Positions 1 to 64,000 of a stretch of DNA of 64,000 nucleotides are shown one piece after another. This DNA is from Marivivens geojensis. Lineage in GTDB: Bacteria; Pseudomonadota; Alphaproteobacteria; Rhodobacterales; Rhodobacteraceae. The notes beneath the pieces were generated by a model that saw only the letters and a program-made list of their open reading frames with translations, searched no databases and was not told the DNA's origin. Position 1 is the stretch's first letter; every line of letters begins with the position of its first letter. The stretch is taken from NCBI RefSeq assembly GCF_023540835.1, contig NZ_JALKCU010000001.1, forward strand, positions 806,001 to 870,000, read 5' to 3'. Made by a program: the position numbers and the translations under genes.

Positions 1-584
1 TCTCGCTCCACATCGCGGGTCGGGTAGGGCACGTCGATCTGCAACAGAAAACGGTCGAGCTGCGCTTCGGGGAGGGGGTATGTCCCCTCTTGTTCCAACG
101 GGTTTTGGGTCGCCAGAACGTGGAACGGTTTACCCAAGGGGCGATGCTGTCCCGCGATCGTCACTTCGCGTTCTTGCATCGCTTGCAATAGCGCGGATTG
201 GGTGCGCGGCGAGGCACGGTTGATCTCGTCCGCCATAAGAAGCTGGCAGAATACGGGGCCTTCAACAAAGCGAAATGCCCGTGTGCCATCCGCCGCCGTT
301 TCCAGAACTTCGGAGCCGAGGATATCCGCTGGCATCAGGTCAGGCGTGAACTGCACGCGGTTCGCATCCAGCCCCATTACAGTGCCGAGCGTGTTGACCA
401 AACGCGTTTTGCCGAGCCCAGGAAGGCCGACCAACAACGCGTGTCCGCCAGAGACAAGCGCCGCCAAGGTTAGGTCAACGACCCGCTTTTGTCCGATGAA
501 TTGTTTGGCGATACTATCCCGCGCCAGAACGAGCTTTTCGCCCAATGCTTCGATTTCGACGACAAGATCGGCGGGTGCTGCCAT
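1..584 (-). CDS. MoxR-family AAA+ ATPase (3' end beyond window)
   Basis: The N-terminal 194 residues of a MoxR-type AAA+ ATPase are visible; the C-terminus lies past the left edge. Walker A GLPGLGKT sits at residues 53-60, the Walker B region LLMADEINRA at about 115-124, and the sensor-1 segment LATQNP followed by PLPEAQLDRF near 157-179. These are typical MoxR features. Family members act as chaperone-like ATPases that usually work with a von Willebrand A-domain partner, often next to a DUF58 gene. Any such partner would lie outside the window. The start ATG at 584 is the first in frame before the conserved N-terminus. It is divergent from the DUF1285 gene, with a 69 bp gap. The family call is firm; the substrate is unknown. 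Confidence 0.93.
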   Translation of the reverse strand, partial: MAAPADLVVEIEALGEKLVLARDSIAKQFIGQKRVVDLTLAALVSGGHALLVGLPGLGKTRLVNTLGTVMGLDANRVQFTPDLMPADILGSEVLETAADGTRAFRFVEGPVFCQLLMADEINRASPRTQSALLQAMQEREVTIAGQHRPLGKPFHVLATQNPLEQEGTYPLPEAQLDRFLLQIDVPYPTRDVER

Positions 585-653
585 GACAATGCTCCTCGGT
601 CACACTATGTTCCTAAAGAACCAGATATCACCCCTGATCCCAATGGGAAAAAC

Positions 654-1217
654 ATGACTACACAAAAGAATGTTACCCCGTCGGCGGAAAGTCTCGCTTC
701 TGCTGCGAAAGCTGCCTCAAAAAAGGGCCCGCCGCCTGTCGAAAAATGGAACCCGCCGTTTTGCGGGGATATCGATATGCGGATCGCCCGTGACGGGACA
801 TGGTTTTATTTGGGCACGCCGATTGGCCGTAAACCGCTGGTCAAATTGTTCTCGTCTATCATTCGCAAGGATGGCGACGATTATTTCCTCGTCACGCCCG
901 TCGAAAAGGTCGGGATCATTGTCGACGACGCGCCATTCGTGGCGATTGATTTTGAGGTGACAGAGGACGGGCTAGAATTCGTGACCAATGTCGATGATGT
1001 TGTGACCGCAGGCCCTGACCATCCGATCCGTGTCGAACGCGACCCTGAAACGGGCGAGCCGTCCCCCTACGTACTGATCCGCCGTAACCTCTGGGCGCTG
1101 ATCGACCGCAAGTCTTTCTACCGCCTCGTTGATCTGGGTGAGATTGAGGGCGAAATGTTTGGCGTTCGGTCGATGGATACATTTTTTGGAATCATCCCCG
1201 CAGCCGAGCTGGACTAG
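654..1217 (+). CDS. DUF1285 family protein
   Basis: A 187-residue soluble protein that I recognise as DUF1285, a family common in alphaproteobacteria with no assigned function. After an Ala/Lys-rich leader of about 35 residues come the family hallmarks: WNPPFCGDIDMRI, GTWFYLGTPIGRKPLVKLF and VTPVEKVGI, with a C-terminal YVLIRRNLWALI segment. There is no signal peptide or membrane segment. An upstream in-frame start at 489 would overlap the divergent MoxR gene, and its extra residues look non-coding, so ATG 654 is preferred. It is transcribed divergently from MoxR and is followed by purU after 178 bp, so it is probably monocistronic. Confidence 0.85.
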   Translation: MTTQKNVTPSAESLASAAKAASKKGPPPVEKWNPPFCGDIDMRIARDGTWFYLGTPIGRKPLVKLFSSIIRKDGDDYFLVTPVEKVGIIVDDAPFVAIDFEVTEDGLEFVTNVDDVVTAGPDHPIRVERDPETGEPSPYVLIRRNLWALIDRKSFYRLVDLGEIEGEMFGVRSMDTFFGIIPAAELD

Positions 1218-1270
1218 TCTAGGTCGCAGTTCAGGGAACGAATGTCGCTTATGATAAACAGCGGTGAACG

Positions 1271-1333
1271 TCAGGAAATTTCTGACCGTTAGCGGTGTCG
1301 TAAATGACGTTTCAGTCTGGAAAATGACGTTTC
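1271..1333. promoter_or_regulatory. Repeats upstream of purU
   Basis: Two copies of the 12-mer AAATGACGTTTC lie at 1302-1313 and 1322-1333, exactly 20 bp (about two helical turns) apart. An imperfect palindrome, TCAGGAAATTTCTGA (1271-1285), lies just upstream. The same-face tandem spacing suggests a regulator binding site in the purU promoter. The binding protein is unknown. Confidence 0.35.
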
Positions 1334-1395
1334 GCGCACCTTTCCACAGTGCATTTGGCGTGTATGACCGCATTAAATCCAACGCGGAGTCCTCC

Positions 1396-2280
1396 ATGTC
1401 CAAATACGCCCTCACAGTGACCTGCCAATCCACCCGTGGGATTGTTGCTGCAGTCGCAAATTACATGGCCGATACTGGCTGTAACATCACTGACGCATCG
1501 CAGTTCGACGACGCTGGCACGGGTCAGTTCTTCATGCGCGTCAGCTTTACCTCGGAAAAGGGCATGTCGCTTGCCGATCTGAACGCTGGCATGGCTGCGA
1601 CGGCTGAAAAGTTCGGCATGGACTACGCGTTCCACGATGAGTCCGTCAAAATGAAAGTCGTGATCATGGTGTCCCGTTTCGGTCACTGCTTGAACGACCT
1701 GCTTTACCGCTGGAAAATCGGCGCGCTGCCGATCGATATCGTTGCGGTGATTTCGAACCACATGGATTACCAGAAGGTCGTTGTGAACCACGACCTGCCG
1801 TTCCACTGCATCAAAGTGACCAAAGAGAACAAACCGCAGGCAGAAGCCGCGATCATGCAGGTTGTCGAAGACACCGAAGCCGAACTGATCGTTCTGGCTC
1901 GCTACATGCAGGTCCTTTCGGATGATCTCTGCACAAAGATGTCTGGCAAGATCATCAACATTCACCACTCGTTCCTGCCGTCCTTCAAAGGCGCGAACCC
2001 TTACAAACAAGCCTACGAGCGCGGCGTTAAGCTGATCGGTGCAACGGCGCACTACGTGACCGCTGACCTCGACGAAGGTCCGATCATCGAACAGGACATC
2101 GTTCGTATCACTCACGCTCAGTCGGCCTCTGACTATGTATCGCTTGGCCGCGACGTAGAGAGCCAGTGCCTGTCCCGCGCCATCCACGCGCACGTTCAGC
2201 ACCGCGTTTTCCTCAACGGCAATAAGACCGTCGTATTCCCCGCCTCCCCGGGTGCATACGTTTCGGAGCGTATGGGCTAA
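1396..2280 (+). CDS. purU: Formyltetrahydrofolate deformylase
   Basis: PurU hydrolyses 10-formyl-tetrahydrofolate to formate and tetrahydrofolate, balancing one-carbon units and supplying formate. The 294-residue protein has an N-terminal ACT domain (about residues 3-80), then a formyl-transferase fold. The latter carries the HHSFLPSFKGANPY block and the DLDEGPIIEQD block, which hold the active-site His and Asp of this family. The length matches the family (about 280-295). A longer in-frame reading from 1264 only adds residues that look non-coding. ATG 1396 begins the standard ACT start (MSKYALTVTCQ). It is a single gene followed by a strong terminator, and the promoter region holds tandem repeats at 1302-1333. 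Confidence 0.96.
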   Translation: MSKYALTVTCQSTRGIVAAVANYMADTGCNITDASQFDDAGTGQFFMRVSFTSEKGMSLADLNAGMAATAEKFGMDYAFHDESVKMKVVIMVSRFGHCLNDLLYRWKIGALPIDIVAVISNHMDYQKVVVNHDLPFHCIKVTKENKPQAEAAIMQVVEDTEAELIVLARYMQVLSDDLCTKMSGKIINIHHSFLPSFKGANPYKQAYERGVKLIGATAHYVTADLDEGPIIEQDIVRITHAQSASDYVSLGRDVESQCLSRAIHAHVQHRVFLNGNKTVVFPASPGAYVSERMG

Positions 2281-2307
2281 TCTCCCACTTCCATATTCTC
2301 CCTCGGT

Positions 2308-2338
2308 GGGCGGCCTTCGGGTCGCCCTTTTCTTTTTC
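2308..2338 (+). terminator. Rho-independent terminator of purU
   Basis: An 8 bp GC-rich stem (GGGCGGCC / GGTCGCCC, one G-U pair) closed by a TTCG tetraloop is followed by a T-rich tract to 2338. Confidence 0.9.
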
Positions 2339-2358
2339 TGCTTAGGCGTGCAAAGATG

Positions 2359-2394
2359 CTGACAGTACGCTGTCAGTAGGGGTGTGTCATGACA
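2359..2394. promoter_or_regulatory. Palindromic operators before the VOC-WYL operon
   Basis: There are two inverted repeats with the same TGTCA/TGACA half-site: CTGACAG-TACG-CTGTCAG (2359-2376, perfect 7 bp arms) and TGTCATGACA (2385-2394). They lie 30-65 bp ahead of the VOC gene start, where an operator would be expected. The WYL regulator encoded two genes down is the obvious candidate ligand, which is inference. Confidence 0.5.
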
Positions 2395-2423
2395 GGGCAT
2401 CACAAATCCAAAGGAGATTGGAA

Positions 2424-2783
2424 ATGACTGCCCAACCTGTTGTTATCTGGACTGAAACCCCCGTGCGTGATCTGGACGCCGCTGCCGCATATTACGCGGC
2501 CATCCTGAAAATTGATGTCACCTTCCGCGAAGAAGGCGGTCGTCGTGTCGCCGCTGTCGCAACCGAAGGCAGCGTTGGAACTGACCTCTTTGTCGATCCC
2601 GCTGCGGGCCAAGGCGTCAGCGTTTTGCACATGACCGTGACCGACGGTTTGGAAAACGCTCTCGCTCGGGTGCCTGCGAATGGTGGCGCGGTCGATAGCC
2701 CGATCATCGACATCCCACAGGGCCGTTTCGCCTATACCCGCGATCCCGATGGCAACCGCATCGGCCTGTTCGAGGCCGCCTGA
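2424..2783 (+). CDS. VOC-superfamily (glyoxalase/bleomycin-resistance-like) protein
   Basis: A 119-residue protein of the vicinal oxygen chelate fold. It shows the paired beta-alpha-beta pattern: TPVRDLDAAAAYYAAIL near the N-terminus, and VDSPIIDIPQGRFAYTRDPDGNRIGLFE at the C-terminus, split here only for description. The C-terminal Glu of IGLFE is a typical metal ligand position. The substrate cannot be told from sequence; relatives include glyoxalases, dioxygenases and antibiotic-binding proteins. ATG 2424 has an AAGGAG ribosome site at 2411. The stop shares one base with the start of the WYL regulator, so the two are translationally coupled. Confidence 0.88.
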   Translation: MTAQPVVIWTETPVRDLDAAAAYYAAILKIDVTFREEGGRRVAAVATEGSVGTDLFVDPAAGQGVSVLHMTVTDGLENALARVPANGGAVDSPIIDIPQGRFAYTRDPDGNRIGLFEAA

Positions 2784-3493
2784 TGCGCCGCGCTGACCGT
2801 CTTTTTCAGATCGTTCAACTGCTGCGCGGCGGGCGTTTGGTGACGGCAGCGCAACTCGCTGAAAAACTAGAGGTCACGCCGCGGACGATTTACCGCGACG
2901 TGGCCGACCTTATGTCGACAGGCGTTCCCATCGAAGGCGAAGCAGGTGTCGGTTATATCATGCGGGATGGTTATGACTTGCCACCCCTGATGTTCACCGA
3001 GGCCGAGATCGTGGCTTTGGTCGCGGGCGCACGGATGATGCAAGTCTGGGGTGGCGCTTCGATGGCCGAAGGCGCCACCGAAGCGATCGTCAAAATCGAA
3101 GCCGTGTTGCCCCAGCGATTGCGACAGAGGGTCAACGCGGTCGGTGTTAATGCTCAAGAGATGAATGATCTGACCCCTGACGTGCGCAGGTTGATCGATC
3201 AGATCGAACAGGCTTCATATCAAAAACGCCGTCTGACAATGACATATCGCGATGAAAACCACGTGGCGACGACCCGTACCGTTCGGCCCTTGGGGCTGTG
3301 GTATTGGGGGAAGGTCTGGACGATGGTCTGTTGGTGCGAACTGCGTGCGGGCTTTCGGATGTTTCGCATCGATCGCATTACAAAGATATCCGAGGGTGAA
3401 CCGTTCAAGGATGAAGCCGGAAAAACCCTGCGCGATTTTTACGCATCCCATGATCGCAGACCACTCATGGTCACTCGGCCGCAAAACACCTAA
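2783..3493 (+). CDS. WYL-domain transcriptional regulator (YafY/DeoR-like)
   Basis: A 236-residue regulator. The N-terminal helix-turn-helix (about residues 5-60) reads MRRADRLFQIVQLL, then the recognition helix VTPRTIYRDVADL. The C-terminal WYL domain follows (about 140-215), with the TVRPLGLWYWGKVW and FRMFRIDRI strands. WYL domains sense small ligands, and in some phage-defence and stress systems nucleic acids. The start overlaps the VOC stop (TGATG), and a SAM methyltransferase gene follows 30 bp later, so a three-gene operon is likely. I infer that it regulates its own operon through the palindromes at 2359-2394. Confidence 0.9.
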   Translation: MRRADRLFQIVQLLRGGRLVTAAQLAEKLEVTPRTIYRDVADLMSTGVPIEGEAGVGYIMRDGYDLPPLMFTEAEIVALVAGARMMQVWGGASMAEGATEAIVKIEAVLPQRLRQRVNAVGVNAQEMNDLTPDVRRLIDQIEQASYQKRRLTMTYRDENHVATTRTVRPLGLWYWGKVWTMVCWCELRAGFRMFRIDRITKISEGEPFKDEAGKTLRDFYASHDRRPLMVTRPQNT

Positions 3494-3523
3494 ATGGGTT
3501 GTGAACCACGAGAGGAGATACCT

Positions 3524-4138
3524 ATGGCCCTTCCGACACTCGATTGGGAAGCTCGCTTTGCCAATGCTGACGGTTACCTATTCGGCGAAGAGCCAAGCTA
3601 TTTCCTCCGTGATGTGACACGTCTTTTGCCGACTAAGGGAACAGCCTTGGCTGTGGCGGATGGCGAGGGCCGGAACGGTGTTTGGCTTGCCCGTCATGGG
3701 CTCGATGTAACATCGGTCGATGTCTCGCCCACTGCACAGTCACGGGCCCAAGCGTTGGCTGATAAGCACGATGTGTCGATAACACTGACCCTCGGGGATG
3801 CCCATGATTGGGACTATCCCGAAGCCACCTTTGACGTTGTTGTGGAAGTCTTTACGCAATTTAGCAAACCGGATGAACGCGATCGCAAATGGGCGGGGAT
3901 GCGCAGGGCGCTGAAATCAGGTGGCTATCTGGTGATTGTCGGCTATCGCCCCGAACAATTGGCGTTTAATACTGGTGGGCCCCGCGATGTGGCGCACCTC
4001 TATTCCGAAGCCCTCTTGCGTGAGGCCTTTGCCGACTACACACTCTTGCGTCTGTCGATTGACGAGCTTCAGCTTCAAGAGGGTCGCGGACACGATGGCA
4101 TGTCCGCAACCATTGGCGCGGTCTGGCGGAAACCTTAA
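3524..4138 (+). CDS. Class I SAM-dependent methyltransferase (TehB-like)
   Basis: A 204-residue methyltransferase. The SAM-binding motif I is LAVADGEGRNGVWLA (about residues 38-52), the acidic loop DVTSVDVS is near 57-64, and motif GDAHDWDYPEATFDVVV is near 88-104. This resembles TehB/tellurite-resistance and thiopurine-type small methyltransferases, but the acceptor is unknown. ATG 3524 is favoured over the in-frame ATG at 3494 because a GAGGAGA ribosome site (3511-3517) precedes it and conserved sequence begins there. It is the last gene of the VOC-WYL operon, and its end overlaps the convergent oxidoreductase gene by 4 bases. Confidence 0.85.
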   Translation: MALPTLDWEARFANADGYLFGEEPSYFLRDVTRLLPTKGTALAVADGEGRNGVWLARHGLDVTSVDVSPTAQSRAQALADKHDVSITLTLGDAHDWDYPEATFDVVVEVFTQFSKPDERDRKWAGMRRALKSGGYLVIVGYRPEQLAFNTGGPRDVAHLYSEALLREAFADYTLLRLSIDELQLQEGRGHDGMSATIGAVWRKP

Positions 4139-5121
4139 CCGCCGACGTTTAGGACGATTTTTCCAATATGCGCGCTGCTCTCCATCAGGGCATGCGCCTC
4201 TGACGCAGCGTCTAGCGGAAATTCGCTGTGCATGACGGGGCGCACTTTGCCCGCGTCCAGCAACGGCCAGACCTTTGTGCGCAATTCATCCGCAATGCGG
4301 CCCTTCGCCAGATCGGATTGGGGGCGCAGGGTCGAGCCTGTGAACGTCAAACGGCGCATCATCAGTTGCGCCCAGTTCACTTCGACCTTGGAACCCTGAA
4401 GGAATGCGATCTGAACGAGCCGCCCATCATCGGCCAGCGATTTGATGTTTTTGTCGATATACGACCCGCCCACCATATCGAGGATCAGATTTGCGCCGCC
4501 AACCGCTTTCATCCCCGTGACGAAATCCTCGTCACGATAGTTGAAACACTTTTCCGCACCGAGGTCTTCGCAGGCCTCACATTTGTCAGCTGACCCAGCG
4601 GTCGCAAAGACCCGTGCGCCAAACGCTTTGGCGAGTTGGATGGCCGTTGTGCCGATGCCCGATGACCCTCCGTGTACGAGGAACCGCTCACCGCCCTGCA
4701 ATCCGCCGCGCATAAATACGTTGGACCAGACGGTGTAGAAGGTTTCGGGCAGGCAGGCAGCCTCTTTCAACGATAGTCCGTCAGGGACGGGCAGACAATG
4801 CGCGGCAGGTGTCGCGACATATTCGGCATAGCCCCCACCGGGGAGGAGTGCGCACACCTGATCACCGACTTTGACGCCTTCGGCCCCTTCGCCGACCGCC
4901 ACCACGGTGCCCGACGCCTCTAGACCAGGAAGGTCGCTCGCCGTTGGAGGAGGCGCATAGAGACCCGCACGCTGCAGGGCATCGGGACGGTTCACGCCCG
5001 CATAGGCCACTTTGATCACGACCTGCGCCGCTTCGGGCGTGGGGATCGGACGTGAACACAGTTGCAGAACTTCTGGTCCGCCGGCTTGGGTGATTTCAAC
5101 CGCGCGCATCATATCGGCCAT
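4135..5121 (-). CDS. NADPH:quinone oxidoreductase, zinc-free MDR family (PIG3-like)
   Basis: A 328-residue medium-chain reductase. The N-terminal GroES-like domain carries YAGVNRPDALQRAGLY and LPGLEASGTVVAVG. The Rossmann domain carries VHGGSSGIGTTAIQLAKAFGA (around residue 140), which binds NADPH. It lacks the Cys/His set of the catalytic zinc, as in quinone oxidoreductase/TP53I3-like enzymes that reduce quinones by one- or two-electron transfer. It lies 12 bp downstream of the COQ9-like gene, which suggests co-expression with ubiquinone metabolism. The real N-terminus may be either of two closely spaced Met codons (MADMMRAVEI). Confidence 0.9.
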   Translation of the reverse strand: MADMMRAVEITQAGGPEVLQLCSRPIPTPEAAQVVIKVAYAGVNRPDALQRAGLYAPPPTASDLPGLEASGTVVAVGEGAEGVKVGDQVCALLPGGGYAEYVATPAAHCLPVPDGLSLKEAACLPETFYTVWSNVFMRGGLQGGERFLVHGGSSGIGTTAIQLAKAFGARVFATAGSADKCEACEDLGAEKCFNYRDEDFVTGMKAVGGANLILDMVGGSYIDKNIKSLADDGRLVQIAFLQGSKVEVNWAQLMMRRLTFTGSTLRPQSDLAKGRIADELRTKVWPLLDAGKVRPVMHSEFPLDAASEAHALMESSAHIGKIVLNVGG

Positions 5122-5133
5122 TGGCCGTCCTCC

Positions 5134-5826
5134 TTAGTCGTTTAGGGTCCAGCGTCCCGGCAGGTCTTCTGCCGCGCCCCGTTTCGGGGCTTTGATACCA
5201 GATAGTAGTTTCTCCATTCCCGTAGCGAATTGCCCCAGAACGGGGGTCTTTTTCACGGTGGATTTGAATTTCTCGAACTGCATGACGTTGTCGATGCGGC
5301 GGTCGATGAAGGCAGCGGTCGCCTCGCCGCCGGTTTCGTCGCCGAGCCAATAGACCACGCAGGACGCATAGACGCCTGACAGGATCGTGCGTTTCGAATA
5401 CCAGTTGATGTCGTCCGAGGTGTCGCCCAGCGTTTCCCAGATCAGGTCTGCGGTTCCCCAAACCAAGTGTGTCCCAATCGGCGCGAGGTGAGGCATCGAA
5501 AACAGCGTCATGCCACGGCGCACCATATCGCGATCCACGACCTCGAGGCGGAACCGGATCGCGGCCGCCACACGTTCACTGTAGCGCATCGACGCCAGAT
5601 CTGCGGCTTGCATCTGTTCGACCATCGCCGCATCGCCCCGCTGGTGATAGGCCACGGCAAGGTCGGTCGCACCACGTGGGCACGCGGCGCGGGCGTCAGC
5701 TTCGCTCAGTCCAGAATCCGCGATAGCCATCTTAAAGGCGTCCTCGCTCCACCCGTCGAAAATGACATGGGGTTCGATAGCGTCCAGCAGGCGATTTTGC
5801 ATCGGTGATAGGGGGGTGATCGGCAT
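5134..5826 (-). CDS. coq9: COQ9 family protein (ubiquinone biosynthesis accessory)
   Basis: A 230-residue protein of the COQ9 family. In mitochondria COQ9 is a lipid-binding partner of the hydroxylase COQ7 in ubiquinone synthesis; the bacterial role is presumed similar. The N-terminal TetR-like helical region contains DGWSEDAFKMAIADSGLS and ARAACPRGATDLAVAYH. The membrane- and lipid-binding half contains TLFSMPHLAPIGTHLVWGTADLIWETLGDTSDDINWYSKRT, split here only for description. ATG 5826 has an AGAAGGAGA ribosome site; the longer in-frame start at 5886 lacks one. It is divergent from rpsU, an arrangement typical of Rhodobacterales, and is followed by the quinone oxidoreductase. Confidence 0.9.
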   Translation of the reverse strand: MPITPLSPMQNRLLDAIEPHVIFDGWSEDAFKMAIADSGLSEADARAACPRGATDLAVAYHQRGDAAMVEQMQAADLASMRYSERVAAAIRFRLEVVDRDMVRRGMTLFSMPHLAPIGTHLVWGTADLIWETLGDTSDDINWYSKRTILSGVYASCVVYWLGDETGGEATAAFIDRRIDNVMQFEKFKSTVKKTPVLGQFATGMEKLLSGIKAPKRGAAEDLPGRWTLND

Positions 5827-5932
5827 AGCGTTCTCCTTCTGGGGGCAGACTAGACAAAACATAGTGCCATTGCTATACGCGGCCATCCTGCAATCTTTTG
5901 CAAATCCAACTTAGAAAGGTGGTGAAAACCAC

Positions 5933-6139
5933 ATGCAGGTTAGTGTTCGCGATAATAACGTAGAACAGGCGCTCCGTGCGCTTAAGAAAAAACTGCAGCG
6001 TGAAGGCGTCTTCCGCGAAATGAAGCTCAAGCAACATTTCGAGAAGCCCTCCATCCAGAAGGCCCGTGAAAAGGCTGAGGCGATTCGTCGTCAGCGCAAG
6101 CTGGCTCGGAAAAAGCTGCAACGCGAGGGTATGCTCTAA
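5933..6139 (+). CDS. rpsU: 30S ribosomal protein S21
   Basis: A 68-residue S21 with the characteristic N-terminal [25 protein letters not shown] and a strongly basic helical tail ending [11 protein letters not shown] (quoted in parts). S21 sits on the small-subunit platform and promotes base-pairing with the mRNA ribosome-binding site. The length and the basic tail match alphaproteobacterial S21. It is monocistronic with an 11 bp stem terminator, and is divergent from coq9 across a 106 bp promoter region. Confidence 0.97.
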
Positions 6140-6163
6140 GAGCAAACCAACGTGGCGAAATTG

Positions 6164-6198
6164 GCCCCCGTAGCTTTGGCTGCGGGGGCTTTTTCTTT
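6164..6198 (+). terminator. Terminator of rpsU
   Basis: A perfect 11 bp stem (GCCCCCGTAGC / GCTGCGGGGGC, one G-U pair) with a TTTG loop is followed by TTTTTCTTT. It reaches the 3' end of the convergent Lrp gene. Confidence 0.93.
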
Positions 6199-6670
6199 AG
6201 ACGGGCAGGGCAGTGGTTTGCCGCACCTGTTTCAGCGAAAATGACGATTGCAGCGTCTGCACCCCCGGTAGCCCCGCGAGGTGACGACGGTGAATGCGGG
6301 CAAAATCTTCGGCGTCCTCGGCCACGACTTTGAGTAGATAGTCCGCAGACCCCGCCATCAGGTGGCATTCCAACACGTCAGGGATCAGTGACACGGCCTT
6401 TTCAAAGCCGCTGAGGATTTCATCCGCCTGACCGCTGAGCGTGATCTCAACGAACACGGTGGTTTTGCGGTTGATTTTGCGTGGATCAACGAGGGCGACA
6501 TAGCCTTTGATGAACTTGTCCTTCTCGAGCCGTTGAACCCGTCGATGACAGGCTGAGGCTGACAAGTGGACCTTATCCGCCAGTTCCGCGTTCGAGATTC
6601 GCCCATCTTTTTGCAGAACCTCCAGAATCCGACGATCTATCGAATCCAATCCATCTTCGCGCGAACTCAT
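6197..6670 (-). CDS. Lrp/AsnC-family regulator, probable regulator of ald
   Basis: A 157-residue Lrp/AsnC protein. The N-terminal winged helix (about residues 8-55) is LDSIDRRILEVLQKDGRISNAELADKVHLS followed by ACHRRVQRLE (quoted in parts). The C-terminal RAM/effector domain has the MAGSADYLLKV strand, which lines the amino-acid pocket. It is divergent from ald with a 120 bp shared promoter. In other bacteria such a neighbour (AldR) activates or represses alanine dehydrogenase in response to alanine, and I infer the same here. A 14 bp perfect palindrome just upstream (6686-6699) is a candidate binding site. Confidence 0.92.
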   Translation of the reverse strand: MSSREDGLDSIDRRILEVLQKDGRISNAELADKVHLSASACHRRVQRLEKDKFIKGYVALVDPRKINRKTTVFVEITLSGQADEILSGFEKAVSLIPDVLECHLMAGSADYLLKVVAEDAEDFARIHRRHLAGLPGVQTLQSSFSLKQVRQTTALPV

Positions 6671-6685
6671 CCCAGTATTTCCATT

Positions 6686-6750
6686 ATTATTCGAATAATC
6701 TTCGAAAACTTATACCATCGGCACTTAAAATGTCCAAGTAATTGCGCAAT
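6686..6750. promoter_or_regulatory. Palindromes in the Lrp-ald intergenic region
   Basis: The perfect 14 bp palindrome ATTATTCGAATAAT (6686-6699) is AT-rich and flanked by TTCGAA repeats. A second perfect palindrome, ATTGCGCAAT, lies at 6741-6750, about 40 bp before ald. Lrp-type proteins bind AT-rich inverted repeats, so these are plausible operators for the divergent regulator. Confidence 0.45.
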
Positions 6751-6790
6751 GGGCGCGTCATCTTGATCACAACGAACAGGAGAGACCCCA

Positions 6791-7903
6791 ATGCACATCG
6801 GCTGCCCCAAAGAAATCAAACCCCAAGAATTCCGCGTAGGTCTGACACCTGCAGCTGCTCAAGAAGCAGTCGCAAACGGTCACACCGTCACCGTTGAAAC
6901 CGCTGCTGGTATGGGCGCTGGTTTCACCGACGAAGACTACATCGCGGCTGGCGCGAAAATCGCTGCGACCGCTGCCGAAGTTTTCGCTGCTGCGGACATG
7001 ATCGTAAAAGTAAAGGAGCCTCAGGCGGTTGAGCGTAAGATGCTCCGCGAAGGCCAGCTTCTGTTCACATATCTGCACCTCGCTCCCGATCCGGAGCAGA
7101 CCAAAGACCTTCTTGCGTCTGGCGCAACCTGCATTGCCTATGAAACCGTAACCGACGACCGTGGCGGACTTCCCCTGCTTGCCCCGATGTCTGAGGTTGC
7201 TGGCCGACTGGCGCCGCAAGTTGGTGCCTACACGCTGCAAAAAGCGAATGGCGGTCGTGGGGTGCTGTTGGGTGGCGTGCCAGGCGTTGCACCCGGTCGC
7301 GTGCTGGTTATCGGCGGCGGTGTCGTCGGTACCCACGCGGCGAAAATCGCTGCGGGCATGGGCGCTGATGTGACCGTTCTCGATCGGTCGCTGCCGCGCC
7401 TGCGTTACCTCGACGACGTATTCGGTGGCACTTTCAAGACTGCTTATGCCTCGGCTGCAAACACCATTGAACTGGCGCGTCAGGCTGACATGATCATCGG
7501 CGCAGTTCTGATCCCGGGTGCGGCTGCTCCGAAACTGATCTCCAAGGCGCAGCTCTCCGAGCTAAAGCCGGGTGCGGTTCTGGTTGACGTTGCAATCGAC
7601 CAAGGTGGCTGTTTTGAAACCTCCCGTGCAACCACCCACCAAGACCCGATCTACGAAGTTGACGGCATCATGCACTACTGCGTCGCCAACATGCCGGGTG
7701 CTGTGGCGCGCACATCGACCCTCGCGCTGGGCAACGCGACCCTGCCGTTCATGATCGCTCTGGCGAACAAAGGTTGGAAGAAAGCCTGCGCAGACGACAA
7801 GCACCTGCTGAACGGTCTGAACGTTCACGCTGGTCAGTTGACCTACGCTGCCGTGGGCGAGGCTCTGGGCCTGCCGACTGTCGACGCTGCTTCGTTGCTC
7901 TGA
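6791..7903 (+). CDS. ald: Alanine dehydrogenase
   Basis: A 370-residue enzyme catalysing L-alanine + NAD+ + H2O to pyruvate + NH4+ + NADH. Family marks: [20 protein letters not shown] at the N-terminus, the VKVKEPQ segment (active-site Lys), LFTYLHLA (His-containing loop), and the NAD fold [24 protein letters not shown] (from about residue 169, quoted in part). The C-terminal [16 protein letters not shown] block is diagnostic. Length matches the family (about 370). A strong ACAGGAGAG ribosome site lies at 6778. It is likely controlled by the divergent Lrp protein and ends at a bidirectional terminator shared with mscL. Confidence 0.97.
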
Positions 7904-7927
7904 TTTCCTCCCCTGTAGGAGTAACGC

Positions 7928-7955
7928 AAAAGGCCCGCCGTTTGGCGGGCCTTTT
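7928..7955. terminator. Bidirectional terminator between ald and mscL
   Basis: A 12 bp perfect stem (AAAAGGCCCGCC / GGCGGGCCTTTT) with a GTTT loop has A/T tracts on both sides, so it can serve both convergent genes. Confidence 0.92.
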
Positions 7956-7975
7956 CATTTGTCATAGCGGACAGC

Positions 7976-8410
7976 TTACTTTTTCAGGCTGTCGCGGATT
8001 TCCATCAGAATATCCAACTCGGTCGGACCTGCAGGTGCCGCAGGCGCTTCGACGGCTTCTTCTTTTTTCGCGGTTGCGTCTTTGATGCGGTTCACTTGTT
8101 TGACCAGCATGAACACAACGAATGCGATGATCAGGAAGTTGATCACAGCCATCAGGAACGACCCGTAGGCAAAGACCGCAGCGCCTGCCTCGCGTGCCGC
8201 ATCAAGGCTGGCCCCAGCTGGAACATCGCCGCTCAGCACGACGTAGAGGTTAGAAAAGTCGATGCCGCCGATGATCAGACCGATGATAGGATTGATCAGG
8301 TCCGCAACGAGCGATGATACGATGGCCGTGAATGCGGCGCCGACGATGATACCAACGGCCATATCCATGACATTGCCTTTGGAGATAAAATCTTTGAATT
8401 CATTTAGCAT
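7976..8410 (-). CDS. mscL: Large-conductance mechanosensitive channel MscL
   Basis: A 144-residue inner-membrane channel that opens under osmotic downshock. The order is the N-terminal amphipathic helix [20 protein letters not shown] (quoted to 20), TM1 [20 protein letters not shown] (about 20-42), a periplasmic loop longer than that of E. coli, TM2 [19 protein letters not shown] (about 85-105), and a cytoplasmic bundle ending in [12 protein letters not shown]. All are standard MscL features. ATG 8410 is chosen because conserved sequence starts there; the upstream in-frame Met codon would add a non-conserved leader. Confidence 0.96.
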
Positions 8411-8555
8411 TGTATGCCCCCAATTTTCGCTGCCCACGCATAGGTTGTTTTCCTGCGCGAGTGCGCACAGGTATATCCCACCTTGGGGATGTTTCTATGC
8501 ATATTTTTACAGTGTAAGGATGAGCCGTAGAATTTATTTACCATAGGGTATTCCA

Positions 8556-9251
8556 ATGGCCGATCTCTCTGATTTCCTCGTCACAAAACGCTGGCCCGCG
8601 CAAAATCCTGACATTCTGCAGGTTTATGCCTTCGGCACGCCCAATGGCCGTAAAGTCCCGATCGCGCTCGAAGAGATGGGGATCGAGTATGAATACCACT
8701 CCACGGGTGGTCTGTCGGATGACATCATGCGCAGCCCTGAATTTCTGTCGCTTAGCCCGAACAACAAAATCCCCGCGATCCTTGACCCGAATGGGCCTGA
8801 CGGAACCCCGCTCGGTCTGTTCGAGAGCGGCGCGATCCTGCAATACCTTGCAGAGAAGTCGGGCAAGTTCGCAGGCACCACGGCCTCCGAGAAGTTCACC
8901 GTTTATCAATGGCTGATGTGGCAGATGGGCGGCGCGGGTCCGATGTTTGGGCAGCTCGGCTTCTTCTACAAATTCGCCGGTGCAAAGATGGAAGACCCTA
9001 CTGCCCGTGACCGTTATATCACTGAAGCCAAACGTCTTTTGAACGTGCTGAATACGCAATTGAACAAACACGATTGGGTGGCTGGTGATTATTCGATTGC
9101 GGATATGGCAATCGTGCCGTGGCTCACCACGCTGGACTACTACGGTGCGCGTGATGTTCTGGGCTGGTCTGATTTCACCAACGTCGTGGACTACGAAAAA
9201 CGGTTTTACGACCGCCCAGCCGTTCAGCGCGCGCTAGAGCGTATGGCCTAA
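8556..9251 (+). CDS. Glutathione S-transferase, Nu-class-like (YghU/YfcG type)
   Basis: A 231-residue GST. The N-terminal thioredoxin-like domain has VYAFGTPNGRKVPIALEEMG and NNKIPAILDPNG, with FESGAILQYLAEKSGKF; the TPNG-K-V motif and ESGAIL are typical of the bacterial Nu class (YghU, YfcG), which show disulfide-bond reductase activity with glutathione. The C-terminal all-helical domain contains WLMWQMGGAGPMFGQLGFF and YSIADMAIVPW. It is a single gene whose 3' end overlaps the convergent GT2 gene by 4 bases. Confidence 0.92.
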   Translation: MADLSDFLVTKRWPAQNPDILQVYAFGTPNGRKVPIALEEMGIEYEYHSTGGLSDDIMRSPEFLSLSPNNKIPAILDPNGPDGTPLGLFESGAILQYLAEKSGKFAGTTASEKFTVYQWLMWQMGGAGPMFGQLGFFYKFAGAKMEDPTARDRYITEAKRLLNVLNTQLNKHDWVAGDYSIADMAIVPWLTTLDYYGARDVLGWSDFTNVVDYEKRFYDRPAVQRALERMA

Positions 9252-9928
9252 ACGACCCTCTGGCGGCGCATGCGATAGACCTGCGCTGCCAACCCCAACA
9301 GCCCGACAGTCTGCGCCATGTCGCGGATCATCTTTACGTCGCGCTTTAGACCTTCTGCCCAGCCGAACTTTGCCCCCTTGAGCGGGCTTTCCACCTCGGG
9401 CCAGAGCATGATGGCGATACGGGCGGATTGGCGGATCAGGAGGCTGTTCATAAACACCTCCAACCCGAACTTTGGCAGCGCCCGCATCGCATCGATCTGA
9501 TCGATCAGCAACCCGCGCGGCATCACCCGTTCACCCGAAATGTAATCAATGCCGATCCAGTGCCACGGTCGCGGCGCATTGGCCCGCAGGCTTATCGTGA
9601 TATCCGCCTTGCCCTGTTGAACAGGCGCGATGAGCGCGGTCAGGTGCGAGGCGTCCAGGCCCAACAAATCCGCATCCACGAACATCAGTGTGTCACCCGT
9701 CGCAGCCTCAATCCCGACGGTGACGGCCCATGTCTTGCCCTTGTTCTGGGGCAGTTCGATCAGGCGAACGCCGTCGATCCCCTTGACCACCTCCGCCGTG
9801 CCATCCGATGACCCGTCATCAACCACGATCACCTCATTGATCAGCGGATGACCGACGACTGACTGCAATACGGCCTCAATGCGGCTAGCCTCGTTATAGG
9901 CGGGGATGATGCAGCTGAGTTTAGTCAT
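9248..9928 (-). CDS. Family 2 glycosyltransferase
   Basis: A 226-residue GT-A fold glycosyltransferase: CIIPAYNEASRI, EVIVVDDGSSDGTAEVV (nucleotide binding) and the DXD-type FVDADLLGL near residue 93. It has a short C-terminal segment (TVGLLGLAAQVYRMRR) that may be a membrane-associating helix, but no multi-TM domain, so it resembles dolichyl-phosphate-mannose-synthase-like enzymes lacking the anchor. It is the last gene of a minus-strand operon with an LpxH/PlcP-like phosphoesterase, a GT21 glycosyltransferase and a DedA protein. That context points to lipid or lipid-linked sugar metabolism. The donor and acceptor are not deducible. Confidence 0.88.
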   Translation of the reverse strand: MTKLSCIIPAYNEASRIEAVLQSVVGHPLINEVIVVDDGSSDGTAEVVKGIDGVRLIELPQNKGKTWAVTVGIEAATGDTLMFVDADLLGLDASHLTALIAPVQQGKADITISLRANAPRPWHWIGIDYISGERVMPRGLLIDQIDAMRALPKFGLEVFMNSLLIRQSARIAIMLWPEVESPLKGAKFGWAEGLKRDVKMIRDMAQTVGLLGLAAQVYRMRRQRVV

Positions 9929-10500
9929 TCAGAGGCCTGTGATCTGCCGCGCAGATACCAAACAACAACGCCGACAGCGATGAGGGCTGCAAGGATCAAT
10001 GTGGCGCGGAAAATGTAATTATCGATGGTCGAATAGGCGTAGCCGAACATGTAGCCGATCACGACGAACAGCAACGTTTTCGGTAATGTCCCCAAGAGGT
10101 TCCAACCGAGGAATGCGCCAAACGGCATCTTGCCTGTGCCCGCAGCGAATAGCACCGCTGCCCCTGCCGAATGGGTGAGCTTCCCGATCAAAAGCGTCCG
10201 TCCGCCTGTGTCGCGAAAGTGATCCTTGAGCCCATTTCGGCGACTGCGGTTCAACCCCAGCCGCACCTGCCACCGACCAGGGAGCGTCTTTGGCGCCCAA
10301 CGGCCCAGCGCATAGATGCCTGCGTCACCGACCAGATCGCCCAGCACGCAAATCACATAGACCGCATAGAGGTTCAGCAACCCGAGCGACGCCATATAGG
10401 CCGCGATCACCGTCACAATCGGGCCTTCCAGAACCGTCACAGGCGCAAGCAGCCAAAGGCCATGCGCTTGAACAAGCGATTGGATCGTCGAGAGGTCCAT
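9925..10500 (-). CDS. DedA family membrane protein
   Basis: A 191-residue multi-pass protein of the DedA/SNARE-associated family. It begins with hydrophobic segment VTVLEGPIVTVIAAYMASLG, followed by the family motif GDLVGDAGIYALGRW, the F-R-D-TGGRTLLIGKLTHSAGAAVLFAAG segment (the Arg here is typical) and a C-terminal TM near 165-185. DedA proteins include flippases for undecaprenyl phosphate and phosphatidylethanolamine. The start follows the GT21 stop by 2 bases, and its stop overlaps the GT2 start by 4, so it is embedded in an operon for lipid modification. It may move the lipid made or used by its neighbours (inference). Confidence 0.9.
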   Translation of the reverse strand: MDLSTIQSLVQAHGLWLLAPVTVLEGPIVTVIAAYMASLGLLNLYAVYVICVLGDLVGDAGIYALGRWAPKTLPGRWQVRLGLNRSRRNGLKDHFRDTGGRTLLIGKLTHSAGAAVLFAAGTGKMPFGAFLGWNLLGTLPKTLLFVVIGYMFGYAYSTIDNYIFRATLILAALIAVGVVVWYLRGRSQASE

Positions 10501-10502
10501 TC

Positions 10503-11642
10503 TTAGCTTTCGGTCGTTGTGCCCACGGCGTCCGAGGACATCGAGTTACCGCGCCATTCGAACCCTTTTCCGCGCCATCCCGCTACCCAAAGGGCAGGGA
10601 TCATCGCGTCGCGCATAATCCACGTCGCGATGTCGCGTGGTTTCGCGGGCCATCCCGCACGGCGGGCCAAGAGATATTCGAGGCCGAACCACAGGATCGG
10701 CAGGGCCAAGAGGCTCGCCCAATTCAGGGTGCCGCTAAGGGTCAGGAACAGCGTCAAAAGCATCGGCACCGCAATCCCCGATAGGACCTCAGCGGCGTAG
10801 AGGGCAGGGAACCCCATGCGGCGCACCTTGGCCCAGCGAACCTGACGGTTCCAAACGCTTTGCCAATCACGGGACCCGATGGGCTGGGGTAGGAGGTTGC
10901 CCAAGAGACGGACTTTTAGACCAGCTTTGCGGACAACTTTGGTTGATGCGACGTCTTCGGCCATGTCACGACTCAAGGCGATCAGCCCGCCCGCGTTTTC
11001 CAGAATATCCCGACGCCAGAACAGCATTTTGCCCTGAGCGTAACCATTGCCGAACACATCGGACGAGAGCTGCCAGCGGCCTTGATAGGTGTTGAGGAAC
11101 GCGGCCTCCAGATCGCCCCACAGGTTCGTCGCGCGGATGCCAGACGGGGGCGAGGTGACAAGGCCCGTGCCTTCGGTCCAGCGGGAAAAGAGGCGCTGGA
11201 TATAGTCATGTGGCAACAACACATTGCTATCGGCCATCAAGATGTAATCATGTTCTGCCGCTGCCCAACCTTTGACGAGGTTATTCAGCTTTGGATTGCC
11301 CGACAGGCGGTCATCACCGACCAAGAGCGTCGCGTTGACCTCGGGGTGCGCTTCGATCAACCGATTGACCAGCGGAACCACGGGGTCATTGGCGTCAGAG
11401 CAGCAAAAGATGATCTGGAGCGGGCCGCGATAGCTCGACCGGAATGTGGTGCGGAGCGTGTCTTCAAGGTTGTTCTCCAACCCACATACTGGCCGCAGCA
11501 CCGTCACGCCTGGAGTTCCCGAGATCACGGATTTCTGGAGCGGGCGTTCCGTCGCCCAAAGTGCTGCGCCAACGGACGCAACCTGCAACGCCGATGTCGC
11601 GCCCAAAAGGCCGACCGCCAGTCCTGTCAGAATATCGGTCAT
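10503..11642 (-). CDS. GT21-type lipid glycosyltransferase (ceramide/diacylglycerol glucosyltransferase-like)
   Basis: A 379-residue membrane glycosyltransferase. The N-terminal TM is near residues 5-28, then VTVLRPVCGLENNLEDTLRT (the KPL-G-D region of GT21), LMADSNVLLPHDYI (DXD/D1-D2 equivalent), SRDMAEDVASTKVVRKAG (D3) and SVWNRQVRWAKVRR, the (Q/R)XXRW motif of ceramide glucosyltransferases. TMs lie at about 280-330. Alphaproteobacterial GT21 proteins include glucosylceramide synthases and processive glycosyl-diacylglycerol synthases; sequence alone does not separate them. Its start overlaps the upstream phosphoesterase stop by 4 bases. That pairing favours a glycolipid made from the dephosphorylated lipid (inference). 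Confidence 0.85.
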   Translation of the reverse strand: MTDILTGLAVGLLGATSALQVASVGAALWATERPLQKSVISGTPGVTVLRPVCGLENNLEDTLRTTFRSSYRGPLQIIFCCSDANDPVVPLVNRLIEAHPEVNATLLVGDDRLSGNPKLNNLVKGWAAAEHDYILMADSNVLLPHDYIQRLFSRWTEGTGLVTSPPSGIRATNLWGDLEAAFLNTYQGRWQLSSDVFGNGYAQGKMLFWRRDILENAGGLIALSRDMAEDVASTKVVRKAGLKVRLLGNLLPQPIGSRDWQSVWNRQVRWAKVRRMGFPALYAAEVLSGIAVPMLLTLFLTLSGTLNWASLLALPILWFGLEYLLARRAGWPAKPRDIATWIMRDAMIPALWVAGWRGKGFEWRGNSMSSDAVGTTTES

Positions 11643-12556
11643 GCGCGGGCCGTGACTGAAGCATCGCTGCGCGTTGCAGCCCGTGCCTCTTTGCGGGCCA
11701 GTGCGCTGTGTGCCGACCAATCAAGCATCATTAACTGACCGCTGGCCGTCTCAGCAAGAGCGGTGCAGTTTTCAGTCCAATCGCCGCAGTTCGCATAGAT
11801 GATACCGTGATCATCGTGCAGCGCAGATTGGTGGAAGTGCCCACAGACGATGCCGTCGGCTTCATGCGTTCGCGCCAGATCGGCCAGACGGATTTGGAAC
11901 GATTCATTGGCGCGTACCATACGGTTCCCAAAGGCGACCAAACGATCAACCCCGCACCAGTCTTCGCGCCCAAAGGCAGTCAGGCCACGGTTCACCAGCA
12001 ATTGCACGCCGCGCAGTAGGTTTTCGGCATGAGCGCCAAGTTTCGACAACACAGGCGCCTTACGTTCGAACAGGTCGACGCAGTCGCCGTGAATGACGAG
12101 GAACTTCGTGCCGTTCGATGTGGTGTGATAAACGTAGTCAGCAACAGTTAGGTTGCCAAAGTATTCGCCAAAGTAATGACGGAAGAATTCATCGTGGTTG
12201 CCGGGGGTGTAAACGATCCGCACGCCAGACCGCATCCGATCCAGCAGCAGGTTCACGATCTTATGGTGAACAGGTTTCCAGTTCGACCCAATCGGCCGCC
12301 AGATATCAAAAATATCACCAACCAAGTAAATCGTATCAGCAACGTGGCATTCGAGGAACGACAGCAGGGCGTCCGCTTGGCAGCTATGGGCCCCTAGGTG
12401 CATGTCCGAAATAAAAAGCGATGGAAAATAGCGTTGGCCGGGTTGGATGCGCTTTGGCGTCTGGTCTTTGGTCGCGATGGTGCCCAGCACCTCTTTGACC
12501 AGATCAGCCGGAAATCCTGCAAAAGCGTCAAAGCCGTTCGTCGAATGTTTTGTCAT
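11639..12556 (-). CDS. LpxH/PlcP-type metallophosphoesterase (candidate phospholipase C of lipid remodelling)
   Basis: A 305-residue calcineurin-like phosphoesterase annotated generically as UDP-2,3-diacylglucosamine diphosphatase. Metal-site motifs: FISDMHLGAHSC (about residue 49), YLVGDIFDIW (about 78), TPGNHDEF (about 116), VIHGDCVD (about 151) and VCGHFHQ (about 247). Alphaproteobacteria generally use LpxI in lipid A synthesis, and LpxH-like paralogues characterised in Sinorhizobium (PlcP) cleave phospholipids under phosphate starvation. It is first in the operon with GT21, DedA and GT2 genes. ATG 12556 is chosen because the upstream reading to 12751 enters the intergenic terminator. The PlcP role is inferred; the family is firm. 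Confidence 0.85.
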   Translation of the reverse strand: MTKHSTNGFDAFAGFPADLVKEVLGTIATKDQTPKRIQPGQRYFPSLFISDMHLGAHSCQADALLSFLECHVADTIYLVGDIFDIWRPIGSNWKPVHHKIVNLLLDRMRSGVRIVYTPGNHDEFFRHYFGEYFGNLTVADYVYHTTSNGTKFLVIHGDCVDLFERKAPVLSKLGAHAENLLRGVQLLVNRGLTAFGREDWCGVDRLVAFGNRMVRANESFQIRLADLARTHEADGIVCGHFHQSALHDDHGIIYANCGDWTENCTALAETASGQLMMLDWSAHSALARKEARAATRSDASVTARA

Positions 12557-12579
12557 AGTACGACGCCCCAAGTGTCGAA

Positions 12580-12614
12580 AATATACCCAGACGCTTAAAT
12601 GGCTAATGTGACAG
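12580..12614 (-). promoter_or_regulatory. Possible promoter and Pho-like half-site of the lipid operon
   Basis: On the minus strand a CTGTCAC half-site (12608-12614) matches the PhoB-box repeat unit. Some 22 bp downstream is a TATATT element (about 12581-12587), near 25 bp before the gene start. Only one half-site is convincing; the position expected for the second repeat (11 bp away) does not match, so the Pho assignment is weak. Confidence 0.25.
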
Positions 12615-12710
12615 CTACGTTTCGATGAGCTGGAAAAACATCTGCAGACTGAAATTTCTCTAATCTGCACAATGAAACGCCGATCCCTGTCGTTTCCGTC
12701 GAAAATTATA

Positions 12711-12744
12711 CAAAAAAGTAAGGCCGCACCTTTCGGTACGGCCT
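12711..12744 (-). terminator. Terminator of rpe
   Basis: Read on the minus strand, a stem AGGCCG(T)ACC / GGT(G)CGGCCT with a GAAA loop and one internal mismatch is followed by TACTTTTTTG, shortly after the rpe stop. Confidence 0.85.
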
Positions 12745-12769
12745 CTGTCATTCAACGTGGGTTTTGGTA

Positions 12770-13459
12770 TCAGAGCGCGGCGTTTGCAGCTGCGCGAATG
12801 GCGCGAATGTTATCGCCGTAAACTTCTGGTGCGTGGACAGAACCACCTTTGAACACCGCCGACCCAGCAACGAGCGAATCCGCACCCGCAGCAGCCACCA
12901 GCGGCGCAGTGTTCACATCAACGCCGCCATCGACCTGAATGTGGATCTCACGGTCACCGATCATCTGACGGACTTTGCGGACTTTCTCGACGCCCGAATG
13001 GATGAACTTCTGACCGCCAAAACCTGGGTTAACGGTCATCACCAAAACCATGTCGACCATGTCCAAAAGATATTCGACCGCCTCAGCAGGGGTCGCAGGG
13101 TTCAGCGCCACGCCAGCCTTAACGCCTTGGGCCTTAATCGCCTGAATGGTGCGGTGAATATGCGGGCCAGCCTCGATGTGTGCGGTGATCATATCGGCAC
13201 CCGCTTCGGCATAGGCTTCGATATAGGGATCGACGGGCGCGATCATCAGGTGCACGTCCATGAACGTCTTCACATGCGGGCGGAACGCTTTGACGGCAGG
13301 CGGGCCAAAGGTCAGGTTCGGGACAAAGTGACCATCCATCACGTCCACATGAACCCAGTCAGCGCCCTGCGCTTCGATGGCCTGAATTTCCTGTCCGAAA
13401 TTTGCGAAATCGGCAGAGAGAATCGACGGTGCGATCTTGATCGAGCGGTCAAACGACAT
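12770..13459 (-). CDS. rpe: Ribulose-phosphate 3-epimerase
   Basis: A 229-residue TIM-barrel enzyme interconverting ribulose-5-phosphate and xylulose-5-phosphate in the pentose phosphate pathway. Diagnostic segments: [34 protein letters not shown] (metal-binding His and Asp), [19 protein letters not shown] and [11 protein letters not shown], with the phosphate-binding AGSAVF at the end. Length matches the family. ATG 13459 begins the conserved N-terminus; the longer in-frame start (13519) adds an unrelated Arg-rich leader. It appears monocistronic. Confidence 0.97.
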
Positions 13460-13584
13460 TGGAGTGCTTTCTTTTGCGGCAACGGGCAGGGTTCTAGCGC
13501 GGAAAACGCGCAAGGTCACGCCTTCTTTGCAGGCGCGGCATCATAGCCAAAGACCTGTTACAACGACTGTGTTAAACTGCGGGT

Positions 13585-14433
13585 ATGAATGTGATTGTGC
13601 TTCGCCATAAAGAGTTCCTGCCAGCCGATTTGGCGTGCCAATTGTCACGCGCCATGCTGACGAGCCAGCGCCCCACGGCGCTGCACACCCATGATTTTCC
13701 CGAACTGATCTGGGTGCAAAACGGTCGTATCCGTGAATATGGACCCAATGGGCATACCGATCACAAAGAGGGCACGCTCTTGTTTGTGCGGCCCACCCAT
13801 GCCCACGCCCTTCAGGGTAAGGGCGAGGACGCGATGGTCGTGTCGATCGCCTTTGACCCAAAGGTGATTGAGGCGATCGGGCAGCAATATCCGCAGGTCG
13901 CTAACCGTTTCTTTTGGGGGAACTCTGAACGGCCAGAAACCTACACCCGCGACATGCAGCAGATGGCAGACCTTAACCGCGCTGCCGTGCGGCTCGAGCG
14001 TCGCAATGGCACCGCACTCGATGCAACGGCGTTTCTCTTGCCGCTCTTATCCGAATTGATCGACGAAACCGTTTCGCTCGCTGCTGGTGCGCCGCGCTGG
14101 CTGGCTGACGCCTGCGCCGCCGCCCGCAATCCCGACGTGTTCCGGGATGGGGCCGCTGGCTTCGTGCGGGTCACAGGCCGCGCCCATGCCCACGTCAGCC
14201 GCACCGCGCGTCAGTTTTTGGGGCAGAGCCCGTCCGAATACGTCAACGGCATCCGTATGGACTATGCAGGGCGGCAATTGATCGGATCAACCGATAGCTT
14301 GGCCGAGATCGCGGCCGACTGTGGCATCCCCAACCTATCCCACTTCCACAAACTCTTCCTCGCCCACCACGGCATGACCCCCGCCCAATTCCGGAAAACC
14401 CGCCAACGCAACACGGTCCAACCTGTTTTGTGA
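13585..14433 (+). CDS. AraC-family transcriptional regulator with N-terminal cupin
   Basis: A 282-residue regulator. The N-terminal sensing domain is cupin-like (HTHDFPELIWVQNGRI, then FVRPTHAHALQG, about residues 33-80). The C-terminal double helix-turn-helix spans about 180-275: FVRVTGRAHAHVSRTARQFL, then SLAEIAADCGIPNLSHFHKLF and GMTPAQFRKTRQ. This layout resembles sugar-responsive ChbR/RhaR-type activators. No target gene is adjacent on either side, so the regulon is unknown. It is divergent from rpe over 125 bp. Confidence 0.9.
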   Translation: MNVIVLRHKEFLPADLACQLSRAMLTSQRPTALHTHDFPELIWVQNGRIREYGPNGHTDHKEGTLLFVRPTHAHALQGKGEDAMVVSIAFDPKVIEAIGQQYPQVANRFFWGNSERPETYTRDMQQMADLNRAAVRLERRNGTALDATAFLLPLLSELIDETVSLAAGAPRWLADACAAARNPDVFRDGAAGFVRVTGRAHAHVSRTARQFLGQSPSEYVNGIRMDYAGRQLIGSTDSLAEIAADCGIPNLSHFHKLFLAHHGMTPAQFRKTRQRNTVQPVL

Positions 14434-14468
14434 GGTGGGGCGCCGCGTGATCGGGCGGTGTGAGAGGG

Positions 14469-14636
14469 TTAGCAGGTCATTCCTGCGTCCTTGCCTCGAT
14501 GCACAGTGACGAACTCTGATGCGGGATCGTCTGGGTTGGTAAACCGATGGCCATGTATTGGACGATTCCCTCGCACGATAATTTTTGATGCTTGGAGTGC
14601 GCGGCGAACCCGTTTCAGTTGGTCAACGACATTCAA
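14469..14636 (-). other. Possible small ORF or gene remnant (55 codons, TTG start)
   Basis: An open frame of 55 codons beginning at TTG 14636 encodes LNVVDQLKRVRRALQASKII and later NRPIHGHRFTNPDDPASEF and VTVHRGKDAGMTC (quoted in parts). The amino-acid pattern looks protein-like rather than random. The frame continues upstream, without another stop, to the stop codon of the DUF1523 gene, so it may be the 3' remnant of a broken gene or a readthrough tail. Rare codons (CGA, ATA, GGG) differ from the neighbours. I do not recognise a family. This otherwise gene-free stretch (14434-14666) holds nothing else that I can name. Confidence 0.25.
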
Positions 14637-14666
14637 TAGCTTGCGTCGCTTCCAGCACTCACGCCC

Positions 14667-15347
14667 TCACTTCCCGCGCAAGCTTCCGAACCAGCGTTTG
14701 AGGCGGGACTGGCGTTCGGCGACGCCTGCTTCGACGCGGTCCCATTCATCGCCGACTTTGTCCAAGGTCGGGTCCAGTGCCCGTTCGCGGAATTGCAGCC
14801 AGACGGCGCGTAGGAACAGGATGCCTGCCATCAGCGCGATAAAGAACATGATGTTGAACCAAGGGATGATGGTCATGTTCGGATCGTCGATACGCTTGAT
14901 CGAAATCGCGTTCGGGAACACGGTAAAGAAACGGTTCCGCCAGCCGTAGTGCGTGATGCTCACCCACTTTGGTGCTTCGGCGGTCGACGTGTTCTCTTGG
15001 GCCTCACCCTGCAGGTCGCGGCTGTCGAATTTGAAATAAGGCGGCCAGATCCAGCCCGTATCTTCGTTGCGGTAGATCATCACGTCGTTGGCTTCGGCGC
15101 CACGGATGAGGCCGAACAGATAGGTCGGGCGACGCATTACGCTGATGAACTGCACATCGCGGGTCGCGCCATCAACGTTGCCGCTCTCGGCCTGCGCAAA
15201 GAAAATGCGGTTCACAGAGCTAAAGTCCTGACGGATCACCTCGGTGCCTGTGATGCGGGCGATGTCGTGTTGGGGCAGGACGTAATGCAGGAACATGCCC
15301 GCAAACAAAATCACGATGACCCGAACGCCGGTTTTCAGTTTTTGCAT
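14667..15347 (-). CDS. DUF1523 family membrane protein (gene 7 of AAA+ operon)
   Basis: A 226-residue protein I recognise as DUF1523. An N-terminal TM (about residues 8-27, VIVILFAGMFLHYVLPQHDI) leads to a periplasmic domain with the family blocks VEFI-like RDVQFISVMRRP, YRNEDTGWIWPPYFKFDS and WVSITHYGWRNRFFTVFPNAI. A second TM (about 165-185) and a charged cytoplasmic tail follow. Function is unknown. It is last in a seven-gene minus-strand operon centred on an AAA+ ATPase, 7 bp after the preceding small membrane protein. The tail of about 40 residues (RALDPTLDKVGDEWDRVEAG) could contact the soluble components. Confidence 0.85.
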   Translation of the reverse strand: MQKLKTGVRVIVILFAGMFLHYVLPQHDIARITGTEVIRQDFSSVNRIFFAQAESGNVDGATRDVQFISVMRRPTYLFGLIRGAEANDVMIYRNEDTGWIWPPYFKFDSRDLQGEAQENTSTAEAPKWVSITHYGWRNRFFTVFPNAISIKRIDDPNMTIIPWFNIMFFIALMAGILFLRAVWLQFRERALDPTLDKVGDEWDRVEAGVAERQSRLKRWFGSLRGK

Positions 15348-15354
15348 CTCAGCC

Positions 15355-15621
15355 TCAATTCGTCAGATATAAAATTGCCGTCACCAAAACGACGGGCACA
15401 ACATAGACCAGCACGATCAGCTTTTTGCGAAACCCGTGCTCGTATTCGACCATGCCGTTCTCGATATAGGCGGTACGGGCGTCGCTATCACCCCCTTGAT
15501 GATCCTCGGCCCATTGTTTCTCTAGTTTTTCGCGACGGACAGAGCGCGAATAGACCGAGATCATGAAATACAGCAGGGTCGTGATGACGAACCAGACCAC
15601 CAGCATATAGAGAAATTTCAT
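15355..15621 (-). CDS. Small two-TM membrane protein (gene 6 of AAA+ operon)
   Basis: An 88-residue unknown protein with two hydrophobic helices, at about residues 3-24 (FLYMLVVWFVITTLLYFMIS) and 66-86 (KKLIVLVYVVPVVLVTAILY), separated by a charged 40-residue loop rich in Arg, Lys, Glu and Asp. Both termini are probably on the same side. It starts 1 base after the stop of the 448-residue soluble protein and is followed 7 bp later by the DUF1523 gene, so it is a translationally coupled operon member. No family is recognised. Confidence 0.75.
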   Translation of the reverse strand: MKFLYMLVVWFVITTLLYFMISVYSRSVRREKLEKQWAEDHQGGDSDARTAYIENGMVEYEHGFRKKLIVLVYVVPVVLVTAILYLTN

Positions 15622-15622
15622 C

Positions 15623-16969
15623 TTATCGGCCTCTCATCACCGCGCCCCAAGGGCCAACTAAATCAATCACATCGCGTTTTGTGGCGGGACGTGCCGTGCG
15701 TGTATCCTCGCGATGCCCGAACAACCGATCCCGTGTGCCTGCTTTATCAACCGCATATTCGCGGGCAAGGAAATCCGCCACGTAGTCCCGTTTTTCATCG
15801 GGCCATGTTGTGTAGGCGGCATAGAATGCCTCCTTATGGCAGATAAAGAGCTGGCGAATGTCCATCGGGCAAAGCTGCGCCAAGAGCATGTTCACCAATT
15901 CCACATCGTCATGCCGCGCCGCGCGGAGCGTGTAGAAATACGCAGGGTGATTGCTGTCGATCTTTGGCCACGGCCCGCCATCTTCGGCCCAGCGTGCAAG
16001 CGCGGCGAGGCCCTGCCATTCCTCGGGCAATTGCGCCGCGTATTTTCGCCCCAGCGCCCGCAGGTCGCGACGGGTTGCGCCGATCAACCGTTCGCCATGA
16101 CGACTCGCAACCTCGGCCACCATAAAGTCCATCTTTTGGTGCAGGATCGCCGCTGCATCAATGCCACGCGCATCGACCAGAGGTTCAGCTAGATTGTGAT
16201 CCTTCAGGAACTTCGCCACCGCTGTCCGATCTGACACATCTATCACGCGGATCGGGAAATTCCCCGCATCTGCCTGATCCGAAACGCGGATCATTGTCGG
16301 GGGCTGGTCGCCACGGAACACATAGAACCCGCCGAACATCGCAGTCCAAAAGTTCTCTTGCTCAAAAGTCATCTGGGGCAGGGTGACGGGGTTACGGGTC
16401 ACATCGCCAGTTTTCTTCGCCAATCCGATCATCTGCCCGATCAGAACGTCATCCCACCACGCGTCCTTGTCTGATTTGAACCGATCAATCATCCGCCCCA
16501 ACTCTGCCGCCGTGCGGACGGTGCCAGACGTGGTGTCGGCCTCAATCTCGATCTTACGGATATCGAGAAGCTCTTCGGGCCGCGCGGCCCGATAGACCGA
16601 GTTTACCAATTCACCCGCCACAGCGTCTTGGGCGGTGAGCGCGAAAAGCTGGGGTTGGTTCGTGTCGATGAACTGCCGCAAAATCCCGCGCGAGGTCGAA
16701 AATTTTGCGTTCAGGAGGGGCGCGGTTTTCTGATCGGTCGTCAGCAGGATGAACTGACGGTTCACCCCCTCGCGATTGAGGTAGAGGTCATCACCCAACT
16801 CGTCGCCAACTTCGGGCGAATAACCCGACATATCAATGTGGAACTCTGTCAGCGCGGTTGTTTTACCCGTTAGGTGCCGCAGCGCCCGATTGTAGCGGTC
16901 GATCTGCACAGGGCTATCGACGCGGATCAGATTGCCGAACATCAGGCCTTTTTCGATCAACCGATGCAT
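15623..16969 (-). CDS. Uncharacterised 448-residue soluble protein, DUF6638-like (gene 5 of AAA+ operon)
   Basis: A 448-residue protein without signal peptide or TM that I think belongs to DUF6638, a family of unknown role seen in Rhodobacterales. It begins MHRLIEKGLMFGNLIRVDSP. Notable parts are a basic N-terminal half with IDMSGYSPEVGDELGDDLYL, a middle FWTAMFGGFYVFRGDQPPTM, and a helical C-terminal half with HPAYFYTLRAARHDDVELVNMLLAQL, which resembles an ankyrin-like or helical-repeat hairpin (impression only). The start overlaps the upstream small membrane gene stop by one base (TGATG), so ATG 16969 is used. No catalytic motif is evident. Confidence 0.78.
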   Translation of the reverse strand: MHRLIEKGLMFGNLIRVDSPVQIDRYNRALRHLTGKTTALTEFHIDMSGYSPEVGDELGDDLYLNREGVNRQFILLTTDQKTAPLLNAKFSTSRGILRQFIDTNQPQLFALTAQDAVAGELVNSVYRAARPEELLDIRKIEIEADTTSGTVRTAAELGRMIDRFKSDKDAWWDDVLIGQMIGLAKKTGDVTRNPVTLPQMTFEQENFWTAMFGGFYVFRGDQPPTMIRVSDQADAGNFPIRVIDVSDRTAVAKFLKDHNLAEPLVDARGIDAAAILHQKMDFMVAEVASRHGERLIGATRRDLRALGRKYAAQLPEEWQGLAALARWAEDGGPWPKIDSNHPAYFYTLRAARHDDVELVNMLLAQLCPMDIRQLFICHKEAFYAAYTTWPDEKRDYVADFLAREYAVDKAGTRDRLFGHREDTRTARPATKRDVIDLVGPWGAVMRGR

Positions 16970-17298
16970 CACCAAACCGCCTTTTTCCAACGCCGCACGA
17001 GGCCCATCACCGACAAGAGCATCACAGGCCCCCACAAGAGCGTAGAGATCAGCGACAACCGTCCGAAATGTGCGATGGTGTCGGCGAAGTTTCCATTGAA
17101 CAATTCAGAGATCGGAAAGCCTTGGATCAGGTAAAGCACGATGAAATAGCCGATGCCCACGATCCCCATTGTTAGGGTCGACACCAGCGCAATGACCATC
17201 AGCGGCTTTATCCCCTCGGGCAGAACCTTGGCCCAGAGGCGGGGGACGAACCAACCAATCGCCGCGAGGGTCAGCGCAGGGATCAAAAGATCGGTCAA
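16969..17298 (-). CDS. Small three-TM membrane protein (gene 4 of AAA+ operon)
   Basis: A 109-residue unknown membrane protein with predicted helices at about residues 4-20, 33-58 (LMVIALVSTLTMGIVGIGYF) and 82-102 (SLISTLLWGPVMLLSVMGLV), ending in a basic tail (RRWKKAVW). Its start overlaps the ATPase stop by 4 bases (ATGA), and its stop shares one base with the next gene's start, so it is tightly coupled to both. It probably serves as the membrane docking component for the adjacent ATPase (inference). No family is recognised. Confidence 0.75.
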   Translation of the reverse strand: MTDLLIPALTLAAIGWFVPRLWAKVLPEGIKPLMVIALVSTLTMGIVGIGYFIVLYLIQGFPISELFNGNFADTIAHFGRLSLISTLLWGPVMLLSVMGLVRRWKKAVW

Positions 17299-19226
17299 AC
17301 TTTGCCCTCCAGATAGCGACGCTTGGCCTCTTCGCTGCGGCCCAGATCGCGGACCATCGCGTCAATCGCGGCCTCATCCGATTTGTCAGCGTAGCGGAAT
17401 TCACTATCAGCGTAACGGTTGATTTCCTGAAGCACCATGGCGGTGGTAATCGGCTGGCGTAGGTCCTCGATCATCGCCTTTTTGGTGTCGTAGTCCTTCC
17501 ACAGGAACAGCTCTGGGTTCTCCATCCATTCGTCGGGCAGTTCAAAGTCCATGGCACGCACCTTTACCGCATCGGTGATGTTTTTGATCGCGCGGCCCGT
17601 GAACCGTTCATCGGCCTCTTGGATCGCTTTGAGGTAGCTGCCTAGTTTGGCGATGGTGTCCAATTCCCCATACAGACCCGCGATGCGGTCGAAGACCGAT
17701 TTCAGCCCATCCTCATGCGGGCGATTGTGCCCTTCAAAGCTACGGGCCACGGCGCGTTTGATCTCTTGGGCGGAAAACAGATCGTGGTCGCCCAGTGGAA
17801 TGTCGTGCCGTTTGCCCAACAGCAGGGACAGAATGTCGATGTAGTCTTCGCGCGTTTGCGGTCCATCCACGAGGAACCGTGCCCCCGCCCGTTGCCGCAA
17901 GGCATCGTCGACGTTCTCAGGGTAGTTCGAGAACATCCCAAAGGTGCAGTTGCCCCGCACAACCGTATTCGCACCCGCAAAGGCCTCCATAAAGACGGCG
18001 GTGACCTCTTGCTGGCCCGCGCTCGACTGACGGTCGCCGCGTTTGCCTGCGATCTGGTCGATGTCGTCGATCGTGCCAAAGCCGATCACCGACGGGTCGA
18101 GGATCGTGTTGATAAACGCCTTAGCGTTTTGGCCCGATTTACCCTGATAGCTGTCGATATTGTCGATGCCAAAGTTCTGATACCGAAACCCGTAGCCCGC
18201 CACCTGACAGTAGTCGTTCACCAACCCCGCCATCATCTGAATGAGCGTGGTTTTCCCCGTCCCGGGTTTCCCGTCCCCCATAAAGGTAAAGATGAACCCG
18301 CCGAGTTCGGCGAACGGGTTCAATCGGCGGTCAAAGTCATAGGCCATCAGCATCTTGGCCAGCTTCATCGCCTGATATTTTGCGATGTGGTTGCCCACGA
18401 CCTCATGCGGTTTCTTGAACTGCATGGTCAGCGGCGTGCCCTTGGCGCTGCGGGCAGGGGTAAAGCCGTTGATCGTGAACCCCTCGGCCTCAATCCGCCA
18501 GCTTGCCGTGGTAAACGGGTCGAGCCGCGCAGCCGTGCTGGCCCTTGCGGCGACCTTCTCCATCAGGGCCTCAGCGTAGGCGAGGGTGGTCGCGACCAAA
18601 CGTGACTCTGACGTGGCAAAACGGGCGATGTCTTGATCCAGCTCCCACAGCACACCTTGCAAGGCGAGAGGGGCGTTTTCGGTCAGAACCTCATCGACGC
18701 TGCCGATCTCAACCGTGTCTTCGCTGGCATGTGAGGCGAGTGTGAACGACAGGTAAGACGCAAAGACTTGCAATGCGATCAGCGCCTCAGCGGTCAGAAG
18801 TTCCGAAAACTCTGTCGATTTCGCAGCAGGCAATCCGCCCTGCAGGTTTGCACGTTTTAGCTCCGCTAGACCCGTCCGCTCCCCGTATTGATCCGTCACA
18901 GCCAGCGCCACGGCGATCCCACGGCGGAGGCCTTGCAGAACGGCGGCCTGTAGCGGTGAGGTCAGCCCATCCCCCGCCTCAAGCCCGTTGATCCGTTCAA
19001 CCAGCCGCACCCCTTCGCTGCGGGTGGTGCGCTGTGTCACCAGACCGGGGGTCGTGGATCGAAACGCGCGGCGTGTGCCGATGCCAGACGATCTTTCCTC
19101 GGTCGCAGCGGTCGTCGCCCCGATCCGCGGCGCATGATCGAACCCTTGCAGCAGAGAGAGGGCGGCGGGGTAGTGGCTGCGGATGTCGTCTTCGCGCAGT
19201 TCCATCTGTCCGGTGGATTGGCTCAT
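17295..19226 (-). CDS. AAA+ ATPase of unknown system (gene 3 of AAA+ operon)
   Basis: A 643-residue protein with a long helical N-terminal region (about 1-270) and a single AAA+ module. Walker A reads GDGKPGTGKTT (about residue 318), with an unusual extended loop; Walker B reads IGFGTIDDIDQIAG (about 380). Downstream are FSNYPENVDDALRQRAGARF (candidate arginine finger, about 440) and a C-terminal helical lid with FTGRAIKNITDAVKVRAMDF (sensor-2 type). There is no protease, nuclease or vWA domain. It is central to a seven-gene operon and coupled by ATGA to a small membrane protein. The role is unknown; remodelling of a membrane-associated assembly is one possibility. Confidence 0.85.
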   Translation of the reverse strand: MSQSTGQMELREDDIRSHYPAALSLLQGFDHAPRIGATTAATEERSSGIGTRRAFRSTTPGLVTQRTTRSEGVRLVERINGLEAGDGLTSPLQAAVLQGLRRGIAVALAVTDQYGERTGLAELKRANLQGGLPAAKSTEFSELLTAEALIALQVFASYLSFTLASHASEDTVEIGSVDEVLTENAPLALQGVLWELDQDIARFATSESRLVATTLAYAEALMEKVAARASTAARLDPFTTASWRIEAEGFTINGFTPARSAKGTPLTMQFKKPHEVVGNHIAKYQAMKLAKMLMAYDFDRRLNPFAELGGFIFTFMGDGKPGTGKTTLIQMMAGLVNDYCQVAGYGFRYQNFGIDNIDSYQGKSGQNAKAFINTILDPSVIGFGTIDDIDQIAGKRGDRQSSAGQQEVTAVFMEAFAGANTVVRGNCTFGMFSNYPENVDDALRQRAGARFLVDGPQTREDYIDILSLLLGKRHDIPLGDHDLFSAQEIKRAVARSFEGHNRPHEDGLKSVFDRIAGLYGELDTIAKLGSYLKAIQEADERFTGRAIKNITDAVKVRAMDFELPDEWMENPELFLWKDYDTKKAMIEDLRQPITTAMVLQEINRYADSEFRYADKSDEAAIDAMVRDLGRSEEAKRRYLEGKV

Positions 19227-19238
19227 GTCTTTGGCCTC

Positions 19239-20366
19239 TTACTTGTAACTCAACACGCGGCCCGTCGGACTGACCACGAACTTGCGCACATCATCGAACC
19301 CGTCGGGTTTCAATTCAGCGAGCGACTGGAACGGGCGTTCAGGCATGATGATCGACCGCGCCATCGCCGTGGCCCCCGTATCCGCCCCGCGCCCCGCAAA
19401 GGGATCGATCGCGTAAATCTCGCGCTCGACCTTGCCGAACCAGCCTGATTTCACTTCTTCCACGCGGTCGCTGCGCAAGTCCTCTTCGGTCCAGACCAGC
19501 GCCCAGTCTTCGCCCACGGGCGATTTGGCCTTTTCCAGAACCTCGCGCAGAGGGCCAGTTTGCTGGGTAAAGGCGTGGGAATACATCGGGCCGATGTGGA
19601 TGCGCCGCAGCCGTTTGGGGTGCAGATCGTCGAAATCTTCGTCAAAACCTTTGGCGATGGTCAACAGTTTCAACCCGCCGACCGATTGCGCCATGAGATG
19701 CGCCATAACCTCTGGCCAGCGGCGTTCATCTTTGGGGAGGCCGACCTTGCCCGTGTCTTCTAGCTCCATCAGGTAAATTGTCGGCAGGTTGATCTGGCTG
19801 TCATAGACCGCCCAATGCAGGAAATACTGCCGCCGCCCGTCACGATCCCCGCGCCACTGAATGTCGGGATCATTGCGGGACCAGAACAAACCGCCCTTTG
19901 CCAGCTCTTCGTAATAGAGCCGTTGTGACAAGGCATATTGCAGCTTGGTCGGGATTTCTTGGTCCCCGACGATCACCCGCACCATCTGATCCTTGAGCGC
20001 CTCAACGGACGGCATATTCGCCAAATGCCGATCCGCCTGCTGCGCGTCATTCGCCGCCTCAAGGAGTTCGGCATAGACGGGAAACCCGCTCTCGATCCGA
20101 TCAAAGGTCAGCTTGCCCGCATGTGCGGCACGACCAGAGAAATGGTATTTGTACCCCAAGGTCCGAAACGTCAGGTTCAACGCCACGAGGTAGCGCGCAA
20201 TCGCGCTGATCTCGTGCCGCTGATAACGTCCCTCGACCTCCATCACAGCGGCCACTTTGCCCAGATACCCCGTGATCTTTTCGAACTTGTCGAAATAGCG
20301 CCGTGTGACGCGGGTATCTTCGAGCGTGAAGTGATCGAGGGTCAGGTCTGTTTTCCCGTCGCTCAT
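19239..20366 (-). CDS. Uncharacterised 375-residue protein (gene 2 of AAA+ operon)
   Basis: A soluble 375-residue protein of no family I recognise. The N-terminal third is helical (RRYFDKFEKITGYLGKVAAV, then RYQRHEISAIARYLVALNLT). The middle contains GRRQYFLHWAVYDSQINLP and a beta-rich stretch TIYLMELEDTGKVGLP. The C-terminal third (DWALVWTEEDLRSDRVEEVK, SGWFGKVEREIYAIDPFAG) ends with a compact RKFVVSPTGRVLSY. No catalytic motif or TM is seen. It follows the coiled-coil gene by 6 bp and precedes the AAA+ ATPase by 12 bp, so it is likely a partner or client of both. Confidence 0.75.
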   Translation of the reverse strand: MSDGKTDLTLDHFTLEDTRVTRRYFDKFEKITGYLGKVAAVMEVEGRYQRHEISAIARYLVALNLTFRTLGYKYHFSGRAAHAGKLTFDRIESGFPVYAELLEAANDAQQADRHLANMPSVEALKDQMVRVIVGDQEIPTKLQYALSQRLYYEELAKGGLFWSRNDPDIQWRGDRDGRRQYFLHWAVYDSQINLPTIYLMELEDTGKVGLPKDERRWPEVMAHLMAQSVGGLKLLTIAKGFDEDFDDLHPKRLRRIHIGPMYSHAFTQQTGPLREVLEKAKSPVGEDWALVWTEEDLRSDRVEEVKSGWFGKVEREIYAIDPFAGRGADTGATAMARSIIMPERPFQSLAELKPDGFDDVRKFVVSPTGRVLSYK

Positions 20367-20372
20367 CGCAGC

Positions 20373-21452
20373 TTACGGTTGGCCGTAGGCGTTTTTGTCG
20401 TGCTTCTCGACGATCCTTTGGAAGCGGCGCATGAACCGTTCATCGGCCTTTGCTTTTTCCTCAAGCACCTTGCGGGCAAAGACCATGTGATCCTCGTGCG
20501 ATTCCAGCATGTCCGCCATTCGGCTGTTCGTCGCCGCGCCAATGGCGGCCATCGCTTGCTGGGCTTCTTTGTCGGTCTGCACGCCGATTTCGTTGATGCG
20601 GTGAGCAACGTCCTGCTGCTGCGCGGTTTTCAACGATTTCGTCAGCGCATCATACAGGACGACACGTTGGCGCGTATCGGTCATCAGCTTGTTGATCAGA
20701 ACCATCTGCGTCGCCGATTGGTTCTGCAAACTGTCGAGCCACGTTTTGCCCTTCTCGATATACCGCTCCAGCGTCTGGGATTTCGCCAGTTGCACCTGTT
20801 CCTGTTGGACCAGCTCGTTGTAGCGAGAGTTCAGTTCCGCCAGTTCGCTTTCCAGCGCGGTGCGGGCTGCGGCGTCTTGCTCGACCGAGATCTTGTTCTC
20901 GAGCGCGATGATTTTGGGATCAAGCGCCAGAACATCCGCCCGCGTTTTTTCCAGCGCGCTCACGGTGGTTTCCCGTTCGGTCAGCGTTTCCGAGAGGTTA
21001 CTCTCAACCTTGATCTTCTGGTCCTCAAGCACCGCCAACTGACCCTCAAGCAACTTTTGGATCACGTTGGATTTTGAAATCAGGTCTTGCAGTTTGTCGT
21101 CAATCGACGCGGTGCGCATGCGTTCCTGACGCATCGACTCTGCTTTGCCCTTCGAGAAAATCCCGATCAGCTTTTCCATGCCTGTCTTTGACCGCATCTC
21201 GTCAAAGTCTTGCTGGAACCCAGCCGTCACATCATCGAGCCCCATAATCAGCTCTGCGATATTGGCGTTCATCGCGTCCGTCTGCGCATGAACATCGTCC
21301 AAGGTCGCGTTTTCGATATCAATCGTCACATCCGTGCCCGCAGCCATTTTGCTCCGTGCGGCCTCAATACGGGTGGTGAGTTCGGAAATCTTTGCTTGTG
21401 CGTTTACCACTTGGGTTTGGCTCTCGCGGATCTGTGTCTCAAAATCGGCCAT
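20373..21452 (-). CDS. Coiled-coil protein, weakly TelA/KlaA-like (gene 1 of AAA+ operon)
   Basis: A 359-residue, almost wholly helical protein and the first gene of the operon. An N-terminal heptad region (about 1-45) and a long coiled coil (about 120-290, with LEDQKIKVESNLSETLTERE and ALESELAELNSRYNELVQQE) flank a short linker, MEKLIGIFSKGKAESMRQER. The C-terminal helix carries the charged KAKADERFMRRFQRIVEKH. Helix order and the QKLLEGQLAVLEDQ / LERYIEKGKTWLDSLQNQSA pattern recall TelA/KlaA-type tellurite-resistance proteins, but this is an impression, not a motif match. The gene starts 40-60 bp downstream of two inverted repeats that may be its operator. Confidence 0.75.
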   Translation of the reverse strand: MADFETQIRESQTQVVNAQAKISELTTRIEAARSKMAAGTDVTIDIENATLDDVHAQTDAMNANIAELIMGLDDVTAGFQQDFDEMRSKTGMEKLIGIFSKGKAESMRQERMRTASIDDKLQDLISKSNVIQKLLEGQLAVLEDQKIKVESNLSETLTERETTVSALEKTRADVLALDPKIIALENKISVEQDAAARTALESELAELNSRYNELVQQEQVQLAKSQTLERYIEKGKTWLDSLQNQSATQMVLINKLMTDTRQRVVLYDALTKSLKTAQQQDVAHRINEIGVQTDKEAQQAMAAIGAATNSRMADMLESHEDHMVFARKVLEEKAKADERFMRRFQRIVEKHDKNAYGQP

Positions 21453-21476
21453 TGTCTGCCCTCGTTAAAATACGTT

Positions 21477-21520
21477 GTCCTGAATGTAGGACGCCTTTGA
21501 ATTGTAAATAAGACTTATTT
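21477..21520. promoter_or_regulatory. Inverted repeats at the promoter of the seven-gene AAA+ operon
   Basis: The 15 bp inverted repeat AAATAAG-A-CTTATTT (21506-21520) lies 54 bp upstream of the first start codon. A second one, GTCCT-GAATGT-AGGAC (21477-21492), lies 25 bp upstream. Both are in the only long gap ahead of the operon, so they are candidates for operator or promoter structure. The binding protein is unknown. Confidence 0.4.
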
Positions 21521-21544
21521 TGCACTTTTTGAGGAAGTTGCGGC

Positions 21545-21580
21545 AAAAAAGAAAGGCCGGTGAAACACCGGCCCTTTTTT
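21545..21580 (-). terminator. Terminator of the L,D-transpeptidase gene
   Basis: A perfect 8 bp stem (GGCCGGTG / CACCGGCC) with an AAA loop is flanked by A- and T-runs. On the minus strand it ends in TTTCTTTTTTG just after the stop codon. It also isolates the AAA+ operon promoter from upstream transcription. Confidence 0.9.
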
Positions 21581-22415
21581 ACATTTCTGACGCGTCCGTT
21601 TCAGGCTCGGTCGGTTTTTCCGCTAACTGATCCGCGAGGATCTCTGACAGTGGTCGATCGGCCATCAAGGCCTCTTCGCCGTAGATGGCATCAGGGTCGA
21701 CCCGTCGCGCAGGGAGTTCTTCACCACGGTTGAAGTACTCTTCTTCGATCCGTTCGGAATCCGCCTCGCTGCGCATCACAACGCGGGTGCCGTTGGGAAC
21801 CATCTCAAAGAGGTGGATGATGTCATGGTTGAACATACGAATGCAGCCGGCAGAACCAGAGTTGCCAATCGATTCCATGTCATTGGTGCCGTGGATACGG
21901 TAGTAGGTGTCGCGACCTCCACGATAGAGGTAAAGCGCGCGCGCGCCCAAGGGGCTCCGCAAGCCACCAGGAATGCCGCCCGCGAAGTCGCCATAAATGT
22001 CTGGCTCCGTGCGCAGCATATTTGCGGTGGGTGTCCAACCCGGCCATTCGACCTTGCGGTTGATCACCGTGTCACCGTTGATCGACCGCCCCAAGCGGCC
22101 CACGGCGATAGGGTAACGCCACGCAGTGCCGTCATCCATGACCCAGTAGAGAAACTTGGCATAACGATCCACTTCGATCGTGCCGGGTTTTTCGTCACCT
22201 GTGTAATAGACAAGTACGCGGCGGTTCGGTTCTTCGAGGAGACGCGGGGGAACAGGCGGCAAGGCATACCCATTGTCCATCAAGAGCGCATAGCCCGGAA
22301 CAACGGTCGGTGCAGGCGCGGGTTCGGGCACAGGTTCTTCGGCGCAGGCCGAAACAAAGACCAAAGCGGTCAGCGCCAAAAATGCGCGCAGAGCAGAGGA
22401 AATATTCAAAATCAT
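21579..22415 (-). CDS. L,D-transpeptidase (YkuD domain) lipoprotein
   Basis: A 278-residue envelope enzyme. A lipoprotein signal ends at LVFVSAC (lipobox Cys at about residue 24), followed by a Pro/Glu-rich linker. The YkuD domain has YRIHGTND and the catalytic SAGCIRMFNHDI motif (Cys at about residue 190). Such enzymes form 3-3 cross-links in peptidoglycan or attach lipoproteins to it. The C-terminus carries a 60-residue acidic extension (RIEEEYFNRGEELPARRVDP) of unknown role. It is divergent from a TetR gene over 168 bp and has its own terminator. Confidence 0.93.
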   Translation of the reverse strand: MILNISSALRAFLALTALVFVSACAEEPVPEPAPAPTVVPGYALLMDNGYALPPVPPRLLEEPNRRVLVYYTGDEKPGTIEVDRYAKFLYWVMDDGTAWRYPIAVGRLGRSINGDTVINRKVEWPGWTPTANMLRTEPDIYGDFAGGIPGGLRSPLGARALYLYRGGRDTYYRIHGTNDMESIGNSGSAGCIRMFNHDIIHLFEMVPNGTRVVMRSEADSERIEEEYFNRGEELPARRVDPDAIYGEEALMADRPLSEILADQLAEKPTEPETDASEM

Positions 22416-22583
22416 CTAAAGCGTCCGGAATCCATTTAGGCTCTGATACCATTTCATCCGCAAAGCGCAAATTTTTCGCGGGATAATTGCATTGTTGTGA
22501 TGAGGTGTGACTTAAAATGCAGGGTGGGCAATAGGGAAAAGCCTGCGTATCCTGCCCGCAACAGACCAATCACGGGGTATAAT

Positions 22584-23168
22584 ATGACCGACCGTAAAGA
22601 TGCGATCAAATCTGCCGCTCAGGCGATCTTTTTGTCGTCAGGCTATGCTGCGGCGACCATTGCGCAGATTGGACGGGACAGCGCATCGACAGTTGGCTCC
22701 ATCTACCATGCTTTTAAGGGTAAAGCCGCGATCGCGCGGGCGTTGCTCTTGGATGCACGGTCCACGTGGACGATTGAGGCGTTGGGGATCACGGGCAAGG
22801 ATAAACCGCGCAAAGCGATCACCGCGATGATCCAAGCCTTCCTGTTCTGGGGCCGCGATAATCCCGACCTCTTCCGCCTCCACGAAGAGCTTTCGGCCAG
22901 AGCGGTCAACGATCCTGACTTCGCCGATTTTGTCCAAGATTTAAGCGATGAGAGCGCAGCAGGCGAAGCGATCTACGCGAAATGGGCGTCCAAGGGCACG
23001 GTCAAGTATCTACCATGGCCGCTCGCCTCAGCGATCATCTACGGCCCCGCACGGGAATTTCTATCGGCGGGTGGTGTGCCTGATGATGAAACCGTCGAGG
23101 TTCTGTCCCATGCCGCGTGGCAAGCCGTCAAAGGGGACGCTGCGCAAAAGAAAAAATCCAAACCTTAA
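22584..23168 (+). CDS. TetR/AcrR-family regulator
   Basis: A 194-residue regulator. The N-terminal helix-turn-helix (about 8-52) reads AAQAIFLSSGYAAATIAQIG, then STVGSIYHAFKGKAAIARAL. The C-terminal ligand domain is helical and ends in a Lys-rich tail (KKKSKP). ATG 22584 fits the standard TetR length. A 140-residue hypothetical gene follows 14 bp later and is probably co-transcribed. The divergent neighbour is the L,D-transpeptidase, so targets could lie on either side. Confidence 0.9.
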   Translation: MTDRKDAIKSAAQAIFLSSGYAAATIAQIGRDSASTVGSIYHAFKGKAAIARALLLDARSTWTIEALGITGKDKPRKAITAMIQAFLFWGRDNPDLFRLHEELSARAVNDPDFADFVQDLSDESAAGEAIYAKWASKGTVKYLPWPLASAIIYGPAREFLSAGGVPDDETVEVLSHAAWQAVKGDAAQKKKSKP

Positions 23169-23182
23169 CATCGGTCTGTCGC

Positions 23183-23605
23183 ATGAGCTTTTGGCGTGAA
23201 CTCTTTGATGTCGCAGCGCAAAGCGACCAAGACGACGATACCGTCCCCGCCACGCCCGAGGGCAAAGTGCGCCTTTATGTCTTTGCGGGGCATTTCCCCG
23301 ACGAAGAGTCGCTTCTGTCTTACTGTTTCGACCAGCCCGCCGAAGGGCTGCCTGTGCCGTTCAACCGCGACCTTACAGGGGCTTTCGTGGATACGACCTA
23401 TGTCGTCACGGGTTTTGGGGCAGGGGTCAAAGAAACGCTTGATGACTTCTTTGTCGGCGACGTCGTGGCCGAAATCCTTCTGCGGATCGGCGACGGGAAT
23501 TCCGTGGTTGTCGTTTCTGAATATGCCTTTGGGGATTTCCCGTTTTCCCTCAATGACACGCCCCGATTGTCCTATTTGGGCCATTGGTTGGTCACGCGGG
23601 ACTAG
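23183..23605 (+). CDS. Uncharacterised 140-residue protein, weak Imm22 resemblance
   Basis: A soluble, acidic protein (pattern VRLYVFAGHFPDEESLLSYC, then PFNRDLTGAFVDTTYVVTGF and VKETLDDFFVGDVVAEILLR). The F-x-D/S-EE-L-x-Y strand-helix start and the alternating strands recall Imm22-type immunity proteins, but I cannot confirm this. Start ATG 23183 is the first good Met after the TetR stop. No toxin gene is seen nearby. It lies in a probable operon with the TetR regulator. Confidence 0.6.
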   Translation: MSFWRELFDVAAQSDQDDDTVPATPEGKVRLYVFAGHFPDEESLLSYCFDQPAEGLPVPFNRDLTGAFVDTTYVVTGFGAGVKETLDDFFVGDVVAEILLRIGDGNSVVVVSEYAFGDFPFSLNDTPRLSYLGHWLVTRD

Positions 23606-23701
23606 ATCGACGGAATTATTGGTCAATCTGGCGCGAATGGACTGGACGACTGTGATTTGCCGTGGTTCACATATGATCAAATTTTTCGACCGGAGGACCA
23701 A

Positions 23702-25174
23702 ATGCCCGAGACGAACCTGAAATCCCTACTGTCCAACCCCGCTCTCGTCCGTGAAGAAGCCTATCTCGCTGGTGAATGGGTTATGGCCCAGTCGGGTGCG
23801 ACCTTTGACGTGATTAACCCAGCGCGCGGTGACGTTATCGCCAAGGTTGCGGATATTTCTCGCGAAGAAACCGCCAAGGTGATTGATGCAGCCTATGATG
23901 CGCAAAAATCATGGGCGGCGAAAACGGGCAAAGAACGGGCAAAGATCCTGCGCAAATGGTTCGACCTGATGATGGAGAACCAAGAGGACCTCGCCATCAT
24001 CATGACCGCTGAGCAGGGCAAACCACTGGCTGAGGCCCGTGGTGAGGTCGCCTATGGCGCATCCTTTGTGGAATGGTTCGGCGAAGAGGCAAAACGCATC
24101 TACGGCGAAACGATCCCGGGTCACATGGCCGACAAACGCATTACCGTGATCAAACAGCCGATCGGCGTTGCTGCTGGTATCACCCCTTGGAACTTCCCCA
24201 ATGCGATGATTGCGCGCAAGGTAGCTCCGGCGCTGGCAGCAGGCTGTTCGTTTGTCATTCGTCCTGCTTCGCAAACGCCGCTGTCCGCGCTCGCCATGGC
24301 GGTTCTGGCCGAACAAGCGGGCGTCCCCAAAGGCGTCTTTAGCGTCATCCCGTCCGAGGACGCATCGGGTGTCGGCAAAGAGTTCTGCGAAAACTTTAAG
24401 GTGCGCAAACTGACCTTCACAGGCTCGACCCAAGTGGGCCGTATCCTGCTGCGTCAGGCGGCGGACAACGTGATGAAATGTTCGATGGAACTGGGCGGTA
24501 ACGCACCGTTCATCGTGTTTGACGACGCAGACATTGACGCTGCGGTTCAAGGCGCCATCGCCTGTAAATTCCGCAACAACGGCCAGACCTGCGTCTGTGC
24601 GAACCGCATCTACGTGCAGGACGGCGTTTACGACGAATTCAGCGCGAAACTCAAAGCTGCGGTTGAAGCGCTGACCGTGGGTGACGGCCTTGAGGCAGGC
24701 ACCGACCTTGGCCCGCTGATCGAACCGAAAGCGGTTGAAAAAGTGCGTGAACACCTTGCGGATGCGCTGGCTAAGGGCGGCAAGGTTCTGACAGGTGGTG
24801 AGGCTGGTCCGCTGGGTGGTCAGTTCTTCTTGCCGACGATCGTATGTGACGCGACGACCGACATGAAAGTCGCGACCGAAGAAACCTTTGGCCCCTTCGC
24901 GCCGCTCTTCCGTTTCAAGGACGAAGATGACGTGATCGCCATGGCGAATGACACGATCTTTGGCCTCGCCTCTTACTTCTACGCCAATGACCTATCCCGC
25001 GTGATCAAGGTTCAAGAGGCGCTGGAATACGGCATCGTCGGTGTGAACACAGGCATCATCTCGACCGAAGTTGCGCCGTTCGGCGGCGTCAAACAATCGG
25101 GTCTTGGCCGCGAAGGCAGCCACCACGGGATCGAGGACTACCTCGAACTGAAATACATCTGCACTCAGGTGTAA
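23702..25174 (+). CDS. gabD: NAD(P)-dependent succinate-semialdehyde dehydrogenase
   Basis: A 490-residue aldehyde dehydrogenase oxidising succinate semialdehyde to succinate in 4-aminobutyrate degradation. Marks: GVAAGITPWNFPNAMIARKV (cofactor site), KLTFTGSTQVGRILL, the catalytic Glu in MELGGNAPFIVFDDADID and the catalytic Cys in NNGQTCVCANRIY, then TEETFGPFAPLFRF. The QTCVCANR variant is the SSADH/GabD signature, in which the second Cys gives redox control. Start ATG 23702 follows a GGAGGAC ribosome site at 23692; the in-frame ATG 23657 lacks one. It is monocistronic with a terminator at 25184. Confidence 0.92.
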   Translation: MPETNLKSLLSNPALVREEAYLAGEWVMAQSGATFDVINPARGDVIAKVADISREETAKVIDAAYDAQKSWAAKTGKERAKILRKWFDLMMENQEDLAIIMTAEQGKPLAEARGEVAYGASFVEWFGEEAKRIYGETIPGHMADKRITVIKQPIGVAAGITPWNFPNAMIARKVAPALAAGCSFVIRPASQTPLSALAMAVLAEQAGVPKGVFSVIPSEDASGVGKEFCENFKVRKLTFTGSTQVGRILLRQAADNVMKCSMELGGNAPFIVFDDADIDAAVQGAIACKFRNNGQTCVCANRIYVQDGVYDEFSAKLKAAVEALTVGDGLEAGTDLGPLIEPKAVEKVREHLADALAKGGKVLTGGEAGPLGGQFFLPTIVCDATTDMKVATEETFGPFAPLFRFKDEDDVIAMANDTIFGLASYFYANDLSRVIKVQEALEYGIVGVNTGIISTEVAPFGGVKQSGLGREGSHHGIEDYLELKYICTQV

Positions 25175-25183
25175 AACGGATAA

Positions 25184-25210
25184 GGCGGTCCTGAACGGGC
25201 CGCCTTTTTT
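25184..25210 (+). terminator. Terminator of gabD
   Basis: An 8 bp stem (GGCGGTCC / GGGCCGCC) with a TGAAC loop is followed directly by six T residues, abutting the convergent RNase T2 gene. Confidence 0.92.
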
Positions 25211-25846
25211 CTATCTCACAGGGTCGAACAGCGCGTCATCCAGTGTGCAATCGCGTGATACATCACCGCCGCAGCGTCGGAATTCCAGATCCTTGGTCAT
25301 GCAGATACGGACCTCTTGGATATAGCCCGACATGCAGGTCACGGTGATTTCGTTCGCATCCAAGCCATCGTTTTGATCCATGAACGCTTCTTCGATCAAG
25401 GATGCAGGCAGGCTCACCTGTCGTTCCAATTTACGGAACGCCTGCGGGATCGTCAGCGTTTCATAGGCTTCACGGGCGAGGGCATAGTAATCGGTCGAAT
25501 TCAGCCCGGAACAGACGCCGTGTTTGTTCCACTGATACCACGCGAGGCCCGATGTCCCCATAATGTCCGCCATCGCTTCGGTCTGGCGGCGGGTCGGGGC
25601 AGGGATCGTGGTGCGGCAATAGTCAGGCCAGCCCGTTTCATACTGCGGCCAAAGCCCGTGTAGAACCCAGCCGAAATCCTCGCTCTCGTCACATTGCGGC
25701 GAGTCGCGACCGTCCCCTTCGAGGGCGCACCAATTGGGCGACCACGACAGCGACATCACGTAATAATCGAAATCTCCGGCCGTTCCGTCCGCCTGCGCAA
25801 CAAGCGGAGATAGGCCCAAAGCCAGTGCCAATACAGTCTTTCGCAT
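25211..25846 (-). CDS. Secreted ribonuclease T2
   Basis: A 211-residue periplasmic or secreted endoribonuclease. A signal peptide covers residues 1-19 (ending VAQA-D). The two active-site blocks are WVLHGLWPQYE (CAS I, His about residue 63) and WYQWNKHGVCSG (CAS II, His about 108), both intact. Cysteines at SPNWCALE, RDSPQCDE and YCRTT fit the disulfides of the family. These enzymes degrade RNA to 3'-nucleotides, giving phosphorus and nucleosides. It stands alone, convergent with gabD and divergent from trcR. It is uncommon but known in bacteria. Confidence 0.93.
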   Translation of the reverse strand: MRKTVLALALGLSPLVAQADGTAGDFDYYVMSLSWSPNWCALEGDGRDSPQCDESEDFGWVLHGLWPQYETGWPDYCRTTIPAPTRRQTEAMADIMGTSGLAWYQWNKHGVCSGLNSTDYYALAREAYETLTIPQAFRKLERQVSLPASLIEEAFMDQNDGLDANEITVTCMSGYIQEVRICMTKDLEFRRCGGDVSRDCTLDDALFDPVR

Positions 25847-25931
25847 AATTTAGTCTTTTCTATTGCTTTTGCCCCGACTATATACGGTCCGAGTTCCCCG
25901 ACAATGTGAACTGGGCCGAAAATTCCGGCTC

Positions 25932-25947
25932 GCCTTCGAAAGAAGGC
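25932..25947 (+). promoter_or_regulatory. 5'-leader hairpin of trcR
   Basis: A perfect hairpin, GCCTTC-GAAA-GAAGGC, with a GNRA tetraloop lies 31 bp before the trcR start. It has no T-run after it, so it is probably an mRNA leader structure rather than a terminator. Confidence 0.4.
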
Positions 25948-25978
25948 AGCGGGGAAGATTTGCGTTAGGAGACAAACC

Positions 25979-26746
25979 ATGTCCGACAAACCAATTATGG
26001 CGAAAGCCACCGCCGTCTGGCTGATCGACAACACCACGATCAGCTTTAAACAGATTGCCGATTTCGTCGGTATGCACGAGCTGGAAATTCAGGGCATCGC
26101 TGATGGCGATGTGGCTCCTGGTGTGAAAGGTTTCGACCCTGTGTCGAACAACCAGCTCACCGAAGACGAGATCAAAGCGGCAGAGGGCAACCCGCTTCAT
26201 AAACTGAAGCTGAAGTTCAACCCTGCTGCGTCTGGCGAAGAAAAACGCCGTGGCCCGCGCTACACTCCGCTGTCCAAACGTCAGGACCGTCCGAACTCGA
26301 TCCTTTGGTTGGTGAAATTCCACCCAGAACTGTCGGATGCTCAGATTGCGAAACTCGTTGGCACCACCAAGCCGACGATCCAAGCGATCCGCGAACGCAC
26401 CCACTGGAACATCGCGAACATGCAGCCGATCGATCCGGTGGCACTTGGCCTGTGTAAACAGTCTGAACTCGACGGCATGGTGCAAAAGGCAAACGCGAAA
26501 CGCGCGGCCGAAGGCACTGCAATGACCGACGATGAGCGTCGCAAACTGGTGTCGACCGAACAGTCGCTCGATATGCCTGCAGAGCCGAAAATCCCGACCG
26601 CGATTTCTGGTCTGGAAACCTTCACCCTTGGTGATGGTGGCCTCGGTAACGACCCGCGTGATGACGAAGAAACCGATTTCTCGGATGCTGATAGCTTCTT
26701 CAACTTGCCGGGTGGCAATGACGACGAAGACGAAGACGACAAATAA
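25979..26746 (+). CDS. trcR: DUF1013 protein, TrcR-type RNA polymerase-associated cell-cycle regulator
   Basis: A 255-residue protein of the alphaproteobacterial DUF1013 family. In Caulobacter the family member TrcR tracks with RNA polymerase and influences the cell-cycle programme. Two helix-turn-helix-like segments are visible: ISFKQIADFVGMHELEIQGI (about 21-40) and LSDAQIAKLVGTTKPTIQAI (about 118-137), the latter followed by RERTHWN. The C-terminus is strongly acidic (GGNDDEDEDDK). The ribosome site TTAGGAGA precedes the ATG, and the leader holds a GNRA hairpin. It is a single gene with a strong terminator shared with recR. Confidence 0.88.
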   Translation: MSDKPIMAKATAVWLIDNTTISFKQIADFVGMHELEIQGIADGDVAPGVKGFDPVSNNQLTEDEIKAAEGNPLHKLKLKFNPAASGEEKRRGPRYTPLSKRQDRPNSILWLVKFHPELSDAQIAKLVGTTKPTIQAIRERTHWNIANMQPIDPVALGLCKQSELDGMVQKANAKRAAEGTAMTDDERRKLVSTEQSLDMPAEPKIPTAISGLETFTLGDGGLGNDPRDDEETDFSDADSFFNLPGGNDDEDEDDK

Positions 26747-26765
26747 GGTCGCCTGATCGGAATAC

Positions 26766-26796
26766 AAAAAGCCCCGCAATTTGCGGGGCTTTTTTG
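26766..26796. terminator. Bidirectional terminator between trcR and recR
   Basis: A 13 bp perfect stem (AAAAAGCCCCGCA / TGCGGGGCTTTTT) with an ATT loop has A/T tracts on both sides, serving the convergent trcR and recR genes. Confidence 0.93.
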
Positions 26797-26803
26797 TTGT
26801 GTC

Positions 26804-27397
26804 CTACAGACTTCGCCGCGCCCTAAGCGCTGCGGTTATCGTCCCATCGTCAAGGTAATCCAGCTCCCCACCCACAGGCACACCTTGGGCCAGCGAAGTG
26901 ACCGTCACATCGGGCAATTGGTCAGCGATGTAATGCGCCGTCGTCTGACCATCGATCGTCGCAGAGAGCGCGAGGATGACCTCAGTCACCGCCTCGGACG
27001 TCACACGGTCGAGGAGCTTGGGGATACGCAAATCCTCAGGTCCGACCGCATCGAGCGCCGACAACGTCCCGCCGAGCACGTGATAACGCCCCTTGAACAC
27101 GCCAGAACGCTCCATCGCCCAGAGGTCCGCGACATCTTCAACGATGCAAATCTCACCATTGGCGCGCCGTTCGTCCTGACAGATCGGACAAATATCGGCG
27201 GTGTCGATGTTCCCGCAGTTCAAACATTCCTTCGCCGATTGGCCGACTCGCGTCATCGCGTCGGCCAATGGGATCAAATGCTGTTTGCGCTTTTTGATCA
27301 GGTGCAGGACAGCACGCCGTGCCGACCGAGGGCCAAGCCCCGGCAGCTTTGATAGAAGGCCAATCAGGTCTTCGATATCCTGCGGACCCTGAGCCAA
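26804..27397 (-). CDS. recR: Recombination protein RecR
   Basis: A 197-residue clamp protein that works with RecF/RecO in loading RecA at gaps. Order: N-terminal helix-hairpin-helix ([19 protein letters not shown]), zinc finger [16 protein letters not shown] (about residues 57-72), Toprim domain starting [20 protein letters not shown], and the C-terminal [19 protein letters not shown] block. It is the last gene of the dnaX-(135 aa)-ybaB-recR operon, 2 bases after ybaB. Confidence 0.97.
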
Positions 27398-27399
27398 TT

Positions 27400-27744
27400 T
27401 TAGAACGGCATCTTAAAGTCGGCGGGCAGGCCCAGACCTTGGGTGATTTTCGCCATTTCCTCTTGGGCGCGTTCACCCGCTTTGGTCTGCGCGTCTTTGA
27501 CTGCCGCGAGGATCAGGTCCTCGACCATTTCCTTGTCGTCAGCCGAAAAAATCGACGGATCAATATCCAGAGCCTTCAGCTCGCCCTTTGCCGTTGCAGT
27601 CGCTTTGACCAGACCGGCACCCGCTTCGCCCGTGACCGTGATGTTTTTCAGGTCATCCTGCATCTGGGTCATCTTGGTTTGCATTTCTTGTGCGGTTTTC
27701 ATCATCTTGGCCATATCGCCAAGACCGCCCATTCCTTTGAACAT
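27400..27744 (-). CDS. ybaB: YbaB/EbfC nucleoid-associated protein
   Basis: A 114-residue YbaB family DNA-binding protein: [20 protein letters not shown] with a helical N-terminus, then the strand region [20 protein letters not shown] and [11 protein letters not shown], with an amphipathic C-terminal helix. The Gly/Met-rich start is typical. Start ATG 27744 is fixed by the conserved N-terminus. It lies between a small membrane gene and recR in the dnaX operon, the usual place for ybaB. Confidence 0.95.
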
Positions 27745-27745
27745 G

Positions 27746-28153
27746 TTACTTCCTCTGACTAAGGATGCGCCGTGCGGCGCGGATGATTGTATAAACGGCA
27801 AGCGCCGCTGCAAAGGCCGTCGCGACATAAGGCGGTGCAAGGCAGCCCTCTCTTGTGGCCCGTGCCCAGATGCCCAGATGATCCGTTGCCCATAGGCGCT
27901 GCGATACGAACATCAGCAGGAACGACGAGGCGATAATGCCCGCCATTTGCACGCCGATATGCCGAAAGGCCGACCCTGCCAAGGCGATGACGATCATCAT
28001 GAACAACAGCGGGTTGGTCAGCGTATAGAGCGGCTCTGACCAGATGGTCACATCAATTCCGGGCGACCACAGCGGCCGCACCTGTTGACAAACTTCGGCA
28101 AAGGCAGGCGCGGGCAGTGCCGCTAGGATCAATCCTCTTCGAAGGGGTCCCAT
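27746..28153 (-). CDS. Small membrane protein inserted between dnaX and ybaB
   Basis: A 135-residue protein with an N-terminal signal or TM (MGPLRRGLILAALPAPAFA) and hydrophobic helices at about 48-66, 70-88 and 108-126. No family is recognised. The start ATG 28153 lies inside the end of dnaX (25-base overlap), and it ends 1 base before the ybaB start, so it is co-translated with replication and recombination genes. An extra membrane gene at this point of the operon is not part of the usual dnaX-ybaB-recR set. A two-Cys periplasmic part (EVCQQVRP, TREGCLAPP) might form a disulfide. Confidence 0.75.
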   Translation of the reverse strand: MGPLRRGLILAALPAPAFAEVCQQVRPLWSPGIDVTIWSEPLYTLTNPLLFMMIVIALAGSAFRHIGVQMAGIIASSFLLMFVSQRLWATDHLGIWARATREGCLAPPYVATAFAAALAVYTIIRAARRILSQRK

Positions 28154-29892
28154 TCATCTTCCACTTCTTGGAGGGCTTCGACCTGCGCCTCTTGGGCGAG
28201 GTCGGCAGCCGTCCGAACTTCGGTAATTTTGGCTTTCGGAAAGGCAGCGAGGACGGCTTGCACCATCGGCAATGTCGTGGCCTCGGCCTTTTTGGCGTTT
28301 TCTTCGGCAGCACGCACTTCGGCAACTGTCGGTGCGCCACCCTCATTCACGAGGATCACCGCCCAGCGGTTCCCCGTCCACGCTTGCAACCGCGACCCGA
28401 GCCGCTGTGCCAAATCGCTGGGCGCATCATCCGCAGGTTGGAATTCGATACGACCGGGTTGGTAACGGGCAAGACGGATGTAGTTCTCCGCCTCAACGAG
28501 CAGTTTCACATCGCGGTGCGCACGGATCAGTTCCAGCACGGATTCAAACGTCGCATAGCGTGCCAACGCATGTTCAGCCAACTCTGGCGCGGCTTGCGAC
28601 ACAGGGCCGCTCGGCCCGTTGTGGGTCGGCGTGTGCTGCGATCCATAGGCGTTTGTCGTGCCGCCAGCGGGCGCAGAGCGCGCGCCGCCACCACCACCTC
28701 CACCACCGTTCGGACGGGGCGGGGGCGCGGTGTTCGCAATCTTGCGCAACAGCTCGTCTGGCGTTGGCAGGTCCGCCACATGGGTCATGCGGATCACAGC
28801 CATTTCTGCCGCCATCATTGCGTTCGGGGCCTGAGACACCTCATCAATCGCCTTGAGCAGCATCTGCCACATGCGCGTCATCACCCGCATCGGCAGGGTC
28901 GCAGCGGCAGCTTGACCACGGGCGCGTTCATCAGGGGACACGGTCGGGTCTTCGGCGGCATCAGGAGTGATTTTGATCACCGAGACCCAATGGGTGATCT
29001 CTGCCAAATCGCGCAGGATTGCCATCGGGTCCGCGCCATCGGAATATTGCGTCGACAGCTCTGCCAAGGCCTCTGCTGCATCACCGCGCAGGATCATGTC
29101 AAAGAGGTCAAACACACGCCCACGGTCCGCCAAACCGAGCATCGCTCGCACCTGATCCGCCGTGGTTTCCCCTGCACCATGCGAAATCGCCTGATCCAAA
29201 AGGGACGTCGCATCCCGTGCCGACCCTTCGGCGGCGCGGGTGATCAGCGCGAGCGCATCATCAGTGATCTCTGCGCCTTCGCTGCTGGCGATCTTGCGCA
29301 AGAGCGCGATCATCACTTCGGGTTCGATACGGCGCAGGTCAAACCGCTGACAGCGGGACAGAACCGTCACCGGAACCTTGCGGATTTCCGTGGTCGCAAA
29401 AATGAATTTGACGTGGGCGGGCGGTTCCTCAAGCGTCTTCAAGAGTGCGTTGAACGCGCCCGTCGACAGCATGTGAACTTCGTCGATGATGTAGACTTTG
29501 TAGCGGGCCGAGGCCGCGCGGTAGTGGACCGAGTCGATGATCTCGCGGATGTTGGCGACGCCTGTGTTCGATGCCGCGTCCATCTCGATGACGTCGACAT
29601 GGCGACCTTCCATGATGGCGGTGCAGTGTTCGCACTGGCCGCAGGGTTCGGTCGTAGGACCTCCCTGACCATCAAGGCCAACACAGTTCATGCCTTTCGC
29701 GATAATCCGCGCAGTCGTGGTTTTACCCGTCCCGCGGATACCTGTCATGATAAAGGCTTGCGCGATACGCCCTGCCTCAAACGCATTCTTGAGCGTGCGC
29801 ACCATCGCGTCTTGACCGACGAGGTCGGCAAACGTTTCGGGGCGGTATTTACGGGCAAGAACCTGATAGCCGGCTTGGGGCGTGTCGGTCAT
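28129..29892 (-). CDS. dnaX: DNA polymerase III subunit gamma/tau
   Basis: A 587-residue clamp-loader subunit. N-terminal AAA+ domain: GIRGTGKTTTARIIAKGMNC (Walker A, about residue 49) and the zinc module CGQCEHCTAI. The Walker B is VYIIDEVHMLS, and the sensor/arginine-finger segment LSRCQRFDLRRIEPE is intact. Domain III helices reach about residue 360, then a Gly/Ala-rich linker (NGGGGGGGGARSAPAGG) leads to the tau tail, which ends acidic (EDEWDPFEED). Only the full-length product is evident; I saw no clear slippery sequence for a shorter gamma. It heads the operon with the 135-residue membrane gene, ybaB and recR. Confidence 0.96.
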   Translation of the reverse strand: MTDTPQAGYQVLARKYRPETFADLVGQDAMVRTLKNAFEAGRIAQAFIMTGIRGTGKTTTARIIAKGMNCVGLDGQGGPTTEPCGQCEHCTAIMEGRHVDVIEMDAASNTGVANIREIIDSVHYRAASARYKVYIIDEVHMLSTGAFNALLKTLEEPPAHVKFIFATTEIRKVPVTVLSRCQRFDLRRIEPEVMIALLRKIASSEGAEITDDALALITRAAEGSARDATSLLDQAISHGAGETTADQVRAMLGLADRGRVFDLFDMILRGDAAEALAELSTQYSDGADPMAILRDLAEITHWVSVIKITPDAAEDPTVSPDERARGQAAAATLPMRVMTRMWQMLLKAIDEVSQAPNAMMAAEMAVIRMTHVADLPTPDELLRKIANTAPPPRPNGGGGGGGGARSAPAGGTTNAYGSQHTPTHNGPSGPVSQAAPELAEHALARYATFESVLELIRAHRDVKLLVEAENYIRLARYQPGRIEFQPADDAPSDLAQRLGSRLQAWTGNRWAVILVNEGGAPTVAEVRAAEENAKKAEATTLPMVQAVLAAFPKAKITEVRTAADLAQEAQVEALQEVEDEWDPFEED

Positions 29893-30026
29893 GTATTCCT
29901 CAATCGTCTAGTTCCCCCAACCTAGGGGCAGAGGGGCGCGGCGTCCAGCACGCAGGATGCAACTATCGGGTTGTGATCGGGATTTCCTGCGATACGGTGG
30001 GCGCATTCGAATAAGAGCGCCATCAT

Positions 30027-30377
30027 ATGACCGAATTTGAAACAAAATACGCAAAAGCCGTCGAGAAACTCATCGAGGCGGGCATCCCCCGCCGTGCCTA
30101 CGACCCACCGTTCAACATTATCCTGCGCCGTTTGGGGTTAGAGATTCGTCCCGTCCATTTCATGACGTTTTGGCAGATCGTCACGGTCCAAGGCACGACC
30201 TTTGGCGCGATGTGGGGCCTTTTGATGTGGACCTTCCTCTGGCGCTACAACGACATGGGTATACCCGAGGCAATACTGGGGTCACTCTTTGCTGGATTGC
30301 TGTTTGGAACGGTTATGGCCGTTGTCGTAAAACGCAAATCCGACAAAGCGGGCTTGCCCACATGGGGCGAACTTTAA
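30027..30377 (+). CDS. DUF6404-like membrane protein
   Basis: A 116-residue protein I believe to be DUF6404. The N-terminal cytoplasmic part (FETKYAKAVEKLIEAGIPRR) is followed by AYDPPFNIILRRLGLEIRPV, then two TMs at about residues 57-75 and 85-105, and a short basic tail. Function is unknown. It is divergent from dnaX and convergent with the SRP RNA gene. Confidence 0.7.
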   Translation: MTEFETKYAKAVEKLIEAGIPRRAYDPPFNIILRRLGLEIRPVHFMTFWQIVTVQGTTFGAMWGLLMWTFLWRYNDMGIPEAILGSLFAGLLFGTVMAVVVKRKSDKAGLPTWGEL

Positions 30378-30390
30378 CAATGAGGGGTAA

Positions 30391-30488
30391 GGTGAGAGGC
30401 TGGACAACGACCCAAGCGGGGCTCGTTACGGCTGCTTCCTTCCGGACCTGACCGGGTTGGCGAGGCGCTCGCCCGCGCCAACCTCTCG
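30391..30488 (-). ncRNA. ffs: Signal recognition particle RNA (4.5S-type)
   Basis: On the minus strand the sequence contains the universal SRP core GGUCAGGUCCGGAAGGAAGC followed by AGCC, with flanking strands that pair into a long hairpin (GAGAGG near 30488 with CCTCTC near 30394). The length of about 98 nt is right for bacterial small SRP RNA. It binds Ffh and directs co-translational targeting to FtsY and SecYEG. Confidence 0.93.
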
Positions 30489-30494
30489 ACGCAT

Positions 30495-30523
30495 CAGATA
30501 GGCGACGATGCAGCTGGATGCAA
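30495..30523 (-). promoter_or_regulatory. Promoter of SRP RNA
   Basis: On the minus strand, a TTGCAT -35 element (30518-30523) and a TATCTG -10 element (30495-30500) are separated by exactly 17 bp and lie about 7 bp before the RNA start. Confidence 0.6.
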
Positions 30524-30662
30524 GGGGCTAGACGGGGGGCAAACCACGCCAAAACGCCCCAATCTATAAGAAACCAGTTACAGATGTCGTCTAAACATAG
30601 GGAATGATCGCACGACATAGACCGTGCCTCGTTCGAGAACTACGCCTGAATAGGGGACTTGT

Positions 30663-32276
30663 ATGACGTCTTTCTTACTGCGCTACGCGACGTTTTTCGG
30701 GGTCGCGATTGCCTTTGTGCTCTCGCTTTTACTTCCGCAAAACAACATCTTCACGCCGATTGTATCAGTCATCTTGGGCGTTCTGACGCTGCTGGGCCTC
30801 TTGGACGCGATCCAAACAAAGCACGCCGTCTTGCGGAACTTCCCCCTGCTCGGTCGGGTGCGTTATTTCTTTGAAATGATCCGCCCTGAAATTCGTCAAT
30901 ACCTTCTTGAGGGCGACGACGAAGAGGTGCCGTTCTCCCGCGATGCCCGCGCCATCGTTTATCAACGTGCCAAAAACGTTGAGGATAAACGTCCCTTTGG
31001 TACGAAAAAACGCGTCTACGAGAGCGGCTATCAATGGCTCACCCACTCGATCCGTCCTGTCAAAATCGAGGATAAGGATTTCCGCGTCTCCGTCGGTGGC
31101 CCCGATTGCACGCAGCCCTATAACCTCTCGATCTACAACATCTCTGCCATGAGCTTTGGCGCGCTATCAGCCAATGCGATCTTGGCGCTGAACAATGGCG
31201 CGCGCATGGGTGGTTTTGCCCATGACACAGGCGAAGGTGGGATTAGCCGTTACCACCGCGAAGGCGGTGGCGACCTGATCTACGAAATCGGCACGGGCTA
31301 TTTTGGTTGCCGCGATGACGAAGGTCAATTTTCCCCCGAACAGTTCGCGAAAACGGCCTCTTCTGATCAGGTCAAGATGATCGAGATTAAGCTCAGCCAA
31401 GGCGCCAAACCCGGTCAGGGTGGCGTGCTGCCTGCCGCTAAAATCACCCCCGAAATCGCAGAGGCCCGCCATATCCCGATGGGCGTCGATTGCGTGTCAC
31501 CGTCCAGCCATTCGGCCTTTGGCACTCCGATCGAAATGATGCGGTTTATCGCGCAATTACGTGACCTGTCAGGGGGCAAACCCGTGGGCTTTAAGCTCTG
31601 CATCGGGCACCGCCGCGAATTTATGTGCATCGTTCGCGCTATGCTGAAAACGGGCATCACCCCCGATTTCATCGTGATCGACGGCAAAGAGGGCGGCACG
31701 GGTGCGGCCCCGCTGGAATTCGCGAACCACATGGGGATGCCCTTGGTCGAAGGTCTGACCTTTGCGCACAACACGCTCCGCGGCGTCGGTCTGCGCGACA
31801 AAATCCGTCTGGGTGCTTCTGGTAAATTGGTCCAAGCCTTTGACATCGCCCGCGCTCTCGCGCTGGGTGCGGATTGGGTGAACTCCGCCCGTGGGTTCAT
31901 GTTCGCGGTCGGCTGTATTCAGGCGCAGGCCTGTCACACAAACCATTGCCCGACGGGTGTCGCCACGCAGGACAAAATGCTGCAACGCGCACTGAACCCT
32001 GTTGATAAGGCGACCCGCGTTGCGAACTTCCACCGCAATACGCTCAAGGCGCTGGCGGATATGACTGGGGCTGCGGGCCTGTCGCACCCAGGGAAATTCC
32101 TGCCGCACCACCTGATGATGCGCGAAAAAGCGGGCGACATGGTCACAGGCCACGAGGTCTACCCCTACCTCCCCGAAGGGTTCCTCTTGCGTGAAGAAGA
32201 AGACACCCAAGGCTACCTGAAACGCTGGCGGCGGTCCTCTGCAGAGAGCTTTTATCCCTTCGACGACGGGATTTGA
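30663..32276 (+). CDS. FMN-binding glutamate-synthase-domain protein with N-terminal membrane anchor
   Basis: A 537-residue protein carrying the GltB central FMN-binding (GOGAT) domain but no glutaminase or GXGXG domain. Residues 1-45 form one or two TMs (FGVAIAFVLSLLLPQ, then TPIVSVILGVLTLLGLLDAI). The barrel has YNISAMSFGALSANAILALN, GEGGISRYHREGGGDLIYEI, GSGYFGCRD-like GTGYFGCRDDEG, IDGKEGGTGAAPLEF (FMN) and CIQAQACHTNHCPTGVAT with Cys residues of the 3Fe-4S type. These stand-alone GOGAT-like proteins are common in proteobacteria; substrate is not established. It is monocistronic, convergent with the ABC-type binding protein gene. Confidence 0.9.
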   Translation: MTSFLLRYATFFGVAIAFVLSLLLPQNNIFTPIVSVILGVLTLLGLLDAIQTKHAVLRNFPLLGRVRYFFEMIRPEIRQYLLEGDDEEVPFSRDARAIVYQRAKNVEDKRPFGTKKRVYESGYQWLTHSIRPVKIEDKDFRVSVGGPDCTQPYNLSIYNISAMSFGALSANAILALNNGARMGGFAHDTGEGGISRYHREGGGDLIYEIGTGYFGCRDDEGQFSPEQFAKTASSDQVKMIEIKLSQGAKPGQGGVLPAAKITPEIAEARHIPMGVDCVSPSSHSAFGTPIEMMRFIAQLRDLSGGKPVGFKLCIGHRREFMCIVRAMLKTGITPDFIVIDGKEGGTGAAPLEFANHMGMPLVEGLTFAHNTLRGVGLRDKIRLGASGKLVQAFDIARALALGADWVNSARGFMFAVGCIQAQACHTNHCPTGVATQDKMLQRALNPVDKATRVANFHRNTLKALADMTGAAGLSHPGKFLPHHLMMREKAGDMVTGHEVYPYLPEGFLLREEEDTQGYLKRWRRSSAESFYPFDDGI

Positions 32277-32277
32277 T

Positions 32278-33309
32278 CTACGGGATTGGCGGGGCTGCGA
32301 ATGCGTCCCGCCATTGCGCAATAAACCGTTCCGTTGCATGGCGATCCAACGCCACCAATAACGGCGGCCTTAACGGAATAAACCGCCGTGCACTGGGCAA
32401 AAGCCCCGTCTCTGACCGATCGTCTGGAAACACGAGCCCCATCTGTTGGACAATCCGTTGCCCCTTGGGGGATAGGATGAAATCCAACAGACGCGCCGCC
32501 TCGGACGGGTGGGTGGCATTGGCAGGGATCATATAGGCGCGGGACAAAAACAGCGTGTAATCTTCGGGCAGGATCACACCCACGTTGGTGGCGGTTGCGT
32601 TCTGCACATAGGACCCCAGCACATTATATGCGATCAGGAACCGCCCCGAGGCCACGTCATCAATGATCTCAGCCGAACAACAGGTGGCAACCGCATCGGC
32701 CCGCGCAAAACCTTCGAGAAGGGCACCAAAGGTCGTCGCCTCAAGACTGTCGTTGAACGCATAGAGATACCCGAGGCCGGAGGCCTCAATATCATAGGTC
32801 GCGATATGGCCGCGATATTTCGTTGGGTTCTGACGCATCAGGTCCAGTAGTTCGAACCGACTGTGCGGCACTTCATCCGCATCAACGAGGTCGGTGTTAT
32901 AGGCCATGACTGCGGGTTCTTCGGTCAGCCCCCACAACTCGTCCCGCCATCTGCGCGAGGGGGGCAGGGCTGTCGTTAGGTCCGACACATAGCGCGCCGC
33001 ACAGGCCATATTCACGAGGTCGAGCATCTGGTGCACCGCCGAGGAAAACACCGCATCCGCAGGGCTATTGTCGGTCAAACAGGCCTCTTTGCTCACTTCA
33101 TAGAGCGCGTTTGACCCCCATTGTTCGTAGTGCACCGACAGGTCGGCGTTATCCTCGGTAAAGGCCTCTAGCACAGGCGCGATGATCGCGATGTCGGTCG
33201 TGGACCTCAGGGTCAGAACGGTCGGGCCGCTGCCAAAACTGGTTGTGGCTTCTTGGGCGGCAAGGGGTGCAGAGAGGGCGATCAGTGCCGCCGTAATGAT
33301 CGGTTTCAT
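32278..33309 (-). CDS. Periplasmic extracellular solute-binding protein coupled to the tctE kinase
   Basis: A 343-residue binding protein of the ABC-type iron/polyamine-like class (SBP). A signal peptide (APLAAQ-E) precedes the bilobal fold: VLTLRSTTDIAIIAPVLEAF, the hinge region SPADAVFSSAVHQMLDLVNM, and AVMAYNTDLVDADEVPHSRF. The C-terminal segment MIPANATHPSEAARLLDFIL is typical. Its gene starts 4 bases inside the end of the tctE kinase gene (ATGA), with no permease or ATPase gene nearby. I infer that it acts as a ligand receptor for that kinase. Alternatively it is an orphan ABC binding protein. Confidence 0.85.
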   Translation of the reverse strand: MKPIITAALIALSAPLAAQEATTSFGSGPTVLTLRSTTDIAIIAPVLEAFTEDNADLSVHYEQWGSNALYEVSKEACLTDNSPADAVFSSAVHQMLDLVNMACAARYVSDLTTALPPSRRWRDELWGLTEEPAVMAYNTDLVDADEVPHSRFELLDLMRQNPTKYRGHIATYDIEASGLGYLYAFNDSLEATTFGALLEGFARADAVATCCSAEIIDDVASGRFLIAYNVLGSYVQNATATNVGVILPEDYTLFLSRAYMIPANATHPSEAARLLDFILSPKGQRIVQQMGLVFPDDRSETGLLPSARRFIPLRPPLLVALDRHATERFIAQWRDAFAAPPIP

Positions 33310-34697
33310 GCCTGATCCTCCGCCACATGAGGCAGGACGAGCGCGACCGAAAATCCATGCTCTGTCTTTTGCATTTCTACTTTCCCGTCAAAGGCTTGAG
33401 CAACCGCCATCACAATCGAGAGCCCAATCCCAGCGCTATCCTCACGCGATGATGCCGTGCGTTCAAACCGCGATCCGAGGCGTGCAAGCACCGCATCATC
33501 AGGCCCTTTGCCCGCGTCCTCGACCCAAAGGATCGCACGATCCCCGTCTTGTTTGACCCCGATCCGAACGGGCGGCGTGCCGTACCGCAGCGCATTCGAC
33601 AAAAGGTTCTTTACCGCCTCAGAGAGCGAAAATTCATCTGCGCTCACCAATACAGGGTCGCTGCCGATCACCAGTTCAACTTCGACATTCGGGGCCAGCA
33701 ATTCGTGGTCGCGACTGTCCACAATGTCCAAGGCCACATCGCGCAGGTCCACCAACGCCCGCGGCACGCTGTCCGTGCGGTGAATAACCAAAGCGCGGGA
33801 CAACATCTGATCCAGCAGAACCCCCAGCGACCGCGTTCGTTTCAACAACCGCGCAATCGCGACCTGCGCCCGTTCTGGATCGCCCTCTTCGGTCACCGAT
33901 TCCGCTTGGGCGCGGATCGCGGCAACGGGGGTGCGCAATTGGTGCGCGGTGTCCGAGATTAGATTTCGCATCGCGTCGATCTGCCGATCCAACCGCTGCA
34001 TAAACCTGTTCATTGCATGGAGGATCACCCCTACCTCTGCAGGCACGTTCTGATCATCCAAAGGTGTCAGGTCATAGGGGTCACGCTGCGAAAACCCGCC
34101 CGCAATCGCCTCGAGCGGACGCAAGGCCGACCGCACAATAAAGAACGCGACCAGCACCAGCGCGGCACCCGCGACCCCCACAGGGATCAGCGCGTCCAAA
34201 GTCAAATCGAATGCCATTTGGTCCCGCGCCCGTCGGGTTTGCCCAACCGTCACCCGCACCACGCCCGAAAAATCACGTTCGGAAAAACGGCGGGTCACAT
34301 CGACAAATCGTGCGTCTTCGTCGTTCATTTCCCCATCATATAACTGCGCCGCATCCCCGCGTCCCTCGCGCAGTGGGGCCGTCTCGTGCCCTGTCAAAAG
34401 CGTCAGATCAGGGCCGCGCACGGCGTAGGTGATCCGATCATCAGGGGCTTGGGCCAGCAATTCAAACGCTGAGACGGGCAAGTCCGTCACAGGTTGCCCG
34501 TCGATGATCCGAATGGATTCCGCAATGTCGTTTGCCGCGCCGATCAGGATGCGGTCATAGGCTTGGCGGGCCGCTTGTCGCCCGTTGCTCCACGCGGTCA
34601 ACGTCACCAGAACGCCGCCTAAAAATAAGATCGTCAAAACGCCCGTCATCACGCGGGCCAAAAGGCTTTTGGCGCGGGGGAGGGCGAGGCTACCCAT
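33306..34697 (-). CDS. tctE: Sensor histidine kinase TctE-type
   Basis: A 463-residue membrane kinase. TM1 (about 13-33), a periplasmic sensing region (about 40-160), TM2 (about 167-188, VGVAGAALVLVAFFIVRSAL), HAMP-like linker, then the H-box SDTAHQLRTPVAAIRAQ (phosphorylated His about residue 248). The ATPase blocks are SEAVKNLLSNALRYG (N), VEDAGKGP (G1) and DSAGIGLSIVMAVA (G2). The SDTAHQLRTP start is characteristic of the TctE/QseC class. Start ATG 34697 fits the conserved length and overlaps tctD by 8 bases. It is convergently coupled to a binding protein gene by ATGA. Probable signal: tricarboxylate or the ligand of that protein. Confidence 0.9.
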   Translation of the reverse strand: MGSLALPRAKSLLARVMTGVLTILFLGGVLVTLTAWSNGRQAARQAYDRILIGAANDIAESIRIIDGQPVTDLPVSAFELLAQAPDDRITYAVRGPDLTLLTGHETAPLREGRGDAAQLYDGEMNDEDARFVDVTRRFSERDFSGVVRVTVGQTRRARDQMAFDLTLDALIPVGVAGAALVLVAFFIVRSALRPLEAIAGGFSQRDPYDLTPLDDQNVPAEVGVILHAMNRFMQRLDRQIDAMRNLISDTAHQLRTPVAAIRAQAESVTEEGDPERAQVAIARLLKRTRSLGVLLDQMLSRALVIHRTDSVPRALVDLRDVALDIVDSRDHELLAPNVEVELVIGSDPVLVSADEFSLSEAVKNLLSNALRYGTPPVRIGVKQDGDRAILWVEDAGKGPDDAVLARLGSRFERTASSREDSAGIGLSIVMAVAQAFDGKVEMQKTEHGFSVALVLPHVAEDQA

Positions 34698-35361
34698 CAA
34701 CGCTGATCCGATAACCAACACCGCGCTGGGTCGCGATGGTGATCGGGCTGCCTGCGAATTTCTTGCGCAGCCGCGCGATGTATAGCTCAATCGCGTTCAG
34801 CCCCACATCGGCATCCGAAAAGGTAAACAGCCCGTCATAAAGCCGCTCTTTGCTCAGCGGTTGACCCGGGCTGCGCATCAATAGTCCCAGCAGCGCAGCC
34901 TCACGGCGCGTCAAATCCAACCGTTCGCCATTCAACGTCGCCGTCATCTGCGCGGGTGAATAGTGCAAAGGCCCCAGCGCGATTGTGTCGCTCTTCTGCT
35001 CGGACTCGCGGCGCAACAAGGCCCGCAACCGTGCCTCTAATTCGCGCTGATCAAAGGGTTTCACCAGATAGTCATCCGCCCCAAGGTCCAGCGCCCCAAC
35101 GCGGTCATCGACTGAAAAGAGCGCGGTAAGCATCAAGACTGGCGTCCGATCCCCGCCCGCCCGCATTTTGCGTAGCAATTCGGTGCCGGACCCATCAGGC
35201 AAATTGATGTCGAGGATGATCGCGTCATAGCTCTGAACGGCTAGAAAATCCTCCGCCCCTTCGACGCTATCGGCATGGTCGCAGGCCATCCCCGACCGCG
35301 ACAGGCTGGTCACAACCGCCTCGGCCAAATCGGTGGCATCTTCGACCATCAAAACGCGCAT
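34690..35361 (-). CDS. tctD: Response regulator TctD-type (OmpR/PhoB family)
   Basis: A 223-residue regulator. The receiver domain has acidic VEDATDLAEAV, the phospho-acceptor Asp in AIILDINLPDGSGTELLRKM (about residue 51) and the switch Lys in ADDYLVKPFDQRELEARLRA. The C-terminal winged helix contains LTRREAALLGLLMRSPGQPL and ELYIARLRKKFAGS, with GVGYRI at the end. It is first in the operon with tctE and the binding protein gene, and divergent from tctC across 187 bp. The direct repeat at 35409-35426 is a probable binding site. Confidence 0.93.
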   Translation of the reverse strand: MRVLMVEDATDLAEAVVTSLSRSGMACDHADSVEGAEDFLAVQSYDAIILDINLPDGSGTELLRKMRAGGDRTPVLMLTALFSVDDRVGALDLGADDYLVKPFDQRELEARLRALLRRESEQKSDTIALGPLHYSPAQMTATLNGERLDLTRREAALLGLLMRSPGQPLSKERLYDGLFTFSDADVGLNAIELYIARLRKKFAGSPITIATQRGVGYRISVDG

Positions 35362-35408
35362 CGCCGTGATTCCCTTTGGTAAGGTCCTGATTTGCCGCGA
35401 AAATCCCA

Positions 35409-35426
35409 GTGACAGGTTCGTGACAG
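35409..35426. promoter_or_regulatory. Direct-repeat operator between tctD and tctC
   Basis: Two GTGACAG units (35409-35415 and 35420-35426) lie 11 bp apart, continuing into a shared GTT. Read on the minus strand this is CTGTCAC-N4-CTGTCAC, the 7-4-7 spacing of a PhoB-type box. TctD is in the same DNA-binding family, so it is the natural candidate, with PhoB as the alternative. Confidence 0.6.
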
Positions 35427-35548
35427 GTTTATCGGGTACTGATCTTGCTTAACCCGCGATGAGGATGCTGCAAAGGGCGGCATGGGACGCGGGTCGAATT
35501 CCAAAGCAGGGGGCCAAGCCCACTGTTTGACACACCAAGGAGGAAACC

Positions 35549-36538
35549 ATGAAATTCAAAGCGACTCGTATTGCGATCATCGCGACCCTGTTGGGCGCAA
35601 GCGCACTGACCGCATCTGCCGAAGGCTTTACCCCTGAAAACCCAGAGTGCATCGCACCTGCGAACCCTGGTGGTGGCTGGGACTTTACCTGCCGTCAGGT
35701 CGGTAAATCGCTTCAGGATCAGGGTCTGATTGGCTCGACCATGCAGGTTGTGAACCTCGCTGGTGGCGGCGGCGGCGTTGCTTACGCTGAAGTTGTGAAC
35801 AAGCGTAGCGACGACAACGACCTGATCGTTGCAGCATCTTCCGCAACCGCAACCCGTCTGGCTCAGGGCGCATACCCGGGCAACACCATGGACCAAGTCC
35901 GTTGGCTGGCATCGGTCGGCGCTGACTACGGCGTGATCGCTGTGGCTGCTGACAGCGAAATCGACAACCTGACCGAGCTTCTCGACATGGTTAAAAACGA
36001 CCCGACCTCGATCTCGGTCGCTGGTGGTTCGGCTGTTGGTGGTTGGGACCACCTCAAGGTTCTGATCGCAGCAAACGCTTACGGCATCGACGATGTTCGT
36101 TCGGTTAAATACATCGCGTTCGATGGCGGCGGCGAAGCTGTAACCCAGCTGCTCGCTGGTTCGGTTCAGGCCTTCACTGGCGACATCTCCGAAGCCAAAG
36201 GTTTCGTAGACTCGGGCGACATCCGCGTTGTGGCTGTTCTCTCTCCTGAACGTCTGGGCGGCGATTTCGCTGAATTCCCGACTGCACGTGAGCAGGGCGT
36301 AGACGCAATCGGCGCGAACTGGCGCGGGTTCTACGCACCGGGCAACATGTCGGACGAAGCATACGATGCTTGGGTTGCTCAGATCGCAACGCTCTACGCA
36401 TCGGACGAATGGAAACAGATCATGGCTGACAACGGCCTTGCTCCGCTCGACCTGCAAGGCGCTGAATTCGAAGCCTTTGTTGCCAACTCCGTTGCTCAGA
36501 TCGAACAGATCTCGCGCGAAATCGGCATCATCCAGTAA
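35549..36538 (+). CDS. tctC: Tripartite tricarboxylate transporter substrate-binding protein
   Basis: A 329-residue periplasmic protein with a signal peptide (ending ALTASA-E, about residue 24). The TctC fold shows CIAPANPGGGWDFTCRQVGK (substrate-carboxylate loop), VVNLAGGGGGVAYAEV, SVAGGSAVGGWDHLKVLIAA and YIAFDGGGEAVTQLLAGSV. An AAGGAGGAAACC ribosome site is near-perfect. It starts the tctCBA operon and is divergent from its regulator genes. Substrate is unproven; tricarboxylates such as citrate are typical, but the family also takes other acids. Confidence 0.93.
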   Translation: MKFKATRIAIIATLLGASALTASAEGFTPENPECIAPANPGGGWDFTCRQVGKSLQDQGLIGSTMQVVNLAGGGGGVAYAEVVNKRSDDNDLIVAASSATATRLAQGAYPGNTMDQVRWLASVGADYGVIAVAADSEIDNLTELLDMVKNDPTSISVAGGSAVGGWDHLKVLIAANAYGIDDVRSVKYIAFDGGGEAVTQLLAGSVQAFTGDISEAKGFVDSGDIRVVAVLSPERLGGDFAEFPTAREQGVDAIGANWRGFYAPGNMSDEAYDAWVAQIATLYASDEWKQIMADNGLAPLDLQGAEFEAFVANSVAQIEQISREIGIIQ

Positions 36539-36563
36539 TTAGGTCACTGACCTTTTTATGATC

Positions 36564-36589
36564 GGACGCCGCGGGGTTCTGCGGCGTCC
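36564..36589 (+). promoter_or_regulatory. Hairpin between tctC and tctB
   Basis: A 9 bp perfect stem (GGACGCCGC / GCGGCGTCC) with an 8-nt loop lies 26 bp after the tctC stop and is not followed by a T-run. This is typical of an mRNA-stabilising or partial-attenuation structure that lets the binding protein be made in excess over the permease. Confidence 0.5.
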
Positions 36590-36623
36590 ACATTACACCA
36601 TCCGCCCCAAAATGGAGATCCCA

Positions 36624-37055
36624 ATGAGCGATCGTATTTTTGGCGTCGTCGGAATTATTCTGTCCATCGGTTTTGCAATTTCTGCATTCGCGATCCAAGA
36701 AAGTTTCCTATCCGACGCTGTTGGTCCCAAAGCATTCCCCCTGATCATCGCAACGATCCTCGGTCTGTCGAGCGCGGTCATCGCGCTCCGTCCCGATCCT
36801 GAACCCGTTTGGCCCGCCTTTGGTCGTCTGGTCGAAGTCGGCGCTTCTGTCGTGGTCATGCTGCTCTACGCGCAACTCCTGCCAGAGCTTGGTTTTGTGA
36901 TCTCGACCGCATTCGCAGCGGCCTATCTGTCGTGGCGTCTGGGGTCTTCGGTGATCGGTTCGATCCTGACGGGTGTCGGCACCTCTGTGGGGATCTACGC
37001 GGTGTTTCATCTCATTCTCGGCCTGTCGCTCGCGCGCGGCCCGTTCGGTTTCTAA
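36624..37055 (+). CDS. tctB: Tripartite tricarboxylate transporter small membrane subunit
   Basis: A 143-residue membrane protein with four predicted helices (about 5-25, 36-56, 70-88 and 100-130), including FGVVGIILSIGFAISAFAIQ and LPELGFVISTAFAAAYLSW. TctB is the small, weakly conserved subunit of the TTT transporter. ATG 36624 is used because AATGGAGATC supplies a ribosome site and the hydrophobic segment starts right after. It follows tctC after the hairpin, and tctA starts 9 bp after its stop. Confidence 0.88.
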   Translation: MSDRIFGVVGIILSIGFAISAFAIQESFLSDAVGPKAFPLIIATILGLSSAVIALRPDPEPVWPAFGRLVEVGASVVVMLLYAQLLPELGFVISTAFAAAYLSWRLGSSVIGSILTGVGTSVGIYAVFHLILGLSLARGPFGF

Positions 37056-37064
37056 GAGGGCAGC

Positions 37065-38603
37065 ATGGAACTTCTCGCAAACCTAGGCGATGGTTTTGTC
37101 ATCGCACTGACATGGCAGAACATCGGCCTCGCGCTGTTGGGCTGCTTCTTGGGCACCGTGATGGGTGCACTGCCGGGCCTCGGGCCGTCGAACGGCGTGG
37201 CTATCCTTATCCCGCTGGCCTTCACACTTGGACTTGGCGCGACACCCTCGCTGATCCTTTTGACCTCGGTCTACTACGGCGCGATGTATGGCGGCCGTAT
37301 TTCGTCGATCCTTCTCAACATTCCGGGTGATGAACCTGCGATGATGACCTGTCTCGACGGCTATCCGATGGCGAAAAAGGGCATGGCGGGTGAAGCCCTC
37401 TCTCTGTCTGGTATCGCATCCTTTGTTGGCGCTTTCCTTGCCACGTGGGGTCTGATCCTCCTCGCGCCGCAGCTGGTGAAAATCGCGCTTTTGTTCGGAC
37501 CTGCCGAATACTTTGCGCTCTTTGCCTTGGCCTTTATGACGCTTGGGGGCGTTTCCTCCACGAACCAAGCGAAATCGGCCTTTGCTGCGGCGCTTGGCCT
37601 TGGGCTGGCGATGATCGGTGTGGATACGCAAACGGGCGTGCCGCGCTTTACCTTCGGCGAAGTGCACCTCTACGACGGTCTCGATTTCCTTGTGGCGATT
37701 GTTGGCCTCTTTGCGCTGTCCGAAGTGTTCATCTTCCTCGAAACCCGCCACGGTGAAGCCAGCGGTTCGGGCCGTAAGCTGGAAATCGGTCGTTTGACAC
37801 CGCCTTGGGCGATGATCAAACAATGCACGCCGACGATGCTGCGAACCTCGTTCCTTGGCTTCCTCGCGGGTGTTTTGCCTGGGGCTGGTGCATCGCTGGG
37901 GTCGTTCATCAGCTATTCGATGGAAAAGCGTCTGGTCGACAAAGAAGGCACCTTTGGCACGGGTGACCCGCGCGGTGTTGCGGCGCCTGAGGCCGGCAAC
38001 AACGCGGCGGCTGGTGGTGCGCTGGTGCCAATGCTGGCGCTGGGCGTTCCGGGGTCGGGCACAACGGCGGTTCTTTTGGCCGTGCTGCTGTCGCTCAACA
38101 TTACACCGGGTCCGCTGCTGTTCACCCAAAACCCTGACGTGGTCTGGGGCCTGATCGCAGCACTCTTCATCGCGAACTTCATGCTCTTGGCCATGAACAT
38201 CCCGATGGTGGGCCTTTTCACACGGCTCCTGCTTATCCCGCCACGTATCCTGATGCCGATTGTTGCGATGGTCAGCTTTGTCGGGATCTACGGGATTTCG
38301 GGATCGACCTTTGACCTCATGGTAATGATTGCCTTTGGCGTGATGGGCTGGGTCCTACGGAAATTCGATGTGCCGCTGGTGCCGATCATCCTCGGGACGC
38401 TCCTTGGCAACGCAATGGAGAACAACCTCCGCCGCGCGATCACCATCGACAACGGCGACTGGTTCACCTTGATCGACAGCCCGCTTGCACTGTTCCTCTG
38501 GGCGATTGCGATCATCGGCTTCATCCTGCCTCTGATCATCGGTGCCAAAGTGAAAAAGGGTATGCACGAACGCCGTGACGAAGAAGGCGCGATCAGCGAC
38601 TGA
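37065..38603 (+). CDS. tctA: Tripartite tricarboxylate transporter large permease
   Basis: A 512-residue permease with about 12 TMs. The family marks are GTVMGALPGLGPSNGVAILI near the N-terminus, SILLNIPGDEPAMMTCLDGY and the downstream repeat LAGVLPGAGASLGSFISYSM, ALGVPGSGTTAVLLAVL. The repeated PGxG(P/A)S loops are the twin substrate-binding elements of TctA. It is driven by the proton or sodium gradient with TctB and TctC. It ends the operon and is followed by a terminator. Confidence 0.95.
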   Translation: MELLANLGDGFVIALTWQNIGLALLGCFLGTVMGALPGLGPSNGVAILIPLAFTLGLGATPSLILLTSVYYGAMYGGRISSILLNIPGDEPAMMTCLDGYPMAKKGMAGEALSLSGIASFVGAFLATWGLILLAPQLVKIALLFGPAEYFALFALAFMTLGGVSSTNQAKSAFAAALGLGLAMIGVDTQTGVPRFTFGEVHLYDGLDFLVAIVGLFALSEVFIFLETRHGEASGSGRKLEIGRLTPPWAMIKQCTPTMLRTSFLGFLAGVLPGAGASLGSFISYSMEKRLVDKEGTFGTGDPRGVAAPEAGNNAAAGGALVPMLALGVPGSGTTAVLLAVLLSLNITPGPLLFTQNPDVVWGLIAALFIANFMLLAMNIPMVGLFTRLLLIPPRILMPIVAMVSFVGIYGISGSTFDLMVMIAFGVMGWVLRKFDVPLVPIILGTLLGNAMENNLRRAITIDNGDWFTLIDSPLALFLWAIAIIGFILPLIIGAKVKKGMHERRDEEGAISD

Positions 38604-38625
38604 GCCTGCCCTCCCTGAAAAAACC

Positions 38626-38658
38626 AAAGGCCGGTGTCATCACGACGCCGGCCTTTTT
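38626..38658 (+). terminator. Terminator of tctCBA
   Basis: A 13 bp stem (AAAGGCCGGTGTC / GACGCCGGCCTTT, one G-T pair) with an ATCAC loop and T-run, just after the tctA stop. Confidence 0.92.
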
Positions 38659-38661
38659 CGT

Positions 38662-39345
38662 TTACGTGGTAGAGCGCCCCGCGCTGCGTGCGATCAGCAG
38701 ATCGTCGGGCACCGTGATGTCCGGCACAGGCCGCGCTGCGATCTCTGCGGCCTCATCAGGCGCAATCCCCAACATCCGCAAAATCGCCGCCGCGTAAGAC
38801 GGCAGATCGACCGTTTCCCCCGCCAACAACCGCCGCAAAATGGCGAGGCCCGTTGTCTCTAGGATGTCTGCCGCTGTTTGTTCCGACATCGCACAGAACC
38901 GGCCCGTCTCAATCCCCATGCGGATGATCGGCGGGGTGGTTTCGCGCATCATGCTGCCTTGGCCCAACCCACGGGTGCCGAGTTTCGCGGTGAAATCCAA
39001 ATAGAGCGGATATTCCATTGCGATCCGAATGAACCAGTTCAGCCCGTAGGACAGGGCGACGGCGGGGTCCGTCTCTTTGCTGGCCGTCGACGACACGACC
39101 GAGATGATCTCTTCGGCGAGGTTGAATTTCGCTTCTTCCAACAACTCGTCGATAGAGCGGAAGTAGTTATAGAAACTGCCCCGCGAAACGCCCGCCTCAT
39201 GGATGATATGGTCGATCAACGTGGCCTCTGGCCCGCGTTCCGCAAAGACCAAGGTCGCAGCCTCGATCAAACGTTTGCTCATCTGCACCCGCCGCTTTTT
39301 CGCGACGAGTGTTCGATGATCGATGCAGCGTTTCAGCGGGCTCAT
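38662..39345 (-). CDS. TetR-family regulator of the RND efflux operon
   Basis: A 227-residue regulator. The N-terminal helix-turn-helix spans about 25-70: KRLIEAATLVFAERGPEATL and GVSRGSFYNYFRSIDELLEE. The C-terminal ligand domain (about 80-225) is helical and contains a possible multi-drug pocket. Start ATG 39345 overlaps the pump stop by 4 bases (ATGA), so it is co-transcribed as the last gene of the efflux operon. I infer that it represses the promoter at 44493-44539, which holds three TGAC/GTCA palindromes. Confidence 0.9.
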   Translation of the reverse strand: MSPLKRCIDHRTLVAKKRRVQMSKRLIEAATLVFAERGPEATLIDHIIHEAGVSRGSFYNYFRSIDELLEEAKFNLAEEIISVVSSTASKETDPAVALSYGLNWFIRIAMEYPLYLDFTAKLGTRGLGQGSMMRETTPPIIRMGIETGRFCAMSEQTAADILETTGLAILRRLLAGETVDLPSYAAAILRMLGIAPDEAAEIAARPVPDITVPDDLLIARSAGRSTT

Positions 39346-42300
39346 GCGGACTCCTTGGGGGCTTTGACGCCAAAGACAGCACAATATAGCGCGGGTGCAA
39401 AGAGGAGCGTGATCAACGTCCCCGCAATAATTCCGCCCATCATGGCATAGGCCATCGGCCCCCAGAAAATCTGATGCGAGATCGGGATCAGTGCCAATGA
39501 CGCCGCCGCCGCGGTCAACAGGATCGGACGGGCACGGCTATCGGATGCCTCATAAACCGCATCCCAACGGGATTTGCCTTCGGCCCGCAGATCTTCGATC
39601 GCTTGAACCAGAATGATCGAGTTGCGGATCAATATCCCGACCAAGGCCAAAACGCCCAAGATCGCGACAAAGCCCAAAGGTGCGCCCGAACTCAGCAGCG
39701 CGGCGACAACACCGATCAGACCCAGTGGGGCGACGGCCAGAACCACGAACATCAGTCGGAAGCTCTGCACCTGCACCATCACGAGGAACAAGAAGATGAT
39801 CAGCATCAACGGCACCACCGCCGCAATCGGAGCCTGACTTTCAGCGCTCGATTCCACAGGGCCGCCAACCTCTACCTTATAGCCGTTCGGCAGATCGGCG
39901 CGGAACGCATCAATCTGATCCGCCAGATCATTGACGATGGTGGCGGGTTGGTCATCGGTATTGATCGCCGCAACGACCGTGATCGTCGGAACGCGGCCTT
40001 CTTGCTTGATGACGGGGGCCTCGGTCGTCCAATCCAAGCGCGCAATCGACGCCAGCGGAATGAGCGTCCCACCCGCCGTAGTCACCTGAAGGTTTTCCAA
40101 GGCGCGTAGGGTGGTGCGGTCTTCTTCTGCGCCACGTGCGACCACATCGATCAGCGCGGTATCATCGCGCAATTGGGTGATCGTGGTGCCTTCGTAAAGG
40201 CTCGACAATACGCCCGCGACATCGGCTTGGGTTAGACCCAACTGTCGTAAACGGGTTTGGTCCACATCGACACGGACAACGCGGGTCGGTTCGTTCCAAT
40301 CAAGGCTGATCGCCCGCAGACGGTCATCGGTGGACAACAGCGACGCCAGTTTGCGAGCCTCGTCGCGCAGCACATCGTAATCCTTGCCCGAGACGCGATA
40401 TTGCACGGGTTTGCCAACCGGCGGCCCCAGGGCAATCGAGGTCGGGAAGAATTCGACGCCGACGCGGGTCTCGGAATAAGCGTTGACCGCGGCGATCAGA
40501 GTATCACGCTCTGCGATGCCTTTGGTCTGAATGATGATTTGTCCGGTCGATGGTGCCGACGGTGGGCTGTTCAACGTCAGAACAAAGCGCGGCGCACCTT
40601 CGCCCACATAGGCAGTCCAGTAATCAACGCCCTCTTGATCGGCGAGCCATGCCTCGAACGCCGCAACCTCGCGGTTGGTCGCGTCAAAGCTGACGTTTTG
40701 GCGCATGGTCACATCCACAACCACCTCAGGACGGTCGCCCGTCGGGAAGAACTGCTGTTCGACGAACTGCATCCCCATGACCGAGACGACGAAAATCCCG
40801 ATGGTGGAGGCCAATGTCACCCATTTGAACCTCATCGCTTGAATGAGGATCGCACGGAAGGATTTGCGCAAACGGCCTGCCTCCGCCTTGTGGTGTTTCA
40901 ACTGTTTCGGCAGGAACGCCACGCCCAGCACGGGCGCAAAGAGCACTGCGACCACCCAGCTGAGGAGGAGCGAGATCGCGATCACCCAGAAAAGAGAGTT
41001 GGTGAACTCACCCGCGCTCGACCCGTTCAGGCCGATCGGGATAAAGCCCGCCGTTGTGATCAAGGTGCCCGTCAGCATCGGAAACGCGATAGAGGTCCAC
41101 GCATAAGACGCGGCCTTGGTCAGGCTTTCGCCCAGTTCGAGCCGCGAAATCATGGTTTCAATCGCGATCATTGCGTCATCGACCAAAAGGCCGAGCGCGA
41201 TAATCAACGCACCGAGAGAAATCCGCTGAAGCGTAATGCCCATTGCGTCCAAGATGACAAAGGTCATGGCAAGCACGAGAGGGATCGCAAGCGTCACCAC
41301 CAGACCCGCCCGAATGCCGAGCGAGATAAAGCTCACGGCGAGAACGATCACGACCGCCTCAATCAGGGCTTTGACAAAGTGGCCGACGGATTCCTCAACG
41401 ACCTTGGGCTGGTCGGCGACCAGATTGACCTCGATCCCGATGGGCAGACGGGTTTGCACCTCAGCCATGAGGGTTTTCAGTTCTTCGCCAAAGTTCAGAA
41501 TGTTCTGTCCGTCGCGCATCCCGATGATCAGGCCAATCGCCTCCTGCCCATTATAGCGGAACAGTTTCGACGGCGGATCGTCGTAGCCCGCAGTGACGGT
41601 CGCAACATCGGCCAAGGTAAAGAACGTATCGCCCGACCGCAGCGGCGCATTTGCCAGTTCGTCAGCCGTATTGAACTGACCTGAAACGCGAATTTTGATG
41701 CGCTCTTGGGGTGTGTGAATGGTGCCTGAGGGCACGATTTTGTTCTGGGTGGCCAGTGTGTTCAGCACGGTCTGCGCATCTAAGCCCAGAGCGGCAAGGC
41801 GAGAGTGCGAAAATTCGATAAAGATCGCCTGATCGCGGGTGCCGATGAGATCGACGCGCCCCGCAGCGTCCAAGAGTTGCACCTCATCCGCGATATCCTC
41901 GACATAGGCTTTCACGTCCTCAGGTGCGAAACCATCCCAAGTAAAGGCGTAGACGTTGCCGAACACATCGCCAAAGCTATCGTTGAAGTGGAAACCTTGA
42001 AATTCCGCAGGAAAATCACCGCGAATGTCCGACATCATCGCACGAACGCGGGTCCATGATTGATCAATGTCGCGGCCCCGCACCGTGTCGAGAAGGTCCA
42101 CATAGACAATTGCGCGGCCCGCATAGGTAACGGATCGAGTGCTATCTAGGCTGTCCAGCTCTTCGAGCTTTCGTTCGATGCGGTCGGTGACTTGGGTCAG
42201 GGTCTCTTCGGCAGTGGCACCGGGCATGACGCCTGTGATGACCATGGTTCGGATGGTAAAGGACGGGTCCTCTTCGCGGCCCATCGAATTGTAGGACACC

Positions 42301-42386
42301 AGACCTGCGACCAGTGACATGATCATCAGGAACCAGACAAAGGATTTATGGCGGAGTGCCCAATCAGAGAGGTTAAAGCTTTTCAT
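39342..42386 (-). CDS. RND-family efflux permease
   Basis: A 1014-residue HAE1-like pump with twelve TMs: TM1 (KSFVWFLMIMSLVAGLVSYN) and two large periplasmic loops, TM4 with LGLLVDDAMIAIE (Asp pair at about 406-407, proton relay), and a C-terminal repeat with GILIRNSIILVQAIE. The porter-domain strands include SDQTQVLL-type elements of this family. It exports drugs or other compounds, using the proton gradient, with two adaptors encoded upstream and an outer-membrane channel (TolC-type, maybe the gene at 54723). It overlaps its adaptor gene and the TetR gene by 4 bases each. Confidence 0.95.
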   Translation of the reverse strand: MKSFNLSDWALRHKSFVWFLMIMSLVAGLVSYNSMGREEDPSFTIRTMVITGVMPGATAEETLTQVTDRIERKLEELDSLDSTRSVTYAGRAIVYVDLLDTVRGRDIDQSWTRVRAMMSDIRGDFPAEFQGFHFNDSFGDVFGNVYAFTWDGFAPEDVKAYVEDIADEVQLLDAAGRVDLIGTRDQAIFIEFSHSRLAALGLDAQTVLNTLATQNKIVPSGTIHTPQERIKIRVSGQFNTADELANAPLRSGDTFFTLADVATVTAGYDDPPSKLFRYNGQEAIGLIIGMRDGQNILNFGEELKTLMAEVQTRLPIGIEVNLVADQPKVVEESVGHFVKALIEAVVIVLAVSFISLGIRAGLVVTLAIPLVLAMTFVILDAMGITLQRISLGALIIALGLLVDDAMIAIETMISRLELGESLTKAASYAWTSIAFPMLTGTLITTAGFIPIGLNGSSAGEFTNSLFWVIAISLLLSWVVAVLFAPVLGVAFLPKQLKHHKAEAGRLRKSFRAILIQAMRFKWVTLASTIGIFVVSVMGMQFVEQQFFPTGDRPEVVVDVTMRQNVSFDATNREVAAFEAWLADQEGVDYWTAYVGEGAPRFVLTLNSPPSAPSTGQIIIQTKGIAERDTLIAAVNAYSETRVGVEFFPTSIALGPPVGKPVQYRVSGKDYDVLRDEARKLASLLSTDDRLRAISLDWNEPTRVVRVDVDQTRLRQLGLTQADVAGVLSSLYEGTTITQLRDDTALIDVVARGAEEDRTTLRALENLQVTTAGGTLIPLASIARLDWTTEAPVIKQEGRVPTITVVAAINTDDQPATIVNDLADQIDAFRADLPNGYKVEVGGPVESSAESQAPIAAVVPLMLIIFLFLVMVQVQSFRLMFVVLAVAPLGLIGVVAALLSSGAPLGFVAILGVLALVGILIRNSIILVQAIEDLRAEGKSRWDAVYEASDSRARPILLTAAAASLALIPISHQIFWGPMAYAMMGGIIAGTLITLLFAPALYCAVFGVKAPKESA

Positions 42387-43429
42387 TCGATGCGATCTCC
42401 GACGATCTGGCCTTCGGTCAGGGCATGAACGCCACGGGTGATGATTTCGTCGCCGATACGGACGCCTTGGGTGATCACGGTGCGATCCCCCAGTTCAGCG
42501 CCCCGCGTGACGGGGGTAAAGTGAACGCTGCGGTCGGGCGTGGTGATCGCCCAAACGCCATAGCCACCGTCCTTGTCCAAAATCGCATTGGTGGGCAGCG
42601 TGACAAAGGGTGCGTTGTCGCCCAGAGGGGCCGCTGTGACCAAGGCCCCGATGCGGTAATCCTCTGGCGGATCGATCAGTGTCAGACGCAGGCGGCGGGT
42701 GTCCAGACGGCCTTCGGCCACGGGATCGACCAGACGCAGTTGCGCGGTGACGGGGGCGATGCCACTGGTGTGGTGCTGAATGTCGAACATCGCGTCATCG
42801 GGCAGCAGATCGAGGATCGCGGTAGGCATGTCGATCACGGCTTCAAGGCCTGACAAATCAGACAGCGTCAGGATTGCGGCCCCTGCATTGACGGTCGATC
42901 CCACCTCGACCTTGCGGGCTAAAACGATACCGTCATAGGGCGCGGTCAACTGTCCGTATTGCGCGGCCTCGGTTGCTTGGCGCAGGGTGGCATTCGCGTT
43001 TTCCAATTGCGCGATGGCCGCGTCATTATTGGCGCTGATCGCTTCAAGTTGGGCATCGGAATAAACGCCTCGCGCGGCGAGTTCGGTTGCGCGATCAAAC
43101 TGGCTCTGGGCGAGGTCGGCGGCGGCACGGGCGGAATCCACGCCAGCGGTTGCAGCGAGGAAATCCTGCTGAAGCGTGATCTGGTCAAGTTCGGCCAGGA
43201 CCGCCCCTTTGACCACGCGGTCCCCTACATCGACCGACAGGGTCGCCAAACGGCCGCCCACGCGGAACGCGAGGTCGGTTTCGGTGCGTGGTTCAATCAG
43301 GCCTGTAAAGGCGCGGTGGCTGGCGATATCTGCGCTGACGATTTCGGTCACGACGGGGCGGGGGGTGGCGTCTTGGGCCAGAACTGGCGTCGCGGCAAAG
43401 AGTGCGAGGATCAGGGCAAAACGGGTCAT
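42383..43429 (-). CDS. RND periplasmic adaptor (membrane-fusion protein), second
   Basis: A 348-residue adaptor with a signal peptide (ATPVLA-Q, about residue 19). Hallmarks: GRLATLSVDVGDRVVKGAVL (lipoyl half-motif), the coiled-coil hairpin with SQFDRATELAARGVYSDAQL, LTAPYDGIVLARKVEVGSTV (second lipoyl half), then a beta-barrel domain and a C-terminal membrane-proximal domain ending GVHALTEGQIV. It lies between a second adaptor gene and the pump, overlapping both by 4 bases. Two adaptors for one pump are seen in several alphaproteobacterial operons. Confidence 0.93.
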   Translation of the reverse strand: MTRFALILALFAATPVLAQDATPRPVVTEIVSADIASHRAFTGLIEPRTETDLAFRVGGRLATLSVDVGDRVVKGAVLAELDQITLQQDFLAATAGVDSARAAADLAQSQFDRATELAARGVYSDAQLEAISANNDAAIAQLENANATLRQATEAAQYGQLTAPYDGIVLARKVEVGSTVNAGAAILTLSDLSGLEAVIDMPTAILDLLPDDAMFDIQHHTSGIAPVTAQLRLVDPVAEGRLDTRRLRLTLIDPPEDYRIGALVTAAPLGDNAPFVTLPTNAILDKDGGYGVWAITTPDRSVHFTPVTRGAELGDRTVITQGVRIGDEIITRGVHALTEGQIVGDRIE

Positions 43430-44466
43430 TTCTGCACCTCCGTATAAACTTCGCGGCCCGCATAGAGGACTTGCGAGCCTGCGCCGACGATCTGTTCGCC
43501 AGCGGTGATACCGTCGGAAATGGCGATCTCTGCTTCGCGGTAGCTTGCGACGGTGATTGCCCGTGGGCTGACGGTCATGGTGGCGGGGTCAACGACCCAA
43601 ACTGCGGGGCCGTTCGCGGTGACAAACAGCGCGTCAGCGGGGAGGGTGATGACAGGATCGCTGTCCAAGGTCACGCGCGCTTCGACCAATCCGCCCAAGG
43701 GCAGGTCGGTGTCGTTGGGCAAATGAGCCGTCATTTCGACGGTGCCAGCGACGCTCACCACGGGGGACACTTCGGCCACGAACGCGATGATCGTTTCGCC
43801 GCCGTCAATCGGCGTGATCGCGACGGGGAGGCCGATGACTGAATTCAAATTGGCGATGTCAGGCACATAGAATTTCGCATCGAGCCGCCCGTCCGTTGCC
43901 AGTTCGAGGACCGATGCCCCCGCGCCGACGATTTCGCCCGGTTCGGCGTTGCGTTCGGTGACGATGACATCCTCAATCGCGTGGAGCGTGGTGTCGTCCA
44001 GTCCTTGCTGCGCCTTGTCCAACTGGGTTTGCGCCTGACGGTAGGACGACTGGGCGCTGAGGAAGGACTGCACGGCTTCGTCCAGATCAGCTTGGGTCGC
44101 GGTGCCACGGGAGAGGGAGGCCTCCACGCGGTCTCGCGATTGTTCCGCTTGTTTGAGGCGTGCCGCGACAGCCTCTAGCGTGGCCTGCGCTGCATCGCGT
44201 TGCGCCTGCGCTGTGGTGGCGTCGAGGCGGGCGATCTCTGCTCCTGCGGTCACATGGTCGCCCACGTCCGCGAAAATATCGGTGATCAAACCGCCCGACC
44301 GAAAGGACGCGGGGTAGCTGTTTTGCGCCTCGACAATTCCGACGAGCGTGTAGTCGCGGGTGGGGGAGGATTGTTCAGCGGTGACAATTTCGACGAGCAG
44401 GGGCGGCTCTGCCAAAGCAGGACCAGCAAGAGCTGTCAGAAACAGGAGGGGGGATAGAAATCGCAT
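43426..44466 (-). CDS. RND periplasmic adaptor (membrane-fusion protein), first
   Basis: A 346-residue adaptor with signal peptide (LTALAGPALA-E). It contains GGLITDIFADVGDHVTAGAE (lipoyl half), a coiled coil (about 85-170, with LKQAEQSRDRVEASLSRGTA), and AIEDVIVTERNAEPGEIVGA (second half). The two adaptors are only distantly alike. Start ATG 44466 is used because the Met at 44547 lies within the operator region. It is the first gene of the efflux operon. Confidence 0.92.
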   Translation of the reverse strand: MRFLSPLLFLTALAGPALAEPPLLVEIVTAEQSSPTRDYTLVGIVEAQNSYPASFRSGGLITDIFADVGDHVTAGAEIARLDATTAQAQRDAAQATLEAVAARLKQAEQSRDRVEASLSRGTATQADLDEAVQSFLSAQSSYRQAQTQLDKAQQGLDDTTLHAIEDVIVTERNAEPGEIVGAGASVLELATDGRLDAKFYVPDIANLNSVIGLPVAITPIDGGETIIAFVAEVSPVVSVAGTVEMTAHLPNDTDLPLGGLVEARVTLDSDPVITLPADALFVTANGPAVWVVDPATMTVSPRAITVASYREAEIAISDGITAGEQIVGAGSQVLYAGREVYTEVQK

Positions 44467-44492
44467 GTGATCCGACTCGGTTTTCAAGTTAA

Positions 44493-44539
44493 TTGACAGA
44501 AACGTCAAAATGACATTGGTGTCAAATTTAAATTTTGAC
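44493..44539. promoter_or_regulatory. Three palindromes at the efflux-operon promoter
   Basis: Inverted repeats with TGAC/GTCA half-sites: TTGAC-AGAAAC-GTCAA (44493-44508), TGACA-TTGG-TGTCA (44511-44524) and the overlapping GTCAAA-N7-TTTGAC (44521-44539). All lie within 73 bp upstream of the first gene. They are likely operators of the TetR protein at 38662-39345 (inference). Confidence 0.6.
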
Positions 44540-44690
44540 GGGGCCAAGGCTAGGGCAACAGAGGCCGTTTGAGTCGATTATGACAAAGAAAGTTTACGAC
44601 CCTGCTAATGCACCGTGACGGTCGTTCGAGGGGGCGTATCAAAGAGTGGTTAATGGAATGTAAATTCCACTTTTCCAACTTCGAGAACGA

Positions 44691-44715
44691 AAAAGGGCGG
44701 GGAAACCCCCGCCCT
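44691..44715 (-). terminator. Terminator of icd
   Basis: An 8 bp stem (GGGCGGGG / CCCCGCCC) with an AAAC loop, ending in five T residues on the minus strand, 23 bases after the icd stop codon. Confidence 0.9.
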
Positions 44716-44737
44716 TCTATCAGTATTTCAATCTGAA

Positions 44738-46930
44738 TTAGCCGATGATGGCATTCAGCGTTGCCGAGGGACGCATCACGGCTGCGACCTTGGCGACGTC
44801 TGCGTGGTAGTAGCCACCCAGATCAACTGGCTTGCCTTCGCCTGCTTTCAGTTCCGCGAGGATCGCTGCTTCGCCGTCGGCCAGAGCCTTTGCGATCGGT
44901 GCGAAATGCGCTGCCAGATCAGCGTCGTCCGACTGTGCGGCCATTGCATCCGCCCAGTAACGCGCGAACCAGTAGTGCGACGAGCGGTTGTCGGCTTGAC
45001 CCACTTTGCGCTCTGGCGAGTTGTTGTTCTCGAGAACTTTCTGGGTCGCATCTTCAATCGCGGCACCGATGACGCCAGCCTTGTCCATGCCTTTGTCGGC
45101 GAGGAACTTGAACGATTCACCCAGCGCACAGAATTCGCCGAGGCTGTCCCAACGCAGGTGGTTTTCTTCCATCAACTGCTGAACGTGCTTCGGAGCCGAA
45201 CCACCAGCGCCCGTTTCAAACAGACCGCCGCCCTGCATCAGGGATACGATCGACAGCATCTTTGCCGAGGTGCCCAGTTCGAGGATCGGGAAGAGGTCGG
45301 TCAGGTAGTCGCGCAGAACGTTACCGGTGATGGTGACGACGTCATTGCCTTTGCGCATTTCCACGAGGGTAAAGCGGGTGGCTTCACGCGGTGCCATGAT
45401 CGGAATGTCGATACCAGCTTCTTTGAGTGCGGGCTCAACGTATTTGATCAGTTCAGCATCGTGTGCACGGTTCGCATCGAGCCAGAACGCAGCCAGACCA
45501 GTTGCCTTAGTGCGGCGGATCGCGAGTTGGATCCAGTCCATGATCGGTGCTTTTTTCGCGGTTGCCGAACGCCAGATGTCGCCTTTTTCAACTGCGTGCT
45601 CAGAGATCACGTCGCCGTTGTCGAGAACGATACGAACGGTGCCTTTGGCCGCGATTTCAAAGGTGGTCGGGTGCGAGCCGTATTCTTCGGCTTTTTGCGC
45701 CATCAGACCAACGTTGGACACAGCGCCACAGGTGGTGACGTCCAGTTTGCCGGTTTCTTTGAAGTAGTTGATCGTCTCGTCGTAAACGCCTGCATAGGAG
45801 TTGTCCGGAATGCAGCATTTGGTGTCAGCCGCTTTGCCGTCAGGACCCCAGCCGATGCCGCCAGCGCGGATCACAGCAGGCATGGATGCGTCGATGATCA
45901 CGTCGGACGGCACGTGCAGGTTGGTGATGCCTTTGTCGCTGTCGACCATATACATCGCAGGACGTGCAGCGAGGGTCGCCTTGAGGTCAGCTTGCAGCTC
46001 TGCATCGCCAGCGATCAGTTTTTCCAGATCGCCGATGCCGCCGTTCGGGTTCCAGCCCAAAGCGTCCAGTTTCGCGCCATGTTTCGCGATGAAGTCTTCG
46101 AGGTAGACCGATACGAAGTGACCAAAGATGATCGGGTCCGAGACCTTCATCATGGTGGCTTTCAAGTGGACCGAGAACAGAACGCCCGGTTCCATGCTGT
46201 CGATCTCTGCCTTTACGAAGTCACGCAGCGCAGCCGCCGACAGGAATGTCGCGTCGACGATTTCGCCGTCTTGATACTTCAGACCCGATTTCAGAACGGT
46301 CTCGGTGCCGTCTTCTGCGGTGTGAACGATTTTCGCGCCGCCAGCTTGGGCTGCGGTGATCGTGGTCGAAGTTTCATTCGCAAAGAAGTCATTGCCCGGC
46401 ATCGACGCAACGCAGGTTTTCGAGGTCGATTTCCATTCACCCATCGAATGTGGGTTGGCTTTTGCGTATTCTTTAACAGCCTTAGCCGAACGACGGTCAG
46501 AGTTACCTTCGCGCAGAACAGGGTTCACAGCAGAGCCCTTGATCGCGTCGTAGCGTGCCTGAATTTGCTTTTCTTCGTCCGATTGCGGGTCGGTCGGGTA
46601 GGCTGGGATCGCGTAGCCTTGGCCCTGAAGTTCTTTGATCGCCGCAACGAGCTGCGGAACCGATGCGGACACGTTCGGCAGTTTGATGACGTTTGCTTCG
46701 GGTGTTTTCACCAGTTCGCCCAGCTCGGCGAGGTCGTCATTGACGCGCTGCTCTTCGGTCAGGAACTCGGGGAACGCCGACAGGATTCGAGCCGCGACCG
46801 AGATATTGCGGGTTTCTACGGTGATACCGGCAGCGCCAGCAAACGACCGAATGATCGGCAAGAGCGATGCGCTCGCCAGTTCGGGGGCTTCGTCTACGGT
46901 GGTGTAGATAATGTCGGGGGTGTTGGCCAT
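44738..46930 (-). CDS. icd: Monomeric NADP-dependent isocitrate dehydrogenase
   Basis: A 730-residue enzyme of the large monomeric type (about 740 residues), unrelated in fold size to the homodimeric E. coli form. It oxidises isocitrate to 2-oxoglutarate with NADP. Hallmarks: [58 protein letters not shown] (substrate loop), [38 protein letters not shown] and [19 protein letters not shown] 46930 follows GGAGAAGCGACCC and matches the family start; a longer reading adds a hydrophobic leader. It has its own promoter and terminator. Confidence 0.96.
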
Positions 46931-47083
46931 GGGTCGCTTCTCCGCTGTTGTCGCTGGCGCGTAGGGCAAAAATACAAAGGCGCAGAACGCCCGTGCGGTT
47001 GCGTTCCGCTTAATAAACAAAGGCACTCAAGTCAATGTGTGCCATTGTATACCGAACGATTTTTGGCGGGCGTATTGTCGCGC

Positions 47084-48190
47084 TTAGGGCAGGGGCGCGG
47101 TTTGCCACAACTGAATACGCAACCCGCCGTGCGACACGGGTTTGTTTTCGGGCAGGAATTTCAGGCCAGTGGTATGGGCGAGAGCAGGTTCTGAGGTGAT
47201 GATCCCAACGCGCCAACCGCTGAACCGTTCCAGCAGCGTTTTGCCCAAGGCGCCATAGACCGCATAGAGCAGTTTCTTATTGCCGATGCGGGCACCGTAG
47301 GGCGGGTTAACGATCACGATGCCCTTTGGCCCTTCGGGACACGGCAAATCGCTGACCGCATGATTGGCAAAAGTCACCATTTCGGCGACGCCCGCGCGTT
47401 CGGCGTTTTCCTTAGCGCCTTTGACGGCCCCTGCATCGCGGTCGGACCCGTAGAAGGTCAGCGCGGGCCGTTCCGTAGGCGTCGTCGCGCGCATCGCATC
47501 CCATGCGGCGGCGTCAAAATTTGACAGCAGTTCAAAGGCAAAGCTGCGATCACGTCCAGGGATCAGACCCGCCGCGATTTGGGCGGCCTCAATCACAAAG
47601 GTGCCAGAGCCGCACATCGGGTCCACGACCGGTTCGGACCCATCATAACCCATCTGCCGCAGGAACAGCGACGCGAGGTTTTCGCGCATCGGTGCCTTAC
47701 CGACAAAGGATTTGTGTCCGCGTTTGTGCAGGCTTTCGCCCGAGGTATCGATGCTGATCGTGCAGAGGTCGTCCTCGATCCGAACTTTCACGGTGATCGG
47801 GGCATCCTCTGCCAGCGTCGCGCCGAAATCTTCGGTCAGGGCGGATTCGATCCGTTGGCGGGCAGCCTTGTCGTGGTAAATCTTGGACTTGCGGCAGGTG
47901 ACTTCGACCTTGAGCGGGACGTCCTTACGCAGCACATCGCCCCACGGAAATTTCCGCGCCCGTTTGTCGAGCTGGGCAAGGTGCATCACCCGAAACGACC
48001 CGATCCGCACCAGAACCCGCGCGGCACCGCGCAGATGCAGGTTGGCACGCCACACATCCGCCCATGTTCCGCGAAAACTCACCCCGCCCATGCTGGTGAC
48101 GGGATCGGCAAAGCCCGCCGCAACAGCTTCTTCAGCGAGGACGGTTTCAAGGCCAGGGGCAACGGAGAGGAAGATGTCTAAATCGGTCAT
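47084..48190 (-). CDS. THUMP-domain class I RNA methyltransferase (RlmL-N/YpsC-like)
   Basis: A 368-residue methyltransferase. The N-terminal ferredoxin-like/THUMP region (about 1-160) has AARVLVRIGSFRVMHLAQLD and DAPITVKVRIEDDLCTISID. The SAM domain follows, with VDPMCGSGTFVIEAAQIAAG (motif I, about residue 190), GSDRDAGAVKGAKENAERAG, and the catalytic NPPYGARIGN (about 285). NPPY marks N2-guanine or N6-adenine base methylation, and relatives modify 23S rRNA G2445. It is a single gene, convergent with nothing, and followed on the minus strand by icd. Confidence 0.9.
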   Translation of the reverse strand: MTDLDIFLSVAPGLETVLAEEAVAAGFADPVTSMGGVSFRGTWADVWRANLHLRGAARVLVRIGSFRVMHLAQLDKRARKFPWGDVLRKDVPLKVEVTCRKSKIYHDKAARQRIESALTEDFGATLAEDAPITVKVRIEDDLCTISIDTSGESLHKRGHKSFVGKAPMRENLASLFLRQMGYDGSEPVVDPMCGSGTFVIEAAQIAAGLIPGRDRSFAFELLSNFDAAAWDAMRATTPTERPALTFYGSDRDAGAVKGAKENAERAGVAEMVTFANHAVSDLPCPEGPKGIVIVNPPYGARIGNKKLLYAVYGALGKTLLERFSGWRVGIITSEPALAHTTGLKFLPENKPVSHGGLRIQLWQTAPLP

Positions 48191-48258
48191 GCGGCGTCTT
48201 TATCGGGAAAACCACCGCCGCGCGAGGGGCAAGCGTGTCACGCGACCGTCACCGATGG

Positions 48259-48549
48259 TTAATGCGGGCTACAATTGTGCGGACGACGCGGGACGGGGAA
48301 TCGTGGACCGTGGTCATCGTCACGCCCGTATCGGTTCCCGCGATTGTTCGACCTGCCCCGATCGTCGTCCCACTCAAGCCCATAGGATCGCATAATTTCG
48401 CGAACAGGCGATACAACCCTTTGGCGATTCGATTGCTGCAACATGGTGCGAACGAGATACCCGCGGTCCAACTGGCTGGAAAAGCTCTTTGCCTGTGCAC
48501 TAGGGGCGAAAAATAAGGCGATAATTGCACTGATCATAATTGAACGCAT
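48259..48549 (-). CDS. Small secreted Arg/Asn-rich protein
   Basis: A 96-residue protein with a signal peptide (MRSIMISAIIALFFAPSAQA) and a mature part rich in Arg, Asn and Asp (DDDRGRSNNRGNRYGRDDDH, then GPRFPVPRRPHNC). There are no TMs and no recognised domain. ATG 48549 has an AGGAGTGTGAA ribosome site; the upstream Met at 48588 adds a short non-conserved leader. It is probably an extracytoplasmic basic protein of unknown function next to a polysaccharide cluster on the other strand. Confidence 0.7.
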   Translation of the reverse strand: MRSIMISAIIALFFAPSAQAKSFSSQLDRGYLVRTMLQQSNRQRVVSPVREIMRSYGLEWDDDRGRSNNRGNRYGRDDDHGPRFPVPRRPHNCSPH

Positions 48550-48780
48550 TTCACACTCCTGAACGCAAACCTGAACCTGTTGTTGCACAAATAGGGGATT
48601 TTCTCAAACCACCCAGTGACAGAAAGTCCTTAAAAATAAGCCAAAATTTGATGCTTTGAGGCATGTCGAAGATCATCGCCCGCGTTAACCAAATATGCGG
48701 TCTTTGCTTGATATTTTCTTGTCAGTGATTCCTTCTATGGTTGTTTTCTGTCTCGCGCCCCGCTGTTGGAAAGATGTTCA

Positions 48781-49434
48781 GTGCTAAGAGTTTTGTTGAT
48801 CGCCTTCTCTATGGGAATGATCGTGGTGACCTTGCCGATGATCCGGTCAGAGCATGCCGGCCTCTTTACCTATTTTCGCGATTTTGCGGAGTTGGATGAG
48901 GCTACGCGGGATGGCGCCCTTCCGACCGCACGGTCGCGGTTCGTGCAGGTCGGTCAAATGTGGTCCTGTGACGCGTTGTTTTCGACCGCCGCGCTTGAGG
49001 CGGAAACGCAGGTCAGAACCCGAGTCGCGCGGGCGTGTTTGGCGCGGGCTGAGGCGATTTTGGATAGTGTGCCGACCATGTCAGCGGCGCATCAGGCGCG
49101 GGCAGTGGCGCTATACACTTTGGGCGACACCGAAGAGGCGATCTATGCCAAAGCCTTGTCGCGGATCACGGGCCCGAATGAGGGCGGATTGGCGCTGCGA
49201 CGGCTGGGTTTTGCCTACCAGTTGGCGGAAGAGAGACCGTTTAACCATGGCGATGAGGCGGACGCGATCCTGATCCTCGGCTCTGCAGGCTATCGCGACT
49301 ATTTGGTCGATTACTTTCTATACCACCCAGATCACCGCGATTGGTTGGTCGCCTTGCTGCAAGATCAATCAGGAAATGCTGATTTTCTACAATCGCTTCG
49401 GGATCGGCTCGCCGAAGATGCAATGCAAGGATGA
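48781..49434 (+). CDS. Uncharacterised secreted or anchored protein of the exopolysaccharide block
   Basis: A 217-residue protein with an N-terminal signal or TM (VLRVLLIAFSMGMIVVTLP). The mature part is helical, with TPR-like features: ARACLARAEAILDSVPTMSA and AHQARAVALYTLGDTEEAIY, then RRLGFAYQLAEERPFNHGDE. A GTG start at 48781 is preferred because GGAAAGAT (48768) forms a ribosome site; a TTG at 48766 is the alternative. It is followed 12 bp later by the O-antigen-ligase-like gene, so it is probably the first gene of that operon. Confidence 0.7.
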   Translation: MLRVLLIAFSMGMIVVTLPMIRSEHAGLFTYFRDFAELDEATRDGALPTARSRFVQVGQMWSCDALFSTAALEAETQVRTRVARACLARAEAILDSVPTMSAAHQARAVALYTLGDTEEAIYAKALSRITGPNEGGLALRRLGFAYQLAEERPFNHGDEADAILILGSAGYRDYLVDYFLYHPDHRDWLVALLQDQSGNADFLQSLRDRLAEDAMQG

Positions 49435-49446
49435 TGGGGGTAAATC

Positions 49447-50838
49447 GTGTTCACCTTTGAAGATGTTGGCGCGGCCCAGCCATATCGCCCCGCCCGCAGT
49501 GGGTGGCTGTCTAATGTCTACGGCCCCTTGTTGATCGTCCTCGTCCTCCTGTCCGCTGTCGCCGCGGGCGGGGATCGTCCGCTTGTATGGCTCTTGACGA
49601 CGCTGAGTTTGGCTGTCCTCGGGTTGGTCTATGGGGTGGTCCAGATCATGTGCAGCCGTTGCCACGTTGATCCTGTCAAAGGGCAGATGGCGATTATCCT
49701 ACCCATCGTGGTCGCGATAGGTTTTGCATTTGTGCAACTTTTGCCGCTGCGGTTCGATCCGACAGGGGCTTTGCCGCCCGACCTCTGGCCTGATTTTTTG
49801 ACGATCAACCGTAGTGCTACGATCCTCGCGCTGGTGCGGATGGCGGGCTACCTGCTGATGTTTTGGCTCTTGATCAGCGTGGGCGATAGTGCCGCGCGCT
49901 TGACCCAGATGGCGACACTGTTGTTCTGGGGGCTCTTTGCACATGCGGTTTGGGGGCTGCTGGCGCTGTCGTTCTTTGGCGATATCCACTTTTGGGGCGA
50001 TAAATTGGACTACGTGGGGTCGGCCACGGGAACGTTTATTAGCCGCAACGCTTTTGCAACGTTTCTCGGGATGGGGGTGTCGTTGGGTGTCGCGCTGACG
50101 GTCAGGCGCGCCTTCGCGCCGTCGATCCGCATGCCCGCTGGTCCCAAGGCGTGGTCGCCTCACAAGCTGTACGTCGTGGCCTTGGCGACGGCAACGACGG
50201 TGATTTTAGCCACAGTGTTTGTCACGCAGTCACGATTGGGGGGCTTGGCGACCGTTGTGGGGGCCGCTGTCACTCTTGGCCTCATGATGGCCAAGGCGGA
50301 GCGGATGAAGCGCGGCCATATCTGGCGTGTCATGGTCTTTGGCGGTGTCACCCTATCGGCGATCCTTTTGGTCATGGGGCAAGGGCTGTTGGATCGATCG
50401 ATTCTCACTGTTGCGGGCAGCATTGACCGGTTTGAACTCTACCGCGAGGTCATTGGGATGATCGCCCACCGCCCCCTGATGGGTTTTGGGTTGGACGGGT
50501 TTCCCGATGCGTTTGAGCTGTACCATGACCCCGCGCTGGACCCGTCCTTGGTCTGGGATCGGACGCACAATACCTATCTGGCCCTTTGGGTCGAACTGGG
50601 ACTGATCGCGGGCAGCCTTCCGATGGTCGCGGTTGCCATCGCGGTCGTCAAAGCGTGGAAAAACTTGATGCGCAGATCGGACGGATACGCGACCTCAGCG
50701 GCCGCAATCGGCGCCACAGTAACGGTCGCGGTTCATGCGTTGGGGGATTTCAGCCTTGAGATCGCGGGGAACGTCTACCTCTTTGTTGCCCTAATCGCGC
50801 TGGGCGTGGCGCGGTTCCGCAGGGCGGGGAGCGGATGA
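49447..50838 (+). CDS. O-antigen ligase/Wzy-like polymerase
   Basis: A 463-residue membrane protein with about 11 TMs and the large periplasmic loop of the Wzy_C/WaaL family, near residues 310-380, containing the conserved GMIAHRPLMGFGLDGFPDAF and WDRTHNTYLALWVELG with the catalytic-type His. Such proteins polymerise or ligate polysaccharide repeats on the periplasmic face. It starts with GTG 49447 behind a GGGGG ribosome site. It overlaps the following phosphatase gene by 4 bases (GTGATGA). In an operon with a tyrosine autokinase, it is likely part of capsule or exopolysaccharide assembly. Confidence 0.85.
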   Translation: MFTFEDVGAAQPYRPARSGWLSNVYGPLLIVLVLLSAVAAGGDRPLVWLLTTLSLAVLGLVYGVVQIMCSRCHVDPVKGQMAIILPIVVAIGFAFVQLLPLRFDPTGALPPDLWPDFLTINRSATILALVRMAGYLLMFWLLISVGDSAARLTQMATLLFWGLFAHAVWGLLALSFFGDIHFWGDKLDYVGSATGTFISRNAFATFLGMGVSLGVALTVRRAFAPSIRMPAGPKAWSPHKLYVVALATATTVILATVFVTQSRLGGLATVVGAAVTLGLMMAKAERMKRGHIWRVMVFGGVTLSAILLVMGQGLLDRSILTVAGSIDRFELYREVIGMIAHRPLMGFGLDGFPDAFELYHDPALDPSLVWDRTHNTYLALWVELGLIAGSLPMVAVAIAVVKAWKNLMRRSDGYATSAAAIGATVTVAVHALGDFSLEIAGNVYLFVALIALGVARFRRAGSG

Positions 50839-51587
50839 TTGGGCGTTGGCGCAAAACTTCGCGGCGGATGCTGCACCTACCGACCATGCCAGCCGCGATC
50901 TATGCGGTCGGCGATATTCATGGGCGGTTCGATCTATATCACCAGATAGAGCAACAGATCATAGAGGACGCCGCGTCGATTGAGGGGCCAAAGCTGCTGG
51001 TTATTCTCGGTGACATTGTGGACCGCTCGGCAGGGGTATCGGGGCTAATCGATCACCTTCTTGCGCCTGATCCTGCAGGGATCCAACGCGTTATTCTCTG
51101 TGGAAACCATGACGATATGATGTGTCGTTTTTTGGACGATCCAGCGGGCAATCGGGCGTGGTTGGACTATGGTGGTGCTGAGACGTTGGCCTCTTATGGT
51201 TTGCATCTGGGGGAGGTGACGCCGCCGACTATGAGGTTGCAACATCAGCTGACCACAGTCATTCCGCCCGATCATCGTGAATTTCTCATAGGCCTGCCGT
51301 TGTCGCTGACCGTTGGCGATTATGTCTTTGCCCATGCGTCTTGCAACCTTGATCAAACTGACGCGCGGCAGGACGCGCAGACCCTCATGTGGGGCGATCC
51401 CGCGCTGGCTGATCGGGCAAAGTCGAGGCGCATTTTGGTTCATGGTCACGTGATCGAAGACGAGCCTTGCATTCGCCCAAACCGCATTTCGATTGATACA
51501 GGTGCTTATAAGACGGGCGTTTTGACGGCCGTTCGGCTTCGGTCTGGGGGGTGCACCCCCACCTTTTTCTCAACCAAGCCTAAATAA
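50835..51587 (+). CDS. Calcineurin-like metallophosphatase (PrpA/Ser-Thr phosphatase type)
   Basis: A 250-residue phosphatase with all metal-site motifs: AVGDIHGRFDLYH (about 25-37), VILGDIVDRSAG, LCGNHDDMMC, the HA of VFAHASCNLD (about 172) and VHGHVIEDE (about 214). The usual GDYVDRG motif is here GDIVDRS, with Gly replaced by Ser. It lies between the polymerase and the Wzc-type autokinase, where a Wzb-type tyrosine phosphatase is commonly found. I infer that it may counteract the autokinase. The start overlaps the polymerase stop by 4 bases. Confidence 0.85.
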   Translation: MIGRWRKTSRRMLHLPTMPAAIYAVGDIHGRFDLYHQIEQQIIEDAASIEGPKLLVILGDIVDRSAGVSGLIDHLLAPDPAGIQRVILCGNHDDMMCRFLDDPAGNRAWLDYGGAETLASYGLHLGEVTPPTMRLQHQLTTVIPPDHREFLIGLPLSLTVGDYVFAHASCNLDQTDARQDAQTLMWGDPALADRAKSRRILVHGHVIEDEPCIRPNRISIDTGAYKTGVLTAVRLRSGGCTPTFFSTKPK

Positions 51588-51649
51588 ACCAAATTTAAAA
51601 CAATTTGGGCCAAAACCCGTTCTGAAGCCCCAAGTGCCGAGTGTTCAGA

Positions 51650-53770
51650 ATGACGACGCCCTCGCGAGAGACGATTGATATCAAGGACCTATTGTCGATC
51701 CTGCAGCGTCAGGCGCGGCTGATCGGGATCACGATCTTTGTCTTTTTGACAATCGCGTTTCTCTTTTTGGCCCGCTCTGTGCCGCTCTACACCGCGACGG
51801 CTTTGATCGAAGTGGACCCTGCGGGCCGCAGTCTGCTCGATCCGCAGGACGCTCAGCGGGCGACGGCGACTATGGCGGATGCGCGGCTGGAGAGCGAGGT
51901 TGAGAAATTGCGCTCCAGCAGCCTCGCGCTCGATACGATCCGCGATACCGAACTTTACCTGACCGATGAATTCGGCATGTCGCTGAGCCTGACGGACCGC
52001 GCGAAACAGGCGATTGGGCTAGAACTTCCAGAGCCGCCGACGGGGCTACAGGTGGTGCAGGCGACCTTGGGGCGGTTCAATGATGCGATGTCGGTGCGGC
52101 GTCGGGGGCTGACCTACCTTGTCGCTGTGTCATTTACCTCGGAACATCCGATCCGCGCGGCAGAGGTCGCGAACGCCCATGCGCAGACATACATTCGCAG
52201 ACAACTCGATGCGAAAGTGCAGGACGCATTGGCGGGGCGAGATATTTTGCGGGCGCAGCTCGATCTGGCACAGACGCAACTGGCTGCGACCGATGGAGCG
52301 TTTTCGGACTATATTAACCGAAACCTTGACCGTTTGATGGCCGAGTCTGGATCGATGGCTGTCGAAAACCTGCGAGATCAGATGGCTGCCGCTGCGGCCA
52401 CGCGGGTCGACCTGCTTCAGGCGCAAACGCGGGCACGAGCCGCGTTGGAGGCGTCAGATTTTGACAGGCTCGCCAATGAAATCGGTGATGCGACGCTTAT
52501 TGCGCTGACCGAACAGCGCAGCGTGTTGGCCCGTCAGATCGCGGGTAGCGCTGAAGGCGCGGCAGAGGCTATCGACCTCGCCGCTGGGCTTGCCGATCTA
52601 GAGGCGCGGATCGCGACAGAGGGCGCGCGGGCCGTGTCGCAACTCGATGCGAGTGTGACGGGATACGAGACGGCCGAAGCCGATCTGCGGGCTCAATTGC
52701 AGACCGAATTGCTCTCTAGCCCGCTCAGTCCGCAAACGCTGACCGAAGTCTATAGTCTGCAACAAGAGGCCCAGATTGCGCAGCGCCAATATGACACGCT
52801 GCTCTTGCGGCTGCGCGAGATCGAAACGCAGGCATTGGTTCAGATCGCGGATAGCCGTGTCGTGTCCGAAGCCCTTCCGCCGCGCCAACCGTCCTACCCG
52901 AACAAAAAACTGATCCTCGCCCTCGCGCTCTTTGCAGGGATCGGTGGCGGGATCACGCTGGCCTTTGCCTATGAATATTTTGTCGGCGGCGTCACCTCGG
53001 CCATTCAGTTGGGTAATCTGCTGCCCGCTCGCGTCGGCGCGGTGATTCCGCGTGAGGCGCTGACTGCCGATCAAAAAACGGTCGCGGATAAAGTTGTGAA
53101 CGAACCGATGTCGCTGATCGCGGAATCATTCCGGCGTCTGCGCGCTGCCGTTGACCGCGCTTGTCCTGACGATCCGGGGAAGGGGAAGGTGATCATGGTG
53201 TGCTCTTCCGTTCCTGCCGAAGGGAAATCGACCACCGCACTCGCCCTTGCGCGGACCTATGCGGCGGCGGGCAAAAAGACGCTGTTGATCGACGCCGATC
53301 TTCGTAACCCGAGCCAGCACAGCTTTATCGGCTGTGAACCAAAGCACGGGCTTCTCGACTATCTCTTGGATGAGGTCGACGGAGATGAGGCGTTCTATGA
53401 CGCCGATCCGAAATCCTCGCTGGGCGTGATGATGGGGCGCCGAAGGTCGATGGTCCCGACCGATGCACCGCTGCAATCCACCACGTTCCGCGATCTGATC
53501 TCCAATGCACGCGGGGCCTTGGACGTGATTATCATCGACACAGCGCCGCTCGTTCCAGTGGTCGATGCCCGCTACATCGCGCCGCTGGCCGATTGTGCGG
53601 TCCTCTGCGTCCGCCACGGCATCACCAAACAAACCGAACTGCGCACCTGTTTCGACCAACTGACCGACTCATTGCGCAGCGACGCCGAAGTGGTCACGGT
53701 TCTCAACTGCTACGAGGGCCGCGAAAAATCTTACCGATACGATGGCTATTACGGCTACGCGGGCAAATAG
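51650..53770 (+). CDS. Polysaccharide co-polymerase/tyrosine autokinase (Wzc type)
   Basis: A 706-residue inner-membrane protein. The order is a Wzz domain with TM1 (about 20-38), a periplasmic coiled coil (about 170-410), and TM2 (about 418-440, LILALALFAGIGGGITLAFA). The cytoplasmic BY-kinase domain follows: Walker A' SSVPAEGKSTTALALARTYA (about 520), A' TLLIDADLRNPSQH and Walker B IIIDTAPLVPVVDA. The C-terminal tail is a Tyr cluster (SYRYDGYYGYAGK) for autophosphorylation. It regulates chain length and export of exopolysaccharide. Start ATG 51650 is preferred over the in-frame GTG 51641. It closes the cluster. Confidence 0.92.
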   Translation: MTTPSRETIDIKDLLSILQRQARLIGITIFVFLTIAFLFLARSVPLYTATALIEVDPAGRSLLDPQDAQRATATMADARLESEVEKLRSSSLALDTIRDTELYLTDEFGMSLSLTDRAKQAIGLELPEPPTGLQVVQATLGRFNDAMSVRRRGLTYLVAVSFTSEHPIRAAEVANAHAQTYIRRQLDAKVQDALAGRDILRAQLDLAQTQLAATDGAFSDYINRNLDRLMAESGSMAVENLRDQMAAAAATRVDLLQAQTRARAALEASDFDRLANEIGDATLIALTEQRSVLARQIAGSAEGAAEAIDLAAGLADLEARIATEGARAVSQLDASVTGYETAEADLRAQLQTELLSSPLSPQTLTEVYSLQQEAQIAQRQYDTLLLRLREIETQALVQIADSRVVSEALPPRQPSYPNKKLILALALFAGIGGGITLAFAYEYFVGGVTSAIQLGNLLPARVGAVIPREALTADQKTVADKVVNEPMSLIAESFRRLRAAVDRACPDDPGKGKVIMVCSSVPAEGKSTTALALARTYAAAGKKTLLIDADLRNPSQHSFIGCEPKHGLLDYLLDEVDGDEAFYDADPKSSLGVMMGRRRSMVPTDAPLQSTTFRDLISNARGALDVIIIDTAPLVPVVDARYIAPLADCAVLCVRHGITKQTELRTCFDQLTDSLRSDAEVVTVLNCYEGREKSYRYDGYYGYAGK

Positions 53771-53796
53771 GTCACAATTTTCAGGGGGATACCCAG

Positions 53797-53870
53797 TGGA
53801 GGCGAGTAGGAGAATCGAACTCCTGTACACGGATTTGCAATCCGCTGCGTCACCACTCCGCCAACTCGCC
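53797..53870 (-). tRNA. tRNA-Cys (anticodon GCA)
   Basis: On the minus strand the 74 nt form a cloverleaf with acceptor stem GGCGAGT / ACTCGCC, anticodon stem-loop around TTGCAAA (anticodon GCA) and a TTCGATTC T-loop. The discriminator is U and the 3' CCA is encoded, both fitting tRNA-Cys. Confidence 0.96.
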
Positions 53871-54010
53871 GCCAGTGGTGCGGGTGATCTATACAACTTC
53901 GTTCTGGGGTGCAAGCGTGTGCTTTCGTGGAATCTTTACCTTTCCGCCGTTGATCGTTCGGGGTAGATATGGCAAGACCCCAATTGGAACTGAACGAAAG
54001 AGTTTAGACC

Positions 54011-54664
54011 GTGGCAGATTATACCACCCGCCGGACCATGATGGTCGACACCCAAGTACGTCCTTCGGACGTTACAAAATTCCCGATCATCGATGCGATG
54101 CTATCGGTTCCACGTGAGGCATTCGTGCCCTCTTCGATGCGAGAGGCCGCCTATATTGGCGAAAACCTCGATATTGGAGGCGGTCGCGTGCTGCTGGAGC
54201 CGCGCACATTGGCTAAGATGCTCGATGTTTTGGACATCAAACCGACCGAAGTGATCCTCGATATCGCGCCGGGTCTGGGCTACTCCACCGCGGTTCTTGC
54301 GCACATGGCCGAGTTCGTGATCGGCGTCGAAGACGACGAATCCCGCGCAGAAGAAGCTCAATCGATTCTCTCTGAGCAGGGCATCGACAACGCTGCGATC
54401 ATCTCGGGCGCTCTGGCTGAGGGGGCTGCAAAGTCGGGTCCTTATGACGTCATCATCCTGCAAGGCGCTGTTGAGGTGCTGCCTGATTCTCTGCTCGCGC
54501 AGTTGAAAGACGGCGGTCGCATCGTATCTATCTTTGCAGAAGGCGATCTGGGCGTTGTCCGTATTGGTTACAAAATGGACCAACGGATCAACTGGCGTAT
54601 GGCGTTTAACGCTGGCGCGCCTGTTCTGACTGGGTTCGCCAAGAAAGCAGAATTCGCCCTTTGA
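54011..54664 (+). CDS. Protein-L-isoaspartate methyltransferase-like protein (degenerate)
   Basis: A 217-residue protein of the Pcm family: MADYTTRRTMMVDTQVRPSD, PREAFVPSSMREAAYIGENL and a SAM-binding fold with ILDIAPGLGYSTAVLAHMAE. It differs from typical PIMT: motif I G-x-G-S-G is AP-GLGYS, and the active-site segment GGQTISQP is replaced by GGRVLLEP. It may therefore not repair isoaspartate. The start is GTG 54011, placed just before the conserved MADYTTRR segment. It is 58 bp upstream of tolC, an order common in alphaproteobacteria. Confidence 0.82.
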   Translation: MADYTTRRTMMVDTQVRPSDVTKFPIIDAMLSVPREAFVPSSMREAAYIGENLDIGGGRVLLEPRTLAKMLDVLDIKPTEVILDIAPGLGYSTAVLAHMAEFVIGVEDDESRAEEAQSILSEQGIDNAAIISGALAEGAAKSGPYDVIILQGAVEVLPDSLLAQLKDGGRIVSIFAEGDLGVVRIGYKMDQRINWRMAFNAGAPVLTGFAKKAEFAL

Positions 54665-54722
54665 CAATTTGCCGCGATTTCGGCAGTTGCGCGAAGAGGC
54701 TCAAAAGCATAAAGGAATTTTT

Positions 54723-56087
54723 ATGTTTCGAAAAACTTTTGCCTCTGCGGCCGCCGTCGTCGCGCTGATTATTGCCTCTCCCGCTGCCTTTGCTGAAACG
54801 CTGGGCGGCGCATTGGTCTCGGCGTATAATTCCAGTGGTCTTTTGGACCAAAATCGCGCGGTTCTGCGTGCGGCAGACGAAGATGTGGCCTCTGCCATGG
54901 CGTCTTTGCGGCCCACGTTGTCGTATAGTGCGAACGCGACGCATTCGCCTGACAATACCGGCGCTGATGTTTGGACCGAAACCTACTCCTTGATTTCGCA
55001 ACTCACCCTGTATCAAGGCGGCGCGAACAAACTGGCGCTTGATGCAAGCAAAGAGCTTGTTCTGGGAGCCCGCGAAGACCTTATCGCGGCAGAGCAAAAC
55101 GTTCTTCTGAATGCAGTGTCCGCCTATCTGGGTGTGCGCACCGCACAAGAATTCGTAAACCTGCGTCAATCGAACGTTCGCGTGCTGTCCGAAGAACTGC
55201 GTGCGGCGCAGGACCGGTTCAGCGTAGGTGAAGTGACCCGTACCGATGTGTCGTTGGCCGAAGCGCAGCTTGCCTCTGCGCGCAGCCTTTTGGCCGTGGC
55301 GCAGGGTGATTTGATCCAAGCCCAAGAACAATATCGTGTCGCCGTCGGCACGGCCCCTGTTTCGCTGCAAAGCGCGCCGCGTGCAGACGTTGGCATGACG
55401 CAGGATGCGGCAACCGAATATGCACTTCGCGAACATCCCTCCATCGTGTCCGTTCAGCACGCGATTGCTGCGGCTGAATTGGGTGTCCGCATCGCGCAGG
55501 CGTCGAATATGCCTTCCGTTGATCTGAGCGCGTCCTTTACCGAACGTCGCGTCGATGGTGGCAGCTTTAACGACAGCACCTCTTATGGCGTGTCGGTCTC
55601 TGGTCCGATCTACGCAGGTGGCGCGATCTCTAGTGCGGTCCGCAAGGCCAACGCACAACGCGATCAGGCACGTGCTGGTCTGCATCTGACAACGCTGAGC
55701 GTTGAGCAGGGCGTGACAAACGCGTTCTCGAACTACCGTGCGGCTGTGGCTGCGTCGGAGGCCTACCGTCAAGGTGTTGCGGCAGCACAGCTTGCCTTTG
55801 ATGGTGTCCGCGAAGAGGCCGCAGCTGGATCGCGCACAACGATTGACGTGCTGAATGCCGAACAATCCTTGCTCGATGCGCGGGCGAACTTGGTTCAGGC
55901 CAACGCCAACGTCGTTCTGGCAAGCTACAACATTCTCTACGCAACGGGTCTTTTGACGGCAGAGCATTTGAACCTGCCTGTGACCCAGTATGATGTGATC
56001 GGCCACTACAACATGGTTGCAAACGCGCCCATTCGTTCCTCGGCCCAAGGCCGTGCGCTCGACCGCGTTTTGCAGGCGCTGGAATAA
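54723..56087 (+). CDS. tolC: TolC-family outer-membrane efflux channel
   Basis: A 454-residue outer-membrane protein of the TolC family. A signal peptide (IIASPAAFA-E, about residue 24) is followed by two homologous helical repeats: DEDVASAMASLRPTLSYSAN, YSLISQLTLYQGGANKLALD and, in the second half, DLSASFTERRVDGGSFNDST, YAGGAISSAVRKANAQRDQA. The GVREEAAAGSRTTIDVLNAE segment is the family signature. It forms the trimeric exit duct for RND and ABC exporters and type I secretion. The RND pump at 39342 has no channel gene in its operon and could use this one. RBS AAAGGAATT. Confidence 0.94.
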   Translation: MFRKTFASAAAVVALIIASPAAFAETLGGALVSAYNSSGLLDQNRAVLRAADEDVASAMASLRPTLSYSANATHSPDNTGADVWTETYSLISQLTLYQGGANKLALDASKELVLGAREDLIAAEQNVLLNAVSAYLGVRTAQEFVNLRQSNVRVLSEELRAAQDRFSVGEVTRTDVSLAEAQLASARSLLAVAQGDLIQAQEQYRVAVGTAPVSLQSAPRADVGMTQDAATEYALREHPSIVSVQHAIAAAELGVRIAQASNMPSVDLSASFTERRVDGGSFNDSTSYGVSVSGPIYAGGAISSAVRKANAQRDQARAGLHLTTLSVEQGVTNAFSNYRAAVAASEAYRQGVAAAQLAFDGVREEAAAGSRTTIDVLNAEQSLLDARANLVQANANVVLASYNILYATGLLTAEHLNLPVTQYDVIGHYNMVANAPIRSSAQGRALDRVLQALE

Positions 56088-56139
56088 TTTACCCAGCCAA
56101 GCGCGTCGTGTTGGTTGTCTGAGAGCGTAGCTTTCGTTA

Positions 56140-56155
56140 CACTCACCATTGAGTG
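56140..56155 (+). promoter_or_regulatory. Inverted repeat ahead of the PopZ-like gene
   Basis: CACTCA-CCAT-TGAGTG, a perfect 6 bp inverted repeat, ends 16 bp before the start codon at 56171. It is a possible operator or leader hairpin. Confidence 0.3.
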
Positions 56156-56170
56156 AGCAGGAAAATCGTC

Positions 56171-56830
56171 ATGTCTGACCAACGCGCAAATGTAGAGATC
56201 GAAGATGTCCTATCTTCCATCCGCCGTCTGGTGTCGGATAACGAGTGGTCGGCGCAGCCTGCGTCGCAACCCGTTTCCGAAGACGTGGCAGAGTCTGACC
56301 ATTTCGATCCGCAGCCCGAAAAATTCGTTCTGACGCCTGCCTTGCGCGTGGTCGAACCCGCGCAAGCGCCTGTCAAAGAGGCCCCTCAAGAGGGCTCGGT
56401 GATGACAGAATTGGAACAGATGATTGCTGAGTTGGAACAAGCTGTTACCAAGTCAGATCATCAGGATTGGGAACCCGAAGGCGACAACGTCGAAGATTTG
56501 ATCGACACGCCCGAACCGTTCCCATCGCTGCGCAGCGCGACCATCGACGAGGCCGATGTGCTGACCGCTGATTTGCAGGTTGAATCCACCCAGCAAGACG
56601 ATGATCAGGTCGTAGCGAGCGATGATCCCGATCTATCGGACCTCGATGGACAGATCGACGAATACCTCGACGGTGGCGCCCTCATCGACGAAGACAAACT
56701 GCGCCAAATGGTGACAGAGATTGTCCGCTCTGAACTGCAGGGGGCCTTGGGTGAACGGATCACGCGCAATGTGCGCAAGCTGGTCCGTCGTGAGATTTAC
56801 CGCGTTCTGTCGTCTCAGGAATTCGAATAA
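56171..56830 (+). CDS. Acidic disordered protein with PopZ-like layout
   Basis: A 219-residue protein. A short conserved N-terminal helix ([18 protein letters not shown]) is followed by a long Pro/Glu/Asp/Gln-rich disordered segment (about 30-165), then a C-terminal helical region ([40 protein letters not shown]). This three-part layout matches PopZ/DUF2497 pole-organising proteins, and the [12 protein letters not shown] helix resembles the partner-binding helix of that family. I could not confirm homology. ATG 56171 is chosen over a GTG 18 bases upstream. It follows tolC by 83 bp; its end overlaps cobQ by 16 bases. Confidence 0.75.
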
Positions 56831-58278
56831 GTCACGGGCGCGGCCAGTTCGGCCACCAAATCCACATCCAAATGCGTTTCCATGTGCTGGGCCAATGCGT
56901 CCAACGCGTCCTCAACGCTTTGGTCATATTGTGCCTCGGAACGAATGCCAAAGCTGCGCAGGTATTTGGCGCGGAAGCCGTCAGCGGCAAACAGCCCGTG
57001 GATATAGCAGCCTTGAACGAGGCCATTCTGGCTCTGCGCACCTTCGCCGCGTCCATCAAGCGTCAGCCACGCACGGTCCCGATCAGGGCCATCCGTTTCG
57101 CCGATGTGGATTTCGTAGCCCGTCACGGGCTGGCCGCTTTCGATGTGGTGGGCGTTTGATAGGGTAAGGCGCTTGTGCGGCTTCATCTCTGTAACAACGT
57201 CCAAATGGCCAAGGCCCGCAACGCGAGAGGGTGCGCCCTCAATCCCGTCGTCATCGCGGATTTCACGGCCAAGCATCTGATACCCGCCGCAAATGCCCAG
57301 CACACGACCGCCGCGGCGGATATGGGCTTGCAGGTCGATATCCCAGCCTTGGGCGCGGAAATGTGCGAGGTCGGCGATGGTCGATTTGCTGCCAGGGATC
57401 AGGACGAGGTCGGCGTCTGCGGGCAGTGGGCGGCCCGCTTCGACGATCTCAACTGTCACGTTGGGTTCAGCAGAGAGCGGGTCGAGGTCGTCGAAATTCG
57501 CAATGCGGTTCAGTCGTGGCACGGCGATTTTGAACGCGCCACCCGGACGACCCTTGAGGTCCATCACGTCTTCAGCAGGCAAACGCCACGCTTGATCGAA
57601 CCACGGCAGGATGCCCAGAGGTGCCCAGCCCGTATGGTCTACGATTGCTGTCATCCCCTCAGCAAAGAGGCTGGTGTCGCCGCGGAACTTGTTGATTCCA
57701 AACCCCTTAATCCGATTGCGGTCGTCCTCGGGCAGGATGACATGAGTGCCGACGAGCTGCGCAATCACGCCCCCACGGTCGATGTCGCCAAAGAGGATGA
57801 CGGGGACGCCAGCAGCCTCAGCAAAGCCCATGTTCGCAATATCACCTTCACGCAGGTTCACCTCGGCGGGGGATCCCGCGCCCTCAATGATGATCAGGTC
57901 GTGTGCCTGCGCCAAACGATGAAAACTGTCGAGCACGGAAACCATCAGCGTCGATTTCATCTTGCCGTAGTCACGCGCCTTGAGCGTGGTCAGCCGTTTG
58001 CCCTGCACGATCACCTGTGCGCCCACATCCGTCTCGGGTTTGAGCAAGACAGGGTTCATGTCGGTATGCGGGGCCAACCCACAGGCCAGCGCCTGCAAGG
58101 CCTGCGCGCGACCAATCTCTCCGCCGTCAGAGGTGACAGCGGCGTTGTTCGACATGTTCTGCGGTTTGAATGGCGCGACCGATAGGCCACGTTTGCGAAA
58201 GGCGCGACATAGGCCAGCCACCACCATGGATTTACCCACGTTGGAGCCAGCACCCTGAATCATAATCGCCTTTGCCAT
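56815..58278 (-). CDS. cobQ: Cobyric acid synthase
   Basis: A 487-residue amidotransferase that amidates adenosyl-cobyrinic a,c-diamide at four positions (b, d, e, g), ATP- and glutamine-dependent. The N-terminal P-loop [40 protein letters not shown], and [20 protein letters not shown] mark the synthetase domain. The C-terminal glutaminase has [15 protein letters not shown] (Cys about residue 327). Start ATG 58278 fits the family start MAKAIMIQG. No other cobalamin genes are in the window, and I saw no cobalamin riboswitch in the short upstream region. Confidence 0.95.
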
Positions 58279-58335
58279 AGCGCCTGTTCTACGGTGGGGC
58301 AGGGGTTCGCGAAAGCCCCGATGCGGCACGCGGAC

Positions 58336-58376
58336 CCTTAAAAACGAAAACGCGGCCCGAGCAGAGGACCGCGTTT
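58336..58376 (-). terminator. Terminator of the DUF6280-like gene
   Basis: A stem (AAACGCGGCCC / GGACCGCGTTT, one mismatch) is followed on the minus strand by TTTTCGTTTTT. It also separates this gene from cobQ. Confidence 0.85.
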
Positions 58377-58412
58377 GCGTTTGGGTGGGCAAGAAGCCCG
58401 ATACTAGAACCC

Positions 58413-58733
58413 TTAAGCGGCTTCGTCTTGTGCAGCAGCGTTGCGGCGTTCGCTCTCTTCGCGCGACAGCGCAACAGAGGTACGAATACCTTTACCAACG
58501 AATTCCATCAGACCCTTAACAACACGTTCGTTCGGGTCGATGCCAGCGCAGGACAAAACTTCACGGCCATCACGAGACCGCGCCCAACGTGCGATCTGTT
58601 CCGGACCATTGCCGTACTTTTTGTCATCAGCAATCGCATCATCCAACGCAGCGAGAACAACAGCAGCAAAGAGTTTGCGTGCACGGTTGCCCTGTTCGTT
58701 GTTGAAAGCGGTGCCATCTACGAAATCAGCCAT
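58413..58733 (-). CDS. DUF6280-like conserved protein
   Basis: A 106-residue acidic-to-neutral helical protein ([20 protein letters not shown], then [20 protein letters not shown] and [20 protein letters not shown]) that I believe belongs to the DUF6280 family of Rhodobacterales. No function is known. The [12 protein letters not shown] helix may be amphipathic rather than a TM. Its own promoter lies in the 225 bp gap facing efp, and a terminator follows. Confidence 0.75.
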
Positions 58734-58828
58734 TTCGCGTCCTTTGTTGTTTTTGCTCTTGTGGTTACGGCGTGCAGCGCAATATGCCTATTTTGATCCG
58801 ATTCGGGGGTCTTGATTTGGAATGGCAG

Positions 58829-58847
58829 CTATGCACTATCTGCATAG
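58829..58847. promoter_or_regulatory. Inverted repeat in the DUF6280-efp intergenic region
   Basis: CTATGCA-CTATC-TGCATAG is a perfect 7 bp inverted repeat with a 5 bp spacer, midway between the divergent genes (96 and 112 bp from their starts). It could be an operator for either. Confidence 0.4.
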
Positions 58848-58958
58848 GTAAATCCACTGTTTTGGCATATCTAGCGCCGAAACGCCGGTTTGTTGTTCCG
58901 ATATAGGGGCTCGCCGCTTTCCGGCAACCACCAGTCACATAATCGAGATAAATGTCCG

Positions 58959-59522
58959 ATGCCCAAAATCAACGGTAACGAAATTAAACCAGGTAACATC
59001 CTTGAACACGAAGGCGGTCTGTGGGCCGCTGTTAAAGTGGGTCACGTGAAACCGGGTAAAGGCGGCGCATTTGCGCAGGTCGAAATGAAAAACATTCGTG
59101 ATGGCCGCAAGCTGAACGAACGTTTCCGGTCCGAAGACAAGGTAGAGCGCGTGCGCCTCGACCAGAAGGACCAGCAGTTCCTCTATGAAACCGACGGTCG
59201 TCTGGTGTTCATGGATACCGAAACCTTTGAACAGGTCGAAATCGACTCGGAACTTTTGGGCGAACGTCGTCCGTTCCTGCAGGACGGCATGACCGCAACC
59301 GTCGAATACTACGGCGAAGAAGCTCTCGGCGTTTCGATCCCGCAGAAAGTCACCTGCAAGATCGTTGAGACCGAGCCGGTTGTTAAAGGTCAGACCGCTG
59401 CGAACTCTTACAAGCCAGCGATCCTCGACAACGGCGTGCGCATCATGGTTCCGCCGTTCATCGCGACCGACGAGATGATCATCGTGAACACAGACTCGAT
59501 GGAATATTCCGAACGCGCCTAA
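58959..59522 (+). CDS. efp: Elongation factor P
   Basis: A 187-residue factor that helps ribosomes past polyproline stretches. Three KOW/OB-like domains: [20 protein letters not shown] start, [14 protein letters not shown] with Lys34 in the conserved PGKG loop, and [20 protein letters not shown], then the C-terminal [20 protein letters not shown]. The modified-lysine position is present, but the modification enzymes are not in the window. ATG 58959 gives the family start. It is monocistronic with a terminator. Confidence 0.96.
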
Positions 59523-59549
59523 TCGGTTCGTTTTGGTGATTTGAACAAA

Positions 59550-59580
59550 GGGCGCGGGAAAAATCTCGCGCCCTTTGTCT
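59550..59580 (+). terminator. Terminator of efp
   Basis: A 10 bp stem (GGGCGCGGGA / TCTCGCGCCC, one G-T pair) with an AAAA loop is followed by TTTGTCTTT. Confidence 0.88.
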
Positions 59581-59624
59581 TTGCTTGCATGGTGTGGGGC
59601 AGGGCGGTTAACCATGTGGTCACC

Positions 59625-60731
59625 ATGACAAACGCCCCCCGATTTACCCCGCTCATCGCGTCGCTTCCTGCCACTGTGCCCTTTGTCGGGGCTGAGGTGA
59701 TGGAGCGTGCCAGTGGCCGTCCCTTTGCTGCGCGTATTGGCGCGAATGAAAACGTCTTTGGCCCATCGCCCAAGGCCATTGCCGCCGTGCAGGCCGCAGC
59801 ATCTGAGGCGTGGAAATATGGTGATTCCGAAAGCTATGACCTTAAGGCCGCCATTGCCGCGCACCACGGCACGACCGTTGAACACATTGCGATTGGCGAA
59901 GGCATCGACGGCCTCTTGGGGATGCTGGTGCGGTTGATGATCGCCGAAGGGGATGCAGTTGTGACCTCGGACGGGGCTTATCCGACGTTCAACTACCATG
60001 TCGCGGGCTATGGTGGCGTGTTGCACAAGGTCCCGTTCAAGGGCGACCATGAGGACCCCGATGCGCTGATCGCAAAGGCCGCAGAGGTTGGTGCAAAGCT
60101 GATCTATATCGCGAACCCTGACAACCCGATGGGCACCCATCACCGTGGGGAGGTCATCGCCCTAATGGTGGATCGTCTGCCCGACGGGGCGCTGCTGATA
60201 GTGGACGAGGCCTATATCGACTTTGCCCCCGAGGGTACTGCCTTGGACCTGCCCGTTGATCCTCGCTTCATTCGGATGCGCACGTTTTCAAAGGCCTTTG
60301 CCTTGGCAGGTCTGCGGGTTGGCTATGCGGTTGGCGGCAAAGAGTTGATCGCGGGATTTGACCGTGTGCGGAACCATTTCGGGATGGGCAATGTGGCCCA
60401 AGCGGGTGCTTTGGCCGCGTTTCAGGATCGCGAATGGTTGGGCCATGTGGTCGGGCAGGTGGCCAATGCCCGCGAACGGATCGCCTTGATTGCTGCTGAC
60501 AACGGCCTCACGGCTGTGCCGTCTGCGACCAATTTCGTCTGCGTGGATTGCGGTGCGGACGGCGATTTTGCCCGCAAGGTATTAGGCGGCCTTTTGCGCC
60601 GTGGGCTTTTCGTGCGGATGCCGTTTGTGGCACCGCAAGATCGCTGTATTCGGATCAGTTGTGGCACGGAAAAAGACCTCGACCTATTGGCCGAGGCCCT
60701 ACCTGATGCATTGGCTGAGGCGCGGGGTTAA
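59625..60731 (+). CDS. hisC: Histidinol-phosphate aminotransferase-type enzyme
   Basis: A 368-residue class I/II PLP aminotransferase. Marks: AARIGANENVFGPSPKAIAA (typical HisC N-terminus), KLIYIANPDNPMGTHHRGEV, LLIVDEAYIDFAPEG, and the PLP lysine in RTFSKAFALAGLRVGYAVGG (about residue 222). It converts imidazole acetol-phosphate and glutamate to histidinol-phosphate and 2-oxoglutarate, though some members prefer aromatic substrates. ATG 59625 is the first Met with the family start MTNAPR; upstream Met codons run into the efp terminator. It is a single gene, convergent with the class V aminotransferase (4-base overlap). Confidence 0.88.
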   Translation: MTNAPRFTPLIASLPATVPFVGAEVMERASGRPFAARIGANENVFGPSPKAIAAVQAAASEAWKYGDSESYDLKAAIAAHHGTTVEHIAIGEGIDGLLGMLVRLMIAEGDAVVTSDGAYPTFNYHVAGYGGVLHKVPFKGDHEDPDALIAKAAEVGAKLIYIANPDNPMGTHHRGEVIALMVDRLPDGALLIVDEAYIDFAPEGTALDLPVDPRFIRMRTFSKAFALAGLRVGYAVGGKELIAGFDRVRNHFGMGNVAQAGALAAFQDREWLGHVVGQVANARERIALIAADNGLTAVPSATNFVCVDCGADGDFARKVLGGLLRRGLFVRMPFVAPQDRCIRISCGTEKDLDLLAEALPDALAEARG

Positions 60732-61909
60732 ACCCCCGCGACCACCGAAGTTGCCGCAGAAAGCGCGCCGTCCCCATGCGGGATTTGCAGAGCCTTGAGG
60801 CCCGCATCGATCACCGACAGTGTGCCCAGCACCATATGCGCGTTCACGTGACCCATATGGCCGATACGGAACCACGCAGAGGTCGGTTCACGACCAAGGC
60901 CAATGCCCAGCGTCACGCCCGCATGTTCTTCGCACCAGTGGCGTAGGCGGTCGGCGTCATTGCCGCCAAGATGAATTGAAGTCACCGAGTGGCCGCGCCC
61001 CGCAGGGTCCGCCATGTTGAGCCGCATTTCACCACCCTGACCCCATGCCTCGACCGCGGCCCAAACCGTGCGAGCGAGCGTTTCATGGCGTGCCCAGACC
61101 TGTTCGATGCCTTCCTCATTGATCATGTCCAGCGCGGCTCGCAACGCAAAGAGGTGATGCGTCGGCGGGGTGCCTGCAAAGTGCTGGTAGAACATCTCTG
61201 GCGAGACGCGCGGCTTCCAGTCCCAGTAGCGCGTTGCCAGATCAGCGCCTTCACGGGCAGCCGCCGCACGTTCGTTGAACCAGACAAAGCCCAAGCCCGC
61301 AGGGGTCATCAGACCCTTTTGGCTCGCAGCGATGGTGACATCCGCGCCCCAAGCGTCCATCTCGAACCGATCACAGCCCATCGACGCGATGCAATCCGCC
61401 ATCAAAACAGCAGGGTGCCCCGCCGCATCCATCGCCTGACGCACGCCGGCAATGTCGTTCTTGATCGAGGTTGAGGTATCCACGTGAACCGCGAGAACGG
61501 CCTTGATGCTGTGATCTGTGTCGGCTTTCAGGCGGGTTTCGACTTGGTTCAGGTCGATCGAAGCCTGCTGCCCAAAATCCATCACTTCTAGGTCGAGGTG
61601 CAGACCCCGCGCCATTTCGGCCCAGCCGTGCCCGAACCGCCCCGTGACCAGAACGAGGATTTTATCACCTCGTGACAGGACGTTCGACAGCGCTGCCTCC
61701 CATACGCCGTGACCGTTGGCGATATAGATCGCCACATGGCCCGTGGTGCGGGCAACGGATTTCAGGTCAGGGAGGATGGTGGCGGTCATATCGACCAGCT
61801 CGCCCTGATAAATATTGGGCGAAGGCCGCATCATCGCTTGCACCACACGATCCGGCAGAACCGAAGGTCCGGGGATGGCAAGGTAGGGGCGGCCGTTGGA
61901 AAGAGACAT
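60728..61909 (-). CDS. Class V aminotransferase (serine-glyoxylate type)
   Basis: A 393-residue PLP enzyme of the alanine/serine-glyoxylate aminotransferase family. It starts with the IPGPSVLPDRVVQAMMRPSP block, then HVAIYIANGHGVWEAALSNV, LMADCIASMGCDRFEMDAWG and the PLP lysine in TIAASQKGLMTPAGLGFVWF (about residue 194). It ends with a small C-terminal domain. Likely reactions are L-serine + glyoxylate to hydroxypyruvate + glycine, or alanine-glyoxylate transfer; the sequence does not choose. ATG 61909 has an AGGTGA ribosome site; a GTG 9 bases upstream is the alternative. Confidence 0.85.
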   Translation of the reverse strand: MSLSNGRPYLAIPGPSVLPDRVVQAMMRPSPNIYQGELVDMTATILPDLKSVARTTGHVAIYIANGHGVWEAALSNVLSRGDKILVLVTGRFGHGWAEMARGLHLDLEVMDFGQQASIDLNQVETRLKADTDHSIKAVLAVHVDTSTSIKNDIAGVRQAMDAAGHPAVLMADCIASMGCDRFEMDAWGADVTIAASQKGLMTPAGLGFVWFNERAAAAREGADLATRYWDWKPRVSPEMFYQHFAGTPPTHHLFALRAALDMINEEGIEQVWARHETLARTVWAAVEAWGQGGEMRLNMADPAGRGHSVTSIHLGGNDADRLRHWCEEHAGVTLGIGLGREPTSAWFRIGHMGHVNAHMVLGTLSVIDAGLKALQIPHGDGALSAATSVVAGV

Positions 61910-62032
61910 TCTGATCACCTATTCAAAAATCACCGTGACACTAACGCGGCTTCCCGCCGCGTCAATCGGCGAAGTCTTTCCATACGAACGGTTTATCGGT
62001 ATCCCGAAGACAAGAGACCGAAAGGGATAACA

Positions 62033-63781
62033 GTGTCAGACACGAAACTACCCGTTGGCAGCCTGTTGCGCTGGTTCTGGGCAAACTACCTCCGCCGTCA
62101 ATCGGGGAGCCTGCTTGGGGCTGCGCTCTTGATGGTGATCGAAGGCTCGATGGTCGGCGTGTTGTCACTGGTTATGAAACCGATGTTCGACAATGTGCTG
62201 GTGGCAGGTGAATCCTCTGCGCTATGGTCGGTCGGTATCGCGATTTTCGTGATCTTCACCGTGCGGGCTGTGACTTCGGTCGCGCAGAAGATCGTTATGA
62301 AATCTGTGATCGAAAAGATCTCGGGATGGATGCGTGGCGACCTGCTGGCGCATTTGATGCGGCTCGATATGTCGTTCCATCAGTCCAATCCACCGGGCAG
62401 TTTGATCGAACGGGTTCAGGGGGATGTTGCCAATATCGGCACCGTCTGGACGAACATCATCACCAATGTGGTGCGCGATGGCGTGTCGGTGATCTGGCTC
62501 TTTGGTGTGGCGCTGTCGCTTGATTGGAAATGGACGCTGGCTGCGCTGATCGGTTTGCCCGTTCTGGTTCTACCGTCGCTCGCTGTGCAGGGCTATATCC
62601 GCCGCAAAACTCAAGCCGCACGGGAATTGGCGACCAAGATGTCGACCCAGCTCGACGAGGTGTTCCACGGCATTAACCCGATCAAGCTCAACACCCTCGA
62701 AGACTATCAACAGGGCCGCTACACCAAGCTGACCAAGGGCCGCGTGCGGGCCGAGGTGAAGGCAACATTCGGCATGGCCATGATCCCTGGGATCATTGAT
62801 TTGATGACGGGCGTCGGGTTCTTTGTGGTGCTGATGTACGGCGGATCACAGATCATCGCGGGCGACAAAACCGTGGGCGAGTTCATGGCGTTTTTCACCG
62901 CGATGGCGCTGGTCTTTGACCCACTGCGCCGTTTGGGGCAATTGTCTGGGGCGGTGCAATCCGCTGCGGTCAGCGCGAACCGTGTCCGCGAAATTCTGAA
63001 CATTACACCAGCGATTTCCTCGCCCGCCACTGTAGCTGCGGCGCCGGTCGGTGCCCCTGAAATCCGCCTGAACGATGTGCATCTCGCCTATGGTGATCTT
63101 CCCGTCCTTCAGGGTGCGACGTTCACCGCTGCGGCGGGTAAAACGACGGCTCTGGTGGGGTCGTCTGGTGCTGGGAAATCCACGGTCTTTAACGTGCTGA
63201 CCCGTCTGGTCGATCCAGCCTCTGGCCTCGTGACGATTGGCGGTGTTGATAACCGCGCGATGGGATTGGCGGATCTGCGGGGGCTGTTCTCTGTCGTCAG
63301 TCAGGATGCCGCGCTGTTTGACGAAACCCTGCGAGATAACATCCTTTTGGGTCGTGATCTGGATGAGGCGAGCATTGAACGTGCGCTGACTGCCGCCCAT
63401 GTGGCTGACTTCTTGCCGCGTTTGTCGGATGGGCTGAACAGTCCTGCGGGTCCCCGTGGGTCGAACCTGTCGGGCGGGCAACGTCAGCGGGTTGCCATTG
63501 CGCGGGCGCTCGTGCGCAATACGCCGATCCTCCTGCTCGACGAGGCAACATCGGCGCTGGATACCAAGAGCGAGCAGATCGTCCAAAGCGCGCTAGAGAC
63601 GCTGTCCGAAGGCCGCACCACGCTGGTGATCGCGCACCGTTTGTCCACCGTTCGCAATGCCGACAGTATCGTCGTCATGGACCGTGGTCGCGTGATGGAC
63701 CAAGGCACGCATGATGAATTGCTGGCGCGTGGCGGAATTTACGCTGATCTGTATCGACTCCAGTTCAAAACCGAAGACTGA
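62033..63781 (+). CDS. ABC exporter, MsbA-like (fused TM and ATPase)
   Basis: A 582-residue half-transporter with six TMs in the first 320 residues and one ATPase domain. Walker A is GSSGAGKST (about residue 376), Q-loop SVVSQDAALFDE, signature LSGGQRQRVAIARAL (about 478), Walker B LLLDEATSALD, and the H-loop IAHRLSTVRN. It resembles MsbA-type lipid A/glycolipid flippases but could export other lipids or peptides. The start GTG 62033 follows an AAAGGGA ribosome site; the open frame upstream of it shows no conserved residues. It lies 36 bp before the YgfZ gene, so the two may be co-transcribed. Confidence 0.9.
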   Translation: MSDTKLPVGSLLRWFWANYLRRQSGSLLGAALLMVIEGSMVGVLSLVMKPMFDNVLVAGESSALWSVGIAIFVIFTVRAVTSVAQKIVMKSVIEKISGWMRGDLLAHLMRLDMSFHQSNPPGSLIERVQGDVANIGTVWTNIITNVVRDGVSVIWLFGVALSLDWKWTLAALIGLPVLVLPSLAVQGYIRRKTQAARELATKMSTQLDEVFHGINPIKLNTLEDYQQGRYTKLTKGRVRAEVKATFGMAMIPGIIDLMTGVGFFVVLMYGGSQIIAGDKTVGEFMAFFTAMALVFDPLRRLGQLSGAVQSAAVSANRVREILNITPAISSPATVAAAPVGAPEIRLNDVHLAYGDLPVLQGATFTAAAGKTTALVGSSGAGKSTVFNVLTRLVDPASGLVTIGGVDNRAMGLADLRGLFSVVSQDAALFDETLRDNILLGRDLDEASIERALTAAHVADFLPRLSDGLNSPAGPRGSNLSGGQRQRVAIARALVRNTPILLLDEATSALDTKSEQIVQSALETLSEGRTTLVIAHRLSTVRNADSIVVMDRGRVMDQGTHDELLARGGIYADLYRLQFKTED

Positions 63782-63817
63782 ACCCTATATTCACCCCTAG
63801 AGACTTAGGGAAAACCG

Positions 63818-64000
63818 ATGACCGACAGAACCATTCTGGCCGTGACTGGCAGCGACCGCGTGAAATTCCTGCACGGGCTGACGACAAATGACCTACGCAC
63901 CCCGACCGAGGGGATTGCTTATGCGGCGCTTCTCACGCCGCAGGGGAAGTATTTGGCGGATTTCTTTATGATTGGGCAGGCGGATCGCATCTTGATCGAT
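63818..64000 (+). CDS. Folate-binding protein YgfZ (5' part)
   Basis: The first 61 residues of a YgfZ/GcvT-like folate-binding protein are present; the rest lies past the right edge. Visible: VTGSDRVKFLHGLTTNDLRT and YAALLTPQGKYLADFFMIG, the family's N-terminal block. YgfZ helps maintain iron-sulfur cluster enzymes through a folate-dependent step. ATG 63818 follows the ABC exporter stop by 36 bases. The Cys-containing C-terminal motif is not in the window. Confidence 0.93.
   Translation, partial: MTDRTILAVTGSDRVKFLHGLTTNDLRTPTEGIAYAALLTPQGKYLADFFMIGQADRILID

Follow-up and report, generated by a model that had tools for sequence, protein, structure and literature searches.

A four-gene AAA+ core with exchangeable slot genes and an attached membrane-protein pair in Marivivens geojensis and relatives

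Results

The window, the 64,000-nucleotide stretch of Marivivens geojensis DNA that was analysed, contains seven minus-strand open reading frames (ORFs) at 14667-21452, which we confirmed from their coordinates (Table 1). The spacings between successive genes, first to last, are 6, 12, -4, -1, 1, and 7 bp, bearing out an earlier note on this DNA that described seven consecutive genes with gaps of 12 bp or less or with overlaps. The same note held that a terminator isolates the operon; a stem of 11 pairs with a T tail is indeed present upstream, but terminator-like sites as a class (17 found versus 12.5 +/- 3.5 expected) are not clearly above chance. Because of this, and because the same scan gave no sigma-70-like promoter ahead of gene 1, a single transcript is only putative.

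Table 1 Features of the operon and of its AAA+ ATPase in the window
Feature	Coordinates	Strand	Description
Gene 1, CC	20373..21452	-	359-aa coiled-coil protein; core gene 1
Gene 2, U375	19239..20366	-	375-aa soluble protein; core gene 2
Gene 3, AAA+ ATPase	17295..19226	-	643 aa; core gene 3
Gene 4, TM3	16969..17298	-	Small membrane protein, 109 aa, TTG start; slot gene, outside core
Gene 5, DUF6638 protein	15623..16969	-	PF20343, 448 aa; core gene 4
Gene 6, TM2	15355..15621	-	88-aa two-TM protein; DUF1523 partner, separate membrane module
Gene 7, DUF1523 protein	14667..15347	-	PF07509, 226 aa; TM, ~140-residue loop, TM, tail
Terminator-like stem-loop	21552..21576	-	Between upstream YkuD L,D-transpeptidase gene and operon
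Walker A	18249..18278	-	Residues 317-326, GDGKPGTGKT; invariant except K320 (33 rows + 7 rows)
Pore-loop-1-like motif	18135..18155	-	Residues 358-364, DSYQGKS; motif name assigned in this analysis
Walker B	18057..18080	-	Residues 383-390, FGTIDDID
Sensor-1 to Arg-finger region	17889..17927	-	Asn434 to R444/R446

Pfam places gene 3 in AAA (PF00004; E 4.4e-12, 47 bits versus a curated cut-off of 21.2, motifs present), gene 5 in DUF6638 over its full length (E 1e-216, 720 bits, positions 1-439 of 439), and gene 7 in DUF1523 (E 2.8e-61, 206 bits versus a cut-off of 23), while CC, U375, TM3, and TM2 match no Pfam family above cut-off. By hydropathy, genes 1, 2, 3, and 5 have no TM segment, and genes 6 and 7 have two each. 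Gene 4 has two clear TM segments at the threshold used, and its previous description as a three-TM protein therefore depends on a weaker N-terminal segment.

The AAA+ module, as had been proposed, is of the protein-remodeller type. Judged in two alignments (A3, 33 rows; A12, 7 rows), the ATPase motifs are invariant between Rhodobacteraceae and Vibrio, including YQGKS of the pore-loop-1-like motif. Mean column identity of the AAA+ protein is 78%. With its Walker A, Walker B, sensor-1 Asn, and Arg finger the module resembles those of TRIP13/Pch2, Vps4, p97, and NSF, and classic AAA remodellers likewise have a tyrosine at the pore-loop-1 position, as assigned in this analysis. The PADLOC model for TRIP13 matches residues 318-472 only (E 1.2e-4); there is no similarity to TRIP13/Pch2 beyond the shared AAA module, and none of the other six operon proteins matches a HORMA family in Pfam at E up to 1. 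No PDB chain matched the AAA+ profile at E 0.001, and the regions N- and C-terminal to the module had no match in the libraries searched.

Of the core proteins, CC evolves most slowly (mean column identity 82%, 34 rows); its C-terminal third is highly conserved, and searches of the libraries used gave it no significant family match. Homology to TelA (PF05816), which is found with XpaC, was first raised by visual inspection and weak HMMER matches. Both are long helical proteins (~400 aa) with one short, similarly placed WE...G stretch. The homology was rejected on shuffled controls, since the hhalign score of CC versus TelA (19.7) is at the level of 60 heptad-block shuffles (18.3 +/- 3.0, best 26.9). 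TelA is a separate gene with other neighbours in the M. geojensis genome. Matches to RexA (Pfam E 0.0054, in 2 of 20 relatives only) and LmuB (PADLOC E 8.8e-6) were judged to be chance matches of coiled coils. Neither PspA nor Snf7 is among the five families matched by CC of the window or among the best 25 of 42 for 20 relatives.

For U375, the AF2 model (pLDDT 88, pTM 0.87) predicts a helical N-terminal half and a beta-rich half with a weakly T-fold-like topology. The T-fold (bb-aa-bb) is common to urate oxidase, DHNA, and PTPS, and several T-fold families appear among the VIA rows for residues ~175-338, weakly and with Z only 3.6-4.8 (5yja, Z 4.8, 119 aligned, 3.6 A; 8evk, Z 4.4, 95 aligned, 2.5 A). 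VIA rows for the DUF6638 model (pLDDT 81, pTM 0.76) are mostly a 44-residue helix pair. Foldseek returned nothing at E 0.001 for either model, the best PDB match of U375 having E 0.4; the best match in a viral structure library, searched with U375 only, had E 0.0038. By sequence, no solved relative was found at a useful E-value for any of the four core profiles. We make no claim that the folds of U375 and DUF6638 are new. Two core proteins match no family of the libraries used, and three have no known function.

A comparison of gene content and order across Rhodobacterales divides the seven genes. CC, U375, AAA+, and DUF6638 are matched in the identical 89 of 149 genomes of the order with no partial sets, and in ten genera, by our reading of the matches listed, core-positive and core-negative genomes occur side by side, again without any incomplete set at E 0.001. 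The four genes keep their order and strand in all 142 stretches that show all of them, and this conservation therefore exceeds chance. One locus, L241 of Primorskyibacter sedentarius, seemed exceptional in having the core without DUF6638; its DUF6638 gene lies ~5 kb past AAA+, just outside the stretch, provided that the genome's C2 is that record. Within the genus of the window, CC is present in three of seven genomes, and in a sister species (G055) all four core genes are gone via two scarred deletions that left TM3, TM2, and DUF1523, all still open. Thus, by co-occurrence, order, and co-loss, CC, U375, AAA+, and DUF6638 form one cytosolic unit.

DUF1523, by comparison, is found in 143 of the 149 genomes irrespective of the core, and by profile TM2 adjoins it in 17 of 20 loci where a DUF1523 copy lies apart from the core. 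TM2 and DUF1523 are thus a separate, near-universal membrane pair that is attached to the core but also lives alone.

The core extends beyond Rhodobacterales, and the whole of it, DUF6638 included, is found in Rhizobiaceae and in Vibrio, including Vibrio megaplasmids. S. meliloti and Vibrio vulnificus have the four core genes in unchanged order, with support from profile scores; in V. parahaemolyticus the order is the same, with the fourth gene assigned from position only. Another family of the class (f10) has the four genes in order in eight genomes, in which TM2 and DUF1523 were not detected. Both are absent by annotation at the core loci of S. meliloti, where an annotated DUF2333 gene occupies the operon end at which they sit here, and of Vibrio. 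In Vibrio, no membrane gene is annotated next to the core, and a membrane site of action is therefore not seen there.

The earlier note had read the seven genes as a single linked operon encoding one membrane-associated assembly or remodelling machine. All seven are contiguous in the window, and six, TM3 excepted, are in order at 57 loci, but the near-universal DUF1523, the cores of f10 without detected, and of S. meliloti and Vibrio without annotated, TM2 and DUF1523, and the restriction of the TM3 family to half of the loci with ORFs in its slot (see below) argue against this reading; a strict seven-part unit is already refuted, and we consider any such machine highly improbable. What stands is the linkage and co-occurrence of the four core genes, the remodeller-type ATPase, and the link to membrane proteins. 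The operon is a composite of the core, the attached membrane pair, and slots with exchangeable genes.

These slots are found chiefly downstream of the AAA+ gene and of the CC gene. They carry exchangeable genes, mostly for small multi-TM proteins, that vary by species, and with 162 ORF families across 136 loci they are hypervariable. The slot between AAA+ and DUF6638 has many unrelated occupants. Most frequent among them is the TM3 family, seen at 60 of 120 loci that have ORFs in this slot (68 of 152 stretches give a tblastn match); 24 of the 120 loci have only soluble ORFs there. The slot genes belong to the operon: across 205 slots, ORFs chained on the operon's own strand span a median 98% of the gap, versus 45% on the other strand. 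The GC-frame test was passed by 54 of 92 slot representatives, and not every slot ORF may be a genuine gene.

One could argue that the core is a housekeeping or stress operon whose gaps merely tolerate passengers unrelated to its function. Consistent with this, the cargo is diverse and includes proteins with no obvious link, such as a thioredoxin-like match (below cut-off) and a glycolipid-binding domain; ~5 kb including antisense ORFs separate AAA+ from DUF6638 in P. sedentarius, and an IS element lies inside the S. meliloti slot. However, membrane families are strongly over-represented in slots (29/44) versus flanking orphan families matched to them in size range and filter (11/127; Fisher p 3e-13), same-strand ORFs fill most gene-sized slots from one edge to the other (89 of 119 after AAA+), and the joints of DUF6638-TM2-DUF1523 are 33 bp or less throughout the 57 loci. 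We regard mere tolerance of passengers as unlikely.

Discussion

Altogether, our results support a constant four-protein core to which membrane proteins are variously attached. We tentatively favour a model, to which we give slightly less than even confidence, whereby the core is a protein-remodelling ring that acts with CC near the inner membrane and has exchangeable membrane partners. In this model, a hexamer of the AAA+ ATPase would grip a polypeptide by the Tyr360 pore loop and remodel or disassemble it through ATP hydrolysis, with CC as the most likely substrate or partner. U375 and DUF6638 may serve as adaptor or scaffold subunits, the complex would act at the inner membrane, and the slot-encoded and terminal membrane proteins could be its anchors, clients, or outputs. 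The arrangement recalls ESCRT-III/PspA and Vps4-like ATPases in concept, with an AAA+ protein, a coiled-coil protein, and membrane proteins in one neighbourhood, but CC of the window has no Pfam PspA or Snf7 match, and the partners described in passages of PMC11237479 on these systems differ from those of this operon.

It is possible, if doubtful, that the four-protein machine controls whichever small membrane protein, or occasional nuclease or toxin-type protein, the slot encodes, much as immune effectors are swapped. CBASS, Lamassu, and the like are defence systems with exchangeable effectors, and here, too, a constant core stands beside a variable neighbouring gene with occasional nuclease or toxin-type cargo. 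We therefore considered modular conflict or defence, in which the core would sense an invader or cell damage and release a slot effector, usually a small membrane-perturbing protein but in some cases a nuclease, a Fic protein, or one resembling AbiJ. Such a role would fit the patchy presence and wholesale loss of the core inside genera, the hypervariability of the slots, and some slot occupants typical of defence loci (Mrr-type and DUF559 nucleases, DEDDh-type exonuclease, Fic, AbiJ_NTD4, DUF2971, and Phd antitoxin). But in PADLOC 92 slot representatives matched 22 models, whose names point to about six proteins, and 92 flank controls matched seven models in at most eight proteins; given these similar numbers we claim no enrichment of defence genes in slots, and the inference of defence from cargo, despite striking single cases, was rejected. 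The seven operon proteins themselves match no defence family beyond the AAA or coiled-coil level (LmuB and TRIP13, as above, and IetA, E 0.0093). Moreover, phage records have no AAA+ or DUF6638 match, IMG/VR yielded no confirmed CC or AAA+ match in a scan that requires short exact peptides, all 11 plasmid records carrying CC are typed non-mobilizable, the core evolves slowly, unlike what CBASS or Lamassu would suggest, and it often stays in one chromosomal neighbourhood. We regard a defence role, the boldest of the alternatives considered, as unlikely.

DUF6638, in its Pfam entry a lone protein of unknown role, here becomes one of four co-occurring genes; we found no mention of it in the literature searched, and nothing on this operon among the matches listed. 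Four proteins retained or lost together across a large family of marine bacteria, with a function that is undescribed, are a clear target. The core, whose range takes in rhizobia and Vibrio megaplasmids, is defined without experiment. The species of the window and its sister provide a natural deletion pair, and the swappable slot makes the role of the AAA+ protein a testable question. If the core does control its slot protein, a constant AAA+ core with an interchangeable slot protein would be an undescribed modular bacterial system.

Results

The run of seven minus-strand open reading frames that the earlier note described is present in the sequence, with spacings of 6, 12, -4, -1, 1 and 7 bp along the operon, and so is the terminator-like stem upstream of it, 3' of the neighbouring YkuD L,D-transpeptidase gene (Pfam). 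Three of the seven proteins exceed Pfam cut-offs (AAA, DUF6638 and DUF1523). Against NCBIfam, PADLOC and PHROGs, the ATPase (gene 3) and the coiled-coil protein CC (gene 1) gave weak matches at the AAA and coiled-coil level, the two small membrane proteins marginal ones, and the DUF1523 protein a weak PHROG match (E 4.9e-5).

When 149 genomes, each from a different species of the order, were searched with five operon proteins, CC, the 375-residue protein U375, AAA+ and DUF6638 (the core) were each found in 89 genomes, the identical 89, and the listings at E 0.001 held no partial core match in any of the 149; DUF1523 is present in 143. Read by hand, the same listing places core-positive and core-negative species side by side in ten genera, and in the window's own genus CC occurs in three of seven. 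One of the 89 genomes (G123, locus L064) has all four core genes in decayed form, with internal stops and gaps and the order kept; some other species of its genus keep the core and others are without it. The four genes are visible in 142 of 152 fetched stretches (137 distinct AAA DNA sequences), with order and strand kept in all 142. Nine of the remaining ten are short or cut by a contig edge, and the tenth, from Primorskyibacter sedentarius, carries an insert of about 5 kb ahead of DUF6638, in which antisense ORFs look by eye like a short-chain dehydrogenase and a transketolase.

In the 57 loci with CC, U375, AAA+, DUF6638, TM2 and DUF1523, the joints DUF6638-TM2-DUF1523 never exceed 33 bp. 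Among 20 loci with DUF1523 copies outside the core, profiles place TM2 next to DUF1523 in 17 and detect TM3 in 4. TM2 and DUF1523 are thus a pair of their own, separable from the core, and the proposal that all seven genes form one unit is not supported.

A natural deletion is seen in the sister species G055 (locus L072), whose matching DNA is 92-94% identical to the window. Two stretches are missing; about 110 unrelated bases replace the first, where AAA+ is reduced to its final 21 bases, and DUF6638 survives at the second as its first 35 and last 20 bases. The YkuD, TM3, TM2 and DUF1523 frames are open. From these gaps, scars and open frames we conclude that two distinct deletions removed the four core genes and spared the membrane genes TM3, TM2 and DUF1523. 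Downstream of DUF1523, many of the loci L061, L092-L100 and L086 carry DeoC and a large aldehyde dehydrogenase (named by eye), L086 doing so although its core is missing. This flank, shared by core-plus and core-minus loci, suggests one ancestral site.

Across 299 genomes of the phylum, CC was found in 24, one match being marginal, and U375 in 20, namely ten of the window's family, eight of genus g85 (family f10), G397 and G198. The g85 genomes have all four core genes in order, and in three genomes of genus g83 a diverged CC is the only core gene of the fetched stretch. In the plasmid collection, CC occurs in 11 records (Sinorhizobium, Shinella, Rhizobium and Vibrio), U375 in 10 and AAA+ in 10. 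A Vibrio vulnificus megaplasmid carries CC-U375-AAA+-DUF6638 with no gene in between (profile scores), and a V. parahaemolyticus megaplasmid is arranged alike, with the fourth gene inferred by position. Vibrio megaplasmids also carry mfd, for the transcription-repair coupling factor, after the core. In S. meliloti, at the site choXWV-tdk ... fhs, CC-U375-AAA+ is followed by a gene annotated as an endonuclease, by an IS element, and then by DUF6638 (profile) and DUF2333; the matching site of R. leguminosarum BIHB 1148 holds only a diverged CC, then DUF2333. Diverged CC as the sole core gene, about 25% identical, was seen there and in L183-L185, and CC may have a further role independent of the ATPase. 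The genome collection holds at least 540 CC relatives, of which the best 80 belong, by title, to Rhodobacteraceae or to unassigned bins of Alphaproteobacteria or Pseudomonadota. AAA+ and DUF6638 had no match in the phage collection, and no CC or AAA+ match was confirmed in IMG/VR, in a scan dependent on short exact peptides.

The gaps CC/U375, U375/AAA+ and AAA+/DUF6638 differ greatly in length, being gene-sized in 70, 16 and 119 of 136 distinct loci and tiled end to end by ORFs in 51, 11 and 89, respectively. Same-strand ORF chains cover a median of 98% of these slots, compared with 45% on the other strand. The 284 slot ORFs group into 162 families, of which that of the window's TM3 is the largest (63 ORFs); of 92 further families with a member of at least 100 aa, 54 representatives pass a GC-frame test, so that some slot ORFs are perhaps spurious. 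Two or more TM segments are found in 49 of these 92 families versus 38 of 284 flank families, and, with both sets filtered in the same way and restricted to 100-210 aa, in 29 of 44 slot versus 11 of 127 flank orphan families. Hydropathy gives two TM segments for each of the eight ORFs (about 276 aa) of one slot family, represented in L103, and in the examined loci every one of them lies between AAA+ and DUF6638; in the one member read, inspection by eye suggests a long coiled coil. Among the soluble proteins encoded in the slots are Mrr, a BRCT-containing exonuclease, Fic, AbiJ_NTD4, DUF2971, DUF559 and an antitoxin of the Phd type. Against reading the core as a modular immune system with slot genes as exchangeable effectors, PADLOC matches of slot cargo showed no enrichment over 92 flank controls.

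From Rhodobacteraceae to Vibrio (39% identity), AAA+ keeps GDGxPGTGKT, YQGKS, GFGTxDDxDQ, an Asn and an LRQR region, which we take, from classic AAA proteins, to be Walker A, pore loop 1, Walker B, sensor-1 and the Arg finger. Such motifs, with substrate-engaging pore loops, are described for TRIP13 in an excerpt of PMC4439613. CC is the slowest-evolving core protein (82% mean column identity, 34 rows). Foldseek gave no significant match for the AF2 models of U375 (pLDDT 88) and DUF6638 (pLDDT 81); structural matches to U375 residues 175-338 include several T-fold families, all weak (Z <5). TelA in the window's own genome (C11) lies in a run with XpaC-like, lipoprotein, SPFH-like and zinc-ribbon genes, all but TelA named by eye, and this run is a separate helical-protein system.

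Coordinates of the operon and of features in related loci
Sequence	Positions	Feature
Window	14667-21452	Seven-gene operon, minus strand
Window	17316-21575	First gap in G055
Window	15643-16934	Second gap in G055
L241	14297-19071	Insert, P. sedentarius
L272	12295-15756	Plasmid-borne mfd
L273	12295-15756	Plasmid-borne mfd
L275	7794-10148	Diverged CC followed by DUF2333, R. leguminosarum BIHB 1148
L103	7850-8680	Member of the two-TM slot family
L267	7881-13623	TelA run

Discussion

Full-text literature searches for DUF6638 and DUF2333 returned no description of the operon, and the partners in AAA+/PspA neighbourhoods, as presented in part of PMC11237479, differ from those found here. The four-gene core co-occurs in Alpha- and Gammaproteobacteria, and its cargo slots are hypervariable and membrane-enriched. 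The slot products may act as effectors, clients or anchors, or may be passengers. We suggest that an ATP-driven AAA+ ring would remodel a protein, most likely its coiled-coil partner CC, and that this remodelling may take place near the inner membrane, with membrane partners that would be exchangeable.
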